From Chloroflexota bacterium (lineage in GTDB: Bacteria; Chloroflexota; Limnocylindria; Limnocylindrales; CSP1-4), in assembly GCA_003158295.1 (NCBI GenBank), contig PMIP01000080.1, positions 3,187 to 53,131 on the forward strand: a stretch of DNA of 49,945 nt, given 5' to 3'. The notes below the pieces were generated by a model. The model was not told the origin of the DNA. It did not search any database and saw only the letters and a list, made by a program, of their open reading frames with translations. Every line of letters begins with the position of its first letter. Positions within the stretch are counted from its first letter, which is position 1. Both the position numbers and the translations under genes were made by a program. This document shows, piece after piece, positions 1 through 49,945 of the stretch.

Positions 1-22
1 TAACCAGCTGAGCTAATCGCCC
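1..22 (-). tRNA. partial tRNA, 5' end only (cut by window edge)
   Basis: On the minus strand the first 22 bases read GGGCGAT-TAGCTCAGC-TGGTTA, which is the acceptor 5' strand, U8/A9, the D-stem AGCTC and the start of the D-loop of a canonical tRNA. The anticodon lies outside the window, so the identity is not readable; this 5' end would suit an Ile- or Met-type tRNA but that is only a guess. Confidence 0.8.
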
Positions 23-121
23 ACCGAACGTGGCGCCTTGCGCGCCGGAGGCCGATTATAGCGATCCGCGGCCCGGCGCCTGCGCCATGCCGCGCCGCTC
101 GACCGGCGGCGCCCGCTCTCC

Positions 122-475
122 TCAGACCTTGACTCCGGGCCACCGCGCCGCGGCCTCCTCGGGCGAGACGCCATCCACAACGATCAGCTTGCGGCGACCC
201 GTCGCGCCCGCGACCATCTGGACCGACGTGCGCGCGACATCCAGCTCGTCGGCCAGGAGGCGAACCAGGGCCGCGTTGGCCGCCCCGTCGACCGCCGGCG
301 CAACAACACGAACCTGCAGCACGCCCTCATCGGAAACACCGTCCACGCGGTCCGCGCCGGCGCGCGGCGTGAGCCGGACGGCGAACCTGACGGAGGCGGG
401 CGAACGATCCGCGGGGTGGAAGCCTGGAGGCATCGCCTGATTATCGCCTCCGCCCCGCCGCTTGCGACCGCCCAC
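122..475 (-). CDS. yggU: YggU/DUF167 family protein
   Basis: This is a small protein of 117 aa with the DUF167 pattern: a strand-rich start (RFAVRLTPRAGADRVDG), then GAANAALVRLLADELDVART and a C-terminal GATGRRKLIVVDG segment. The family's role is not well established. It often sits next to yggS, ftsZ or cell-division genes, as here. The GTG start at 475 is preceded by GGGGAG about nine bases upstream, inside the end of yggS five bases away, so the two genes are probably translated from one message. An internal ATG at 433 would remove 14 residues of low-complexity Gly/Arg and cannot be excluded. It is the last gene of the dcw operon in this window. Confidence 0.85.
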   Translation of the reverse strand: MGGRKRRGGGDNQAMPPGFHPADRSPASVRFAVRLTPRAGADRVDGVSDEGVLQVRVVAPAVDGAANAALVRLLADELDVARTSVQMVAGATGRRKLIVVDGVSPEEAAARWPGVKV

Positions 476-480
476 CCTGT

Positions 481-1293
481 CTATCTCCCCTTGCGGTCCT
501 GCGTGCCGGGACGGGCATCAGGGTCGGGATTCGCATCGAGGCCAGGCCGCTCCCCGAAGAGCGCCCGACCGACGCGAATGACCGTCGCTCCTTCCTCCAC
601 GGCGACCCCATAGTCGTCGGACATGCCCATGGAGAGCCCGCCCCCGAGCGCCGGCATACCCGCCCGCAAGCGCACCGACAGCTCGCGCAAGCGGATGAAG
701 GTGTGGCGCGCCTCCTCGGGCGAATCGACGAGCCGCCCAACCGTCATCAGGCCCAGCAGAGACAGGTTCGGCAAGCTCACGAGCCCCGGTAGTTCCGCAT
801 CGAGCGCCTCCGGGAGAAAGCCCGCCTTCGCGTTGTCTCGATCGACGTTCACCTGCAGGTAGACGCCGAGCATCCCGGAGCGCGCTCCTCCCGCCGGTTC
901 GGCCCCCGGCGCCCCTGGAGTCACGGTCTCGCCCGCCAGACGATCGAGCCTCCGCGCCAGCCCGATCGAGTCGACCGATTGGATCACCTCGAACAGCTCG
1001 ACCGCTCGGCGAGCCTTGTTCGACTGGAGCGGACCGATCAGGTGCCAGTGCGCTCCCGGTACGTGAGGCGCCTTTGACTCGGCCTCCTGAACGCGGTTCT
1101 CGCCCAGCAGGGTCAGGCCGGCCGCCACGGCCGCCCCGAGGCGATCGGCGCCGATGAGCTTGGATACCGCCACGAGCTGAACGCCGGCCGGGTCACGGCC
1201 CGCCCGGCCGCATGCCTCGGCCACGGTCTCCAGGACTCGCGATCGCGCCGCGCGGAATCCGGCGATCGAGCCGGGATCGGGAAGCGTGGCCAA
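481..1293 (-). CDS. yggS: YggS/PROSC family PLP-binding protein
   Basis: This 270-aa protein belongs to the alanine-racemase N-domain fold family that binds pyridoxal phosphate and helps B6 and amino-acid homeostasis, with no known catalytic turnover. The N-terminal part shows LVAVSKLIGAD, in which the lysine is the PLP-binding residue, followed by GENRVQEAESKAP and HWHLIGPLQSNKAR, and near the C-terminus LSMGMSDDYGVAVEEGAT. The best start is TTG at 1293, 12 bases after the ftsZ stop codon. Location directly downstream of ftsZ is a common arrangement in Gram-positive-type dcw clusters. An unusual Gly/Ala/Pro-rich stretch (TPGAPGAEPAGGARSG) lies mid-protein as a loop insertion. Confidence 0.93.
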   Translation of the reverse strand: MATLPDPGSIAGFRAARSRVLETVAEACGRAGRDPAGVQLVAVSKLIGADRLGAAVAAGLTLLGENRVQEAESKAPHVPGAHWHLIGPLQSNKARRAVELFEVIQSVDSIGLARRLDRLAGETVTPGAPGAEPAGGARSGMLGVYLQVNVDRDNAKAGFLPEALDAELPGLVSLPNLSLLGLMTVGRLVDSPEEARHTFIRLRELSVRLRAGMPALGGGLSMGMSDDYGVAVEEGATVIRVGRALFGERPGLDANPDPDARPGTQDRKGR

Positions 1294-1305
1294 AGCGACG
1301 AGGGC

Positions 1306-2586
1306 CTAGTCCCTCTCCTCCAGCGGCGGCCGGCGGAGGAAGCTCGGGATCTCCAGGTCCCTGTCGTCGTACGTCCGGTGTGTCGACTGCATATCCGGCG
1401 TGGGTCGGTGAGTCTGGGTCGACTGGGCCAGCTTGACCGGGACCGGAACCGGCTGGCGCTCTGGGATGCCAACCGGACCGTACGTCTGTACTCTCGTGTG
1501 GGATGGGATCGGATCGCCCGGGCTCTGCCGTGGCCGCTCCAGCTCATGCAGGAAGTCGACGCCGTCGTAGCGCGAGCTGTGGACCTCCACCGGCGTCCGC
1601 AGATCCGCCTCGAGGCGCGACGATTCGCGCTTGTGGCTGGGGTCGAAGCCCGTGGCGATGACGGTGATCATGACCTCGTCCGCCAGATGACCGTCCAGGC
1701 TGGTGCCGAAGATGATGTTCGCCTCCTGGTCCGCCACGGAACGGATCTCGTCCGCGGCCTCGGTCACCTCGAAGAGGCTGAGATTGGACGATCCGGCGAT
1801 GTTGAACAGGATTCCCTGGGCGCCGTTGATGTTGACCTCGAGCAGCGGGCTGGCGATCGCCTGGCGCACGGCATCCAGGGCGCGGTTGTCGCCGCTCGCC
1901 CGGCCGATCCCCATCAACGCCGAGCCGGCATCCTTCATGACGGCCCGCACATCGGCGAAGTCGAGGTTGATGATGCCCGGGACGGTGATGATGTCGCTGA
2001 TCCCCTGGACGCCCTGGCGCAGCACGTCATCGACGTACCGGAAGGCCTCAATGATCGACGTGTTCTTCTGGACCACGTCGCGAAGGCGGTCGTTGGGGAT
2101 GGTGATCAGGGTGTCGACCTTGTCCCTGAGCTCTTCGGCCGCCCTCTCGGCGACCATCTTGCGATGCGCGCCCTCGAAACTGAACGGCTTGGTGACCACG
2201 CCGATGGTCAGCGCACCAAGCTCCTTGGCGATCTCGGCCACGATCGGGGCAGCGCCAGAGCCAGTGCCGCCGCCCAGTCCGGCCGTGATGAAGACCATGT
2301 CCGAATCCCGGAGCGCCTCGGTGATCTTCTCGGAATCCTCCTCGGCCGCCCTCTGGCCGATGGAGGCGTCGCCCCCGGCGCCCAGGCCACGCGTGATCTT
2401 GTCGCCAATGCGAATCTTGTGAGGAGCATCCGACTGAAGGAGCGCCTGCGCGTCCGTGTTGAGGGCGATGAATTCCACCCCCATCATCTCGGCCTGGATC
2501 ATTCGATTGACGGCGTTGCTACCGCCGCCGCCTACGCCGATCACCCGGATCAGCGCAAAGTTCTCGGAATCGGACCGTAGCGGCAT
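1306..2586 (-). CDS. ftsZ: cell division protein FtsZ
   Basis: FtsZ is the tubulin-like GTPase that polymerises into the Z-ring on the inner face of the membrane and recruits the division machinery. Its 426 aa include the nucleotide-binding [13 protein letters not shown] near residue 20, the tubulin signature [14 protein letters not shown] near 105, and the T7 loop [11 protein letters not shown] near 205 that completes the neighbouring GTPase site. After a variable linker comes the conserved C-terminal peptide [10 protein letters not shown] that binds FtsA. The ORF-track version starting at 3027 is too long: ATG at 2586 is preceded by GGAGG seven bases upstream and gives the normal FtsZ N-terminus. 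A 251-bp gap separates it from yjbQ and may hold its own promoter. Confidence 0.98.
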
Positions 2587-2689
2587 TCCTGATCCTCCGG
2601 TGGCTCTCCGGCTGATGTTTGTCGTTCGGTCCGGCCCCCCCGAGATTGGTAGAGCGTTAGCGCGTGACGGGGCTGGCTCGGATGTCGGT

Positions 2690-2695
2690 AGTATA
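2690..2695 (-). promoter_or_regulatory. possible -10 box of an ftsZ-proximal promoter
   Basis: The 251-bp gap between yjbQ and ftsZ contains TATACT on the minus strand, about 100 bases before the ftsZ start. No convincing -35 hexamer is seen 16-18 bases upstream. The gap is long compared with other dcw junctions, so an internal promoter is plausible but weakly supported. Confidence 0.3.
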
Positions 2696-2837
2696 CGCCG
2701 GAACTCCGCAATTGGTGCCGGATATCGCACGCCGAAACGCGGTCTCCGTGAAGGACGTGCGAACGTGCGTTCGAGGTTTGCCGCCGCGAGTGGCCCAAAC
2801 CGGCGATCTTCCCGATTCGCCCGTTCCGGGACCGTTC

Positions 2838-3242
2838 TCAGCCCGGCATGAAGGTCAGCCTGACGGCTCGCGAAGAGTTGTCCGAGTTGGGGTCGAGGAG
2901 GGCGATCGACTGCCACGTGCCCAGGGTCAATCGGCCCGAGACGACCGGCACGGTGAGCGAGGGAGGCGCCACCATCGGCACCAGGTGATCCGCTCCGTGG
3001 CCGGGCGAGCCGTGCCGGTGGACCCACCGATCGTCCCGTGGCAGGAGCCGGTCCAGGACCGCCATCAGGTCCGCTTCGGAGCCTGAACCCAGCTCGACTA
3101 CTACGATCCCCGCGGTGGCATGGGGCACGAAGACGACCAGGAGACCGTCCCCCTGGCCGGCCACGAACTCTTCGCAGGCGGCCGTCAGGTCGAAGAGGCC
3201 GCGACGGCGCCCGGTCTGGATCGACAGTTCGACCGTCTTCAT
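2838..3242 (-). CDS. yjbQ: YjbQ/UPF0047 family protein
   Basis: The 134-aa product matches the compact YjbQ (UPF0047) fold: a start of [20 protein letters not shown], central [13 protein letters not shown], and [20 protein letters not shown] followed by [13 protein letters not shown]. Histidines in HATAG and in the [11 protein letters not shown] segment are the conserved polar residues of the family. Members have been linked to weak thiamine-phosphate synthase activity, but the physiological role is unsettled. The ORF-track start at 3314 would overlap ftsA by 35 bases; the internal ATG at 3242 gives the family N-terminus and a clean 37-base gap. Its position between ftsA and ftsZ is odd, since these two genes are usually adjacent. 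Confidence 0.88.
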
Positions 3243-3279
3243 CGCGTGGCGCTCTCGTGGCTCCGTGGAATCCGCGCCC

Positions 3280-4512
3280 CTACGGAAGGAGATGACCCAG
3301 GCCGTCTCTGACACGCCCCAGGAGGCCCGAGGCGGGTGCCGACTCGAAGCGAGTGGCCTCGCCGGACTCCAATGCCTTGGCGCCCCAGTAGAGCAGCCCG
3401 ATGGCCGTGCTGTAGGCCGGGTTCATGATGTTGTCCGTCAATCCGCCGATGCCTGTCGGGCCGGCGACGCGGACGGGCATGTCCATGACCTCGCGACCGA
3501 GCGCGGCCGCCCCCGCCAGCTGGGCGGCGCCGCCGGTCAGCACCACGCCGGCCGGGAGTATCCCGTCGCCCGCGGCGCGGATCTCCGCCCGTAGCATCTC
3601 GAACATCTCGCGCATCCTGGCTTCGATGATGCGGGCGATGTCGATGCGGCTTATCGTCCGTCCGGCCGCCTCGCCGAGGATCGAGACGCTGATCAGGTCG
3701 TCGTCGGCGACTGTCGACAGATCGCAGCTGCCATGCTGGATCTTGAGCTCCTCGGCTATCTCGAGGCTGGTCTTGAGGCCGATGGCAAGGTCATTGGTGA
3801 CGTTGTTGCCGCCGACGGGAAGGACGATCGTCTTGAACGGCGAGCCGTCCAGGAAGAGGGCCAGATCTATCGTCCCGGCGCCGATGTCGGCCACGGCAAC
3901 GCCAAGGTCCCGCTCCGTGTCCGAGAGGACGCACTCGGCCGAAGCAAGCGAGGCCGCCACGAGCTCGTCGATCTTGACGTTTGCGGCCTGGACGCACTTG
4001 GCCAGGTTCCGGACCGCGGTCGCGCCGGCGGTCACGATGTGGGTCTCGATCTCGAGGCGGATGGCGCTCATTCCGAGCGGGTCCTTGACCCCTTCCTGGC
4101 CATCGACGATGAAACCGCGAGGCAGCACGTGCAGGACTTCCCGGTTCGAGGGGATCGAGACGGCCCGTGCGACTTCCAGGGCACGGTTGACGTCCTCACG
4201 GTTGACCTCATGCCGGTGGCCGCTCACGGCCACGGCTCCGCGCGAGTTCTGGCTCTCGACGTTCTGTCCGCCCACGCCGACAAAAGCCCGGTCGATCTGA
4301 TACCCGGAGAGCCGCTCCGAGTGGTCGACCGCTCCGGCGATGGATCGGACCGTCTGCTCGATGTTGACCACGACGCCCCGCCGGAGGCCGATGGCGGGCA
4401 CGACCCCCTTGCCGACGATGGTCAGACTGCCTTCTCGGGACACCTCTCCAATGAGAGCGCAGACCTTGCTGGTGCCGACATCGATACCGACGAGCACTGC
4501 TTCGCGTTCCAC
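3280..4512 (-). CDS. ftsA: cell division protein FtsA
   Basis: FtsA is the actin-like ATPase that tethers FtsZ filaments to the membrane and activates septal synthesis. The 410-aa product starts with the phosphate-1 motif VGIDVGTSKVCALIGE, has the phosphate-2 motif VADIGAGTIDLALF near residue 205 and the adenosine motif GVVLTGGAAQLAG near 325. The SHS2-like 1C domain (residues about 85-165) is present. The last 15 residues (GLLGRVRDGLGHLLP) form an amphipathic helix, the membrane-targeting sequence. The start is GTG at 4512 with GGGAG just upstream. It follows ftsQ after a 159-bp gap, in which no gene is visible. Confidence 0.97.
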   Translation of the reverse strand: MEREAVLVGIDVGTSKVCALIGEVSREGSLTIVGKGVVPAIGLRRGVVVNIEQTVRSIAGAVDHSERLSGYQIDRAFVGVGGQNVESQNSRGAVAVSGHRHEVNREDVNRALEVARAVSIPSNREVLHVLPRGFIVDGQEGVKDPLGMSAIRLEIETHIVTAGATAVRNLAKCVQAANVKIDELVAASLASAECVLSDTERDLGVAVADIGAGTIDLALFLDGSPFKTIVLPVGGNNVTNDLAIGLKTSLEIAEELKIQHGSCDLSTVADDDLISVSILGEAAGRTISRIDIARIIEARMREMFEMLRAEIRAAGDGILPAGVVLTGGAAQLAGAAALGREVMDMPVRVAGPTGIGGLTDNIMNPAYSTAIGLLYWGAKALESGEATRFESAPASGLLGRVRDGLGHLLP

Positions 4513-4671
4513 TCGCTCCCGTCCTCGGTTGGGGCCTCAAGGTCGAGGCGTTGCTACGGTTGGCCGGCCGACGGCACCTGTCGAATTCGGACTCATTGTG
4601 AAGGCTAACCGACCAGGGGGAGGCCGGGCAACCCGGCCGCGCAGGCCGCCACGAGACGCGGCGGCGGCAGC

Positions 4672-5838
4672 CTAGCGAAGCGTGACAGTGTCGATGTGAT
4701 TCTCGCTTATGTCGGAGACGAGACGGACCCAGGCAACCTTCGCTTCGCCCCACTGATACAGGGCCTCCCGCAGGTCTCGCACCTGAGTCGGGATGACCGT
4801 CACCTTCCGGACGGTCGGGGCGTAGAAGCCGAACTGGGCCACCCAGCCCGCCGGCCCGGAGCTGAGCGTGAAGCCGTTGTCGTCGTCGAGAACGACCGCC
4901 AGCGCGGGGGCGTTGCTGCCGACGTCGGCCGGCGTCAGGCCGGCGATGCGGTAGCCAGCGTCCAGACTGATCGGGTCGATGAGGCTGCCCAGGCCCAGGC
5001 CCGCGTCGCTCGAGCGGCGATCGAAGACCACGGGCAGAGCGAGCGCGCCGGGACCGGGGCTGGCGTTCGGATCGGCGGTCGGCGCGGGCGCCAGCGACGG
5101 GACCAGCGATGGGTTGGCGGTTGGTGTCGCCGACGGCGGCGGCGTCGGCGTCGGCGTCGCCTTGACCGCCTTGGTGGGCGTGGCCTTGGGGTTCCTCGTC
5201 GGCGTAGGTTTGGGTTTGGGTGTAGGCGTGGGCTTGGGAGTCGGGCTGGGCGTCGGACTGGGGCTCGCCGTGGGAGTTGGGCTTTCGCCGGACGGAGGCG
5301 CTTCCCCTGAGGCGGCCTCCCCCGGGGTCGGACTGGCGACCGGCTCCGTCGGCGCAGGCAGCGGCCCGGCCGACGAGGCGATCGGATTCCCGGCGGGGTC
5401 CACGAGCCCGAAGAGGAGCCCATCCTGATCGACGGCGTAGCGCAGGTCCCCGATGGCCCAGATGATCTTGGGCTCCCGCTCCACCACGGTCACGACAATC
5501 GTGGACGGCAGAATGACCTGGACGCTGGCCGACCTGACGGCCGGCAGCCGAACGAGCTCCTCGGCCGCTCGGTCCGTCTGGATCCTGAACAGGTTGGGCG
5601 TGTCGGCCACGCCGAGGATCGACCCCACGATCTCTTCGCTGGTGAACCTGGCCCCGTGTATCTTCAGAGTCCGGGCGTCGAACGCCGGGGCGGCGCTCAC
5701 GCCCAGCAGACCTGCCGCGCAGGCCAACATGACCATGACGGCCAGCACCTGAACCCATCGCAGGGGCGGCCCGGTCCGCCGGGCACGCGTGCGCCGGACC
5801 TGCGATCCGGAGCGGCGGAGCGGCTGGCCTCGGTTCAT
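4672..5838 (-). CDS. ftsQ: cell division protein FtsQ/DivIB with Pro/Thr-rich insertion
   Basis: FtsQ/DivIB is a bitopic membrane protein that links early and late divisome parts. The 388-aa product has an Arg-rich cytoplasmic start, one membrane helix (about residues 27-50, WVQVLAVMVMLACAAGLLGV), then a POTRA domain (FDARTLKIHGARFTSEEIVGSI...LPAVRSASVQVILPSTIVVTVVEREP) at about 53-122. After YAVDQDGLLF the beta domain is interrupted by roughly 100 residues rich in Pro, Thr, Ser and Lys (SPTPSPTPKPTPTPKPKPT) before it resumes with YRIAGLTPADVG. Such a linker is not a normal part of FtsQ and makes it about 110-130 residues longer than usual. Start ATG at 5838, five bases after the ddl stop. 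Confidence 0.93.
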   Translation of the reverse strand: MNRGQPLRRSGSQVRRTRARRTGPPLRWVQVLAVMVMLACAAGLLGVSAAPAFDARTLKIHGARFTSEEIVGSILGVADTPNLFRIQTDRAAEELVRLPAVRSASVQVILPSTIVVTVVEREPKIIWAIGDLRYAVDQDGLLFGLVDPAGNPIASSAGPLPAPTEPVASPTPGEAASGEAPPSGESPTPTASPSPTPSPTPKPTPTPKPKPTPTRNPKATPTKAVKATPTPTPPPSATPTANPSLVPSLAPAPTADPNASPGPGALALPVVFDRRSSDAGLGLGSLIDPISLDAGYRIAGLTPADVGSNAPALAVVLDDDNGFTLSSGPAGWVAQFGFYAPTVRKVTVIPTQVRDLREALYQWGEAKVAWVRLVSDISENHIDTVTLR

Positions 5839-5843
5839 CGGGC

Positions 5844-6995
5844 TCAGCGGGGCAGGTCGGCCGTGGTCAGCCGCCTCCGGACGCGTCCGGCATGGCGCTG
5901 CTCGGCCAGTTCAACGATCCGCAGGCAGACCGCCCCGAACCCGCCCAGCCCCGCCGCCGCCACCTGCGGGAAGAGGCTGATCGGCGTGAAGCCGGGGACC
6001 GTGTTGATCTCGTTCAGGTACAGCTCGTCGCCGGCCAGCAGGAAGTCGACGCGGGCGAAACCCTCGCACCCGATGGCTCGATACGCTTCGAGCGCCGTCT
6101 GTCGTATCCGCCGGCTCAGGGCGTCGTCGACGTCGGCACGGATCGTCGTCTCCGACACGCCGTCGCTGTACTTGGCGACGTAGTCGTAGAACTCCCGCCC
6201 CGGGAAGACCTCGCCCGGGCCGAAGACATCGAGAGCCTGCGGGTCGTTGCCGAGGACTGCCACCTCGAGCTCTCGCGGGTGGTCGAGATAGCGCTCGACG
6301 ATGACCAGGGAGTCGAAGCGGAGGGCCTCGTCGAGGGATCGACCTCTCTCGGCCGGGGTATGGGCGATCGACATCCCGACCGACGACCCCATCCGCGCCG
6401 GCTTCATCATCAGCCGGCTCTCCCCGCAGCTTTCGGAGAAGGCCTCGAGCCGCTCCAGAGCGCCCGGGCGGTCGACCGCCCAGCGGGCGGCCGTGACTTC
6501 CGTCCAGTCGACCACCTGGAGGCCGAGGCCTCGCACGAGCCGCTTGTAGAGCGCCTTGTCCATCCCCACTGCCGAGGCCGCCACCCCGGCGCCCGCGTAG
6601 GGCAGGTCGTACGCCTCGAACAGAGCCTGGATGGTCCCGTCCTCTCCGAAGGGGCCATGGAGGGCCGGGAAGACGACCGGAAGTGGCTTGCCGCCGGCGA
6701 TCCGTTCGAGGGCCTGGGCCGGGGTTCTGGGACCTTCCGCCCCGAGCGAGCGCGGGTCGTCGAAGGCTCCCGGGCGCGGCCGGCCAGCTGCCGCCGTGGC
6801 CGGCATGGACCACCAACCGTTCAGCAGGTCGATGTACACCCGCTCGACCGACAGCCCGGCATCTGCCAGCGCATCCGCTATGGCCCAGCCCGAGACGACG
6901 GAGACGTCGTGCTCGGCCGAGGGTCCGCCCAGCATCACGACCACGCTCTCCGAGTGGGCACCGGATGCCCTATCCGAACTGTTCCCGCTCGTCAT
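5844..6995 (-). CDS. ddl: D-alanine--D-alanine ligase
   Basis: Ddl joins two D-alanines with ATP to make the dipeptide end of the peptidoglycan stem. The 383-aa ATP-grasp enzyme shows the N-terminal VVMLGGPSAEHDVSVVSG loop, FPALHGPFGEDGTIQALFE, LPYAGAGVAASAVGMDK, the substrate loop KPARMGSSVGMS, and the metal-binding DFLLAGDELYLNEINTVPGFT near the C-terminus. The ORF track extends too far upstream: ATG at 6995 has GGAGG nearby and overlaps the murB stop as ATGA, typical of translational coupling. It lies in the usual dcw slot between murB and ftsQ. Confidence 0.96.
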   Translation of the reverse strand: MTSGNSSDRASGAHSESVVVMLGGPSAEHDVSVVSGWAIADALADAGLSVERVYIDLLNGWWSMPATAAAGRPRPGAFDDPRSLGAEGPRTPAQALERIAGGKPLPVVFPALHGPFGEDGTIQALFEAYDLPYAGAGVAASAVGMDKALYKRLVRGLGLQVVDWTEVTAARWAVDRPGALERLEAFSESCGESRLMMKPARMGSSVGMSIAHTPAERGRSLDEALRFDSLVIVERYLDHPRELEVAVLGNDPQALDVFGPGEVFPGREFYDYVAKYSDGVSETTIRADVDDALSRRIRQTALEAYRAIGCEGFARVDFLLAGDELYLNEINTVPGFTPISLFPQVAAAGLGGFGAVCLRIVELAEQRHAGRVRRRLTTADLPR

Positions 6996-8125
6996 GCCAC
7001 CTCCGGTTGCCAGTCTGACCAATCGCCCATGAATTGGACTTCGTAGACGAGATCCACGCCGAAGCGCTCCGCGACGGCGGTCCGAGCACGTTCCGCCAGG
7101 CGGCGGACGTCGGCCGCGGAGGCCCCGCCGGCGTTGACGATGAAGTTGGCGTGCCTCTCGCTGATCTCGGCGCCGTTGACGCGCGAGCCCTTGAGGCCGC
7201 AAGCGTCGATGAGCCGGCCCGCGGAGTCGCCCGGCGGATTGCGGAAGACGCTTCCGGCGCTCGGCAGGCCGAGCGGCTGGTGCTCGCGTCGCCAGCGGCG
7301 GATTTCGTCGAGCCGACCGCGGATCTCGGCGGGCGTGGCTGGGCTCAGGCGGAAGGTCGCGCTCAGGATCAGCTCCGGCCAGGCCGCGGCGTCGGACGGG
7401 GCCGCGGCGTCGGACGGGGCCGCGGCGCCGGACGGGGCTGCGGCGCCGGCCTGTGTCGCCCCGTCGGAGTCGGTTGCCCGGTGGGAAGCGGAGGCGCTCC
7501 CCTTCCCTGCCCGATGCTTGAACCGGCTGTCTCGATAGGCCAGGGCAAGCGCCGCCGCCGGCTCCACGACCGGGTCACCGTTCGCCCCCAGCACCGTGGC
7601 CGATTCGAGAATCGCGGCTACGTCGGAGCCGTGCGCGCCGGCATTGGCCCAGACCGCCCCGCCGACCGTACCCGGGATCGCGAGGCCGAACTCCAGTCCG
7701 GACAGTCCGGCCCGCTGCGCGAGCGTGGCCGCCCTGGCAAGAGGCAGGCCCGCGTCCGCGATGAGACGCCGATCCTCGATTCGGCAGTCCTCGGCGCGAC
7801 AGAGAACGACCAGCCCACGAATGCCGGCGTCGCTGACGACCAGGTCGCTGCCGCGACCGATGACGAGGTGGAAGATTCCGCGAGCGCGAGCGAGCCGTAC
7901 CAGCCCGACCAGGGCGGGGAGATCGTCGACCAGGACGAGCAGATCCGCGGGACCGCCGACGCGCATGGTCGTATGCCCGGCCATCGGCTCGGCGAGGCGA
8001 GCGTGGACGCCGGCCATGCCGCGGATCTCGGCGGCGAGCAGGGCCCAGGTCGACTCGGCATCCGGACGCGCGGCTCCCGCCCCGGCGACGCCGGACCCGG
8101 CCGTCGTGCCGCGTCGGCGACTCAC
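6992..8125 (-). CDS. murB: UDP-N-acetylenolpyruvoylglucosamine reductase MurB
   Basis: MurB is the FAD- and NADPH-dependent reductase that makes UDP-MurNAc. The 377-aa product carries the FAD-binding segment TTMRVGGPADLLVLVDD, GRGSDLVVSDAGIRGLVV (N replaced by D in the usual GSNLL), GLEFGLAIPGTVGGAVWANAGAHG, and the catalytic serine region LPSAGSVFRNPPGDSAGRLID. The Ser in GSVFRNP and a late Glu are the expected catalytic residues. Around residues 205-250 a low-complexity insertion made of PSDAAA-type hexamers interrupts the fold, encoded by an 18-bp tandem repeat. The N-terminus also carries about 25 residues of low-complexity sequence. It overlaps murG and ddl by four bases each. Confidence 0.95.
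   Translation of the reverse strand: MSRRRGTTAGSGVAGAGAARPDAESTWALLAAEIRGMAGVHARLAEPMAGHTTMRVGGPADLLVLVDDLPALVGLVRLARARGIFHLVIGRGSDLVVSDAGIRGLVVLCRAEDCRIEDRRLIADAGLPLARAATLAQRAGLSGLEFGLAIPGTVGGAVWANAGAHGSDVAAILESATVLGANGDPVVEPAAALALAYRDSRFKHRAGKGSASASHRATDSDGATQAGAAAPSGAAAPSDAAAPSDAAAWPELILSATFRLSPATPAEIRGRLDEIRRWRREHQPLGLPSAGSVFRNPPGDSAGRLIDACGLKGSRVNGAEISERHANFIVNAGGASAADVRRLAERARTAVAERFGVDLVYEVQFMGDWSDWQPEVA
7383..7454. repeat. 18-bp tandem repeat inside murB
   Basis: Units GCCGCGGCGTCGGACGGG follow each other at 7383, 7401 and 7419, the third with one change, and a fourth degenerate unit ends near 7454. On the coding strand they encode repeated PSDAAA/PSGAAA hexapeptides within MurB. The period is a multiple of three, so copy-number change would keep the frame. 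Confidence 0.85.
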
Positions 8126-9273
8126 CCCGCCACTCCCCGTGAGATGGACTCGATCCGCCCGGCGTCGGGCAGGGCGCGCTTCTCGGCGGCCGCCAGGACC
8201 AGCTCCGCCACGGCGTCCGCGGCTCCGGGCCGCGCCAGCGACCTGGCGGCCGATGCCATCGCGGCTCGCTCGTCGGGCCGATCGAGGATGGCGGTGGCCG
8301 CCAGCAGGGCCTCCGCGTCGAAGTCCGCATCCTCGATCAGGCGTGCCGCTCCCGCGCCAACCATCTCTTCCGCGTTGCGACGCTGATGACCGGCGGCATG
8401 TGGATAGGGCACGACCACCATCGGCAGCCCGAACGCGGCGACTTCAGCCAGTGTGGAGGCGCCCGCCCGACCGACCACCATGTCGGCCCCGGCCAGAACC
8501 AGGGCCATCTCCTCGTCCAGGTACTTCTCGGGCCGGTAGCGCGCCCGCAGGTCGGACGGCAGCGCATCCCGGCCGGCAACCGCCTGATCGAAGCCACCCT
8601 CGCCGGTGATGTGGATTACCCGCGCCCGCTCGATCAATCTCGGCAGCGCCTCGGCGACCGCCGAGTTGAAGCGCCGGACCTCCTGAGACCCGCCGAAGAT
8701 CAGTAGCAGCCCGTCGTCATCCGGGATTCCGAGAGCCGCCCTCGCGTCCTGCCGGTCCACGCCACGCGGATCGCGGATGGGCGTTCCCGTCACGTAGCAC
8801 GGTCGCCTCCCGCCGAGCGTGCGGCAGGTTCCCGCGAACGTCACCGCCAGACAGCCGGCCAGCCGCGCAGTCACGCGAACGCTGCGTCCGGGAACCACGT
8901 TGCCGTCCCACATGACAACCGGGACGTGCAGAGCCGACGCGGCCAGCAGCATCGGCAGGGCAACGTATCCGCCGGTCGCGAAGATCGCGTCGGGCCGGCG
9001 CCGAATCAGGATTGCCATGGCCTGAGGCACCGAGAGCGAGAGGCGAACCGGATCGAGGAGGACGTGCACGTCCAGCTCTACCGACCGCAGGGAGCGCAGC
9101 AGCAGGCGCCGGAGCGGGATGCCCGTCCCCGGGACCACTTTCGCCTCGAGACCGCGGTGGCCTCCGACCCAGCGCAGTTCCGGCGCGTCGGGCCTAGCCT
9201 GCAGCGACCGTGCGACGGCGAGAGCCGGGTATATGTGTCCCCCCGTACCCCCGCCCACTATCAGCAGACGCAC
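8122..9273 (-). CDS. murG: UDP-N-acetylglucosamine transferase MurG
   Basis: MurG adds GlcNAc to lipid I to make lipid II on the inner membrane face. The 383-aa GT-B enzyme shows the N-terminal G-loop LLIVGGGTGGHIYPALAVA, the second glycine motif FATGGYVALPMLLAA, the UDP-contact segment IFGGSQEVRRFN, and the C-domain loop VGRAGASTLAEVAAFGLPMVVVPYPHAAGHQRRNAE. Start is GTG at 9273 with GAGG eight bases upstream; no shorter start would keep the first glycine loop. The gene therefore overlaps the end of ftsW by 80 bases in another frame, which is unusually long. murC, which often follows murG, is absent; murB follows directly. Confidence 0.96.
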   Translation of the reverse strand: MRLLIVGGGTGGHIYPALAVARSLQARPDAPELRWVGGHRGLEAKVVPGTGIPLRRLLLRSLRSVELDVHVLLDPVRLSLSVPQAMAILIRRRPDAIFATGGYVALPMLLAASALHVPVVMWDGNVVPGRSVRVTARLAGCLAVTFAGTCRTLGGRRPCYVTGTPIRDPRGVDRQDARAALGIPDDDGLLLIFGGSQEVRRFNSAVAEALPRLIERARVIHITGEGGFDQAVAGRDALPSDLRARYRPEKYLDEEMALVLAGADMVVGRAGASTLAEVAAFGLPMVVVPYPHAAGHQRRNAEEMVGAGAARLIEDADFDAEALLAATAILDRPDERAAMASAARSLARPGAADAVAELVLAAAEKRALPDAGRIESISRGVAG

Positions 9274-10510
9274 TAACCCAACCTCGTTCGACTGTTTCGC
9301 GAGAGATCGAAAGCAGGACCCCGACGGCTGCGAGACTGACGGTCAACGACGAGCCGCCCGCGGAGACGAATGGCAGCGTGATGCCGGTGACTGGGACGAC
9401 CTGGACCACGACTCCGATGTTGATCAGCGCCTGGAAGCATATCCAAGCTGTGATGCCCGACGCCATCAGCCCCCCGAACGTGTCCGGGGCGCGGATCGCG
9501 GTCCGAATGCCCGCATACGCGAACGCGATCAGCAGGCCGATCACTACCGCCCCACCGGCAAGTCCCAGCTCTTGCGCGATGACGGAGAAGATGAAGTCGT
9601 TCACGTCGCCCGGGACGTTGATCCGAGTGTTCCCGAGCCCGATGCCGAAAGGCCCGCCCGCGCTGAGCGCCTGAAGACCCTGGACGACCTGGTAGCAGGC
9701 GCCGCGCGGATCCGCCCACGGGTCCAGCAGGCACCGCACGCGCTCGACGGGGTAGTGGCCGACACTGAGCATCAGGAAGACGCCGCCGAGGCCGCCCGCG
9801 AGCGCCATGACGACCGCGTGCAGGAGCTTCGCGCCGGCGATGAAGTACAGCGAGAAGGCGATGAAGACGATCACGCCGGCGGTGCCGAGATCCGGCTCCC
9901 GCACGACAAGAAGCAGGTAGGGCACGACGATTATCGCGAACGGGACGGTCCCCTTCCAGAAACTCCGGATCTCGGTCCCTCGTGTCGCCAGCCAATGCGA
10001 GAGGTAGACCACGAGAGCCAGCTTCGCGACTTCGGCAGGATGGATATCCGGCAGAAACGGGCCCAGGTAGAGCCAGCGGGCCGAGCCGTGGCTGGAGATG
10101 CTCAGAGGGCTCGGGACCATGACGATAACCAGCAGGATCAGCGCCAGCACGGCCAGGGGAACGCTGACGACCCGGAGGTAGCGGTAGTCGAGGCGCATGA
10201 AGAAGACCATGGCGGCCAGCCCCAGCAGACCGGCGACGACCTGGGGCGCCACCAGCTGGAAAGTGTTCTGGCTCAGCGCATAGGAGGGAATCGCCGAGGC
10301 CGAATAGACCATGAGGATGCCGATCGCGAACAGCGCGACCACCGCGACCAGGATGACGTAGTCCGGCTCGTGCGCCTCCCGCTTCAGGACCCCCGGATCA
10401 CCCAGGACGGTCGCCTCGCGGCTGACCGGGCTCGGGCGGGAATCGCGTCTGACTCGGGCCCTCTCGAGCGGCTGATCGGGCAGGCTCCAGCGGTCGCGCC
10501 GGCCGCTCAT
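9194..10510 (-). CDS. ftsW: lipid II polymerase FtsW (SEDS family)
   Basis: FtsW is the SEDS-family glycosyltransferase that polymerises septal peptidoglycan together with FtsI. The 438-aa product has about ten hydrophobic segments after an approximately 45-residue basic N-terminus. Visible family features are GILMVYSASA in the first helix, GSARWLYLG and HPAEVAKLALVVYLS, LVVREPDLGTAGVI, GGPFGIGLGNTR, NDFIFSVIAQELGLAGG, and near the end LPFVSAGGSS. The catalytic Asp of SEDS enzymes lies in the large extracellular loop region. The C-terminal tail is extended and overlaps the murG start. Start ATG at 10510 overlaps the murD stop as ATGA. Confidence 0.95.
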   Translation of the reverse strand: MSGRRDRWSLPDQPLERARVRRDSRPSPVSREATVLGDPGVLKREAHEPDYVILVAVVALFAIGILMVYSASAIPSYALSQNTFQLVAPQVVAGLLGLAAMVFFMRLDYRYLRVVSVPLAVLALILLVIVMVPSPLSISSHGSARWLYLGPFLPDIHPAEVAKLALVVYLSHWLATRGTEIRSFWKGTVPFAIIVVPYLLLVVREPDLGTAGVIVFIAFSLYFIAGAKLLHAVVMALAGGLGGVFLMLSVGHYPVERVRCLLDPWADPRGACYQVVQGLQALSAGGPFGIGLGNTRINVPGDVNDFIFSVIAQELGLAGGAVVIGLLIAFAYAGIRTAIRAPDTFGGLMASGITAWICFQALINIGVVVQVVPVTGITLPFVSAGGSSLTVSLAAVGVLLSISRETVERGWVSASADSGRGYGGTHIPGSRRRTVAAG

Positions 10511-12069
10511 CGGGACGACCCCACCGCGCGCCGTTGCTCGGCCAGCGCCGCCACGGCCGCCTTGAAGGCGCGGCCTCGGGCGGCGTAGTCCACGAACATG
10601 TCGAAGCTGGCCGCGGCCGGGCTGAGCAGGACGGTCGCCGGTCCGGACGAGCCGGCGGCGCCGGCTTCGAGCAGGTCCCGGGCGACGGCGTCCCCGCGAG
10701 CGACCGCCTCCTCGAGGCTCGGCGCCAGCTCAACGCGCGTCATGCCGTGGCGTCGGAACATCTCCGCGAGCACCGGCCCCGATTCTCCGATCAGGATTGC
10801 GGCATCGGCCCGTTCGGCCGCGACGGGCCCCAACCCGGAGAGGTCCACTCCCTTGTCGCGGCCTCCGGCGATGAGTACCAGCGGACGCGGAAAGGCCCGC
10901 AGCGCGGCCATCACGGCGTCGGGCTGCGTGCCCTGCGAATCGTTGATGAACTGCACGCCGTCAACCGTCGCGACCCGCTCCAGGCGATGCTCCACTCCGG
11001 CGAACCCGGCGGCGGCGCGGCGGATGGCGTTCGGAGCCACTCCGAACAGCATGGCCGCTGCCACGGCGGCCAGGGCATTCGAGACGTTGTGCAGTCCCGG
11101 GAGCGCCAGCTCGGCGACGGGCATGATCCGGCCTCGAGGGCCCGCTTCCGCCTCACCCCCGCCGGCCACCGCCAGGCGCTCCACGGCCGAGGCCACTATC
11201 CAGCCGTCTTCCAGGCCGAGTCCTCCGGCGGCGGGGCGGTCCAGGCGGTAGCTCACCACAGGCGCCCGTCCGAGGGACCCGTATGTAGCTACGACCGGGT
11301 CGTCGGCGTTGATCACCAGCACGCCGTTGAGGTCGACGAGCTCGGCCAGGCGCCGCTTGGCCCTCCGATACGCTTCCAGGCTGCCGTGGCGGTCGAGGTG
11401 ATCGGAGGTGACGTTGGTGTAGACGGCAACCGTGGTCCCTCGCGACAGGGTCGGCAGCTGCAGCTCCGAGAGCTCGATAACTGCGCGATGCTGCGGCGTC
11501 AACTCGGTCATGCGCTCCACCAGCGGGATGCCGATGTTGCCGCCCAGGATGACCGGGTGGACCGGATCTCCGGCCAGGAGCGCGGCGATGAGAGAGGAGG
11601 TCGTGGTCTTGCCCTTCGTGCCCGTGACCCCGACGGTCGGACAGGGGCACATCCGGAGTACGAGGTCGGCTTCGCTAACCAGCGCGGGCGAACCGCTCGG
11701 GTCCGCCAGGTGGGCATCCACGACTGTTCGGAGCGCGGCTCGCAGCCGGGGTTCGGTGGTGGGAAAGTCCGGGTTGATGCTCGGCGACGTGGCGATCAGA
11801 TCGGCCTCCGCCCACGTCCCTGCCGGCTCGACGTCGGGTCCGAGCGCGAGCTCGACGGAGCGCCGGCCGAGGGATTCGATCCCGGGAACGAGCTCCGTGG
11901 CCGGCCGGACGTCGTAGACCGTGACCCGACATCCGGCATCGACGAAGAAGCGGGCCAGGGCGATGCCGCTCCGGGCCAGACCCAGCACGGTCACGGAGCG
12001 CCCCGCCAGGGAGCCGTCGCGGACACCGGCCGCCGTGAGCCGGTCCAGATCGACGACAGTGGCGGTCAT
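10507..12069 (-). CDS. murD: UDP-N-acetylmuramoyl-L-alanine--D-glutamate ligase MurD
   Basis: MurD adds D-Glu to UDP-MurNAc-L-Ala in the cytoplasm. The 520-aa protein has an N-terminal Rossmann domain (SVTVLGLARSGIALARF), the ATP P-loop GVTGTKGKTTTSSLIA, the Mg-binding NVTSDHLDRHGSLEAYRRAK, and the C-domain HRLERVATVDGVQFINDS. It is longer than E. coli MurD (438 aa), mostly through loop insertions and a C-terminal Ala-rich segment. Two signature stretches differ from the common forms: NDSQGTQPDA instead of NDSKATN, and ELSELQL instead of ELSSFQL. No other Mur ligase of the C or E type is found nearby. It ends with a four-base overlap into ftsW. Confidence 0.94.
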   Translation of the reverse strand: MTATVVDLDRLTAAGVRDGSLAGRSVTVLGLARSGIALARFFVDAGCRVTVYDVRPATELVPGIESLGRRSVELALGPDVEPAGTWAEADLIATSPSINPDFPTTEPRLRAALRTVVDAHLADPSGSPALVSEADLVLRMCPCPTVGVTGTKGKTTTSSLIAALLAGDPVHPVILGGNIGIPLVERMTELTPQHRAVIELSELQLPTLSRGTTVAVYTNVTSDHLDRHGSLEAYRRAKRRLAELVDLNGVLVINADDPVVATYGSLGRAPVVSYRLDRPAAGGLGLEDGWIVASAVERLAVAGGGEAEAGPRGRIMPVAELALPGLHNVSNALAAVAAAMLFGVAPNAIRRAAAGFAGVEHRLERVATVDGVQFINDSQGTQPDAVMAALRAFPRPLVLIAGGRDKGVDLSGLGPVAAERADAAILIGESGPVLAEMFRRHGMTRVELAPSLEEAVARGDAVARDLLEAGAAGSSGPATVLLSPAAASFDMFVDYAARGRAFKAAVAALAEQRRAVGSSR

Positions 12070-12076
12070 CGCCGAC

Positions 12077-13099
12077 CTACTTCGGTATCGAGGCGACGAA
12101 GAGCGTCACCCCGAGCATTCCGGCCAGGGCCCCGACGATCCAGAAGCGCATCGTGATCTTCTCTTCGTCCCAGCCACCCAGCTCGAAGTGGTGGTGGAGC
12201 GGAGCCATCCGGAAGACACGCTTGCCGCGGAGCTTGTAGCTGGCCACCTGGATGATGTCGGACGCGACCTCGAGAACGAAGATGATCCCGATTAGGGGCA
12301 GGATGAGGACCTGGCCGGTGATGAGGGCCACAACGGCAAGCATCCCGCCGAGCGATAACGACCCGGAGTCGCCCATGAAGACCTGGGCCGGATGGACGTT
12401 GAACCACAGGAAGCCCAGGATCGCGCCGATCACGATCGCGTTGACCACGGCCAGGTTCTCCTGAGGAGGGTCGTTGAGCAAGGCGATGATCAAGAAGGTA
12501 ATGAAGGCGAAGACGAGCGTCCCGCCGGCCAACCCATCCAGCCCATCCGTCAGGTTCACTCCGTTGCTCGCCCCGACGATGGCGAAGATGGCGACCAGGA
12601 TGAACAGGATCGCCCCCAATTCGATCTTCCGGTCGATCACCGGGAGCAGGATCGTGTTGGTGACCTCGAAGTTGCCGACAAAGGGGACGCGGACGCCGTT
12701 GAAGCTGAAGTGGTTCTGGATGTAGACCGCCACGACAATCGCCACCACCAGCTGCCAGATGATCTTGTGGCGGCCGCGGATGCCGAACCCGGTCCGGGCG
12801 TTCAGGTAGTCGTCGATCGCCCCGAGCGCCCCGACGACGGCCAGCACGAAGAGGGGCGAGTACGTGGAGGCATCCAGGGCATTGAATAGAAAGGCCAGAC
12901 TCAGGATCACTGCAACGATCAGGACGCCGCCCATCGTGGGCGTGCCCTCCTTGACCAGGTGACTCCCAGGCCCGTCCATGCGGATCTGCTTGCCCAGGCC
13001 CAACCAGTGCAGTAGCCGCAGGTAGGACGGCATGAGGATGACCATGCAGGCGAAGGCGAGGAGCAGCCCCTGGATGAACTCGACGCCGTGCTCTTTCAC
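12077..13099 (-). CDS. mraY: phospho-MurNAc-pentapeptide transferase MraY
   Basis: MraY moves phospho-MurNAc-pentapeptide from UDP to undecaprenyl phosphate, making lipid I. The 340-aa protein has about ten membrane helices. It carries GTPTMGGVLIVAVI near the start, GAIDDYLNARTGFGIRGRHK with the conserved Asp pair, VGASNGVNLTDGLDGLAGG with the catalytic Asp, and the HHHFELGGWDEEKITMRFW loop near the end. Start GTG at 13099 overlaps the murF stop as GTGA. Seven bases separate its stop from murD. Confidence 0.97.
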   Translation of the reverse strand: MKEHGVEFIQGLLLAFACMVILMPSYLRLLHWLGLGKQIRMDGPGSHLVKEGTPTMGGVLIVAVILSLAFLFNALDASTYSPLFVLAVVGALGAIDDYLNARTGFGIRGRHKIIWQLVVAIVVAVYIQNHFSFNGVRVPFVGNFEVTNTILLPVIDRKIELGAILFILVAIFAIVGASNGVNLTDGLDGLAGGTLVFAFITFLIIALLNDPPQENLAVVNAIVIGAILGFLWFNVHPAQVFMGDSGSLSLGGMLAVVALITGQVLILPLIGIIFVLEVASDIIQVASYKLRGKRVFRMAPLHHHFELGGWDEEKITMRFWIVGALAGMLGVTLFVASIPK

Positions 13100-14622
13100 C
13101 TGACCTCCTCACCGGTCGGGTGCGCTCCTCCCTGCGCCTCCGTGTCGCTGAACCAGCCCCCGAAGCTCGTCTCCAGCGCATCGACCAGCCGCTCCAGGGC
13201 GGCCCCTCGCGATGCCTTGACGAGCACCGTGTCTCCCGGCCGAAGCCGGTGACGCAGGACCGTCAGGGCCGCCTCGCGGTCCGGGACGAGAACGACGCCC
13301 TCGCCGAGTGCCGCCGCTCCCGCCGCGATCCCGGCCGCGCCATCCCCCACGACGACCAGCTGATCCACGACCTGGGCCGCCGCGGCGCCGACGTCGGCGT
13401 GGCCTCGTTCGTGCGCTTCGCCGAGCTCGAGCATCTCCCCGAGAACCGCCACGTGGCGGCCTGGCAGCGTGGAGAGCAACTCCAGCGCCGCGACCATCGA
13501 GGCCGGCGAGGCATTGTACGTGTCGTCGAGCACGGTCAGGCCGGGGATCCGGACGATCTGGTCGCGATGCTCCGCTTCCCAGCCGTGGTGCAGGCCGGCC
13601 GCTATGCGGTCCAGATCCAGCCCGGCCGCCACCCCGACCGCCGCCGCCGCCAGGCCGTTGTGCACGCCGTGGCGGCCCAGAGCCGGCGTAGACACGCGGA
13701 CGGAGCCTGCGGGCGCGATGAGCGTGAACCTCATCCCGTCCAGGCCGGCCGACGCGACCTCCTGCGCCCGCACATCCGCCTCCGGCGCGAAGCCGTAGGT
13801 GATCGTCCGCGCCGCGGTCCGGGCTCGCATCCCGGCAGCCCTGGCGTCGTCGGCGTTGAGAATAGCCGTGCCGTCCGCAGGCAGCGCCTCGACGAGCTCC
13901 GCCTTGGCCCGCTCCACGGCTCCAATGCTGCCGATCCGCGAGAGGTGGACCTCGCGGACGGCCGTCACGACGCCGATCCGGGGCCGGGCGATGGCCGCCA
14001 GCTGAGCGATCTCGCCGCCCATGTACATCCCCATCTCGAGAACCGCCGCTTCGTGCTCGGGTCCCATCCGCAGCACCGTCAGGGGCAGGCCGATCTCGTT
14101 GTTGGCGTTGCCCTGGCTCTTGAGAGTGACGTACTGCTCGCCCAGGACGGCCGCGACCGCCTCCTTTGTTGAGGTCTTGGCGATGCTGCCGGTCACGCCC
14201 ACCACCAATGGAGAAAACCGACCTCGCCAGGCTGTGGCTACGGCGTGGAGCCCCAGGAGCGTGTCCGGCACGGCCACGATGGCCGCGTCCGCACGGTCCG
14301 CAACAGCCATGTCGATGCCGGCACCGGCGGACCAGTCGGCCTCGCGCACGAGCAGGGCGGCGGCCCCGGCAGCGACGGCGTCGCCCAGGAAGCGATGGCC
14401 GTCGGTCGTCTCGCCCGGCAGGGCAACGAAGAGGTTCCCGGGGACGACCGCACGCGAGTCGACGGCTGCCCCTCGGATGGCCCTGCTCGACGGGCGGACC
14501 AGTCTTCCGCCGGTGGCTGCGGCGATCTCGGCGGCGGTCAGGGCCGGCGGCCCCAAGCCGGGCCGGGACTCCCGGGGTCGGGTGTCGGTCACCTCTTCAG
14601 TGTCGCACAGCCGACAGATCAC
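13096..14622 (-). CDS. murF: UDP-MurNAc-tripeptide--D-Ala-D-Ala ligase MurF
   Basis: MurF adds the D-Ala-D-Ala dipeptide to the UDP-MurNAc-tripeptide. The 508-aa product has the N-domain DSRAVVPGNLFVALPGE, the ATP-binding GVTGSIAKTSTKEAVAAVLG, NANNEIGLPLTVLRMG, EMGMYMGGEIAQLAAIARP, and the C-domain DDTYNASPASMVAAL and VAVLGEMLELG. The P-loop residue before Lys is Ala (GCC codon) instead of the usual Gly. GTG at 14622 has GGAGG seven bases upstream, so a roughly 25-residue extension with two cysteines (ICRLCDTEE) is probably translated. ftsI ends 16 bases upstream; murE, expected in between, is missing. Confidence 0.95.
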   Translation of the reverse strand: MICRLCDTEEVTDTRPRESRPGLGPPALTAAEIAAATGGRLVRPSSRAIRGAAVDSRAVVPGNLFVALPGETTDGHRFLGDAVAAGAAALLVREADWSAGAGIDMAVADRADAAIVAVPDTLLGLHAVATAWRGRFSPLVVGVTGSIAKTSTKEAVAAVLGEQYVTLKSQGNANNEIGLPLTVLRMGPEHEAAVLEMGMYMGGEIAQLAAIARPRIGVVTAVREVHLSRIGSIGAVERAKAELVEALPADGTAILNADDARAAGMRARTAARTITYGFAPEADVRAQEVASAGLDGMRFTLIAPAGSVRVSTPALGRHGVHNGLAAAAVGVAAGLDLDRIAAGLHHGWEAEHRDQIVRIPGLTVLDDTYNASPASMVAALELLSTLPGRHVAVLGEMLELGEAHERGHADVGAAAAQVVDQLVVVGDGAAGIAAGAAALGEGVVLVPDREAALTVLRHRLRPGDTVLVKASRGAALERLVDALETSFGGWFSDTEAQGGAHPTGEEVR

Positions 14623-14638
14623 GTGCGGGCCTCCGCCA

Positions 14639-16474
14639 TCAGCCCAGCGACTTGGCTTTCTGTCCGCCTGGCGGCGCCGGGCCGTCCTTGTTGGGAGGGA
14701 TCTGAAGCCCGGTGACCGCGTCGGTCGCTATCCGCCGGAAGAGCTCCGTGGACTGGACAGGCATGGCCAGCACCCCCTGGCTGACCTTCGTGGGCTTCCC
14801 CTGGTAGATCACCGCCCCGATGGTCACGTCCGGCGAACTGTGGCCGATCCAACCGTAGAAGCTGTAGTTGTAGATGTCGCTCATCCAGTCGCCCTTCCCG
14901 TTGTTCAGGGTGGGATCCCAGATCTGAGCGGTGCCGGTCTTCCCGCCGATGAAGTAACCGGGAATGTAGGTGGACTGCGCGTACGACGGTACGGCCGTGA
15001 CGACGTGAGTCATCAACCCGGTCAACGAGTTCGAGATGCTGGAGCTGACGATCTGCCGGGATGCCGCGCCCGGCGACGATGCCGCGCTTACAGCATTGGT
15101 CTCGGCGACATGTGGAGTCACAACCGTGCCGCCATTCGCCATCTCGGAGTAGGCACGCATCAGCTGGATCGGCGTGACGGCCACGCCCTGCCCGAAGGAG
15201 GCATTGGCCAGGTCTATCTGGCTCCAGGGCTCGGACGCGGGATCTCGAACGATGCCGCTCACCTCGCCGGCCAGGTCAACGCCCGTCTTCTGGCCGATGC
15301 CGTAGCTCTGCCAGGTGTCGTAGAGCGTTGCCGATGCGGAGGCGACCGTCTTTCCAAGACGGAAGGCCACCTGTGAGGCGCCGACGTTGCGCGACCAGGC
15401 GACTATGTCGGCGAAGGTCATCCAGCCCATCGACTTGCGGTTGGCGTCGGCTATCTCCTGCCCTCCCGGCAGCTTCATGACCCCGAAGTCGTTGATCTTG
15501 GTCGTCAGAGCGGTCGTCTTGGTCTTGAGAGCGGCCGAGGCCGTAAGCATCTTGAAGACGGAGCCCGGCTCGTAGACCTCGGTGATGATCGGGTCCATGA
15601 AGAGCCCTGGGTTCTGGGCGGCGACCCGCGTATATGCGTTCGCGTCGTAGGAGGGATAGCTCGCCTCGGCCAGGATGGCCCCCGACTTGGGGTCCATCAC
15701 GACCGCAGACACGGTCTTGGCTTTGTCGGCGATCCAGGTGGAGAAGACCTCCTGCTCCACCTGGAGCTGGAGGCCGACATCGATCGTCGTTCGGATGTCT
15801 TCACCTGGGGAGCCCGGATCAACGACCGTGGTCCCGGCCGGGCCCGGCTTGTTGGGGTCGACCTCGACCACTTCGGGGCGGCCGGCCAGCAGGGCGTCGT
15901 ACTGCTGCTCGAGGCCGTACTGGCCCGCGCCGGCCGCGTTGACGAAGCCGAGCAGCTGAGCCGCCAGCGACGTACGGGGGGCGCCGCCGGCCTGCGGGTA
16001 TTCCCGTACCGGCGTCGGTTCGAGAGTGACTGAGGGCAGGGCGCCGGCCGCCTGACCCTGGGCGATCTCGCCGGCCACGTCCGGGTCGACGTTCGAGGCC
16101 AGGATGACGTAGTAGCCGTCGCCGGTCATCGCCTTCCGGAGAGCCGCCTCCGGGTCGCCTGTCAGACCGAGGTAGTCGACCAGGGCCGCGGTATCGCGCT
16201 GCCGCTGGGTCTGGGTCATGCCGTGAAGGTCGGCCACGACACGGTAGCGGTAGATCGTCTCGGCCAGAACGATCGTCCCCGTCCGGTCGTAGATCGTGCC
16301 CCGCTTCGCCGGCAAGGACTCGCGCATTGTGGTCGTCCCGCCAGCCATGGCCGTGAGCTGCTCACGCTGATTGACCTGCCAGTAGGCCAGCCGCATTACC
16401 ATGCCGCCCGACAGCAGGGTCAGGACAAGGAAGAGCAGCAGGATGCGGCCTCGCGAGTCCGTCCGGCCTAGCAT
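14639..16474 (-). CDS. ftsI: septal transpeptidase FtsI/PBP2-type penicillin-binding protein
   Basis: This class B penicillin-binding protein crosslinks septal peptidoglycan outside the membrane, with FtsW as its polymerase partner. The 611-aa product has a short cytoplasmic tail, one membrane helix (residues about 10-30), the dimerisation domain (RESLPAKRGTIYDRTGTIVLA) and the transpeptidase domain. The three active-site motifs are present: EPGSVFKMLT (SxxK), WSRNVG (SxN) and GGKTGTAQIW (KTG). No PASTA domains follow; the tail is a short Pro/Gly/Lys stretch. GAGGAG lies eight bases before the ATG at 16474. Confidence 0.96.
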   Translation of the reverse strand: MLGRTDSRGRILLLFLVLTLLSGGMVMRLAYWQVNQREQLTAMAGGTTTMRESLPAKRGTIYDRTGTIVLAETIYRYRVVADLHGMTQTQRQRDTAALVDYLGLTGDPEAALRKAMTGDGYYVILASNVDPDVAGEIAQGQAAGALPSVTLEPTPVREYPQAGGAPRTSLAAQLLGFVNAAGAGQYGLEQQYDALLAGRPEVVEVDPNKPGPAGTTVVDPGSPGEDIRTTIDVGLQLQVEQEVFSTWIADKAKTVSAVVMDPKSGAILAEASYPSYDANAYTRVAAQNPGLFMDPIITEVYEPGSVFKMLTASAALKTKTTALTTKINDFGVMKLPGGQEIADANRKSMGWMTFADIVAWSRNVGASQVAFRLGKTVASASATLYDTWQSYGIGQKTGVDLAGEVSGIVRDPASEPWSQIDLANASFGQGVAVTPIQLMRAYSEMANGGTVVTPHVAETNAVSAASSPGAASRQIVSSSISNSLTGLMTHVVTAVPSYAQSTYIPGYFIGGKTGTAQIWDPTLNNGKGDWMSDIYNYSFYGWIGHSSPDVTIGAVIYQGKPTKVSQGVLAMPVQSTELFRRIATDAVTGLQIPPNKDGPAPPGGQKAKSLG

Positions 16475-16486
16475 CGGGGCCGCTCC

Positions 16487-16882
16487 TCAGCGAGCCGGCA
16501 GAACGATCGGAGCGGGCAGCTGCGTGAGACCGCCGGAGATCGCCTGTCGCCGGATGGCGGACTCGCGGTCGAGCCGGCCGATATCGGAGAGATCCTGCTG
16601 CCGCCGAGCCTGAAGCTGCTGGTACTCGGCGTTCAGCTGGCCCATGTCGTAGCCGGACGCAGACACGCGAACGGTCTGGACGAGCGAGAAGAAGCTGAGC
16701 ATGAACGCGACGACGATGAGACCGATCGCGATACCGAATACGCGCGGATGCCGCTTGGTGCGGTAGGCCACCCGTGACGGCCGGCGTGATGTAAGCGGCG
16801 CCTGGGGGCGGAGGAGGGGGCTCTCCAGGCGCCGCCGCGGCAAGAACATCGAGCGAGGGCGAGCGCCCTCATAGACGGCCAT
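16487..16882 (-). CDS. FtsL/DivIC-like bitopic division protein
   Basis: The 131-aa protein sits exactly where ftsL lies in dcw clusters, 12 bases before ftsI. It has a basic cytoplasmic N-terminus of about 60 residues, one membrane helix (VFGIAIGLIVVAFMLSFFSLVQ) and then a heptad-like coiled-coil segment (MGQLNAEYQQLQARRQQDLSDIGRLDRES), which is the FtsL/DivIC topology. Sequence alone does not separate FtsL from DivIC. The ORF track starts at 16909, but ATG at 16882 forms a TGATG stop-start junction with the preceding small ORF, suggesting coupled translation. The expected partner role is the FtsQLB complex. Confidence 0.8.
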   Translation of the reverse strand: MAVYEGARPRSMFLPRRRLESPLLRPQAPLTSRRPSRVAYRTKRHPRVFGIAIGLIVVAFMLSFFSLVQTVRVSASGYDMGQLNAEYQQLQARRQQDLSDIGRLDRESAIRRQAISGGLTQLPAPIVLPAR

Positions 16883-17082
16883 CAGCCGAGGCTCCGCAAC
16901 TGCAGCCACTCACCGGGCGTGGTCCGGCCGGAAAGCTCCGTGTCCCACCGATCGCCGAGTTCGGGCATCTCCGATTCGTCGACCCAGCCAAGGAGACCGG
17001 CATAGCGCTCCGTCCGCTCGTGTATCTCGTGCTGGCGGCGGCCGTAGGTCCGGCGGCGGCTGGCCTGGTGTCGCTTGCTCAT
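16882..17082 (-). CDS. small basic protein of unknown function in the dcw operon
   Basis: This 66-aa ORF starts with MSKRHQASRRRTYGRRQHEIHERTER and ends in an acidic/neutral half (DESEMPELGDRWDTEL). I do not recognise a family. It looks real because AAAGGAGG lies six bases before the ATG, the best Shine-Dalgarno sequence in the operon, and because its stop codon overlaps the start of the FtsL-like gene as TGATG. The strong site may serve to load ribosomes for the weakly initiated FtsL-like gene. The basic N-terminus could contact RNA or the membrane surface, but that is speculation. Confidence 0.7.
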   Translation of the reverse strand: MSKRHQASRRRTYGRRQHEIHERTERYAGLLGWVDESEMPELGDRWDTELSGRTTPGEWLQLRSLG

Positions 17083-17106
17083 CGGTTCCTCCTTTCTCGA
17101 TCGGGT

Positions 17107-18126
17107 CTAGGCGGCGACGCGCTCGGCAACCCGGAGACGGGCACTGCGAGAGCGTGGATTGGTGCGGATTTCCTCTGCGCTCGGCGTGCGCGACTTGCCG
17201 AGAGACCGGAGCGCCGGCTGGTGGCCGCAGACGCACACCGGCACCTCCGGCGGGCAGATGCAGCCGCGCTGCTCGGCGGCGATGAAGCGCTTCACGATGC
17301 GGTCCTCGAGGGAGTGGTAACTGAGCACCACCAGACGCCCGCCCGGCCGCAGCAACACGAGCGAGGCCGCGAGCCCGGCCTCGAGAGCGGCCAGCTCGTC
17401 GTTCACGGCGATCCGGAGGGCCTGGAAGACGCGCGTCGCCGGGTGCACACGTCTGCCTTTGGGCGTGGGCACAGCCCGCTCCACCAGCGCCGCCAGCTGC
17501 TCCGCCGTTTCCACGGGAGAGTGGCGTCGCGTCTCGACGATCGTGCGGGCGATGCGTCCGGCAAACGGCTCCTCGCCGAACCGCCGGAAGAGGGCCGCGA
17601 GCTCGCCTGCCTCCAATGTCGATAGCAGGTCGGCGGCCGGCCGGCCGCGGCTGGTGTCGAAGCGCATGTCCAGGCGCCCGCCGGCCCGGAAGCCGAAGCC
17701 GCGCTCCACGTCGGCAAGCTGGTAGCTCGAGAGGCCCAGGTCCAGGAGCAGCCCGTCCACCTCACGGAATCCGGCGGCCAGCGCCACGACGGCCAGCTGG
17801 GCGAAGTTCGCCTGCCGCAGGACGACGCGATCGCCGAAACGAGCCAGACGCCGGGCACTCCTGGCGATGGCGGCCGGGTCGGCATCGAGGCCGAGGAGGC
17901 GGCCATCGGGCGAGGACGCGTCGAGGATCCGCTCGGCGTGGCCGGCTCCACCGAGGGTGGCGTCGAGCTGGAGGCTGCCAGGACGCGGGGCGAGTGTCTC
18001 GACGACCTCGCCTGCCATCACCGGCAGGTGCCCTACCTCCCGTTCGGCGCCCCCCTCGAGAGAGCCGGCCGCTGCCACGTCACCGGCCGCCAACTCGAGC
18101 GGATCGCGTGATTCCTTGTCGCTCAT
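17107..18126 (-). CDS. rsmH: 16S rRNA (cytosine1402-N4)-methyltransferase RsmH (MraW)
   Basis: RsmH methylates N4 of C1402 in the 16S rRNA decoding centre using S-adenosylmethionine. The 339-aa product has the family start HLPVMAGEVVETLAP, the SAM motif LDATLGGAGHAERIL, GLDADPAAIARSARRL, the signature DGLLLDLGLSSYQLADVERGFGFR, RRVHPATRVFQALRIAVNDEL and the C-terminal VLSYHSLEDRIVKRF. A CxCPPExPVCVCG cysteine cluster (GCICPPEVPVCVCG) before the C-terminus is common in this family. About 30 acidic/Ala residues precede the domain. It is the second gene of the dcw operon, one base after mraZ. Confidence 0.97.
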   Translation of the reverse strand: MSDKESRDPLELAAGDVAAAGSLEGGAEREVGHLPVMAGEVVETLAPRPGSLQLDATLGGAGHAERILDASSPDGRLLGLDADPAAIARSARRLARFGDRVVLRQANFAQLAVVALAAGFREVDGLLLDLGLSSYQLADVERGFGFRAGGRLDMRFDTSRGRPAADLLSTLEAGELAALFRRFGEEPFAGRIARTIVETRRHSPVETAEQLAALVERAVPTPKGRRVHPATRVFQALRIAVNDELAALEAGLAASLVLLRPGGRLVVLSYHSLEDRIVKRFIAAEQRGCICPPEVPVCVCGHQPALRSLGKSRTPSAEEIRTNPRSRSARLRVAERVAA

Positions 18127-18127
18127 G

Positions 18128-18556
18128 TCAAATGACCAACCCGGACATCTGGGCGGCCAGGTCGCGGGGCGAATCCACCGGCTGCTGGGATTCCGCCCAA
18201 CGCTCCGGATTCCAGACCTCGACGTGGTCCCGCTGGCCGACGACCAGCGCCTCGCTCCCGAGGCCGGCCCACTCCCGGATCGATGCGGGCAGGACGACTC
18301 GGCCCTGAGCGTCGGTCTCGAGATCGAAGGCGTTGGAGAAGATGAAGCGCGAGAGTCTTCGGGCGTTGTCGTTGGCCAGTGGCAGGGCCGCGAGCTTGGC
18401 GGCTAACTCGTCGAAGGAGTCGCGCGTGAAGATGGCCGCGCAACCGTCCATCCAGTTGGCAAGGACGGCACCCTCGTCGAGCTGCAGGCGGAACTTGGCC
18501 GGTATTGCCACCCGGCCCTTCGCGTCTACAGTGTGTGTGTACCTGCCCCGGAACAT
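18128..18556 (-). CDS. mraZ: transcriptional regulator MraZ
   Basis: MraZ is a ring-forming regulator with two AbrB-like SpoVT half-domains that binds repeated boxes in its own promoter. The 142-aa protein begins MFRGRYTHTVDAKGRVAIPAKFR and has the second half-domain NAFDLETDAQGRVVLPASIREWAGL. The ORF-track start at 18685 lies inside the promoter; ATG at 18556 gives the family N-terminus. The site before it is weak (GGAAGAG, 12 bases away). It heads the dcw operon and is preceded by a matching MraZ operator. Confidence 0.96.
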   Translation of the reverse strand: MFRGRYTHTVDAKGRVAIPAKFRLQLDEGAVLANWMDGCAAIFTRDSFDELAAKLAALPLANDNARRLSRFIFSNAFDLETDAQGRVVLPASIREWAGLGSEALVVGQRDHVEVWNPERWAESQQPVDSPRDLAAQMSGLVI

Positions 18557-18647
18557 AGGACCGTCGCTCTTCCGTTTCAATCTAGTGGCGGCTATCGCCG
18601 CCGCGGAGACGTATCTCCGACTCTGGCGCCGCTGGCAGCGTGGAATC

Positions 18648-18672
18648 ACCACGATTCCCCACTGAGTGCCAC
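18648..18672 (-). promoter_or_regulatory. MraZ operator: three GTGGN boxes, 10-bp period
   Basis: Read on the minus strand, GTGGC-ACTCA-GTGGG-GAATC-GTGGT places three GTGGN boxes at 18672, 18662 and 18652, each separated by five bases. Repeated TGGG/GTGG boxes on a ten-base period are the known binding pattern of MraZ. The array lies just downstream of the predicted -10 box, so bound MraZ would block the start of dcw transcription. Confidence 0.85.
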
Positions 18673-18680
18673 CGAGATGG

Positions 18681-18708
18681 ATCATACACCCACTTGTGTG
18701 ACCGTCAA
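18681..18708 (-). promoter_or_regulatory. dcw operon promoter (TTGACG-N16-TATGAT)
   Basis: The minus strand shows TTGACG (18708-18703), 16 bases, then TATGAT (18686-18681), close to the sigma-70/SigA consensus. Predicted initiation falls near 18674, immediately before the MraZ boxes, leaving an mRNA leader of about 118 bases before mraZ. Confidence 0.8.
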
Positions 18709-18836
18709 CGGAGGTTCATGGGAATCTCGGCCACCGATCCACCAGCGCATCAACCCCTGGAGCGGGCGAGTCGAGGCTCGCGGGAACCTCAACGGCGAGC
18801 CGTCAGCCGCCGCGCACATGAGAGAGGGAAGATCAG

Positions 18837-19154
18837 ATGATGATCCTGGCCATCGAGCGACCCATCCCGAGCGTCGCAGACGCCCAGTTCACGCCCGAAC
18901 TGGCAGCCGCCGAGGCGCGTCGGGCGTGGGAGCTACACCAGGCCGGCACGTTCCGGGATCTCTACTTCCGAGCCGACCAATCGTCCGCCGTACTCGTGCT
19001 GGAGTGCGGCGACGTGGCCGAGGCCCGCCAGATCCTCGCTTCGCTGCCGCTGGTAGCCCATGGCCTTACCGAGTTCGAGGTCCTGCCGCTGCGTAGCTAC
19101 CCTGGCTTCGAGCGGCTCTTCGCGCCGGGCGCCGTTTCTAGCGAGCGCCGGTAA
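18837..19154 (+). CDS. muconolactone-isomerase-like (dimeric alpha/beta barrel) small protein
   Basis: The 105-aa product starts ILAIERPIPSV, continues with AAAEARRAWELHQAGTFRDLYFRADQSSAVLVLECGDVAEARQILASLPLV and ends in a FEVLPLRSYPGFERLF segment. This is the pattern of the YciI/muconolactone-isomerase-like ferredoxin fold, a family mostly of unknown substrate; a role in muconolactone chemistry is not implied, as no aromatic-degradation genes are nearby. A purine-rich GAGAGGGAAGATC lies before the tandem ATGATG at 18837. It is divergent from the dcw operon, with a 280-bp shared upstream region, and its stop overlaps the convergent hemerythrin-like gene by 17 bases. Confidence 0.75.
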   Translation: MMILAIERPIPSVADAQFTPELAAAEARRAWELHQAGTFRDLYFRADQSSAVLVLECGDVAEARQILASLPLVAHGLTEFEVLPLRSYPGFERLFAPGAVSSERR

Positions 19155-19542
19155 GGCAGGGCAGCTCCGTCGCGGACGGGCCCGGGATGTAGCGCGCGAC
19201 CCAGGCGGAGAGCCGGCAAGCGAGATCCTCGGCGAGTCTCGGGCTGGCGCCGTCGCGTTCGAACGACAGCCGGAAGCTGGCCATGATCTTGATCAGCTCG
19301 GCGCGGGAGCTGCCGGTCCACTCGAGAGCCGGGCAGGAGCCGCGGAGCCGGCAGTCCTCCTCCTGTGAGAAGTGCCGGACGGAGAAGTCCCCGAAGTCGC
19401 GAAGCGCGCGTTCAACGACAGAGCGCTCGCTTCCGGTCTCGATCGTCGCGACCAGGACGTCGGCCCGCTCTACAAGGGCACGTCGCTGCGCGTCAAGCAG
19501 CGGGGCGCCGGTCTCCATGCTCGGCTGCCACCCGATCGACAT
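19138..19542 (-). CDS. hemerythrin-fold protein with degraded iron site
   Basis: The 134-aa protein follows the bacteriohemerythrin layout: MSIGWQPSMETGAPLLDAQRRALVERADVL, then FGDFSVRHFSQEEDCRLRG, a third helix EWTGSSRAELIKIMASF, and a final LACRLSAWVARYI. Canonical proteins bind a di-iron centre with five His, one Glu and one Asp. Here only the His and Glu of HFSQE remain. The first His (QH) is Arg, the HxxxH pair of helix 3 is missing and the last His (normally HI) is Tyr. Oxygen binding is therefore unlikely; it may be a structural or sensory relic. AAGGAG precedes the ATG. Fold assignment is by pattern only. Confidence 0.7.
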   Translation of the reverse strand: MSIGWQPSMETGAPLLDAQRRALVERADVLVATIETGSERSVVERALRDFGDFSVRHFSQEEDCRLRGSCPALEWTGSSRAELIKIMASFRLSFERDGASPRLAEDLACRLSAWVARYIPGPSATELPCLTGAR

Positions 19543-19778
19543 CCCGTAGCTCCTTCATCATGACCGGCCTGCGACCTGCGCCCTGCCCTCTCGGCGAAGG
19601 CGGAGCGGCTACCCCGTATCAGGCCGCGACCAGCTCCTAGCGGCCAGTGCCATTCGACCCACCAATACGTGACCGGCTCGCTGCGAGTTACGCCGACCGG
19701 GTAGGTTGACATACCACCCCATCGCGTTCGCCTGTGCTCGTGTGGCCGCCCCGCGGGCGCGGCCATTCAGGTGCCGCC

Positions 19779-20912
19779 TTACCTCGTCGGTGGCGGAATC
19801 TTCAGCTTGTCGCCCGGGCTGATGGCATCGGAGCTGCCCAGCGACGGATTCATCTGGTGAATCTTGGCGACTGTGACACCGAAGAAACTGGCGATGTTGG
19901 GGAGGGTGTCCGCCACCGCGGATCCGTTTTGGCCCGCCCCTCTGACCGTGTAGACGTAGCAGCTGGGCTGATCGGAGCACGGCACGACCAGGCTCATGCG
20001 GGAGGCGGTGGCGCCGGGAGGCCACGAGCTGGTCGGGGCGGGCGTGGGGGTCGGGGCGGGCGTGGGGGTCGGGGCGGGCGTGGGGGTCGGGGCGGGCGTG
20101 GGGGTGCGCAGCGGGGTCGCGGAAGCTGCCGGCGTGGGGGATGGGCTCGGCGACGGCGTGCCAGTCGGGGCGGGCGTAGCGGTCGCAGACGGCGAGGGCG
20201 GCACGACCACAGCCACCTGGCTCGCACGGTTGGGGCCGCCGAACGGCAGCACGCCGAGGATCGGACCGGTCAGCAGTATCCCCAGCGCCGCGACCACGAG
20301 GACGATCGCGGCGACGGTCATTACCGGAAAGGCTGCCTTCTTGTCTTGCACGGCCGCGGACGCGGTGCCCTCGTTCGCCAGCAGCGTGCCCCTCACGTAA
20401 CGCGGGCAGCTGACGTGGACTCGCTGCAAGCACACCAGCTCCTGCTGACGCAGCGAGAGCGGCAACGGATCGCCGAAGGCGGCGCAGCGGTGCGTCGGCA
20501 CGGCCGTTTCCTGGGCGTCCGCCAGCCGGCCGTCCGCGCCGACATTGCGGAGGAAGTGGCAGCGTATCGGCCCGGGTGCGGAGGGGGTCGGGTCGGACCA
20601 CGGCCTGAATCGAGGCCCAAGGTCGAGCGATTCCTCCGCGCTGCCGGGAGGAACGACGGGCTGCGTTCCGAGCGCGGTCCCGGGCGGGCTCGCGAGGGGA
20701 ACGGCGGGCTGCGTTCCGGGCACGGTCCCAGGCGTCAGGCCACGATCGCTGGAGCCGCCGCCGATGAGATCCCCGGAGATGCCAGACTCGTCGCCCTCAT
20801 CGGGCGGCAGATCTCGGCCGGCGCGAGCGCGTCCGAACCTGGTCTGCTCCTCTTCGGGCGGTGTCCGGCCCCCCGTCTCGTCCCTACGTTCCGAGCCTTC
20901 GCCTGCCTCCAC
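19779..20912 (-). CDS. membrane-anchored LysM protein with cytoplasmic cysteine module
   Basis: About 377 aa. An acidic, disordered N-terminal region (residues 1-125) leads into a cysteine module: RCHFLR, then HRCAAFGDPLPLSLRQQELVC and VSCPRYVRG. One membrane helix follows (VMTVAAIVLVVAALGILLTGPILGVL). Outside lies a Pro/Ala/Thr linker with four APTPTP hexapeptides, and at the end a LysM domain (SCYVYTVRGAGQNGSAVADTLPNIASFFGVTVAKIHQMNP...GDKLKIPP) that should bind peptidoglycan. The cysteine module would thus be cytoplasmic and could hold Zn or an Fe-S cluster; no function is known to me. The ORF track uses TTG at 20927; GTG at 20912 has AGGAG five bases upstream and is preferred. Confidence 0.75.
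   Translation of the reverse strand: MEAGEGSERRDETGGRTPPEEEQTRFGRARAGRDLPPDEGDESGISGDLIGGGSSDRGLTPGTVPGTQPAVPLASPPGTALGTQPVVPPGSAEESLDLGPRFRPWSDPTPSAPGPIRCHFLRNVGADGRLADAQETAVPTHRCAAFGDPLPLSLRQQELVCLQRVHVSCPRYVRGTLLANEGTASAAVQDKKAAFPVMTVAAIVLVVAALGILLTGPILGVLPFGGPNRASQVAVVVPPSPSATATPAPTGTPSPSPSPTPAASATPLRTPTPAPTPTPAPTPTPAPTPTPAPTSSWPPGATASRMSLVVPCSDQPSCYVYTVRGAGQNGSAVADTLPNIASFFGVTVAKIHQMNPSLGSSDAISPGDKLKIPPPTR
20033..20105. repeat. 18-bp tandem repeat in the LysM-protein linker
   Basis: Four near-perfect copies of GTCGGGGCGGGCGTGGGG follow each other and encode APTPTP hexapeptides in the extracellular linker of the LysM protein. The in-frame period allows length variation without frame loss. 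Confidence 0.85.
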
Positions 20913-21049
20913 GACGTCTCCTGCCAAAAGACTACGCCCGGCAGGTACAGCCAGGCAGCCGATGTCGCGGAGTCTAGTACCTTTCGAGGGTTGCCGTCCC
21001 CTTGGTCTCGGTGGTAGCCTCCCGGCTCTCGGAGGTCATTTCCCGTCCG

Positions 21050-21292
21050 ATGGCACTTCTTCAGTCTGTCACCGACCTACCGCCGCTGGCCGCGGCCTCG
21101 AACGCGGCGCGGATACGGCGTTGCACCTTCCGCCGCTTGAGTCGAGTCGCCGCGAGCACCGATTCCGGATACGAGGTCAGCTGCCTGTACCCCGACAGGC
21201 GAGTGCCGCTGCCGCTCGGGGCCATGGATTCGAGCCTCGAGATCTGCCAGGCCTGCACGGCCAGCCACATCTTCCGACCGGACGAGGACTGA
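21050..21292 (+). CDS. small four-cysteine protein of unknown function
   Basis: The 80-aa form (MALLQSVTDLPPL...) holds RRCTFRR, SGYEVSCLYPDRRVPLPLG and ICQACTASHIFRPDED. Four cysteines, including a CxxC, suggest a metal site. The residues before and after the cysteines resemble the cysteine module of the divergent LysM protein (CxFxR, then C, PLPL, C, C). The ORF-track start is TTG at 21002; ATG at 21050 is used here but neither has a close ribosome site. The gene is divergent from the LysM gene and converges on rnpB. I do not recognise a named family. Confidence 0.55.
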   Translation: MALLQSVTDLPPLAAASNAARIRRCTFRRLSRVAASTDSGYEVSCLYPDRRVPLPLGAMDSSLEICQACTASHIFRPDED

Positions 21293-21412
21293 AGCCGCCT
21301 CGGCGCTTCAGCCAGGCGGTTCTCGGCGCTTCAGCCGATTCTCCGGCAAGCCACAGCCAAACGGCAGCCACACGGCAGCCACGCGGCGGCTCGGCGCTCC
21401 GACTTCAGGGTT

Positions 21413-21787
21413 GGCGGCGAGCCGGCCTGTAAGCCGAGTTCTGTACCGCGACTTGCGTCGCGGCGACGATCATCCATCTCTGGCCGCCGGTTGCCCGACG
21501 GCTCAAGCGGCCGACCCGAGGACTGGGCAGCGCGACCTCTTCCGCTCGGAAGCCCGGTTGCCCGGACCTCCGAACCGCGTCCTCCTATTTGGCCTTGCTC
21601 CGGGTAGAGTTTGCCGCGTTTCACCAACCGCGCTCGGGTTGCCCCGGGCCCGGCTACGTCTCTGTGGCACTGGTCCTCGCCTCGCGGCGGACGGGCGTTA
21701 CCCGCTACCCTGCGCTGAGGAGCTCGGACTTTCCTCGCGCCATCGGCTTTCGCCTAGGGCGCGCGATCATCCGGCCGACTCGCCGAG
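21413..21787 (-). ncRNA. rnpB: RNase P RNA (bacterial type A-like)
   Basis: The minus strand contains the hallmark RNase P RNA segments in order: GAGGAAAGTCCGAGCTCC near the 5' end, CAGGGTAGCGGGTAACGCCCG, AGTGCCACAGAGACG, GTGAAACGCGGCAAAC, and ACAGAACTCGGCTTACAGGCC near the 3' end, where the first and last form the P4 pseudoknot. The ends pair as a 12-bp P1 helix, GGCGAGTCGGCC (21784-21773) with GGCCGGCTCGCC (21427-21416), including one G-U pair. This fixes the ends to within a few bases. It is the catalytic RNA that trims tRNA 5' leaders. The ORFs shown here in the track are artefacts of this gene. Confidence 0.95.
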
Positions 21788-21852
21788 GCGGGATTGTAGT
21801 CCAGTCTCGTGTTCGCGCCAAACCGGGACGCGCTCCGGCGCCGGAGGACAAG

Positions 21853-22428
21853 ATGGACTGTGACCTTGAAGTCACCTCGGGCGGAGGCCCGATCCGGGTC
21901 CGGCGCGCACTTCCGGCCGATGCGCGGGCAATCGCGGAGGTGGCCGTCCGTGGCTGGCAGACGGCCTACCGCGGCTTGATGCCGGACGATTTCCTGGCCC
22001 GGCTCTCTGTGACCGGGCGCGAGGCGGCGTGGCGAGAGATGCTCGATCGCGACGTCGACGGCGTCCTCCCCGCCTGGCTCGCGGAACGCGACGGCCGGGC
22101 GGTGGGCTTCGCGAGCAGCGGCCCGCCTCGGGACCAGGACGTGCCACTTCCCAGCGCGGAGCTCTACGCCATCTACATCCTCACGGAAGAGCGGCGCAGC
22201 GGCATCGGCCGCCTGCTCCTGCAGACAACCGCGGCGCACTGGCGCGAACGCGGTGCCACCGAGCTCGTACTCTGGGTGCTGGAGGGCAACGCCCCGGCCC
22301 GTGGCTTCTACGAGGCGACGGGCTGGCGGCCGGACGGCGCTCGGCAGCAGCTTGAGATCGCCCGCACCAGCCTGACCGAAATCCGCTATCGCCTGGCGCT
22401 GGCCGCCCCACTGCCAGGCTCGTTGTAG
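21853..22428 (+). CDS. GNAT family N-acetyltransferase
   Basis: The 191-aa product begins its domain with IRVRRALPADARAIAEVAVRGWQTAYRGLMPDDFLARLS, has AEERDGRAVGFASSGP-type strands, the acetyl-CoA-binding loop IYILTEERRSGIGRLLLQ (R/QxxGxG/A form) and the C-terminal ELVLWVLEGNAPARGFYEATGWRPDG. The YRG segment near the start is typical of GNAT subfamilies of unknown substrate. The ORF-track start at 21589 lies inside rnpB; ATG at 21853 has GGAGG five bases upstream. Substrate cannot be inferred. Confidence 0.9.
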   Translation: MDCDLEVTSGGGPIRVRRALPADARAIAEVAVRGWQTAYRGLMPDDFLARLSVTGREAAWREMLDRDVDGVLPAWLAERDGRAVGFASSGPPRDQDVPLPSAELYAIYILTEERRSGIGRLLLQTTAAHWRERGATELVLWVLEGNAPARGFYEATGWRPDGARQQLEIARTSLTEIRYRLALAAPLPGSL

Positions 22429-22481
22429 GATTTGTGTCCGCCGGCGTATCGGGCGCGGGCATGCCAAGCCTGGAGCGGACA

Positions 22482-23309
22482 ATGGTTGGGAAGGGCAAGA
22501 AGGGCGCTTTTCGGGACCTTCTGGGCGTGGAGCCGGGTGAGAAGGTCGACCTCGCCCGCTTCGACTGTGGCGCGACATTCGGTCGCCAGAAAGACGAAGC
22601 CGAGACCACGCTGGCCGCGAACCTCGCCCGCCTGACGAGTCTTCAGGAGCGCATCTACGCCGAGGCAAAGCACGCCGTTCTCATCGTCCTCCAGGGAATC
22701 GACGCCGCCGGCAAGGACGGCACCATCTCGGTCATCGCCGGGGCGTTCAACCCCCAGGGCACGCCGGTCACGTCGTTCAAGGTCCCCACGCCGGAGGAGC
22801 TGGCCCACGATTTCCTGTGGCGCGTCCACGCCGCCGTGCCGGGCAAAGGCGAGATCGGGATCTTCAACCGCAGCCACTACGAGCAGGTCCTCATCGTCCG
22901 CGTCCACAACCTGGAGCCCGAGGCGCGCTGGAGGAACCACTACCGCGAGATCCGGGATTGGGAGCGGATGCTCACCGACGAGGGGATGACGATCCTCAAG
23001 TTCTTCCTGGCCATCGACAAGGAAGAGCAGCGAACTCGCTTCCAGGATAGGATCGACGACCCGACCAAGCGATGGAAGTTCAAGATGGCCGACATCGCCG
23101 AGCGCAAGTTCTGGGACGACTACACGGCCGCCTTCGAGGAGATGCTTTCGGAGACGAGCACCGACTACGCTCCCTGGCACCTGGTTCCGTCGAATCGCAA
23201 CTGGCTGCGCAACGTGGCCGTGAGCGAGATCGTTGCCGACGCACTGGACGAGCTGAATCCCCAGTATCCGGAGGCCGAACCGGGCGTCGAAGGTCTGAAG
23301 GTCCAGTAA
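22482..23309 (+). CDS. ppk2: polyphosphate kinase 2 family protein
   Basis: PPK2 enzymes transfer phosphate between polyphosphate and nucleotides (AMP, ADP or GDP according to class). The protein (275 aa from ATG 22482) has Walker A VLQGIDAAGKDGTISVI, the lid/Walker B region IGIFNRSHYEQVLIVRVHNLEP, LTDEGMTILKFFLAIDKEEQRTRFQDR, and YAPWHLVPSNRNWLRNVAVSEIVADALDEL. It is a single-domain form. The class (nucleotide monophosphate or diphosphate preference) cannot be fixed by eye. GTG at 22434 and ATG at 22461 are other possible starts; 22482 is chosen because GGAG lies six bases upstream. It converges on the band-7 gene. Confidence 0.92.
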   Translation: MVGKGKKGAFRDLLGVEPGEKVDLARFDCGATFGRQKDEAETTLAANLARLTSLQERIYAEAKHAVLIVLQGIDAAGKDGTISVIAGAFNPQGTPVTSFKVPTPEELAHDFLWRVHAAVPGKGEIGIFNRSHYEQVLIVRVHNLEPEARWRNHYREIRDWERMLTDEGMTILKFFLAIDKEEQRTRFQDRIDDPTKRWKFKMADIAERKFWDDYTAAFEEMLSETSTDYAPWHLVPSNRNWLRNVAVSEIVADALDELNPQYPEAEPGVEGLKVQ

Positions 23310-23331
23310 CGCCTCGGGTCGGACGGACGAG

Positions 23332-24141
23332 TCAGCCTTCCGCCGCGCCCTGGTCCCGCTTGGAGGTCTTGCGGCCGCCCGGTCTCAGAGGCAGGGCGGT
23401 GGTTGCGGCGGGCATGCCAAGGACCACGGTATTGCCGGAAGAATCGCCGAGCGCTTGCAGTACGCGCAGCTGCATCAGATTTGGGTTGTCGTCGAGCAGT
23501 CGCGCCGCGTTGGCGAGATTGCGCAACGCCGCATTCTCGCCGCGTGCCCTTTCGAGCGCAGCCAGGCCCTCCTGCCTGGCTGTCACCACCTGCGCGAACG
23601 TCTCCTTCAGATGACCCGGGAACATCAGGTCCTTGATGCTGGCCTCCAGGAGGCGAAGTCCCAGGGCCTCAGCGCGCGGCCGCCCGAGTTCCATGAGGCG
23701 CTCCGACAGCTGAACTCTGGTGGAGAGCAGCGCCTCGATTTCGACCGAGCCAACAACCTCTCGGGCCGCGAGCTGCAACCCGCTGTAGAGGGCGCCGTTG
23801 AAGTCAACCGCGCCGTTCACGGCCAGGGCCGGGTCGGCGATCTCGTAGTTGGCTGCGAGGCTGACCTTGAGTGAGACCCCGTCCGAGCTCAGGAGTTCCT
23901 GGCCGGCAATCGTAATGAAGCGCGGGCGGACGTCGATTCGTGTGATGGTCGTTCCGCGTGAGAAGACCCAGTACCGGCCGGGCCCGAGGACGCCGCGGAA
24001 TCTCCCGTTCTCGTAGCGAAGCCCGCGCTGATGCTCGAATACGACAACCGGCCGCAGAGCCAGTCTGAGGAACGAGATCGCGACGAGCAGAGTCAGTCCG
24101 AGGACCAACGCCAGGGCCTGGAGAAAGTCGGTCGTATCCAC
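23332..24141 (-). CDS. SPFH/band-7 (slipin-type) membrane protein
   Basis: This 269-aa protein has one N-terminal membrane segment (LQALALVLGLTLLVAISFLRLAL), then a band-7 domain: VVVFEHQRGLRYENGRFRGVLGPGRYWVFSRGTTITRIDVRPRF, SSDGVSLKVSLAANYEI and a helical part EALLSTRVQLSERLMELGRPRAEALGLRLLEASIKDLMFPGHLKETFAQVVTARQEGLAALERARGENAALR. Such proteins oligomerise at membrane microdomains. The C-terminal LRVLQALGDSSGNTVVLGMP matches slipin-like ends. GTG start at 24141 with GGGAG upstream. A structured tRNA-like element lies about 110 bases upstream on the same strand. Confidence 0.9.
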   Translation of the reverse strand: MDTTDFLQALALVLGLTLLVAISFLRLALRPVVVFEHQRGLRYENGRFRGVLGPGRYWVFSRGTTITRIDVRPRFITIAGQELLSSDGVSLKVSLAANYEIADPALAVNGAVDFNGALYSGLQLAAREVVGSVEIEALLSTRVQLSERLMELGRPRAEALGLRLLEASIKDLMFPGHLKETFAQVVTARQEGLAALERARGENAALRNLANAARLLDDNPNLMQLRVLQALGDSSGNTVVLGMPAATTALPLRPGGRKTSKRDQGAAEG

Positions 24142-24249
24142 CCCCGCTCTCCCTTCCTGCTAGATGGCCCTGCCCGGGGGACCCCGAGACTCCGGCGGAG
24201 GTCTTAGCCTGCAGGGCCGTAGTCTCGTTGCGTTACCGCCGGCCCCCGG

Positions 24250-24372
24250 GGCAGAGCTGAGGGATTCGAACCCTCCGACACCATCGGTGGAAGGGGCAAC
24301 GTGCGAAGCCGCTCCGGAGATGCGGGACGGCCGCTTCCCTCTCCCGTGCAATTCTAGTCGGACACCTCTACC
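24250..24372 (-). ncRNA. candidate tRNA-like structured RNA, not a normal tRNA
   Basis: On the minus strand GGTAGAG (24372-24366) pairs with CTCTGCC (24256-24250) through seven pairs including one U-G. Just inside, CCGAC pairs with GTCGG, followed by a perfect T-arm look-alike GAGGG-TTCGAAT-CCCTC. A nine-pair hairpin (GGAGAGGGA...TCCC-GCA-TCTCC) and a small CACC-GAT-GGTG hairpin fill the interior. At 123 nt it is too long for a tRNA and no anticodon loop (T33 plus purine 37) is recognisable. It may be a tRNA pseudogene, a tRNA-mimicking RNA of YrlA type, or a leader element of the band-7 gene. It lies in the 349-bp gap between rnhA and that gene, otherwise empty. Confidence 0.45.
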
Positions 24373-24490
24373 GCCGGCGGCCGTGTTCGCCGCGGCCATG
24401 CGCGCGGAGATGATCTCGTGGGCGTTCGAGAAGTCCGCCGGTCATGCGCCCCACGACGATCGAGGAGCAGGCGGCGATCGGAGGGCTCGC

Positions 24491-24964
24491 CTAGGGTCGA
24501 ACCACCACAGACCGCGGCCCGCCGGCCTGGACCCGATCGATCGCCTCGTTGCAGAGCGCATCAGCCTGCTTGTTCTGGGCCCGCGGAACATGCGTGGCCG
24601 TCCACCTTCCGAAGCGGGCCAAGCGCGCTCTTGCCTCGGCGTGGAGCGGGATCAGTTTGGCGTCCTTCACCCGCCAGCGGCCGTGGAGCTGCTCGACGAT
24701 CAGCTTCGAGTCGAGGAGCATGTCCACCTCGCTTGCTCCCAGCTCCTCGGCAAGCGCGACCGCGCGCAGAACTGCCGTGTATTCCGCCACATTGTTCGTC
24801 TGTACGCCCAGGTACTCCGAGATCGAAGCCAGTGGCGGGGCGTCGGGGCGGCGCGATCCGGCCGCGGCCGCGTCTACGAGGACGGCGCCCAGCGAGGCCG
24901 GGCCGGGGTTGCCGCGTGCGGCGCCGTCGGTGCGGACGATCAGCCGCAGGCCGGCCGGGGCCAC
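24491..24964 (-). CDS. rnhA: ribonuclease HI family protein
   Basis: RNase HI cuts the RNA strand of RNA-DNA hybrids. The protein shows the four acidic active-site positions: Asp in RTDGAARGNPGPAS, Glu in TNNVAEYTAV, Asp in DMLLDSKLIVEQL and Asp in NKQADALCNEA. It belongs to the short, actinobacterial/archaeal-like branch without the basic protrusion. The ORF track begins at 25171 within sdhB in another frame, which looks like a shadow; GTG at 24964 begins just before the first strand (VAPAGLRLIVRTDG) and gives 157 aa, though the ribosome site (GGAG, 13 bases away) is poor. It trails the sdh operon. Confidence 0.88.
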   Translation of the reverse strand: MAPAGLRLIVRTDGAARGNPGPASLGAVLVDAAAAGSRRPDAPPLASISEYLGVQTNNVAEYTAVLRAVALAEELGASEVDMLLDSKLIVEQLHGRWRVKDAKLIPLHAEARARLARFGRWTATHVPRAQNKQADALCNEAIDRVQAGGPRSVVVRP

Positions 24965-25062
24965 GGCATCCGCGTCCGCTCCTGAAGCAGCATCCGACCC
25001 CTCCCCTGCCCCGGCGCCGACCGACTGCCAGAGGGAATCCCAGCCGCTCTCCCCGTCGCCGC

Positions 25063-25761
25063 TCAGCCTCGTCGCCCCACGATCGCCGAGGAGACTTCCA
25101 GGATCGCCCTGGTGATGTTGATGCCGCGGGGGCAGGCGTCGACGCAGTTGAAGATCGTCCGGCAGCGCCACACGCCGTTCTCGTCGGACAGGATCTCGAG
25201 CCGTTCGGCGGCGCCTTCGTCACGCGAGTCGAAGATGAACCGATGGGCCTGGACGATCGCGGCCGGACCGACGTATTCGGGCCTGGCCCAGAAGGAGGGG
25301 CACGCACTCGTGCAGGCGGCGCACAGGATGCACTTGGTCGTGTCGTCGTACCGGGCTCGATCTGCCGGGCTCTGGCGCCGTTCCCGCTCCGGCTCGGGCG
25401 ATTCGTTGATGAGGTACGGCTTGACGGACCTGTACTTGCCGAAGAAGCCGCTCATCTCGACGATCAGGTCCTTCACCACCGGCAGGCCGGGCAGTGGCGC
25501 GACCGAGATCTTCTTGCCCAGCTGGTCGACCCTGATCCGGCAGGCCAGCCTGTTGCGGCCGTTGATGAGCATCGCGTCGGAGCCGCAGATGCCGTGCCCG
25601 CAGGAGCGGCGGAAGCTGAGCGAGCCGTCATTCTCCGCCTTGACCTTGATCAGGAGGTCCAGGACGCGGTCCATCGGATCGACGGCGACCGCGTAGGTCT
25701 CCCAGTGGGGCGCCTTGTCACGCTCGGGGTCGTAGCGGAGGATGCGCAGATCGACGTTCAT
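25063..25761 (-). CDS. sdhB: succinate dehydrogenase iron-sulfur subunit SdhB
   Basis: SdhB carries electrons from FAD in SdhA to the quinone site through three Fe-S clusters. The 232-aa product has the [2Fe-2S] ligands in SFRRSCGHGICGSDAMLINGRNRLAC, the [4Fe-4S] CILCAACTSACPSF, and the [3Fe-4S]/[4Fe-4S] segment CRTIFNCVDACPRGINIT. The segment MSGFFGKYRSVKPYL between domains is typical. Start ATG at 25761 with GAGG upstream, nine bases after the sdhA stop. It is fourth in a C-D-A-B operon. Confidence 0.97.
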   Translation of the reverse strand: MNVDLRILRYDPERDKAPHWETYAVAVDPMDRVLDLLIKVKAENDGSLSFRRSCGHGICGSDAMLINGRNRLACRIRVDQLGKKISVAPLPGLPVVKDLIVEMSGFFGKYRSVKPYLINESPEPERERRQSPADRARYDDTTKCILCAACTSACPSFWARPEYVGPAAIVQAHRFIFDSRDEGAAERLEILSDENGVWRCRTIFNCVDACPRGINITRAILEVSSAIVGRRG

Positions 25762-25770
25762 CGGGCGACC

Positions 25771-27519
25771 TCAGTACGTCCGCGGCTTCGGTTCGAAGCG
25801 GGTGATCGAGACGTCCTTGTAGCGGAGCGTCGGCCCGTCCGTGCCTCGGTACGCGAGGGTGTGCTTGAGCCACTTCTTGTCGTCGCGCTCTGGGTAATCC
25901 TCGCGTGAGTGGGCGCCGCGGCTCTCGGTCCGAGCCAGGGCCGACGAGACCGTGACGTGCGCGATGTCGAGCAGGTAGCCGAGCTCCCGGGCTTCGATCA
26001 GTTCGGTGTTGAAGACGGATCCGCAATCGGTGATCGAGATCCTGTCGTGGCGAGCCTCGAGCTCTCTGACCTTGGCGAGGGCCGCCGTGAGCAGCTTGCC
26101 GTCGCGGTACACGCCGACGTTGTCCATCATCTCGGCCTGCAGTTCGGTGCGAATCGCGGCCGCGGATTCGCCGCTGCTCGGGCGCGCGCGGATCGCCTCG
26201 AGCTCGGCCCGAACCGGCTCCACGGCGTTGGGTATTGGCCGTGGCCGCTCCACACCGCCGGCGTAGCGCGCCATCTGCCGCCCCGCGCGCCGGCCGAAGA
26301 CGAGGAGATCCACGAGGGAGTTGGTGCCCAGGCGATTGGCCCCATGGACGCTGACGCAGGCGCACTCGCCCGCGGCGAAGAGTCCCGGAACGACGGTGCT
26401 CTTCTCGTCGCGCGTGACTTCTGCCGAGACGTTGGTCGGGATCCCGCCCATGGCGTAGTGGGCCGTCGGCTGCACCGGGACCGGCTCGGTGAGCGGCTCC
26501 ACTCCCTGGTATATGCGGGCGAAGTCGGTGATGTCCGGCAGCTTCTCCTCGATCACCTTTCGGCCGAGGTGGCGTACGTCGAGGTAGAGGTAGTCCTTGC
26601 CACCGATGCCACGGCCGGCCCTGATCTCCTGGTACATCGCCCGGCTGACCATGTCGCGCGGGGCGAGTTCCATCAGCTTGGGGGCGTAGCGCTCCATGAA
26701 GCGCTCGCCCAGATCATTGAGCAGGGTGCCTCCCTCGCCGCGAGCCGCCTCCGAAAGCAGGATGCCGATCCCCACGATCCCGGTCGGGTGGAACTGGAAG
26801 AACTCCATGTCCTGGAGGGGGATGCCGTGGCGATAGCACAGGGCCACACCGTCGCCGGTCAGGCTGTGGGCATTGGACGTGATCCGGAACATCCGTCCGA
26901 AGCCGCCGGTGGCCAGCAGAACGGCCTTGGCCCGGAAGGTGTGCAGCTCGCCGTCGGCGAGACGCTGGGCCACGACTCCGGCCGCACGCCCTCCGGCGCC
27001 GGGCTCGCCGCCGTCGAATAGCAGATCCACGACGCCGAACTCATCGAAGAACCTGACGCCGTGCTTGATGCACTGCTGGTAGAGCGTCTGCAGGATCATG
27101 TGGCCCGTTCGGTCGGCTGCGAAGCAGGCCCGCCGGACGGGCGCTTCGCCGTAGTTGCTGGTGTGGCCACCGAAACGCCGCTGGTCGATCTTGCCGTCGG
27201 GGGTGCGGTTGAACGGCAGGCCCATGTGTTCGAGCTCGATGACGGTCTCGATCGCCTCCCGGGCGAGCACTTCCGCGGCATCTTGGTCGACCAGATAGTC
27301 GCCACCTTTGACGGTGTCGAACATATGCCACTCCCAGTGGTCCTCCTCGAGGTTCCCGAGAGCGGCGCAGACACCCCCCTGAGCGGTGCCGGTGTGGGAT
27401 CGCGTTGGGTAGAGCTTGGTCAGGACGGCGGTGTTCACGCCCTCGCGAGCCAGCTCGAGAGCGGCCCACAGGCCGGCGCCTCCGGCGCCCACAACGATCG
27501 CGTCGAACGGGTAGTCCAT
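25771..27519 (-). CDS. sdhA: succinate dehydrogenase flavoprotein subunit SdhA
   Basis: SdhA oxidises succinate to fumarate with covalent FAD. The 582-aa product has the dinucleotide fold FDAIVVGAGGAGLWAALELA, the FAD-attachment region TKLYPTRSHTGTAQGGVCAALGN with its His, the substrate loop FQFHPTGIVGIGILLSEAARGEGGTLLN, RAMYQEIRAGRGIGG, and HYAMGGIPTN followed by the catalytic-domain GLFAAGECACVSVHGANRLGTNSLVDLLVFGRRAG. The C-terminal helical part ends in the normal SRGAHSREDYPERDDKKWLKHT with catalytic and structural Arg/His. Length is normal. Two bases separate it from sdhD. Confidence 0.98.
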   Translation of the reverse strand: MDYPFDAIVVGAGGAGLWAALELAREGVNTAVLTKLYPTRSHTGTAQGGVCAALGNLEEDHWEWHMFDTVKGGDYLVDQDAAEVLAREAIETVIELEHMGLPFNRTPDGKIDQRRFGGHTSNYGEAPVRRACFAADRTGHMILQTLYQQCIKHGVRFFDEFGVVDLLFDGGEPGAGGRAAGVVAQRLADGELHTFRAKAVLLATGGFGRMFRITSNAHSLTGDGVALCYRHGIPLQDMEFFQFHPTGIVGIGILLSEAARGEGGTLLNDLGERFMERYAPKLMELAPRDMVSRAMYQEIRAGRGIGGKDYLYLDVRHLGRKVIEEKLPDITDFARIYQGVEPLTEPVPVQPTAHYAMGGIPTNVSAEVTRDEKSTVVPGLFAAGECACVSVHGANRLGTNSLVDLLVFGRRAGRQMARYAGGVERPRPIPNAVEPVRAELEAIRARPSSGESAAAIRTELQAEMMDNVGVYRDGKLLTAALAKVRELEARHDRISITDCGSVFNTELIEARELGYLLDIAHVTVSSALARTESRGAHSREDYPERDDKKWLKHTLAYRGTDGPTLRYKDVSITRFEPKPRTY

Positions 27520-27521
27520 CG

Positions 27522-27908
27522 CTAGACGGGCTGGATGTTGGCAGTCATGACGACCAGGGTGCCCAGGACGAAGACGACCAGGCCGAGGATCGACAGCACC
27601 ATCAGGGCCAGGGTCCGCCGGCCGCCCTGCAGGTAGTCCATCGTCACCGTTCGGATGCCCAGGAAGGCGTGGCTGAGAACGACGATCAGGAACAGCCAGT
27701 CGAAGCTGCGGATCGCGAGGTCGTCCCAGCGGGCGCTGATGAAGCCGCTCTTCTCCTGAGCGGGGTCGAACAAGAAGTGCATCACGCTGAAATGGGTCAA
27801 CGCCAGCACGAAGAGCGCGACTCCCGAGACCCGCATGTAGTACCAGGCGGCAAGCTCGAAGCCACCGCTCTGCGGGCGAGGTCGGCCGGATCGCGAATAC
27901 AGCGCCAT
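27522..27908 (-). CDS. sdhD: succinate dehydrogenase membrane anchor subunit SdhD
   Basis: The 128-aa protein has three membrane helices. The first contains WYYMRVSGVALFVLALTHFSVMHF and the second LIVVLSHAFLGIRTVTMDYL, whose His and Asp-Tyr match the heme- and quinone-contact residues of SdhD-type anchors. The third is LALMVLSILGLVVFVLGTLVVM. Together with SdhC it forms the membrane domain that holds heme b and the quinone site. Gene order sdhC-sdhD-sdhA-sdhB supports the call. Confidence 0.9.
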   Translation of the reverse strand: MALYSRSGRPRPQSGGFELAAWYYMRVSGVALFVLALTHFSVMHFLFDPAQEKSGFISARWDDLAIRSFDWLFLIVVLSHAFLGIRTVTMDYLQGGRRTLALMVLSILGLVVFVLGTLVVMTANIQPV

Positions 27909-27921
27909 CTCCCGCCTCCCT

Positions 27922-28284
27922 CTACGCGCCGAAGATGGGCTTGAGGATGATGAACGCCGCCGGCAGTCCTGCCACGACGAAGATCACCCAGTTCGCATAC
28001 CAGATCTGCTTGTGGTAGGCGGTCAGGCGCGGCCAGAAGTCCATCAGCAGGATCCGGATGCCGTTGAGGGCGTGGTAGAGGAGCGCGCCGCCGAGCAGCA
28101 CCTCCAGAATCCGCCCCAGCGGGCTGGCATAGAACTTGAGCAGGTCGTCGTACACGCTTGGGTTGCCGCCCGACAGGTATATGTCGAAGACGTGGAGCAG
28201 CACGAAAGCCCAGATGGCGATCCCCGAAATACGGTGGAAAGCCCAGGCCACCATCCCCTCGGAGCCGCGGTAACGAAGCAGCAT
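27922..28284 (-). CDS. sdhC: succinate dehydrogenase cytochrome b556 subunit SdhC
   Basis: The 120-aa protein has three membrane helices: MVAWAFHRISGIAIWAFVLLHVFDIYL with the family HRxSG motif, LLGGALLYHALNGIRILLMDFWP with a likely heme-ligand His, and a last helix IWYANWVIFVVAGLPAAFIIL. It starts the sdh operon; ATG at 28284 has GGGAGG four bases upstream. The 73-bp gap to icd shows no clear promoter, so it may be co-transcribed with icd. Confidence 0.92.
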   Translation of the reverse strand: MLLRYRGSEGMVAWAFHRISGIAIWAFVLLHVFDIYLSGGNPSVYDDLLKFYASPLGRILEVLLGGALLYHALNGIRILLMDFWPRLTAYHKQIWYANWVIFVVAGLPAAFIILKPIFGA

Positions 28285-28357
28285 GCTGCCTCCCGAATGT
28301 TGTCTGTCGCGCTTGCGCCCGATCAGGAAGCCTGGCCGATCAGGCCGGGGCGGCCAG

Positions 28358-29362
28358 CTAAGCCAACCGCTTAACTATCGCATCTGCGAAGTCGCTCGTT
28401 CCGGCCGTTCCGCCGAGATCGTAGGTGACGGTTCGGCCTTCGGCGAGGACCGACCGGATCGCTTCTTCGACTCGCCCGGCCGCGGCCTGCTGGCCGATGT
28501 GCCGGAGGAGCAGAACGCCTGAGAGCATGAGCGCCGTTGGGTTGGCCTTGTTCTGCCCGGCATACTTGGGCGCCGAGCCGTGGACTGCCTCGAATACCGC
28601 CGCGTCCGGGCCTATGTTCGCGCCCGGAGCCACTCCGAGACCGCCCACCAGTCCGGCCGCCAGGTCGCTGATGATGTCGCCGTAGAGATTTGGCAGGACG
28701 AGCACGTCGTACAGCTCGGGCTTCTGGACGAGCTGCATGCACATGTTGTCTACGATGCGGTCCTCGAAGGCGATCCTGCCTTCGTACTGCGCGGCGATGG
28801 TCCGGCAGCTCTCCAGGAAGAGGCCGTCGGAGAGCTTCATGATGTTGGCCTTGTGGACCGCCGTGACCTTGCGGCGGCCGTTAGCGACGGCGTATTCGAA
28901 GGCGAAGCGAGCGATCCGCTCGGAGGCGGCTCGAGTGATGATCTTGATGCTCTCCGCCGCGTCCGGACCAACCATGTGCTCGATGCCGGCGTAGAGGTCC
29001 TCGGTGTTCTCGCGAACGATGACCAGATCCACGTTCTCGTAGCGGGTCCGCAGACCGGGGATCGACCGGACCGGCCGGAGGTTCGCGTAGAGGCCGAGCG
29101 TCTGGCGCAGGGCCACGTTGACGGACCGGAATCCCTCGCCGACCGGCGTCGTTATGGGTCCCTTGATAGCGACTTTGTTGCGCAGGATCGAGTCGAGGAC
29201 GTACTGCGGAAGAGGGGTCCCCTCCTTCGCCATGACCGCTTCTCCGGCTTCGACGACCTCCCAATCGAACTCGACACCGGAGGCGTCGAGGACCCGCCTG
29301 GTCGCCACGGCCAGCTCGGGGCCGATGCCGTCTCCCGGGATGAGCGTCACTGTCTGGGCCAT
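28358..29362 (-). CDS. icd: isocitrate dehydrogenase (NAD/NADP-type, IMDH/LeuB family)
   Basis: The enzyme decarboxylates isocitrate to 2-oxoglutarate. The 334-aa product has [17 protein letters not shown], the substrate loop [40 protein letters not shown], the metal-binding [33 protein letters not shown] and the coenzyme loop [22 protein letters not shown]. The SxNVALR and [12 protein letters not shown] motifs favour isocitrate over isopropylmalate or homoisocitrate. The length matches short, NAD-dependent-like IDHs; coenzyme choice is not certain. No Shine-Dalgarno precedes the ATG; instead TAGAAT lies six bases before it, suggesting a leaderless transcript. Confidence 0.92.
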
Positions 29363-29368
29363 GGAGGA

Positions 29369-29374
29369 ATTCTA
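29369..29374 (-). promoter_or_regulatory. -10 box of a leaderless icd transcript
   Basis: TAGAAT, then six bases (TCCTCC), then ATG on the minus strand. With a start site six or seven bases after the -10 box, the mRNA would begin at the A of ATG. No clear -35 is seen. The 284-bp gap between icd and sucC is otherwise empty. Confidence 0.5.
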
Positions 29375-29646
29375 GCCGCATGGTCGGGCGCACCGCAGAC
29401 GGCCCGACATTGGCGTCGGGTCGCATGGCCGCGGATACCCGGGCAACGGGCGCCGTTCGTCGCCGTCGCCGTCGCCGAAGAGGCGGGCGGCAGGCGATCG
29501 TTTCGGTCGGGGCCGGCGCGTTGTGTCGATGCGCGGTCGCCCAGGCGCCGTCGGCGCTGCCTCCTGCTACGATCGACCCCTCGCACCGGGGATCGCCGCG
29601 AACTCCGTTCCGCCCCGGCGCAATGTCAACATCGGGAGTGGCCGGC

Positions 29647-30825
29647 GTGAAGATCCAGGAAGCCGACGCAAAGTCGCTGCTGCTCGCCCAGGGACTGCCC
29701 GTTCCACCCTGGGAGGTCGCCCGAACGGCGGAAGAGGTGAAGGCGGCGGCGCAGCGGTTCCTCGACGCCGGGGCCGGTCGTGTCGTGGTCAAGGCCCAGG
29801 TCCTGGTCGGCGGCCGGGGCAAGGCAGGCGGCGTCAAGCTCGCGTCGTCCGCGCAGGAGGCCTCGGAAGTCGGCAGCCGCATCCTCGGTATGGACATCAA
29901 GGGCATAACCGTTCGGAAGGTCCTGGTCGGAGCGGCAGCCGAGATCGTCAAGGAGTTCTACCTCGGCGCCATCATCGATCGGGCCAGCCGCCGGATCGTG
30001 CTGATGGCCTCGGCCGAGGGCGGCGTGGAGATCGAGGAAGTGGCCCGGCAGAGCCCCGGCGCCATTCACCGCGTCTCCGCCGATCCCCTGCTCGGCCTGC
30101 TCGCATTCCAGGCTCGAAGCCTGGGCCTGGCCGTCGGCCTGCGCGATCCCCTGCTGAACCAGTTCGTGGCCATCGCCGGGGGGCTGTACGCGACGATGAA
30201 GGCCAACGACGCGGATCTAGTCGAGGTCAACCCGCTTGCGGTGGTGGCTGAGACGGCCGCGGACGGCACCCCACGGGAGCGGCTCGTCTGCCTGGACGCA
30301 AAGATCACCCTGGACGACTCCGGGCTCTCGCGTCATCTCGAGCTGGAGGCACTGCGCGACCTGGACGAGGAAGACCCGACCGACGCGCAGGCCCGGAAGC
30401 TGGGCATCAACTTCATCCACCTCGACGGCTCGATAGGCTGCATGGTCAACGGCGCCGGCCTGGCCATGACCACGATGGACCTCGTCAAGCACTTCGGGGG
30501 CGAGCCGGCCAACTTCCTGGACGTGGGCGGCGGCGCTCGCCACGAGACAGTACGCGGCGCCATGGAGCTGATCCTCGCCGATCCCAAGGTGAAGGCCATC
30601 CTGGTCAACATCTTCGGCGGCATAACCCGGGGCGACGAGGTTGCCGCGGGGCTGATCGAGGCTAGAGCGCAGCAAGCCCGGGCGGTCCCCATGGTCGTCC
30701 GGATCGTCGGCACGAACGCAGCCCAAGCGGCCCGGCTGTTGCAGGAGGCCCGGTTCGAGACGGCGACCTCGCTCGACGAGGCGGCCGAGAAGGCGGTAGC
30801 GATGGCGAAGGGGGCGGCGCGATGA
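29647..30825 (+). CDS. sucC: succinyl-CoA synthetase beta subunit (ADP/GDP-forming)
   Basis: SucC is the ATP-grasp subunit that, with SucD, interconverts succinyl-CoA and succinate with nucleotide phosphorylation. The 392-aa form starts [22 protein letters not shown], has [29 protein letters not shown] with the metal-binding Asn, and the C-domain [29 protein letters not shown] and [16 protein letters not shown]. The ORF track starts far upstream at 29380; GTG at 29647 has GGGAG eight bases before it and gives the usual MKI N-terminus, while ATG at 29623 is a second option. Confidence 0.96.
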
Positions 30826-31706
30826 GCATCCTCGTCGGAGGCGACACGCGCCTCGTGGTCCAGGGCATCACCGGCCGGGAGGGCGAGTTCCACACCCGCG
30901 CCTCGATCGCCTACGGGACGAAGGTCGTGGCCGGCACTCGGCCCGGCAAAGGCGGTCAGACGGCGATAGACGGCACGGTGCCGATCTTCGACACGGTCGC
31001 GCAGGCCGTCGAGGCAACCGGCGCCAACACGTCGGTCATCTACATCCCGGCATCGGGCGCGCCGGACGCAATCCTCGAGTCAGTAGACGCCGGCATCGGG
31101 ACGATCGTCTGCATCACCGAAGGGATCCCTGCGCTCGACATGATCCCGGTGGTCGAGGTCGTCCGGCGGGCCGGGGCCCGACTGATCGGACCCAACTGCC
31201 CCGGCGTCACCTCGCCCGGCCGGGCCAAGGTCGGAATCATCCCGGCATCGATCCACATGCCCGGCCGCGTCGGCGTGGTGTCCCGGTCCGGGACGCTCAC
31301 GTACGAGGCGGTCCAGGCGATGACAGACGCCGGCATCGGGCAGTCCACGTGCGTCGGCATCGGCGGCGACCCGATCATCGGCACCACCTTCCTCGACGTG
31401 CTGCGGCTCTTCCACGACGACCCGGAGACCGCGGCGATCGTCATGATCGGTGAGATCGGCGGCTCAGCCGAGGAAGAGGCCGCCGCCTACGCGACCGAGC
31501 ACCTGCGCGGCGTCCCGATGGCGGCCTTCATCGCCGGCCGGACCGCACCGCCCGGCCGTCGGATGGGCCACGCGGGAGCGATCATCTCCGGCGGTTCGGG
31601 GACCGCCGCGGAGAAGATCGAGGCGCTCGAGGCGGCCGGGGTTCGCGTGGCCGATTCACCCACTCAGCTGCCGAGGCTGCTTCTCGAATCCGGCTTCCGA
31701 CCGTAG
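30822..31706 (+). CDS. sucD: succinyl-CoA synthetase alpha subunit
   Basis: SucD binds CoA and carries the phosphorylated His. The 294-aa product has the CoA-binding [52 protein letters not shown], the [20 protein letters not shown] loop and the active-site [25 protein letters not shown], in which the His of GHAGAI is phosphorylated. It overlaps sucC by four bases, so the two are coupled. Normal length. Confidence 0.97.
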
Positions 31707-31738
31707 ATTCCGGCCGCAGAACGAGAACGGAGGCGATC

Positions 31739-32212
31739 ATGGGCGTTCTGATGGACCTGATCGCCGGCGACGCCCGCGAGATCCTGCTCGCGATCAGCGT
31801 CGACGACTGGGCGGGCTTGCGCGATCGGTCTCGCTTCGTGGCCTACATCTCTCTGGGAGGCGGGCTGGACCTGACCTGGCTCGATCTTCTGGCCCTGGCG
31901 GCGCGCGAGACGATCGGCAGCGAGTCGCCCGGACCGTTCACCCTGGCCACGCATTCGCTGAAGAGCCGGCCCGGTGATGTCTCCGAGAGGACGGTCGAGC
32001 GAGTCGACCCGCACTGGATCGACGCTGTGGCGCGACTCCCCGACAGCCGAACAGACCGGATCGCCGCACGCTGGATCGAGCTGCTCGACTGCGAAGGCTG
32101 TGCGGTCGATCCGGAGGAGAAGCCCATGTTTCGTGAGCTGGCCGGCGATCTGATCGAGTTCTGTCGTCGCGCCGAGGGCGCCGAGGACGTTCTCTTCGCC
32201 TGGTCGCTCTAG
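31739..32212 (+). CDS. conserved-looking hypothetical protein
   Basis: The 157-aa protein starts MGVLMDLIAGDAREILLAISVDDWAGL and ends with a helical, acidic segment MFRELAGDLIEFCRRAEGAEDVLFAWSL. It has no membrane segment. It resembles small soluble immunity- or DUF1877-type proteins in size and composition but I cannot name a family. GGAGG lies five bases before the ATG and the gene starts 32 bases after sucD, so it is probably the third gene of that operon. Confidence 0.7.
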   Translation: MGVLMDLIAGDAREILLAISVDDWAGLRDRSRFVAYISLGGGLDLTWLDLLALAARETIGSESPGPFTLATHSLKSRPGDVSERTVERVDPHWIDAVARLPDSRTDRIAARWIELLDCEGCAVDPEEKPMFRELAGDLIEFCRRAEGAEDVLFAWSL

Positions 32213-32248
32213 TCGATCGCCACGACGGCAGCTGATGCCCGTCCCGGA

Positions 32249-32713
32249 TCAGTAGCCGAGCTTCGTCCAGGCTGGGCCACCCGGAGCTTCGATGAGCTCG
32301 ACCAGGACACCGTGACAGCTCTTGGGATGGACGAATGCGACGGGGCCTTCCCCGCCCTTTCGCGCCTCAGTGTCGATGAGCTGCAGGCCATCTGCGGCCA
32401 GCTTGTCCAGGGCAGCCTGGATATCCGGCACCTCGAAGCAGACGTGATGGAATCCCTCCCCCTTAGCCTCGAGGAAGCGGGCCACCCCGGTGGTGTCGTC
32501 GTCCGGCTGGACCAGCTCGATCCTGACCTCGCCGACGGGAAGGAATCCGATCGTCACCCGGTCGAAAGGAATCGGCGTCACCGTGTCTACCGTCAGTCCG
32601 AGCTTGTCGCGGTACAGGTCGAGGGCGGCATCCAGGCTTCGGACTATGACGGCTACGTGGTGGATTCTCCCGATCCCGAGGCCCTGGGGCAGGGCGGACT
32701 TGAGCTGATCCAT
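32249..32713 (-). CDS. mce: methylmalonyl-CoA epimerase
   Basis: The epimerase interconverts (S)- and (R)-methylmalonyl-CoA, feeding the B12-dependent mutase. The 154-aa vicinal-oxygen-chelate protein has two repeats: IGRIHHVAVIVRSLDAALDLYRDKLGLTV and EGFHHVCFEVPDIQAALDKLAADG, with metal ligands His (RIHHVA), Gln/Glu, His (FHHVCF) and Glu in HGVLVELIEAP. AGGAG precedes the ATG by about four bases. The mutase lies upstream on the same strand beyond a repeat-rich 474-bp gap. Confidence 0.95.
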   Translation of the reverse strand: MDQLKSALPQGLGIGRIHHVAVIVRSLDAALDLYRDKLGLTVDTVTPIPFDRVTIGFLPVGEVRIELVQPDDDTTGVARFLEAKGEGFHHVCFEVPDIQAALDKLAADGLQLIDTEARKGGEGPVAFVHPKSCHGVLVELIEAPGGPAWTKLGY

Positions 32714-32863
32714 GACTCTCCTGCGACTGGCGGGTTACTGCCGGACCGGACGGGCGTTCGATAGGCTCGGGCGGCTGGACCGCCCGTCGTGGCGCCATGG
32801 TACGAGAACCAGGATCGCGCGGCGAACATGGATGGCCCGGCGGCGGGGAGGCCGTGCCGGATC

Positions 32864-33167
32864 TGGCAGCTGCTGGCAGCTGCCAAACTCGCAGAGCAGT
32901 CCCGAGACTGGCAGCTGCCTGCAGCTGCCACACACGCTGAGTGGCTCAGGACGGTGCGGCGCCGGCGGCTCGTGGCCCTATGGCCGCGTGCCATCGCGGG
33001 GAGACGACCGCAGACACTGGCCGGCGCAGGCGTTTGGAACCGTGCAGCTACCTGCAGCTATCCGACGGATCGGGCATCGGCGCCGAAGTGCAGCTACCTG
33101 CAGCTATCCACTCGATCGGTCGCCGGGGCAGTGTAGATGTCGCCGGCCATCCACTCGATCGGTCGCC
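32864..33167. repeat. array of phased GCAGCT-type repeats in a 474-bp intergenic stretch
   Basis: Copies A (32864-32892) and B (32909-32937) share TGGCAGCTGC-type halves plus a CCA-A/C-AC-CGC tail at a 45-bp step. Copies C (33042-33063) and D (33088-33109) are identical, GTGCAGCTACCTGCAGCTATCC, at a 46-bp step. ATCCACTCGATCGGTCGCC follows D (33106-33124) and recurs at 33149-33167. Within each of the copies A-D the GCAGCT core occurs twice, about one helical turn apart. No protein-coding gene is convincing here. The pattern looks like a protein-binding array or a dispersed repeat element. Confidence 0.75.
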
Positions 33168-33187
33168 AGCGACTCCGCGGCCGGCGT

Positions 33188-34891
33188 CTAGACCGTGACC
33201 AGCTCGCGGTGCTCGCCCCAGACGCCCCGTAGCCGATCGCAGATCTCCCCCACCGTGGCATAGGCTTTGACCGCTTCAATCATGGAGGGCAGCAGGTTCT
33301 CCTCGCCGCGGGCGCATTCCTCGAGCCGGCGCATGGAGATCTCCCAGGCCGCGGCGTCGCGCTCGGCCCTCACCTGCTGAACGCGCTCCACCTGACGCCG
33401 TTCGCCTTCCGGATCGATACCTTGCAGGGGCGGCGTCGAGGTCTCCTCGTCGCGGAACTTGTTGACTCCCACAACGACCTTCGAGCCGCTCTCGATGGCA
33501 CGCTGGACCTGGTACGAAGATTCCTGGATCTGGCGTTGCTGATAGCCCGTCTCGATGGCCGCAAGGGTTCCGCCCAGGCCCTCGATCTCGGCCAGGTAGT
33601 CGTTCGCGGCGGCTTCAAGCTGATTCGTCAGCGCCTCGACGAAGTAGCTGCCGGCCAGCGGATCCGGAGTCTCCGTGACCCCGGATTCGTAGGCCAGGAT
33701 CTGCTGGGTTCGGAGGGCGAGGCGAGCTGCTTCGGCGGTCGGCAGGGCCAGGGCCTCGTCCCGGGAGTTGGTGTGAAGGCTCTGCGCCCCGCCCAGGACC
33801 GCGGCCAGAGCCTGGACCGTCGTTCGGACAACGTTGTTGTCGATCGACTGGGCGGTCAGGGATGAGCCGGCGGTCTGGACATGGAAGCGGCAGGCCATGG
33901 AGCGCGCGTTGGAGGCTCCGAAGCGTTCCTTGACGATCCGGGCCCACATCCGCCGAGCGGCCCGGAACTTCGCCACCTCCTCGAATAGCTCGCTCCAGGA
34001 AGCGAAGAAGAAACTCAGACGATCGGCGAAGTCATCGATGTCCAGGCCACGGCTCAGCGCAGCCTCGACATAGGCGATGCCATCGGCGAGGGTGAAAGCC
34101 AGCTCCTGCGCGGCGGTGGCTCCAGCCTCTCGCATGTGGTAGCCGCTGATGCTGATCGTGTTCCAGCGGGGCAGCTCTTTCGAGCAGAACTCGAAGATGT
34201 CCGTCACCAGGCGCATCGAGGGCCGCGGCGGGAAGATGTAGGTGCCGCGGGCGATGTACTCCTTGAGTATGTCGTTCTGGATGGTTCCGCTGACTTGGGG
34301 CCGGCCTACTCCCTGCTTCTCGGCCGTAGCCACATACAGGGCGAGCAGGACGGCCGCGGATGCGTTGATCGTCATCGACGTGCTCACGGTGGCCAGGGGT
34401 AGGCCGGCGAGGAGAACCTCCATGTCGGCCAGCGAGCTGATCGGCACTCCAACTCGCCCGACCTCGCCCTCCGCCTGCGGCGCGTCGGAGTCGTAGCCCA
34501 TTTGCGTTGGCAGGTCGAATGCCACCGACAGCCCGGTCTGGCCCTGCTCCAGGAGATACCGGAATCGGCGGTTCGTATCCTCGGCGGTCGAGAAGCCGGC
34601 GTACTGGCGCATCGTCCACAGTCGGCCGCGGTACATCGTGGGCTGAACGCCGCGGGTATACGGGTACTCACCCGGCCGGCCAAGATCGCGATCCTCGTCC
34701 AGACCGGCGACATCGGCCGGCGTATAGAGATCCTGGATCTCTATTCCCGACGTGGTGAGGAAGCGCTCCTGGCGCTCGGGAGAACGAGAGACCGCGCGGG
34801 CCCGCGTGGTAGTCCGCCAGTTCTCTCTGCCCGCGTCGGGCGCCGACTTGTCGCTTCGATCGTCGTGAGTCACGTCCCGGTCCTGAGCCAC
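33188..34891 (-). CDS. mcmA: methylmalonyl-CoA mutase, catalytic (large) subunit
   Basis: This is the substrate-binding TIM-barrel part of the adenosylcobalamin-dependent mutase that turns (R)-methylmalonyl-CoA into succinyl-CoA. The 567-aa product has [44 protein letters not shown], the substrate channel [57 protein letters not shown], and [15 protein letters not shown]...NNVVRT. It ends before any B12-binding DxHxxG domain, so a separate small subunit is expected and is not in the window. GTG start at 34891 with GAGG upstream. The product succinyl-CoA joins the nearby SucCD and Sdh steps. Confidence 0.96.
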
Positions 34892-35040
34892 GTGCCGCTT
34901 CCTCTAGCCGTCCCAGCTCTCCTCGCATGAGCGTGCCCATTGATGATGGCACGGACGCCCCCATCATGGCCAACCGTCATGCATCACTGAGCCGGACCAG
35001 CTTGGGAACGAAGCGCCTGAAGCGCCCTCGGGCGGCTACC

Positions 35041-35196
35041 GTCTTTGTGCAAAGACGCCGGACCGAGGTCCGCCATTGCTGGGTTTGACCGTCGGATGAA
35101 GCCGACGTGCCGATGCCTCCGGCGCATGCCGGAAGTGCAGAGAAAGGGCGCGTTTGTCCACAGGATCGGTGAACAACTTCTCGATTCTGTGGATAA
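35041..35196. promoter_or_regulatory. palindromes and inverted DnaA-box pair upstream of parA
   Basis: The 454-bp gap between the mutase and parA contains no gene but several structures. GTCTTTG-TG-CAAAGAC (35041-35056) and CGGACC-GA-GGTCCG (35059-35072) are inverted repeats. TTGTCCACA (35154-35162) and TGTGGATAA (35188-35196) are DnaA-box 9-mers in opposite orientation, the second a perfect consensus. DnaA boxes beside parAB are often seen close to oriC in Gram-positive-type genomes, but dnaA, dnaN and rsmG are not in view. Confidence 0.5.
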
Positions 35197-35345
35197 GCAG
35201 GAGCCGCCGGAGAGGTTAGGTGCGGTAGCATCTAGAAGAGTCGCAATCGGGTTGACGCCAGCCACTTCCAGGGCCTGCTTCGCGGGGCAGCGCCGTCCGA
35301 ATTGGCCGGTTGTCCGCGACGGTACCTGATGCGGAGCGAGGTGGA

Positions 35346-36119
35346 ATGGCCGTGGCCAACGTCATCGCGATAGCGAACCAGAAGGGTGGAGTCGGCAAGA
35401 CGACCACCGCCATCAACCTGGCCGGCGCCCTCGCGGAACGAGGCTTGCGAGTGCTCTGCATCGACATGGACGCGCAGGCCAACCTGTCGGTCGGGCTCGG
35501 CATCAACCTGGGGACGGTCGAGCGATCCATGGCCAACGTACTGATGGAGCCGAAGGTCCGCCTCCAGGACATGATCCTGCCGACCAACACCCCGAATATC
35601 GACGTCGCGCCCGCCACGCTCGACCTGGCATCCACCGAAGTCGACCTGATGAGCTCCATCGGCCGCGAGTACGCCCTGGCCGAGTCGATCGACGACTGGA
35701 CCCAGACCCACTACGACTACATCCTGATCGATTGTCCCCCGACGCTCGGGCTTCTGACGATCAACGGCCTGGTAGCCGCCAACGGCGTGATCATCCCCGT
35801 CCAGACTCAGTACTACGCCCTCAAGGGCCTGACCGCGTTGGTGAAGGTGATCGCCACCATTCGATCCAAGCTCAACAGGAACCTGCGGGTCCTGGGGCTT
35901 CTGCCGACCTTCCACGACCCGCGCACCGTCCTCGGCCGGGAGATGCTGGAAGAGATGCGCGAACACGGCGAGAACCACGTCTTCGACACCATCATCCGCA
36001 ACGCCGTGAAACTCGGAGAGGCTCCGCTCGCCGGCCGGCCGATCACCGAATATGCCGGCGCCTCAGACGCCGCGAACAATTATCGCGAGCTCGCCAGGGA
36101 GGTAATCGCGCTTGGCTAA
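35346..36119 (+). CDS. parA: chromosome partitioning ATPase ParA (Soj)
   Basis: ParA is the DNA-binding ATPase that moves ParB-bound origins. The 257-aa protein shows the deviant Walker A ANQKGGVGKTTTAINLA, LCIDMDAQANLSVGLG, Walker B YDYILIDCPPTLGLLTINGL and the late TIIRNAVKLGEAPLAGRPITEYA. It lacks an N-terminal HTH, so it is the chromosomal (type Ib/Soj) form. ATG at 35346 has GAGGTGG upstream and gives the usual VIAIANQKGG start; the ORF-track start at 35310 is not needed. Confidence 0.97.
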   Translation: MAVANVIAIANQKGGVGKTTTAINLAGALAERGLRVLCIDMDAQANLSVGLGINLGTVERSMANVLMEPKVRLQDMILPTNTPNIDVAPATLDLASTEVDLMSSIGREYALAESIDDWTQTHYDYILIDCPPTLGLLTINGLVAANGVIIPVQTQYYALKGLTALVKVIATIRSKLNRNLRVLGLLPTFHDPRTVLGREMLEEMREHGENHVFDTIIRNAVKLGEAPLAGRPITEYAGASDAANNYRELAREVIALG

Positions 36120-37143
36120 GCCAGACTTCCGCGCCGCGGCGACCGCCCGCCTCAACGAGGAGAGAGGCCAGAGCCTCTCCCAAAACGTCCTGAGCCTGCT
36201 GAGCGCAGACAAGACGACGATCATCCGGCCGACTGCGGTCCGGAATATCCCCGTCGACAGAATCGACCCGAACCCCAACCAGCCCCGCATGGCCATGGAC
36301 AAGGCCGGCTTGGACGATCTGACCGCGTCCGTCCGCGAGCACGGCGTCCTCCAGCCGATCCTCGTCAGGCCCGAGACCGGAGGCCGATACCAGCTGATTG
36401 CCGGGGAGCGCCGCTTGCGCGCCGCCCGCGCCGCTGGTCTCACGATGATCCCCGCGCTCATCGAGGAGATCGACGATGAGACGGCTCTCGAGATAGCCGT
36501 CATCGAGAACCTTCAGCGCGAAGACCTGTCGCCGCTGGACGAGGCGCTCATATACGCGAAGATGATTCACCAGCACGGCTACAGCATCCGTAAGCTCGCC
36601 CAGCGGCTGGGCAAGGACAAGGGTTACCTGGAGAACCGGCTCCGCCTTGCCGACGCGCCGGCGGAGATCCGCGAGCTGGTGTCTGTGCGCAAAGACACAC
36701 TGTCACACGCCTACGAACTTCTCAAAGTCCAGGACCCCAAAAAGCGCAAGCACCTTGCCGGGATGGTCGCTCGGGGAGAACTCTCGCTGATTAAGCTGCG
36801 CCAGAAGATCGACGGTGCGCCCCGGCCCGGCCGGGGATCCACGCCGGCTACTGCCTCCAAGCGAGTGCCCGTCGGAGCCGCGACCGCAAAGGCTCTCGAG
36901 GTCGACGCGGAAGCGAGCTGGCTGGCCGGCGGCTCCAAGAAGCCTCTGACGGACGACTCTCTGATGGCCCTCAGAGGCCAATTCAACGACGCCATCGCAG
37001 ACCTTGTGGAGCTGCTCCAATCGGACGTCATGAAGACCATCGACTCCACGGACCGGCAGAACCTGGCGAAGTACCTGACGATCGTCAAGGTGCGCCTGGA
37101 GAACGCCATCGGCGTCGTCCGGCGGGGTAAGCCGGAGCGATAG
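36112..37143 (+). CDS. parB: chromosome partitioning protein ParB (Spo0J)
   Basis: ParB is the CTP-dependent clamp that loads at parS and spreads. The 343-aa protein has a basic N-terminus, the CTPase box region IPVDRIDPNPNQPR and IAGERRLRAARAAG (GERR motif), IENLQREDLSPLDEALIYAKMI, an HTH (SIRKLAQRLGKDKGYLENRLRLA) and a C-terminal dimerisation segment. A Gly/Pro/Thr-rich linker precedes the last domain. Start is TTG at 36112, eight bases inside parA, with AGGGAGG nine bases upstream. No perfect parS (TGTTTCACGTGAAACA) was seen in the window. Confidence 0.96.
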   Translation: MAKPDFRAAATARLNEERGQSLSQNVLSLLSADKTTIIRPTAVRNIPVDRIDPNPNQPRMAMDKAGLDDLTASVREHGVLQPILVRPETGGRYQLIAGERRLRAARAAGLTMIPALIEEIDDETALEIAVIENLQREDLSPLDEALIYAKMIHQHGYSIRKLAQRLGKDKGYLENRLRLADAPAEIRELVSVRKDTLSHAYELLKVQDPKKRKHLAGMVARGELSLIKLRQKIDGAPRPGRGSTPATASKRVPVGAATAKALEVDAEASWLAGGSKKPLTDDSLMALRGQFNDAIADLVELLQSDVMKTIDSTDRQNLAKYLTIVKVRLENAIGVVRRGKPER

Positions 37144-37250
37144 ATCGACCGCCGAGCGTCTCTCCGAGCGACGTTGCTGCCGCCTAAGGCGTGACCGGGC
37201 GACCGCCTGCCGGCGTCTTGAGTGCTGGACACGTCCGCCGCCGCGGGGCG

Positions 37251-37269
37251 GCCCCCGAGCCTCGGGGGC
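37251..37269. terminator. bidirectional terminator-like hairpin between parB and ubiA
   Basis: GCCCCCG-AGCCT-CGGGGGC forms a seven-pair, GC-only stem with a five-base loop between two convergent genes. There is no T-tract, so it may be a Rho-independent-like or a simple stabilising hairpin. Confidence 0.5.
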
Positions 37270-37270
37270 G

Positions 37271-37990
37271 TCAGCGGCCCAGCGCCCCGGCCGAGTTGAG
37301 GGCCGACAGCCAGCCGGCTCCCAGCAGCAGGAACCCTACGGCCTGAGTCTCCCAGCCGGCCTGGCGAGCGCGCTCGCTACCGGTCGATGCCAGGCCGACT
37401 CCGAGCCAGCCCAGGCAGACGCCGACCGAACTCGCGGCCAGAGACCAGGCACCGGCTCCGAGGCTGATGGCAGTTGCCAGGGCAATTGCCTGGATGGCCA
37501 GCATGATGGCGGCATCGAGAACGAGCGTACGACTCCGTCCCAGGGCGGTTGCGACGGATCGGACCTCCGAGAGACGATCCTTCTCGAGGTCCGCCAGGGC
37601 GTTGGCGAGGGCTAGCGTCACACCAGCCAGGACGGCCATGGCCGCAACACCCCAGAGAGCTGCGGGCCAGGAGCCGGTGGCGCCCCACCATCCGTATACG
37701 GGCAGCAGGCCGACGCCGGCCGCGAACGGAGCCCAGGAGATTGCCGTGCCCTTCAGTCGCAGGTCGTAGAGGAGGCCGTCGGCCAGACCGAGGACGCCGA
37801 CGGCCAGGGCCGGGACGCCCACCGACGCGGCAGACGCCAACCCGGCCGCCCCTGTCGCCAGGAGCGCAACGCCGGCCTGCCGGGAGGTCAGAAGCCCGGC
37901 CGGGAGAGGCTTGTCGGGCTTGGCGAGAGCATCGGAGGAAGCATCGGCCAGGTCGTTGGCGATGCCGATGGTGAACTGCAGGCACAGCAT
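37271..37990 (-). CDS. UbiA-family prenyltransferase, N-terminus unresolved
   Basis: The open frame encodes a UbiA-type membrane enzyme that attaches prenyl groups to an acceptor. It shows the first Asp-rich motif NDLADASSDALAKPDKPLPAG and the second NALADLEKDRLSEVRSVATALG, with six or more membrane helices. The ORF track starts at ATG 37990, but the same frame stays open upstream and encodes RLVRIVHPFPSALDATAAVAIALIAGAGLF, the normal first helix, up to about 38110. No ATG, GTG or TTG occurs in that frame before a stop codon, so the true start is unclear: a rare start, a frameshift or a sequence error. Probable full length about 280 aa. Acceptor unknown. Confidence 0.82.
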   Translation of the reverse strand: MLCLQFTIGIANDLADASSDALAKPDKPLPAGLLTSRQAGVALLATGAAGLASAASVGVPALAVGVLGLADGLLYDLRLKGTAISWAPFAAGVGLLPVYGWWGATGSWPAALWGVAAMAVLAGVTLALANALADLEKDRLSEVRSVATALGRSRTLVLDAAIMLAIQAIALATAISLGAGAWSLAASSVGVCLGWLGVGLASTGSERARQAGWETQAVGFLLLGAGWLSALNSAGALGR

Positions 37991-38150
37991 CCCGAGGCCG
38001 AGGCGAACTGCGGAGAAGAGCCCGGCGCCGGCGATGAGAGCGATCGCGACGGCCGCCGTGGCGTCGAGAGCCGACGGAAAAGGATGGACGATGCGAACAA
38101 GCCGGACCGCCGACCGCGTCGCCGGCCGCCGGCGGCCCCCAACCGTCCGA

Positions 38151-38516
38151 CTAGACGTAGACGATCTCGTCGAAGCTCGACACGAGGTAGGCGATCAGGC
38201 GCTCGCGCGCCTCCGGCAGCTCGACCCGCAATCCCGGAACCAGGAAATGGAGCGCGATCGCCGGAACGACGAGGTGCCCCTGCGCGTCTTTGCCGACGAC
38301 GTGGGGGGCGCCGCCGCCGCGCGCGAAGACCCGCCGGAAGGCCCGCTCGTCCAGATGCGCGGTCCTCTGCAGGTCCGCGACGACCTTGACCACTCCCCGC
38401 CGCACGGCCACGTCTCGCATGAGTTCTGCAACCCAGGCGTCGAGTTGCTCGTCGGTCTGCTGGCGCAGCCGTTCGCGGTATTCCGTTGGGTTCGGGGCCA
38501 GGCCTGTCGCGCCCAC
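38151..38516 (-). CDS. conserved-looking hypothetical protein, helical
   Basis: The 121-aa product (start GTG 38516, AGGAGG four bases upstream) reads VGATGLAPNPTEYRERLRQQTDEQLDAWVAELMRDVAVRRGVVKVVADL and ends in LPEARERLIAYLVSSFDEIVYV. It is soluble, with alternating helices and a short hydrophobic HFLVPGL strand. I do not recognise a family. The ORF-track version extending to 39098 is antisense to the acyltransferase gene and is rejected. It lies between a prenyltransferase and an acyltransferase, all on the minus strand. Confidence 0.65.
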   Translation of the reverse strand: MGATGLAPNPTEYRERLRQQTDEQLDAWVAELMRDVAVRRGVVKVVADLQRTAHLDERAFRRVFARGGGAPHVVGKDAQGHLVVPAIALHFLVPGLRVELPEARERLIAYLVSSFDEIVYV

Positions 38517-38617
38517 TTCTCCTCCTTGCGTGTCCGTCGCAGTATCGCAGACTCCCGCCCTACGGCAGCCGCGCTCCGCCGCCATCGAGGCCCGGGGCGG
38601 GAGCGATCCGCCCCAAG

Positions 38618-39442
38618 CTACTGATACTGGGACTCCCCTGACGGGACCGAGGGCCGTGCGCCGTCCGGCCAGATGTTGAAGAGCTCGGTCAGCCACCTGC
38701 CGATCCGGCCCGGTCTGGGCTGATCGGGGAAGTCGGCGACGAGCGTCTGGAGCGCCGACTCTATCTGCGCAGTCAGCCTGTCGACCGCCTCGCTCGTCGG
38801 GCGCGAGCGCGTCTGGCACCCGGTTGCGATGGGCAAGCCGATGCGGACGCGAACCACCCGACGGAATCCGAGCCAGCTCGTGCCGTTGACCGACATCGGA
38901 ACGACCGGGACACCGGCGCGCAAAGCCAGATAGGCCGGACCGCTCCGCAACGGCAAGAGCGCTCCTTCTCCGGCGTGGATCCTCCCCTCCCCGGCGATGG
39001 CCACGACCGCGCCGTCGGCGAGCAGCGCACGAGCCCTGGCCGTGGCGGCGACCAGGCCCCGATTGCCGGGGCGGAACGGCACCGCTACTCCGGCCCATCG
39101 CATCAGGCGGTTCCGAACGCCTCGCCTCATCTCCTCTTGCTCGGGACCGAAGAAGAAGATCCGCGGCCGGCCGGGCATCGCCCCGAGCACGAACAGCGGG
39201 TCGGCCCAGTTCTGGTGGCTAAAGCACAGGACATAGGGTCCGGCCGGCAGTCGAGTCAGGCCTTCGACACGCAGCCTCGAATACAGTCGTGCCCCGGTCG
39301 GTACGACAAGTCGAGTGATCGAGTAGCGGCGGGCGGATCGCACCGGGGCCTGCACCTCCAGCGGATCTCGGCCTCGAGGCCCCACCGTGCGTTCCGAGGA
39401 CCGGGTGGCCGCCCGCGTTTCGTCCAGCTGAGTCGCGGTCAT
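38618..39442 (-). CDS. PlsC-type 1-acylglycerol-3-phosphate acyltransferase family protein
   Basis: The 274-aa protein has the acyltransferase motif I CFSHQNWADPLFVLG (HxxxxD), motif II-like RIFFFGPEQEE and GVAVPFRPGNRGL, motif III AIAGEGRIHAGEGALLPLRSGPAYLAL (EGR with downstream Ser) and motif IV VPVVPMSVNG. It probably makes phosphatidic acid or acylates a related lipid at the membrane. No clear ribosome site precedes ATG 39442; CATACT lies exactly six bases upstream instead, pointing to leaderless expression. The upstream 125 residues of the ORF-track version are not homologous and are dropped. Confidence 0.88.
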   Translation of the reverse strand: MTATQLDETRAATRSSERTVGPRGRDPLEVQAPVRSARRYSITRLVVPTGARLYSRLRVEGLTRLPAGPYVLCFSHQNWADPLFVLGAMPGRPRIFFFGPEQEEMRRGVRNRLMRWAGVAVPFRPGNRGLVAATARARALLADGAVVAIAGEGRIHAGEGALLPLRSGPAYLALRAGVPVVPMSVNGTSWLGFRRVVRVRIGLPIATGCQTRSRPTSEAVDRLTAQIESALQTLVADFPDQPRPGRIGRWLTELFNIWPDGARPSVPSGESQYQ

Positions 39443-39448
39443 GGTGCG

Positions 39449-39454
39449 AGTATG
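39449..39454 (-). promoter_or_regulatory. -10-like box six bases before the acyltransferase ATG
   Basis: CATACT-CGCACC-ATG on the minus strand. The spacing equals that seen at icd, the DUF7832-like gene and apbE and predicts initiation at the ATG. Confidence 0.4.
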
Positions 39455-39553
39455 CCAAGCCGAGCGGCAGCCGTCCTGGCGTTCGGCCCGCAGGACCTGA
39501 TGGCAGGTCGTGGGAGCGTGGGCGCCGCGCACGTCACGATCCCGGCCGGACCC

Positions 39554-39581
39554 TTGACCTGTTCTCAACTCTGAGTACGCT
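39554..39581 (+). promoter_or_regulatory. promoter of the MNT-HEPN pair with embedded operator
   Basis: TTGACC (39554-39559), 16 bases, then TACGCT (39576-39581). The spacer holds GTTCTCA-ACTC-TGAGTAC (39561-39578), an imperfect inverted repeat with 7-4-7 layout. The same layout recurs perfectly at 39646-39663, so a dimeric repressor, probably the winged helix of the next gene, may bind both. Confidence 0.55.
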
Positions 39582-39587
39582 TGTGGG

Positions 39588-39659
39588 ATGGCCGACGAAG
39601 AGCGCTCTCCATCTCGCGACCGGCCGTTCCGTGATGAGCCGTTCAGTTCTCATGTTTGA
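39588..39659 (+). other. possible leaderless 23-codon upstream ORF
   Basis: ATG at 39588 lies six bases after the TACGCT -10 box. The frame (MADEERSPSRDRPF...) runs 23 codons and stops at TGA 39657-39659, eight bases past the ATG of the nucleotidyltransferase gene, a layout that could couple translation. There is no homology evidence. Confidence 0.25.
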
Positions 39660-39663
39660 GAAC
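39646..39663. promoter_or_regulatory. operator-like inverted repeat over the MNT start codon
   Basis: GTTCTCA-TGTT-TGAGAAC has perfect seven-base arms and covers the ATG at 39652. It matches the promoter-spacer repeat at 39561-39578 in arm sequence and 7-4-7 layout, 85 bases apart. Confidence 0.6.
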
Positions 39664-40383
39664 AGCGAGATCGTGCCTCTGGCGGTAGGCAGGTCGATGG
39701 TTCGGCGGCGGATCCTCGCCTTGTTGCTGGCGGAGCCGGGGCTTCGGCTGCACCTGCGAGAGATCCAGCGACGCGCGAGCACGAGCCCCGGGACCGCCAG
39801 CCGCGAACTCGCCAGGCTCGTCTCGGCAGGCCTGATCGAGCGTGAAACCGAAGCGAATCGAGTCTTCTTCCGCGGCTCGGCGTCGCCGTTCGCGACGATG
39901 CTTCGCTCGCTTCTGGTGGGCGTGCCTACGCTCCCGGCGGCTCCGGGCAACTTGCAGGCAGACGGGACCACCTCCGCTCCCCCACTCCACGTTGGTACGA
40001 TGCCGGGACACCCGCCGGCCGAGAAGGTCGCCATCTCGGGCGGTGGCGTGGCCGGAATGAAGGCAGATCCGCAAGGCCTCGAGGCGGGAGCAACCGTCGC
40101 CGCGCGGATGCGCGCGATCTACGGCGAACGCCTTCGGGGCGTCTTCCTGTACGGCCAACGGGCGGCTGGCGGAGCACCGCATGACTCGGAGGTGGAGCTG
40201 ATGGTGGTGCTGGATCGCATCGAGCGCTACGGAGAGGAGCTCGACCGGACCAGCACGGTCTTTGCGTCGCTCTCGCTGGAGCTGGGAGTGGTCGTCAGCC
40301 GCACCTTCGTCTCCGAAGCAGACTGGCGGACTCGGACCGACGGCGGGCTGCCAAGAGTCCGGGCCGAGGCGGTATCCCTGTGA
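39652..40383 (+). CDS. winged-helix/minimal-nucleotidyltransferase fusion (MNT-type antitoxin-like)
   Basis: The N-terminal 80 residues form an ArsR-like winged helix (VRRRILALLLAEPGLRLHLREIQRRASTSPGTASRELARLVSAGLIERE). After a linker comes a nucleotidyltransferase domain (RMRAIYGERLRGVFLYGQRAAGGAPHDSEVELMVVLD). In active MntA-type proteins this stretch is GSxxRGxxxxxSDxDL. Here Gly-Ser is Gly-Gln and both catalytic Asp are Glu, so AMP transfer may be lost or altered. The next gene encodes a HEPN protein overlapping by four bases (GTGA). The start is uncertain: GTG 39583 would precede the predicted transcript start; ATG 39634 is an alternative to 39652. Confidence 0.78.
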   Translation: MFENSEIVPLAVGRSMVRRRILALLLAEPGLRLHLREIQRRASTSPGTASRELARLVSAGLIERETEANRVFFRGSASPFATMLRSLLVGVPTLPAAPGNLQADGTTSAPPLHVGTMPGHPPAEKVAISGGGVAGMKADPQGLEAGATVAARMRAIYGERLRGVFLYGQRAAGGAPHDSEVELMVVLDRIERYGEELDRTSTVFASLSLELGVVVSRTFVSEADWRTRTDGGLPRVRAEAVSL

Positions 40384-40763
40384 CGGCCCATTTCGCCCAG
40401 CTGGTCGACGCGGCGGATCAGGCCATCGTCGCGGCCCGCCTCGGACTCGAGGCCAACGACGTCGAAACGGCCGCCGAGCAGGCGTGCACGGCCATGCTCC
40501 GCCTGGCGAGCGCGTGCCTCGACCAGGACGGCCTTTCTCCGCGGCCCACGCGGGCGGTCTGCGTGGCCTACGGAGAGCGCTTCGGTCGAACGGGTCGCCT
40601 CTACTCGGCCTATCACCGCTGGCTGCTCGACGCGGCAGACCTTCGCAAAGCCTCGACCCGCGAGCTTACCGGCCCGATCGACCGAGCCGCCGCTGCCACG
40701 GCCGTGGAACGAGCGGAGGTTTTCCGCGATGCCGTCCTCCGCTTCGCAGAGCGGAACGGCTGA
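40380..40763 (+). CDS. HEPN-domain protein (toxin-like partner)
   Basis: The 127-aa helical protein matches the UPF0332-type HEPN layout: AADQAIVAARLGLEANDVETAAEQACTAMLRLASACL, then DGLSPRPTRAVCVAYGERFGRTGRLYSAYHRWLLDAADLRKA and a last helix. An R-x5-H (RLYSAYH) could be the HEPN RNase motif, though its position is not typical, and the usual AYYAxFH of helix 2 is degenerate (EQACTAML). HEPN proteins next to nucleotidyltransferases form toxin-antitoxin pairs (HepT/MntA). GTG start overlaps the upstream stop. Confidence 0.75.
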   Translation: MTAHFAQLVDAADQAIVAARLGLEANDVETAAEQACTAMLRLASACLDQDGLSPRPTRAVCVAYGERFGRTGRLYSAYHRWLLDAADLRKASTRELTGPIDRAAAATAVERAEVFRDAVLRFAERNG

Positions 40764-40773
40764 GGATGATTTG

Positions 40774-41358
40774 GTGAAGCAAGATGGGCGACTCCGCTGC
40801 TGGTGGCCGGACGGACTCGACGGGGCCGATCCATTGATGGTCGCCTACCACGACGACGAGTGGGGCGTCCCGGTTTCAGAGGACCGCGCCCTCTTCGAAC
40901 GCCTGGCGCTGGAGAGCTTCCAGGCAGGGCTTTCGTGGGCGACCATCCTGCGCAAGCGCGAGGCCTTTCGGAGTGCTTTCGCCGGATTCGCCCCGAGGAC
41001 GGTCGCCGCATTCGGCCTCTCCGACCGCGAACGCCTGCTGGCCGACGCGGGAATCGTCCGCAACCGAGCCAAGATCGACGCCACCATCAAGAACGCCGGG
41101 CTGTTCCTGGAAGTGGCCGCCGAACACGGATCGTTCGCCGGCTACCTCGCGACGTACCTCCCACGACCGGCGCCGACTCTCACGTCCGCTGACACCTGGG
41201 CCGACGTGCCGGCCACGACACCCGAGTCGGACTCCTTGTCGGTCGACCTGCGCAGGCGGGGGTTTCGCTTCGTCGGATCGACGATCGTGTACGCGTTCAT
41301 GCAGAGCGTCGGCCTGGTGGACGATCATCTGCCGGGCTGCTTCCGCTACCGGGGCTGA
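40774..41358 (+). CDS. tag: DNA-3-methyladenine glycosylase I
   Basis: Tag removes 3-methyladenine from DNA in base-excision repair. The 194-aa product has the zinc-binding Cys of LRCWWPDG and His of VAYHDDEWGVPV near the start, the helix-hairpin part RALFERLALESFQAGLSWATILRKREAFRSAFAGF and IVRNRAKIDATIKNA, and the C-terminal GFRFVGSTIVYAFMQSVGLVDDHLPGCF with the remaining His and Cys ligands. GTG at 40774 has GAGG eight bases upstream; the ORF-track start at 40729 would overlap the HEPN gene. Eleven bases from the HEPN stop, so possibly co-transcribed. Confidence 0.94.
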   Translation: MKQDGRLRCWWPDGLDGADPLMVAYHDDEWGVPVSEDRALFERLALESFQAGLSWATILRKREAFRSAFAGFAPRTVAAFGLSDRERLLADAGIVRNRAKIDATIKNAGLFLEVAAEHGSFAGYLATYLPRPAPTLTSADTWADVPATTPESDSLSVDLRRRGFRFVGSTIVYAFMQSVGLVDDHLPGCFRYRG

Positions 41359-41403
41359 GCGCTCCCTCCGCGGGAGACGACGGTTGTCCGGTCTGCTTTC
41401 CGG

Positions 41404-41409
41404 TACGAT
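41404..41409 (+). promoter_or_regulatory. -10-like box of a leaderless transcript
   Basis: TACGAT-CCGGCA-ATG places a -10-like hexamer six bases before the ATG of the next gene, which has no Shine-Dalgarno sequence. Confidence 0.45.
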
Positions 41410-41415
41410 CCGGCA

Positions 41416-41967
41416 ATGCCGCTTCCGGAGCCTCCCACAACTGACGAGCTGACACCCGCCGAGGCGGAGGCCCTGGCCGAGTACGACGATTGGCGCTGGC
41501 ACGTGGAGGGCAAGTTCCCGAAGGACCAGCCTGCCGAGCAGGGCTACGTTCACATCGGGGTCTTCGTGACCTGGCTGCTCGACTTCGGCTTCGTGGACTC
41601 GGATTGGGTCGCCCGGACCGGAGCCGAGCAGGTGGCCAGCGCCGTGGCCGAGCGCCGAGGAACGCCCGGCTCTCTGCGCGACGTGACGGGTGGGCGACTG
41701 GTCGGCGAGATGCTCACGCCCGAGGGCAAAGCGTTCACGGGCGCCTATTACGCTCCCGAATATGGGTACGCTCGAGACTGGCGAAAGGTCTTTGGGAGGC
41801 GGGCGGATCGATACGACGTCCCCGATACCTGGGAGACGTACGATCGGATCGCGCCGCTGCTGGACCAGCGTCACGAAGCCTGGGTCGCGGCCAGCCAGCC
41901 TGAGCTCATGCCGCTTCCGGGGCTACCGGCCATGCTGCTTCGGTTCTTTCGTCCCAAAGGCCACTGA
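41416..41967 (+). CDS. DUF7832-like protein
   Basis: The 183-aa soluble protein has YDDWRWHVEGKFPKDQPAEQGYVHIGVFVTWLLDFGFV, then LRDVTGGRLVGEMLTPEGKAFTGAYYAPEYGYARDWRKVFG and YDVPDTWETYDRIAPLLDQRHEAW. This YDD-W-H...HIGxFxxWL pattern recalls the DUF7832 family, which is uncharacterised and often found near toxin-immunity genes. The family name is from memory of the pattern and should be treated as tentative. Start ATG at 41416 follows a -10-like TACGAT by six bases. Confidence 0.72.
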   Translation: MPLPEPPTTDELTPAEAEALAEYDDWRWHVEGKFPKDQPAEQGYVHIGVFVTWLLDFGFVDSDWVARTGAEQVASAVAERRGTPGSLRDVTGGRLVGEMLTPEGKAFTGAYYAPEYGYARDWRKVFGRRADRYDVPDTWETYDRIAPLLDQRHEAWVAASQPELMPLPGLPAMLLRFFRPKGH

Positions 41968-42033
41968 GGGGGCGCGTAGGGACAGCGCCGAGCGGTCAAT
42001 GGGGAGTGGCGGCGACGCCCCCAGTCAGCCTGC

Positions 42034-42093
42034 GCCGCCGCGTAGGCGGCAGCATTGCACAGTTTGGTGAGCCGCGCCTGCGGCCTCCGCAGG
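42034..42093. terminator. two GC-rich hairpins downstream of the DUF7832-like gene
   Basis: GCCGCC-GCGTA-GGCGGC (42034-42050) and CCTGCGG-CCT-CCGCAGG (42077-42093) are perfect inverted repeats in the 241-bp gap before apbE. The second is followed by TCTTCCC. They may end transcription of the upstream gene. Confidence 0.4.
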
Positions 42094-42196
42094 TCTTCCC
42101 GAAGCTGGACGCCAGCAGCTTGGCTCCGGCGCGGCTAGCACTCCGACTCCTTCGCCGCGGCCCGCGCGCCGGGCCGTCACTGATGGCTCGAGTCCC

Positions 42197-42202
42197 GATA
42201 AT
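42197..42202 (+). promoter_or_regulatory. -10 box of a leaderless apbE transcript
   Basis: GATAAT-GCTTCC-ATG: the hexamer ends six bases before the apbE ATG, which has no Shine-Dalgarno sequence. Confidence 0.5.
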
Positions 42203-42208
42203 GCTTCC

Positions 42209-43051
42209 ATGCCTGAGCCTATTCCAGATCTCCCACCCCTGCCGCCGGGGGTCGCCCGGGCCTCGAGCCCCTTGCCCGGCCTGCGCCGCGTGGAGCAGAT
42301 CATGGGCACGGCCATCAGCCTGGACGTCCGGGATGCGGACGTGACGCCCGGCGCCCTGGCCGACGCCTTCGAATATCTGCGCGGAGTCGACAACCGGTTC
42401 AGCACGTACAAGCCTGAAAGTGAGGTCAGCCGCCTCGGACGAGGGGAAGTGCAGGAGCGCGACTGCAGCCCCGAGCTGCGGCAGGTTCTGGAGCTGTGCG
42501 AGGAGGTTCGTCGGGACAGCGAAGGCTACTTCGACATTCGAGCTCATCGGACCGACGGCGGGCTCGACCCATCGGGCCTGGTCAAGGGCTGGTCGCTCGA
42601 GAATGCCGGCCGGATACTGGAAGCGGCCGGGGCCGTCAACTACTGCATCAACGGCGGCGGGGACATAGTCGCTCACGGCGAGGCGGCGCCGGGGCAGGCG
42701 TGGCGGATCGGGATACGGCATCCGATGATCGCGGACCGGCTGGCGGCGGTGTTGGCCGTGCGCGACGGTTGTGTGGCCACCTCCGGGGCATACGAACGCG
42801 GCGAGCACGTCCGCAACCCATTCACGGGATCGGCCCCCTCCGGCGTGCTGAGCGTCACGGTCGTGGGTCCCAGCCTCACGTTCGCGGACGCCTACGCCAC
42901 GGCTGCCTTCGCCATGGGCCCAACCGGGCTCGCCTGGGTCGCCGGCCGGCCCGGCTACGAGGGCTGCGTCGTGACCGCGGACGCCGACGGCTCGAACGCT
43001 CGCTTGGCCTGGACGCCTGGATTCGACAGCTGGTTCGCAGAGCGCAGCTGA
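42209..43051 (+). CDS. apbE: FAD:protein FMN transferase ApbE
   Basis: ApbE attaches FMN through a phosphodiester to Thr/Ser of target flavoproteins. The 280-aa product has VEQIMGTAISLDV, NRFSTYKPESEVSRLGRG, GGLDPSGLVKGWSLENAG, NYCINGGGDIVAHG and the late HVRNPFTGSAPSGVLSVTVVGPSLTFADAYATAAFAMG with the Mg-binding Asp/Thr of ADAYATA. The usual HxxDPxTG has Asn in place of Asp. No signal peptide or lipobox is visible, so it may act inside the cell. The likely flavoprotein substrate is not obvious in the window. It converges on the menA-like gene. Confidence 0.93.
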   Translation: MPEPIPDLPPLPPGVARASSPLPGLRRVEQIMGTAISLDVRDADVTPGALADAFEYLRGVDNRFSTYKPESEVSRLGRGEVQERDCSPELRQVLELCEEVRRDSEGYFDIRAHRTDGGLDPSGLVKGWSLENAGRILEAAGAVNYCINGGGDIVAHGEAAPGQAWRIGIRHPMIADRLAAVLAVRDGCVATSGAYERGEHVRNPFTGSAPSGVLSVTVVGPSLTFADAYATAAFAMGPTGLAWVAGRPGYEGCVVTADADGSNARLAWTPGFDSWFAERS

Positions 43052-43105
43052 GGGTGCCGGGTCCCGACCCTTGGGCTCGCCGAGATGGCCGGACCCGAAG
43101 GCGCG

Positions 43106-44791
43106 CTACCAGAGGAAGGGCGCGCGCCCGAGCAGGGTCTGATCGGCGATCGTGGCGCCATAGCCCGCCAGCAGCAACAGGCCGACGGTCATGTGGAGCT
43201 GGATGTTGGCGGCCATCGTGGGCATCAGCGCGTAGGGGTTGTCGTAGAAGCTGACCAGACCGCGGTGGATCCGAACGGCCAGAGGGATCGCCAGCAGAGT
43301 CAGCAAGGCTGGAATCGGCAGGATCCCGACGGCCACGCCGCCCGCCACCACGAGGAAGTTGGCGGCGGCGGCCACGTCGAAGCCCCGGATCACGGCCTGC
43401 TTGGACCAGCGAACCGGCAGCGTCCCCTTCCCGACCTTCGCGTCGCTGACCCGGTCGGGGATTTCGTTGACGTACAGGATCAGGGCAACCAGCAGCGCGA
43501 CGGGGATCGAGACCACGAAGGCCTCGAGAGTGAAGGTACCGCGCGATTGGACGGTGAAGGCTCCCAGGAGCATCACCGGCCCAAAGCCGATGGCCGTGGC
43601 GATCTCCCCCACCCCGCGATACACGAGCTTGACCGGAGGCATGGTGTAGCCAAGGCTTATGAACAGGCCCAGGGCGTAGATCGCCACCAGGGCGGGCGAG
43701 CCTCGCATGACCAGCAGGGCGAGCCCCAACGCGGCCGCGACCCCGTAGCAGCCGGCCGCCAGGAGAGACATCTCGCGGATCGATACCAGTGCGTTCTGCA
43801 GGACTCGCGACCCGCCGCTGAACTTGGTAGGCGTGGTGTTGGCATCGTCGGCGCCCTGGAGCGTGTCGAAGACGTCGTTGGCCACATTCAAGCCGAGGTG
43901 GACGGCGCTGGCAGCCACGAGGGTGATCAACGCCGTCACGGCGTCGAAGAAGCCGGCTCGCGCGGCCACGGCGAGTCCGAGAAGGACCGGAGCGAACGTG
44001 GCGCTCAGGAACGGTGCGCGTGTGGCGCGGAAGAGCAACAGCGCAGGCGACAGGCGCGGGCGAACCGACACGCCTCGGGCCGCGGACAGGGCCTCGAAGT
44101 ACCGCCGGGCCTTCGGCAGACTGCGCTCGTAGGCCGCCGGCAGGGGCAGGTCGCGCTCATCCCATGCCCAGGCGCGTGCCGCCGTGACAACGAATCGCCC
44201 GCGTGGCCGAGCGGCCGCCGCCCCCCACACCGTCACGTGGCTGCGCTCGTCGAACCCGCCCTGAGGAAGCGCCCGGATGTGGCTGCCGGTCAACGCGACG
44301 GGAGCGCCGGCCGGCAGCTTGAAGCCGGACGGTTCGCAGAACCGGACGATCCCCTGGTCCGGCTTGACCTCGATTTCGACGTCGACGTTGACCGGGTAGC
44401 CGTCTTCCGCGATCCAGCTGAGGACCGCATGCTCGAATGCGGCCAGCTTGGCCAGGCTCTCTCCCACGTTCGGCGGGGGGGCCGCGGCATGCTCGGACTC
44501 GGGTGGTCCGTCCGGAGCGGCGGATTCGCCGGCTGCGGCGGAGGTGGCCACGGCGGCGGTTGAGGCTTCAGCTCCCGCGACCTGCGCTTCCGGTAGGGCG
44601 GCATCCGCGCCGAGGCGACCGGGGCCATCCTCGTTGGTCCCGGCTTCGGCGGAGCCCGCCACCTTCGGCCTCGGTCGGGTCCGCTTCGGCAGCGCCACCT
44701 TCGGCCCCTTCGGCTCGGTCGGGTCGGGCTCGGTCGGGTCCCCTTCCGCTCGGGCCTGGACGAACTTAGGCAGTCGGAGTGCCGGGCTCAT
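43106..44791 (-). CDS. menA: MenA/UbiA-family prenyltransferase fused to an N-terminal split-barrel-like domain
   Basis: The 561-aa protein has three parts. Residues 1 to about 105 are Pro/Ala/Glu-rich and disordered. Residues about 110-245 (LAAFEHAVLSWIAEDGYPVNVDVEIEV...GFKLPAGAPVALTGSHIRALPQGGFDERSHVTVWG) resemble a pyridoxamine-oxidase-like FMN split barrel. The C-terminal 310 residues form a UbiA membrane domain with NVANDVFDTLQGADDANTTPTKFSGGS and NEIPDRVSDAKVGKGTLPVR, close to MenA, which prenylates 1,4-dihydroxy-2-naphthoate for menaquinone. Usual MenA is about 300 aa. It overlaps the upstream split-barrel gene by four bases (ATGA). The substrate is inferred from motif likeness only. 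Confidence 0.82.
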   Translation of the reverse strand: MSPALRLPKFVQARAEGDPTEPDPTEPKGPKVALPKRTRPRPKVAGSAEAGTNEDGPGRLGADAALPEAQVAGAEASTAAVATSAAAGESAAPDGPPESEHAAAPPPNVGESLAKLAAFEHAVLSWIAEDGYPVNVDVEIEVKPDQGIVRFCEPSGFKLPAGAPVALTGSHIRALPQGGFDERSHVTVWGAAAARPRGRFVVTAARAWAWDERDLPLPAAYERSLPKARRYFEALSAARGVSVRPRLSPALLLFRATRAPFLSATFAPVLLGLAVAARAGFFDAVTALITLVAASAVHLGLNVANDVFDTLQGADDANTTPTKFSGGSRVLQNALVSIREMSLLAAGCYGVAAALGLALLVMRGSPALVAIYALGLFISLGYTMPPVKLVYRGVGEIATAIGFGPVMLLGAFTVQSRGTFTLEAFVVSIPVALLVALILYVNEIPDRVSDAKVGKGTLPVRWSKQAVIRGFDVAAAANFLVVAGGVAVGILPIPALLTLLAIPLAVRIHRGLVSFYDNPYALMPTMAANIQLHMTVGLLLLAGYGATIADQTLLGRAPFLW

Positions 44792-45270
44792 CGGGCCACC
44801 TCGGCCGCGATGGTCACCTGCGGTGCACGATCCGTCCGGCCGTCGGGCCAGAACCAGGTCCGCCTCGGAGTCAGCTCGATCAGCACCCGCTCGAAGAGCA
44901 ACGGGAATCCCAGCCGCGCCTTGAGCAGGCCGGCGACGGACGGATCCTTGCGCTTCCAGTTGTCCAGGAGCCGCTCCCAGCCGGCATGGAGGTCGTCCTC
45001 GGCGACTCTGGCGTCACATTGGATGGTCACCCTGCCGGCAAACGTCCCGATCGCATCTGGGTTGGTGACCGAGAAGCTGACCCGCGGGTTGGCTTTGATG
45101 TGGGCCACTTTGGCGCTGTCGAGGGCGCTGGAAGTCATGAAGATGCGGTCGCCCCACAGGAGCGGAATCATCGGGTAGGTGATCGGCCGGTCATCGGCGC
45201 CGATGACGGTCAGCTCGCCCACCAGGGCGGCATCGATCAGACGGGCGACCGGATACGGGAGCGCGGGCAA
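44788..45270 (-). CDS. pyridoxamine 5'-phosphate oxidase-like flavin split-barrel protein
   Basis: The 160-aa form starts LPALPYPVARLIDAALVGELTVIGADDRPITYPMIPLLWGDRIFMTSSALDSAKVAHIKANPRVSFSVTNP and ends with LLFERVLIELTPRRTWFWPDG. This is the PPOX/Rv1155-like fold, whose members bind FMN or F420. TTG at 45270 has GGAGG five bases upstream and is preferred to GTG at 45333. It is directly followed by the MenA fusion, whose own N-terminal domain appears to have the same fold, suggesting a shared origin or shared redox partner. Confidence 0.82.
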   Translation of the reverse strand: MPALPYPVARLIDAALVGELTVIGADDRPITYPMIPLLWGDRIFMTSSALDSAKVAHIKANPRVSFSVTNPDAIGTFAGRVTIQCDARVAEDDLHAGWERLLDNWKRKDPSVAGLLKARLGFPLLFERVLIELTPRRTWFWPDGRTDRAPQVTIAAEVAR

Positions 45271-45396
45271 TTGGGCCTCCGAACAAGAGACGCCTTCACG
45301 TGACTGCCGGAATTGTAGGGACTCCGGGTCCACTCCCGTCGAAGGGGCGATGCGGAGGGGGGCGATTCGACCCCGCGCGCGACGCCTTGACCGTCC

Positions 45397-46125
45397 TCAG
45401 CGCTGGCGGTCGCGGTCCGGCGAGCCGCCGAAGAATCGGATCGAGGCGGCACCGGCTTCCTTCTGCTCCGGCGTGATCAAGTGGCGCCGATCATGGGTGC
45501 TGTTGTGAGCGTAGTCGGCGAGGGTCTTCTGGAGAGCCTCGAGACGCCTCAGCTGGGCCGAGACGATGACCGACCAGCGCTGCTGGGATTCTCTGGGGCC
45601 GGTCGCGGCAAGGGCCCAGAGGGAACAGAGGTCATCCAGGCAGATCTCGGCCGAGCCCAAGGCGGCCGACCAGGCGGGATCGGCCGCGAGGTCGAGCAAT
45701 CGCCTGGCGGCGGCCCGCGAAGACTCGGAGATTCTGGCGCACACGGGACAGTGCGGATCGGCCAGCTCTCCAAGCCCGCGGGCCTGGGTGGCGGCGTCGT
45801 TGCCGGCGAGCTTCTTGAGAGTGACCAGCCGGCGGCGCAGAACGGCGTCCAGGAGGACCGCCGTGGCCAGCTGGCTGCTGGTCTGCTGCAGCTCCATGCG
45901 CGACAGACCGAAGCTGTGCGGCTGGCAGAAACCGAGGCCGCCGTCCATCTGGTCCCGCAGTCCGCGATCGGTGGCGCCCTCCCGGGCCAGCCCGCGCAGA
46001 GCCGCGAAGCTCGCTTCCTGGCGGGCATCGCAGACGGGGCAGCGGCCACGCTCCAGGGCTTCGGCGAGGCGGATCTCCTCGAAGTCCCGCGCCGGCAGCT
46101 TGCCCGGAAGGCCGGTCACCTCCAC
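45397..46125 (-). CDS. DUF6062-like cysteine-rich protein
   Basis: The 242-aa protein has paired zinc-ribbon-like elements: RGRCPVCDARQEASF followed by GGLGFCQPHSFGL, and DPHCPVCARISESSRAA followed by a late EICLDDLC. This CPxC...FCxxH repeated pattern is that of the DUF6062 family, of unknown role. The rest is helical and no membrane segment is present. GTG at 46125 is used; an in-frame GTG two codons later is equally possible. It follows the ABC transporter genes on the same strand after 90 bases. Confidence 0.78.
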   Translation of the reverse strand: MEVTGLPGKLPARDFEEIRLAEALERGRCPVCDARQEASFAALRGLAREGATDRGLRDQMDGGLGFCQPHSFGLSRMELQQTSSQLATAVLLDAVLRRRLVTLKKLAGNDAATQARGLGELADPHCPVCARISESSRAAARRLLDLAADPAWSAALGSAEICLDDLCSLWALAATGPRESQQRWSVIVSAQLRRLEALQKTLADYAHNSTHDRRHLITPEQKEAGAASIRFFGGSPDRDRQR

Positions 46126-46215
46126 GACCGATCGGCGATTGGCGTCGTCATGTCCGACAGCCTAACGTGCGGGCCGCCCCAGGGTGCGCCCCTCTCGATC
46201 AGCTCCGATCGCCCG

Positions 46216-46950
46216 CTAGCCCCGTCGGGTCATTGCCGCGTAGGTCACTCCGAACCCGAGAACGCACCACACGGCCAGCACCAGGAACGCACCAGGCGGC
46301 AGCCCGAACTCGTTAGGCGCGATCGTGCCTCGGGTCACCTCGCCCATGGCCTGGATCGGCAGGATGCTGTGGATCGTCTCCAGCCATGCCGGGAGCTTGC
46401 TCGGCAGGAACGTCAGCGGCGAGAACATGAACACGAAGACCACGATCGCCTGGGTGATGATCACCGTCAGCATGTAGGGCAGGACCGAGGCGAGGGCGTA
46501 GCCGAGGCATGTCGCCGTAAGGGCGACCATCACCATGGCCGGGACGACCAGGGGGCTGACCTGCAGATCGAGGCCGAACCGCCACGCGCCGACGAGAACG
46601 CCCAGGACCACGCCCGGGATGACGATGCCGAGCCAGACCGTCAGGTCGGCCACGAGGTAGGAAAGCCGCGGCACCGGCAGCGACCGCATGTAGGCCAGAC
46701 TCCCTTCGGTCCTCTGTTCCCCAACCGTCTGAGGGAGGGCAACCAGACCGACCGAGATCATCGAGATCGCCGGCGCTCCCGTCGCGATCAGGTAGATCGA
46801 CGTCCGGTCCAGCGTCGGGAAGAGAAGCGGGTAGCCCAGCACGATCCCGAGCGAGAAGAGCGTCTGGACCGCCATCATCAGCGGCAGGTACGCCTTCTTG
46901 CGCAGTGCCTGCCAGGTCACAAGCAGCTGATAGCTACGCAGCAGTTGCAC
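46216..46950 (-). CDS. ABC-2 type transporter permease
   Basis: The 244-aa protein has six membrane segments, including LMMAVQTLFSLGIVLGYPLLF, LIATGAPAISMISVGLVALPQ and a last one LVLAVWCVLGFGVTYAAM. The loop TVGEQRTEGSLAYMRSLPVPR after the second helix is typical of ABC-2 exporters such as drug or polysaccharide transporters. It overlaps the end of the ATPase gene by 17 bases and forms a two-gene exporter. The substrate is unknown. Confidence 0.9.
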   Translation of the reverse strand: MQLLRSYQLLVTWQALRKKAYLPLMMAVQTLFSLGIVLGYPLLFPTLDRTSIYLIATGAPAISMISVGLVALPQTVGEQRTEGSLAYMRSLPVPRLSYLVADLTVWLGIVIPGVVLGVLVGAWRFGLDLQVSPLVVPAMVMVALTATCLGYALASVLPYMLTVIITQAIVVFVFMFSPLTFLPSKLPAWLETIHSILPIQAMGEVTRGTIAPNEFGLPPGAFLVLAVWCVLGFGVTYAAMTRRG

Positions 46951-47896
46951 TTCGGGCCTCCTCTGGCTCCGCCGGCCGGGTTTCCACGCCGCCGACCAGC
47001 GCCACGTATACGTCCTCGAGCGTGGCCGGCCCGAGCGTGAACTCCTCTATGGCGCCGGCTCGCTGGAGCGATTCGGCCCAGGTCACGGCCTGGCCGGCGC
47101 CGTCCATGGGAATCCCAACCATCAACCTGTTGCCTACCGAGACCGAGGATCCGGGGAACGGAGAGATCGGGACGACGGCCGAGTCCGGGCTCAGAACGAG
47201 CTCCAGTCGGAGCGCGGCGCCGAGACGGCCCTTGAGCTCCGCGGGCGTCCCCTCGGCGATGACTCGACCCCCGTCCAGGATCGCCAGCCTGTCGACCGAA
47301 CGCTCGGCTTCGATCACGTTGTGGGTCACCAACAGGACGGCGGCCCCGTGGTCCGCCAGCGTTCGAACCTGCCGCCACAGGAGGCGGCGGCGGACCGGAT
47401 CCACGTCGTTGGTAGGCTCGTCGAGCATCACGACGCGGCCGGGTGAGACTGCCGCCATGGCGAATGCCACGAGCCTCTTCACGCCGCCGGAGAGACGGGC
47501 CGCGTCGATGTCCAACCACTCGCCAAGGTCGAGCGCGTCGACCAGCCGCTCGCGGCGGCGGCGGACCTCCAACTTCGACGAGCCACGAAGCTGGCCGAGA
47601 AGATCGATCGCCTGGCGGGGCGTGAGGCCGTCGATCGGCACCTGGGCCTGCGCCTGGAACGAACATAGCCGCCGTGCCAGGCCGGGATCGGCGACCATGT
47701 CGCGGCCGTCGATCCGGATGGTGCCGGAGGTCGGCCGGAGCAGGCCGACAACCTGGTTGACCAGGGTCGTCTTGCCGGCACCGTTGTGGCCGAGCAGGCC
47801 GAAGACTTCACCCTCGCCGACGGCCAGGCTGATCTGGTCGTTGGCTCGGGTCCCCGTCCTGTAGACCTTCGTAAGTTCCTCGAGCTGCAGCAACAC
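46934..47896 (-). CDS. ABC transporter ATP-binding protein
   Basis: The 320-aa ATPase has Walker A GLLGHNGAGKTTLVNQ near residue 35, a Q-loop CSFQAQAQVP, the signature RLSGGVKRLVAFAMA, Walker B RVVMLDEPTNDVDP and the switch His in LLVTHNV. The signature is a variant of LSGGMKQR. The C-terminal 100 residues form a regulatory domain as in drug and lipid ABC-2 exporters. GTG start at 47896 with AGGGGGA upstream. Partner of the following permease gene. Confidence 0.95.
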   Translation of the reverse strand: MLLQLEELTKVYRTGTRANDQISLAVGEGEVFGLLGHNGAGKTTLVNQVVGLLRPTSGTIRIDGRDMVADPGLARRLCSFQAQAQVPIDGLTPRQAIDLLGQLRGSSKLEVRRRRERLVDALDLGEWLDIDAARLSGGVKRLVAFAMAAVSPGRVVMLDEPTNDVDPVRRRLLWRQVRTLADHGAAVLLVTHNVIEAERSVDRLAILDGGRVIAEGTPAELKGRLGAALRLELVLSPDSAVVPISPFPGSSVSVGNRLMVGIPMDGAGQAVTWAESLQRAGAIEEFTLGPATLEDVYVALVGGVETRPAEPEEARSATAA

Positions 47897-48001
47897 GTTC
47901 GTCCCCCTTTGCCAGTTTCAGGCAACACTCGTCCGGGCCGGGCCGCTTTGGGCGTCCCGGGTTTCGGGATCAGGATTGGCCGACGGCCCCGGGCCGCCGC
48001 G

Positions 48002-48415
48002 CTACTCGATGACTATTCGAACCTCATCGCCGTGGTCGGAGACCTCCAGGATCGGTCCGGTCATGCCGCTCTGGATCGCCTCGACGATGCGAGACCGGTG
48101 GTCCGGCGATAGGCCGGGTACCTGGTCGATCGCGAAACCCGCTGCCGCCAGCGGGATCTGGATATTCACGACGGGCCGGCCGTTCTCGGCGACGAAGATC
48201 CGAATCCGACGGCCGGCGAGGAGGTCCTGCGCGGAACCGCGGCGTCCTTCGGCGCTCGCTCTCGAGTCGGGAGCGGGGTCTTGACGCCCGCCGGCCGATC
48301 CGCGTGCCTCCGGCTGCCTCTTCTCTTCCAGGGCGGCCACGATAGGGGCGGCCTCCTCGGCGGTCAGCCGGCCTTCTGAGACCAGCTTCAGGAGCGCTTC
48401 GAGCTCACCCGACAT
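48002..48415 (-). CDS. small protein with SHOCT-like N-terminal helix motif
   Basis: The 137-aa protein starts MSGELEALLKLVSEGRLTAEEAAPIVAALEEK, a short helical motif similar to SHOCT or DUF2089-type C-terminal helices. A charged, disordered linker follows, and then a beta-rich part RIRIFVAENGRPVVNIQIPLAAAGFAIDQVPGLSPDHRSRIVEAIQSGMTGPILEVSDHGDEVRIVIE. No membrane segment is seen. It overlaps the DUF4097 gene by 11 bases and is third in that operon. The ORF-track start at 48508 is inside that gene; ATG at 48415 is used. Confidence 0.78.
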   Translation of the reverse strand: MSGELEALLKLVSEGRLTAEEAAPIVAALEEKRQPEARGSAGGRQDPAPDSRASAEGRRGSAQDLLAGRRIRIFVAENGRPVVNIQIPLAAAGFAIDQVPGLSPDHRSRIVEAIQSGMTGPILEVSDHGDEVRIVIE

Positions 48416-49526
48416 GACCCTGCCTCCCCGACCGATCCAGGCGCTCGGCAGCTTCGTCGACGCCGATCTCTCCTCGCTCAAGAGCCTGCAGGACGGCCAG
48501 CTCTTCATCCTGGGCCAGCTCGCCCTGGGATTCGGCCGTCTCTTCGGGGTTCCAGCTCTCGACGGACTCGGCCGGAGCGGACTCCTCCGGCTCGGCCGTG
48601 ACCTGGTCCGCCATCGTCGCCGGGGCCGGCGACGATGTGCCCGACGTTTCGGATTCCGTGCTCCCGGACGCGGCCGGACCCGAGGCGGCGACGGTCCGGT
48701 CCTCAGGCCTGGCTGCCAGCAGATGCAGGCCGCCGGAGGTGGAGTTGACCCGGAAGGCCGCGCGACCGTCGCCCACGATCGACCGCCAGAAACCTCGTCC
48801 GCCTTCTACCCGATGCTCGATCTCGGAGACGATCGAGCCCGAGACGGTGCGGAGCTCAGCCGTGACACCCGAGAGCGGCGTCAGGGAGACGCTGCCGGAG
48901 ATAGATTCCGCCCGGTAGTCGCCCGCCGGATCCAACTCCCCTATGACGGAGATGCCGCCGCTCGTCGAAGAGAGGATCATCCCGTGGAAGCAGTTGGCCC
49001 GAGCCCGTATCCCCCCCGAGATCGTGTTGCAGCGAAGCCTCAGGTCGCCGCCGCGATCGAGAGCTATCGACCCGGAGATGGAGCCGGCTTCGACGATCCC
49101 GCCCAGGCCCCAGAGGCGAATGTCGCCCGAGACCGTCCGGTACTTCTGGTCGCCGATCAGGGAGATCGCCTCGATCGAGCCGCTCATCGTCTCCAGGCGA
49201 ACCCGCGTCCCCCAGGGCACGTCGATGGCGATGTCCGCGCTGACGCGTGCTCCGCCGAAGAGCCAGGCCAGTCCAGAGGAAAGGCGCCGTTCGGGCGTCT
49301 CGATCTCGAGCGATCCGGGGCCGCGGTCTATCAGGACTCGCCCGGTCTCGAGCGCTCGCTCGGCCGAGGCGTGATCGGTCGCTCGGATCCTGTACGCGAC
49401 CGTCATCCGAGCTTCCTCGCCGTCGATGCCGCGAACTCGCAGCAGACCGCCGATGGTCTTGATGGACATTCGTCCGCTGGTACCCAGCCGATGGGCGAGC
49501 GTCTCAGTGCGCTCCAGCGTCCCCAT
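48405..49526 (-). CDS. DUF4097-type beta-repeat protein
   Basis: The 373-aa protein has an N-terminal strand-rich region and then repeated SGSI/SGDI/SGGI elements (LETMSGSIEAISLIGDQKYRTVSGDIRLWGLGGIVEAGSISGSIALDRGG) that build the DUF4097 right-handed beta-helix-like fold. The C-terminal 100 residues are Ala/Glu/Ser-rich and end in a helix EELAVLQALERGEIGVDEAAERLDR resembling the helix at the start of the next gene's product. DUF4097 proteins are common in envelope-stress or LiaFSR-type loci but their action is unknown. ATG at 49526 has AAGGAG seven bases upstream. No signal peptide is visible. Confidence 0.85.
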   Translation of the reverse strand: MGTLERTETLAHRLGTSGRMSIKTIGGLLRVRGIDGEEARMTVAYRIRATDHASAERALETGRVLIDRGPGSLEIETPERRLSSGLAWLFGGARVSADIAIDVPWGTRVRLETMSGSIEAISLIGDQKYRTVSGDIRLWGLGGIVEAGSISGSIALDRGGDLRLRCNTISGGIRARANCFHGMILSSTSGGISVIGELDPAGDYRAESISGSVSLTPLSGVTAELRTVSGSIVSEIEHRVEGGRGFWRSIVGDGRAAFRVNSTSGGLHLLAARPEDRTVAASGPAASGSTESETSGTSSPAPATMADQVTAEPEESAPAESVESWNPEETAESQGELAQDEELAVLQALERGEIGVDEAAERLDRSGRQGHVG

Positions 49527-49530
49527 CCCG

Positions 49531-49944
49531 TTACTCCTTCCGACCGCGGAGCGCCGCCGCGGCCTCTTCCGACGTGATCTCATGTCGGGCCAGCCGCTCG
49601 AGCACCTCACGGCGCAGTTCGGCCGTCTCGCCCGAGCGAGTGGTCTCGTCCTCGCCTTCGTCGCCGATCGGGGCCCCGTCCGCCAGCCCAAGCGCCCTTA
49701 CCAGAGCGTCGATCCGAGCTCGAACGGTTGGGTACGACACCTTGAGCTCGCGCTCGAGTTCCTTGGCGTTGCCCCTGGCGCGCAGGAAGCTCTCGAGCAG
49801 CCCGAGTTGCTCGCGGTTCAGGCGCCCGAACCGACCGACGTTGAAGTCGCCCTCGATCGCCGTGCCACAGCCGCGGCACACGAGCCGAGTTATCGACAAT
49901 TCGCTCGAACAGACCGGACAGGTTGAGATGACGTCGCGTGCCAT
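49531..49944 (-). CDS. DUF2089 family protein with zinc-ribbon start
   Basis: The 137-aa protein starts with a zinc ribbon (CPVCSSELSITRLVCRGCGT), then DFNVGRFGRLNREQLGLLESFLRARGNAKELERELKVSYPTVRARIDALVRALG, an HTH-like DUF2089 domain, and a C-terminal helix LRREVLERLARHEITSEEAAAALRG. It is a likely DNA-binding regulator of the two genes that follow, the first of which starts four bases after its stop. The start codon lies one base from the window edge, so any upstream promoter is not visible. Confidence 0.88.
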   Translation of the reverse strand: MARDVISTCPVCSSELSITRLVCRGCGTAIEGDFNVGRFGRLNREQLGLLESFLRARGNAKELERELKVSYPTVRARIDALVRALGLADGAPIGDEGEDETTRSGETAELRREVLERLARHEITSEEAAAALRGRKE

Positions 49945-49945
49945 G

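Follow-up and report, generated by a model that had tools for sequence, protein, structure and literature searches.

A conserved array of paired 10-bp palindromes as a candidate operator of a methylmalonyl-CoA epimerase-like gene in a genus of Chloroflexota

The stretch of DNA analyzed here, hereafter the window, comprises 49,945 nucleotides of a 2.7-Mb draft genome (G000). On its minus strand, the gene mce (32249–32713), which encodes a methylmalonyl-CoA epimerase-like protein of the glyoxalase fold (Pfam PF13669/PF00903), is separated from a methylmalonyl-CoA mutase gene (33188–34891, minus strand; PF01642, E 5.7e-228) by a gene-free gap of 474 bp (32714–33187). This gap carries an array of four repeat units. 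With respect to the direction of transcription, the mutase gene precedes the array, which in turn faces the putative mce promoter. In all other genomes of the genus, the gap is adjoined by an mce ortholog of 73–98 % identity, and the nearest named record of the mutase gene product is a Chloroflexi MAG with 79 % identity. Beyond the mutase gene lie the genes for ParA and ParB (35310–37143), ParB (36112–37143) being located 3 kb from the array. A MarR-like regulator (39583–40383) is a further neighbor, and nothing links it to the array. ParAB appears to be present twice in the genus: the canonical pair, seen in the relative G015 (L169, 3570–5281), lies by gyrB and is accompanied by GTTTCACGTGCAAC sites, and the divergent pair, with the helix-turn-helix GKDKGYLENRLRLADAP, is the one adjoining the mutase gene in the window.

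Each unit of the array consists of two 10-bp palindromes with the consensus GRCAGCTGYC, spaced exactly 10 bp from center to center. Unit 1 (TGGCAGCTGCTGGCAGCTGCCA, 32864–32885; all array features are given without strand) reaches a PWM score of 33.6 of 33.7 bits, followed by unit 2 (TGGCAGCTGCCTGCAGCTGCCA, 32909–32930; 31.3 bits), which starts 45 bp after unit 1. Unit 3 (GTGCAGCTACCTGCAGCTATCC, 33042–33063) is diverged and scores 20.7 bits. Unit 4 (33088–33109) is identical to unit 3 in sequence and score at a distance of 46 bp and most plausibly stems from a recent tandem duplication of about 46 bp. The initial annotation had described these repeats together with two GCAGCT cores per unit about one helical turn apart, and both observations hold, the step between the cores being exactly 10 bp in all four units. 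The repeats are furthermore non-random, as a search of both strands of the window for GCAGCT-N4-GCAGCT with up to one mismatch returned six matches, all of them in the gap, where 0.33 were expected and none of 100 shuffles reached six. The unit is nevertheless described better by two abutting GRCAGCTGYC palindromes than by a directly repeated GCAGCT. A third type of element (ATCCACTCG...) had been counted as a member of the array as well, which we do not follow: its two copies of ATCCACTCGATCGGTCGCC (33106–33124 and 33149–33167, spanning 33106–33167), located 43 bp apart, are devoid of the GRCAGCTGYC motif, look like a partial copy and are probably a by-product of tandem duplication in this genome.

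To place the array in its phylogenetic context, the orthologous gap was also retrieved from the remaining 20 genomes of the genus. Units were found in 20 of the 21 gaps, with one to four units each and 51 in total. Decamers with at most one mismatch occur 69 times in 20 gaps compared to an expectation of 2.2; the genome G013, which lies outside this decamer count, adds two units. An alignment of 49 units shows AGCT cores with hardly any variation, while the two bases between the decamers are almost free and the flanks carry almost no information. The spacers between the units have diverged while the AGCT cores were kept, so that 20 of 21 genomes show a motif conserved upstream of an orthologous gene with variable spacers, as is characteristic of an operator array. 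The sole genome of the genus without the array, G010, is nested within an array-bearing clade with a support of 1.0 in a tree of six proteins; the array was therefore present in the ancestor of the genus and underwent a single loss. In sister genera the orthologous gap between the mutase gene and mce measures mostly 11–85 bp, with three longer ones, and does not contain the array motif. The gap is best explained as a regulatory region that became enlarged in the genus. Absence from close strains together with a lack of spacing conservation, named beforehand as signs of random decay, was thus not what we found.

A search of the genome and its relatives revealed the repeats to be locus-specific rather than dispersed. 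In G000, matches to RCAGCTGYNNRCAGCTGY with one mismatch allowed occur only in the gap between the mutase gene and mce. Relatives show scattered off-locus matches, most of which occur singly and whose frequency is close to that of a reversed-pattern control, and in 14 sister genera matches to the motif are even rarer than those of the control. The mobile short repeat that the initial annotation had offered as one explanation is hence rejected. Single off-locus occurrences include one site in G019 as well as a perfect 22-bp unit in G015 (L169, 5988–6009), which stands alone 0.7 kb from the canonical parA, with an mreD-like gene on its other side and a parS-like site at a distance of about 200 bp. 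The literature matches listed for GGCAGCTGCC come, judged by title, from non-bacterial or primer/probe contexts.

We also considered the off-locus matches as members of a regulon. The sites in G007 and G013 fall on a conserved promoter, GCAGCTACAATC, which belongs to a zinc-ribbon gene, and as the other copies of this promoter share only GCAGCTACAATC while the second half of the unit is missing, the overlap is attributed to chance. The zinc-ribbon gene itself carries GCAGCTACAATC, a −10-like box, a few bases before its start codon in nearly all copies found in the genus (L180–L194), and the box recurs with minor changes in sister genera, which suggests a conserved extended −10 and a transcript with almost no leader. 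Within the window, this type of promoter pattern is found at chance level.

Alignment of the mce-proximal part of the 21 gaps revealed conservation of three minus-strand elements. Besides the ribosome-binding site of mce (GCAGGAGAG, 32716–32724), these are a leader motif (TCGAACGCCYGTCCGGTCC, 32743–32761) of the dyad-like form GAAC-N4-GTYC and a −10-like element (TTYTCGTACCATKG, 32795–32808) with TACCAT as the −10 hexamer, their consensus forms in the alignment being TCGAACGCCYGTCCGGTC and TTTTCGTACCATTG, respectively. The −10-like element is kept in nearly all 21 genomes, including G010, and probably represents the mce promoter, although no clear −35 element was seen upstream of it. As to the leader motif, exact matches were found only at mce in all five genomes tested, giving no indication of a regulon. 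The motif, in the form TCGAACGCCYGTCCGG shared by the window and its relatives, resembles a GAAC-N4-GTTC dyad that is LexA-like in shape, but has a fixed GCCY center, and several tandem copies of it are present in G018 (L017).

The array is positioned with respect to these elements. In 11 of 20 genomes, drawn from both main subclades, the proximal unit is located 105–109 bp from the −10-like element of mce, and in the other nine the distance amounts to 65–76, 85 or 90 bp. The sequence in between is near random, with a mean identity of 0.55 compared to 0.48 after shuffling. The position of the unit relative to the mce promoter, itself predicted from the sequence, appears constrained. G010 has lost the leader motif along with the array, while it retains the −10-like element and the ribosome-binding site; this co-loss amounts to one event.

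Spacing between the units follows a different pattern. While the 10-bp step within the unit is invariant, the distance from unit to unit ranges from 29 to 133 bp across the genus, and a Rayleigh test for helical phasing at 10.5 bp gave p = 0.19. A half-turn signal (5.25 bp) with a naive p of 0.001 emerged post hoc from data that are not independent, and we draw no conclusion from it. Regular steps of 43–46 bp are confined to G000 and its nearest relative G012, in which the blocks of the repeat have hardly diverged so far, with single spacings of 45–46 bp in three other genomes. Phasing of the units by four helical turns, as proposed initially from these steps, therefore does not extend to the genus as a general rule, and tandem duplication of a unit plus its spacer offers the best explanation of the steps.

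Taken as a whole, we consider it moderately probable that the repeats form an operator array that is anchored to the mce promoter and controls mce. We link the array to the control of mce mainly on account of its anchoring to the −10-like element together with its co-loss with the leader motif. An action on the end of the mutase transcript is an alternative for which proximity speaks to the same degree, the array being equally near to the mutase stop codon and to mce. The cooperative binding array put forward in the initial annotation fits with a motif that is locus-specific, is conserved in the genus and is placed with respect to the presumed mce promoter. In the proposed mechanism, mce would have its own minus-strand promoter within the enlarged gap, and each unit would most simply be bound by two dimers of one protein, side by side on the same face of the helix at a distance of one turn. 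The presence of one to four units, gained and lost via tandem duplication, may serve to raise local occupancy, while the proximal unit would be kept upstream of the −10 element at fixed distances, mostly at about 107 bp and otherwise at about 65–76 bp. Given these set distances, the bound protein would most likely act on mce transcription, be it by upstream activation or through a repression complex or loop involving the leader motif, and possibly in concert with a factor that recognizes this motif.

A search for RHH_1 in the genus led to conserved ribbon-helix-helix genes, of which those examined encode VapB-like antitoxins and adjoin VapC-like genes; a protein of the MetJ type was not found among them. 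One VapB/VapC-like pair (L240–L246) is flanked by a RarA/MgsA-like ATPase on one side and by a serine-pathway aminotransferase/dehydrogenase pair on the other, and is kept at this position across the genus genomes examined. As a tentative and rather doubtful extension of the operator reading, a genus-specific regulator with a single target may read the tandem 10-bp palindromes up to more than 100 bp upstream together with the unique leader motif, forming a dedicated mce switch with a mode of DNA recognition unmatched to described families.

Three other explanations were weighed against an operator of mce. The units could act as RNA hairpins in a transcript spanning the mutase gene and mce, providing 3′ end protection, termination or processing. 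Transcription may extend through the gap, as both genes are encoded on one strand, most units are able to fold (−13.7 kcal/mol on average on the minus strand compared to −8.0 for shuffled sequences), and in several species the palindrome of a single unit extends into its flanks. However, covariation is absent over the 49 units, in which stem pairs are either fixed or vary independently, and pairing of the flanks stays at the level of shuffled sequences apart from one flank pair with a nominal p of 0.03. Units 3 and 4 of the window fold poorly (−8.0 and −9.5), the hairpins are not followed by a T-run as would be found in an intrinsic terminator, and Rfam returned no match in 32000–35500 up to E = 1. 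Moreover, a hairpin does not need the 10-bp repetition within each arm, and we regard this role as unlikely.

Whether the array is instead a centromere-like site (parS-2) of the divergent ParB at 36112–37143 is a question raised by its surroundings, since ParAB lies about 0.4–0.7 kb beyond the mutase gene in genomes of the genus and the window contains no canonical parS. The helix-turn-helix of this ParB also differs from that of the canonical ParB of G015, the perfect off-locus unit of G015 lies near the canonical parA, and one site in G004 is found between parB and ubiA. Yet the DNA-reading region of ParB is near-identical in array-free sister genera and in G010, and G000 has no further copies of the array. 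In sister genera the array motif was not found near parAB, nor did eight of their regions contain tandem palindromes of any sequence near parAB, which leaves this assignment quite improbable. Still further from the evidence is a selfish or neutral short repeat, or a set of decaying, functionless tandem duplications, although the number of units varies from one to four and duplication of a 43–46-bp block is visible in G000 and G012. Such repeats would not account for a single locus per genome or a conserved distance to the −10 element, and as the decamers are conserved while the spacers have been randomized, selection is needed to explain the pattern; we consider a neutral origin very unlikely.

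Our verdict is that of a real, conserved, single-locus operator-type array, whose motif is new while its kind is known. Few regulators are known from this lineage, for which the closest named records are uncultured Chloroflexi. The array adds a well-conserved, putatively cis-regulatory element to it and points to a control of the epimerase that is separate from that of the mutase. The units can be used as bait for the binding protein, with G010 serving as a natural deletion control.

Several known systems share features with the array. Like REP/BIME elements, it is made up of GC-rich palindromic units between genes; REP/BIME are, however, dispersed in many copies, whereas the array occupies a single locus and does not qualify as a REP or MITE family. 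With the parS sites of ParABS systems it has in common palindromic sites near parAB, the canonical parS being the 16-bp TGTTTCACGTGAAACA, to which the sites by the canonical parAB/gyrB of G015 are related; in contrast to parS, the array is missing where a ParB of the type found in the window is present. Boxes of the PhoB/OmpR type are direct repeats that follow each other by one helical turn ahead of a promoter, an arrangement that the array resembles, but Pho-type half sites are non-palindromic with a step of about 11 bp, while each half of the array unit is itself palindromic and the step is 10 bp. MetJ/met-box and other ribbon-helix-helix operators consist of short abutting tandem palindromes in variable copy number, on which adjacent dimers bind cooperatively. 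Although met boxes are 8-bp AGACGTCT elements at an 8-bp step and are thereby distinct from the 10-bp GRCAGCTGYC at a 10-bp step, the array shares with these operators short palindromes in direct contact, arranged in tandem and variable in copy number.

Follow-up and report, generated by a model that had tools for sequence, protein, structure and literature searches.

HEPN/MNT pairs have been called the commonest toxin-antitoxin (TA) module of prokaryotes, and their accepted mechanism is the AMP tagging of the toxin. The window, i.e., the whole 49,945-nt stretch of a Limnocylindrales contig (phylum Chloroflexota) analysed here, contains such a pair in which the catalytic motif of the nucleotidyltransferase (MNT) is degenerate and a winged helix-turn-helix (wHTH) domain is fused ahead of it. 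This raises the question of what a pair of this kind might be kept for. An earlier note on this DNA had suggested that the antitoxin could act by binding and by transcriptional repression instead of AMP transfer, and we examined that suggestion by comparing the locus with its relatives in the genus, in sister genera and among characterized systems.

Domains and class of the gene pair

The two genes of the pair were found to be joined by a GTGA overlap, with coordinates, frame, overlap and residues all as the earlier note had given them (Table 1). Its reading of the MNT motif as GQ-x10-ExE (Ser to Gln and both Asp to Glu) was borne out by the translation, and the winged helix that it placed ahead of the MNT matched MarR_2 (9.3e-7) and HTH_metalloreg (1.2e-7). 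A longer ORF opening with GTG at 39583 was considered as the start of wHTH-MNT and was ruled out by the homologous starts, since relatives begin, with ATG or GTG, at the codon corresponding to 39652.

Table 1. Positions of the gene pair, its motif and its upstream elements, counted from the first nucleotide of the window.
Feature	Position	Strand	Details
Promoter-like sequence	39554..39581	+	TTGACC (39554-39559), 16-bp spacer, TACGCT (39576-39581); layout common to 17 genus copies and 2 intact relatives
Putative operator palindrome 1	39561..39578	.	GTTCTC-N6-GAGTAC, between -35 and -10
Leaderless upstream ORF	39588..39659	+	23 aa (MADEERSPSRDRPFRDEPFSSHV); TGA overlaps wHTH-MNT start (ATGTTTGA)
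Putative operator palindrome 2	39646..39663	.	GTTCTC-ATGTTT-GAGAAC, over wHTH-MNT start codon
wHTH-linker-MNT gene	39652..40383	+	243 aa; Pfam, PADLOC, structure model, per-domain dN/dS
wHTH-MNT protein domains			wHTH about residues 1-89; unstructured linker 90-138; MNT 139-243
Degenerate GSx10DxD motif	40153..40197	+	G168-Q169 ... E180-V181-E182
Class II HEPN-like (PF05168-type) gene	40380..40763	+	127 aa; GTG start inside GTGA overlap

The structure model of wHTH-MNT (mean pLDDT 84; residues 100-123, in the linker, below 50) showed both the wHTH and the MNT fold, and a Foldseek comparison with the PDB identified the former as an ArsR/SmtB-like winged helix, the best matches being mostly of that type (HlyU, NolR, CzrA, SqrR). 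ArsR/SmtB repressors such as HlyU, NolR and CzrA resemble wHTH-MNT in this N-terminal fold and in having a palindromic self-operator, but they are neither fused to an MNT nor paired with a HEPN. A Pfam search of the window copy of wHTH-MNT did not detect the MNT domain; it matched PADLOC PDC-S09 at 2.9e-17, and the MNT family profile matched 9xbd_E at 1.9e-19. Likewise, a Pfam search with the window HEPN-like protein alone gave no match, and PF05168 was matched (E<=1) by 16 of 22 HEPN family members, the window copy not being among these. The HEPN family profile matched 9xbd_A at 4.3e-26 and the HEPN model (pLDDT 91) matched 2hsb with a TM of 0.88, so that, taken with the PF05168 matches, the partner is a HEPN of the PF05168 type found in Class II pairs. 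As in that class, the MNT lies upstream of the HEPN and is coupled to it. An Rfam search of 39400-40900 returned no match. In the window the gene for Tag (3-methyladenine DNA glycosylase I, 40729-41358) comes next, and there and in some relatives it begins within the HEPN gene or just past its end.

The solved structures nearest to the pair, 9xbd (HEPN + MNT) and 9xbc (HEPN), are of the intact type and belong to the same subfamily as each of its two proteins (profile E of 4e-26 and 2e-19). The genus pair adds the wHTH and a long linker to what is seen in 9xbd, and while 9xbd keeps GS, SDID, AYYAM, SHS and SDYD, the genus clade lacks the Ser, the second Asp, the Tyr-Tyr, the His and the Asp-Tyr. 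The likeness to the Class I HepT/MntA of S. oneidensis and the HEPN-MNT of Legionella (type VII TA) lies in an MNT antitoxin fold paired with a HEPN, and for S. oneidensis it extends to the MNT gene coming first, to the gene overlap and to autoregulation: the S. oneidensis antitoxin SO_3165 has no wHTH and nonetheless binds its own promoter and represses it (PMC4621449). The genus pair differs from Class I in lacking both GSX10DXD and RX4HXY, in its dedicated wHTH and in its PF05168-type HEPN.

Conservation of the pair and loss of its catalytic and likely acceptor residues

When wHTH-MNT was searched in 101 related genomes, it was present throughout the genus, and the HEPN partner was present in 18 of the 21 same-genus genomes. 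Those genomes with named records are Chloroflexi MAGs, mostly from fen samples, and the genus is described as peat-bog. Both genes were complete in all 18 copies, with a 4-nt overlap of the ATGA/GTGA type (ATAA in one copy, L031). Gene order (ParA-ParB-UbiA-x-acyltransferase/wHTH-MNT-HEPN) was constant in copies with enough flanking sequence, the sole exception being that UbiA was not detected in the flank of L037, and the pair occupies the same chromosomal site in the genus copies and a different one in the intact relatives of sister genera. The earlier note had accepted that close homologues with an intact GS/DxD would reduce its observation to a single decayed copy. No such homologue was found among the 18 genus copies, and a single decayed copy is ruled out, since 18 copies with intact genes all carry the degenerate motif.

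The canonical GSX10DXD was absent from the MNT in 18 of 18 genus copies. Its second acid was Glu in every copy (Glu182 is invariant), and the first was Asp in 13 and Glu in five, so that ExE occurs in 5/18. The position of the GS Ser was Ala in nine copies, Ser in one, and Gln, Pro, Val, Glu, Ile or Asp in the others, and lies at the 95th percentile of variability within the otherwise constrained MNT domain of the 18 copies. Therefore GQ/ExE, which the earlier note had asked about as a possibly fixed form, is not fixed (Gln 2/18, ExE 5/18); what is constant is a residue other than Ser in 17/18 and [D/E]xE in 18/18. In the HEPN, Y36, Y37, H57, D93 and Y94, which are common to four intact relatives, were absent from all 18 genus copies, while R80, D84, D87 and R89 were kept. 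RX4HXY, including its acceptor Tyr, was also absent from the HEPN in 18/18. The description of the HEPN RNase motif as non-standard was therefore true but understated, since Class II pairs, for which no biochemical study existed by 2020, normally lack RX4HXY (PMC7641770), and here the residues conserved within Class II have been lost as well. Among these is a conserved Tyr that might be adenylylated, Y94, which is present in 4/4 aligned intact relatives. By analogy, and from a Tyr-to-Phe difference between 9xbd and 9xbc at the equivalent position, which hints that this Tyr matters, Y94 is the likely AMP acceptor. Since the pair lacks two defining features of a Class II TA, the canonical motif and this Tyr, we call it Class II-derived, not a working member of the class.

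Despite these losses, the intact pair is under purifying selection in the genus as judged from codon changes, with dN/dS of about 0.2-0.36 (means over copy pairs with dS < 1.5: wHTH 0.18, MNT 0.36, HEPN 0.21); the linker is near neutral (pN/pS 0.89). In the HEPN tree the degenerate proteins formed one group (support 100/99) on a stem of 1.41 changes per column with short tips, a shape suggesting one episode of fast change followed by constraint, although long-branch effects may have lengthened the stem.

Of the genus genomes, three lack the pair: two have deletion scars (G006 and G018) and one has only the wHTH (G002). Each scar consists of promoter-operator-like sequence, then the last HEPN codons, then Tag, and the two deletions are apparently independent of each other. 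A wHTH-only derivative under the same promoter occurs in G002 (L139/L141), where the wHTH shares its frame with the upstream ATG, and another in G015 (C62:82545-82877).

The same wHTH-MNT fusion, for which the earlier note had proposed a search, occurred throughout the genus and also in intact sister-genus pairs, and the fusion is therefore not new to the degenerate clade. Two such intact pairs (L048 and L051) resemble the genus copies in domain layout, in the 4-nt overlap and in having palindromes at both the promoter and the start codon. They differ in keeping GSRARGD...SDID in the MNT and AYYAM...SHG...ADYD in the HEPN, in lying at another chromosomal site, and in having a leaderless start directly at ATG/GTG with no upstream ORF or repeat array. 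A third intact-type pair (L049) has a truncated wHTH, and one in Thiodictyon has none. In a further MNT fusion family, from related genomes of the same taxonomic class, an unrelated N-terminal domain is joined to an MNT with intact GS and SDID or SDMD (L183, L184 and L185), adjoined in L183 and L184 by an intact-type HEPN partner.

Promoter, operator palindromes and upstream ORF

A promoter-like sequence of the form TTGACC-16-TACG(A/C)T, or a near variant, lies upstream of every genus copy; in L034, which was read by eye, the -35 is imperfect. Palindrome 1 was present in all genus copies with small changes at most, and palindrome 2 spans the start codon in all of them except L037, where it lies 28 nt upstream. 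A putative palindromic operator in the pair's own promoter is thus common to 18/18 genus copies and, in variant form, to two intact relatives located elsewhere, L051 having GTACTC-N6-GAGTAC as palindrome 1 and GTACTC-ATGTCT-GAGTAC as palindrome 2. The 21 genus genomes were searched with a 26-bp promoter-operator pattern at up to 3 mismatches. The pattern matched once, at this locus, in 20/21 genomes, three of the matched genomes having lost the pair; the remaining genome gave two matches and carries an additional wHTH-only copy. Since there is one promoter-operator per genome, the single apparent target of the regulator is itself, and wHTH-MNT probably regulates its own promoter only. Genome-wide searches with single 16-18 bp palindromes were uninformative, since many of the matches resembled coding DNA and the reversed-pattern control takes no account of codon bias.

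Between the position of the leaderless start and the main start, most genus species carry 21-bp operator repeats, and an upstream ORF runs through this interval from the first start codon, 6-7 nt from the -10 (example peptide, MPENDCSLSENDCSICENDRPHV). Its TGA overlaps the main start, in the same stop register (+5), in 17/18 genus copies, L034 being read by eye, and the distances (22, 43, 61, 64 and 85 nt) all equal 1 mod 3. The window copy and its nearest relative have lost the DNA repeats but still have the upstream ORF and its register. The ORF likely couples translation by termination and re-initiation, a reading of the conserved register that is qualified by the register following in part from the 21-bp unit. 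Coupling is its likely purpose because the operator sits in the place of the Shine-Dalgarno sequence. Considering that the -10 box of the intact relative L051 is only 7 nt from the ATG, its message should be leaderless.

Explanations for the retention of the pair

Because the motif is degenerate, the acceptor Tyr lost, selection purifying and an operator present in the pair's own promoter, we consider it fairly probable that this is a Class II HEPN/MNT pair without AMP transfer, kept for protein binding and self-repression. AMP-transfer chemistry would have been lost in the common ancestor of one Limnocylindrales genus, and the pair would since have been inherited vertically at a single chromosomal position and maintained for protein and DNA binding. 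In this mechanism wHTH-MNT may hold the HEPN through the pol-beta-fold/HEPN interface with no AMPylation, and its dimer, or its complex with the HEPN, would bind GTTCTC-N6-GAG[A/T]AC both within its promoter and across the start codon, shutting off the operon. The HEPN may in this case still be toxic or may serve solely as a co-regulator. The binding-and-repression part of the earlier proposal thus fits the genus-wide degeneracy.

A further possibility, which we put forward tentatively, is that the pair was domesticated: having lost its AMP-transfer site and acceptor, it may now be a dedicated DNA-binding regulatory complex, the operator of which has been amplified into 21-bp repeats. These would at the same time encode a leaderless leader peptide built of heptad repeats, a single DNA element thereby acting as an array of operators, an upstream ORF and a coupler of translation. 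The notion of a domesticated MNT/HEPN is already found in PMC3710099. The inactive HEPN regulator MtlR described there likewise lacks RNase residues and is kept as a regulator, but it belongs to another HEPN family and has no MNT or wHTH partner.

The pair could instead be a working TA, in which the HEPN is toxic through a Class II mechanism and is neutralised by the antitoxin through binding alone, with autorepression, in a type II-like manner. Both genes and their overlap are kept in all 18 copies, a HEPN without an MNT was found in none of the three genomes that lost the pair, and the retained R80, D84, D87 and R89 would suit such a toxin. Moreover, S. oneidensis MntA D39E,D41E, which has the ExE of the window, still crystallises in complex and, with adenylylation abolished, neutralises more weakly, neutralisation being reduced and not reported absent (PMC7641770). 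Against this, the HEPN has lost what intact relatives conserve, among others D93, which lies close to where the RNase His would be, and the pair holds one fixed site in place of a patchy mobile spread; no close plasmid relative of the intact-form HEPN was found, and a plasmid search with the window HEPN gave two weak cyanobacterial matches. We regard a working TA as rather unlikely.

Since both motif positions stay acidic in 18/18, with Glu182 invariant, the protein may still bind metal and have a changed activity, and Asp/Glu-x-Glu might modify the HEPN or another substrate at an altered metal site. The aminoglycoside enzyme KNTase is active with Asp-x-Glu. However, the GS-loop Ser is gone in 17/18 at a nearly unconstrained site, the partner has lost its acceptor Tyr, and the same Asp-to-Glu changes killed two studied MNTs, that of S. 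oneidensis and that of L. pneumophila, where no modification was seen with D48E, D50E or both together (PMC11586414). An active nucleotidyltransferase is thus improbable.

Similarly improbable is that the palindromes are LexA (SOS) boxes, making the operon DNA-damage-inducible together with the neighbouring Tag glycosylase. The core GAACN4GTTC does occur in the genus lexA promoters and, in 1-3 exact copies, upstream of 13/18 genus copies, and Tag adjoins the pair in the window and several relatives. But no GAACN4GTTC is present in the window promoter, four other copies also lack it, and the intact relatives have GTAC for GAAC; because of this absence from the window copy and the intact relatives, LexA was set low as the main explanation. 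Furthermore, the same start-codon palindrome (GTTCTC-ATGTTG-GAGAAC) precedes an orphan wHTH-MNT gene of another genus (L179), and in other species Tag either lies far away or was not detected. Shared LexA control in some species is possible. The lexA promoters of the genus (L117-L134) carry TTGACA..CGAACNNNNGTTCTGT, the likely LexA box of the genus, and several genus genomes (L076, L078, L087 and L088, around 1500) have a LexA-like site, TAGAGAACNNNNGTTCTA, ahead of gyrB, which would mean SOS-type control of gyrase or a half-site shared with another regulator. That the pair is a decaying remnant on its way out, as its loss from 3/21 genus genomes might suggest, is very improbable given 18/18 intact copies, dN/dS well under 1 and conserved operators.

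A pair that has lost both donor and acceptor chemistry, with its proteins and operator kept and vertically inherited, would be a natural experiment in separating binding and regulation from catalysis. It falls in the Class II branch, for which there was no published biochemistry as of 2020, and the intact sister pairs, whose operators are arranged in the same way, make a direct comparison testable.
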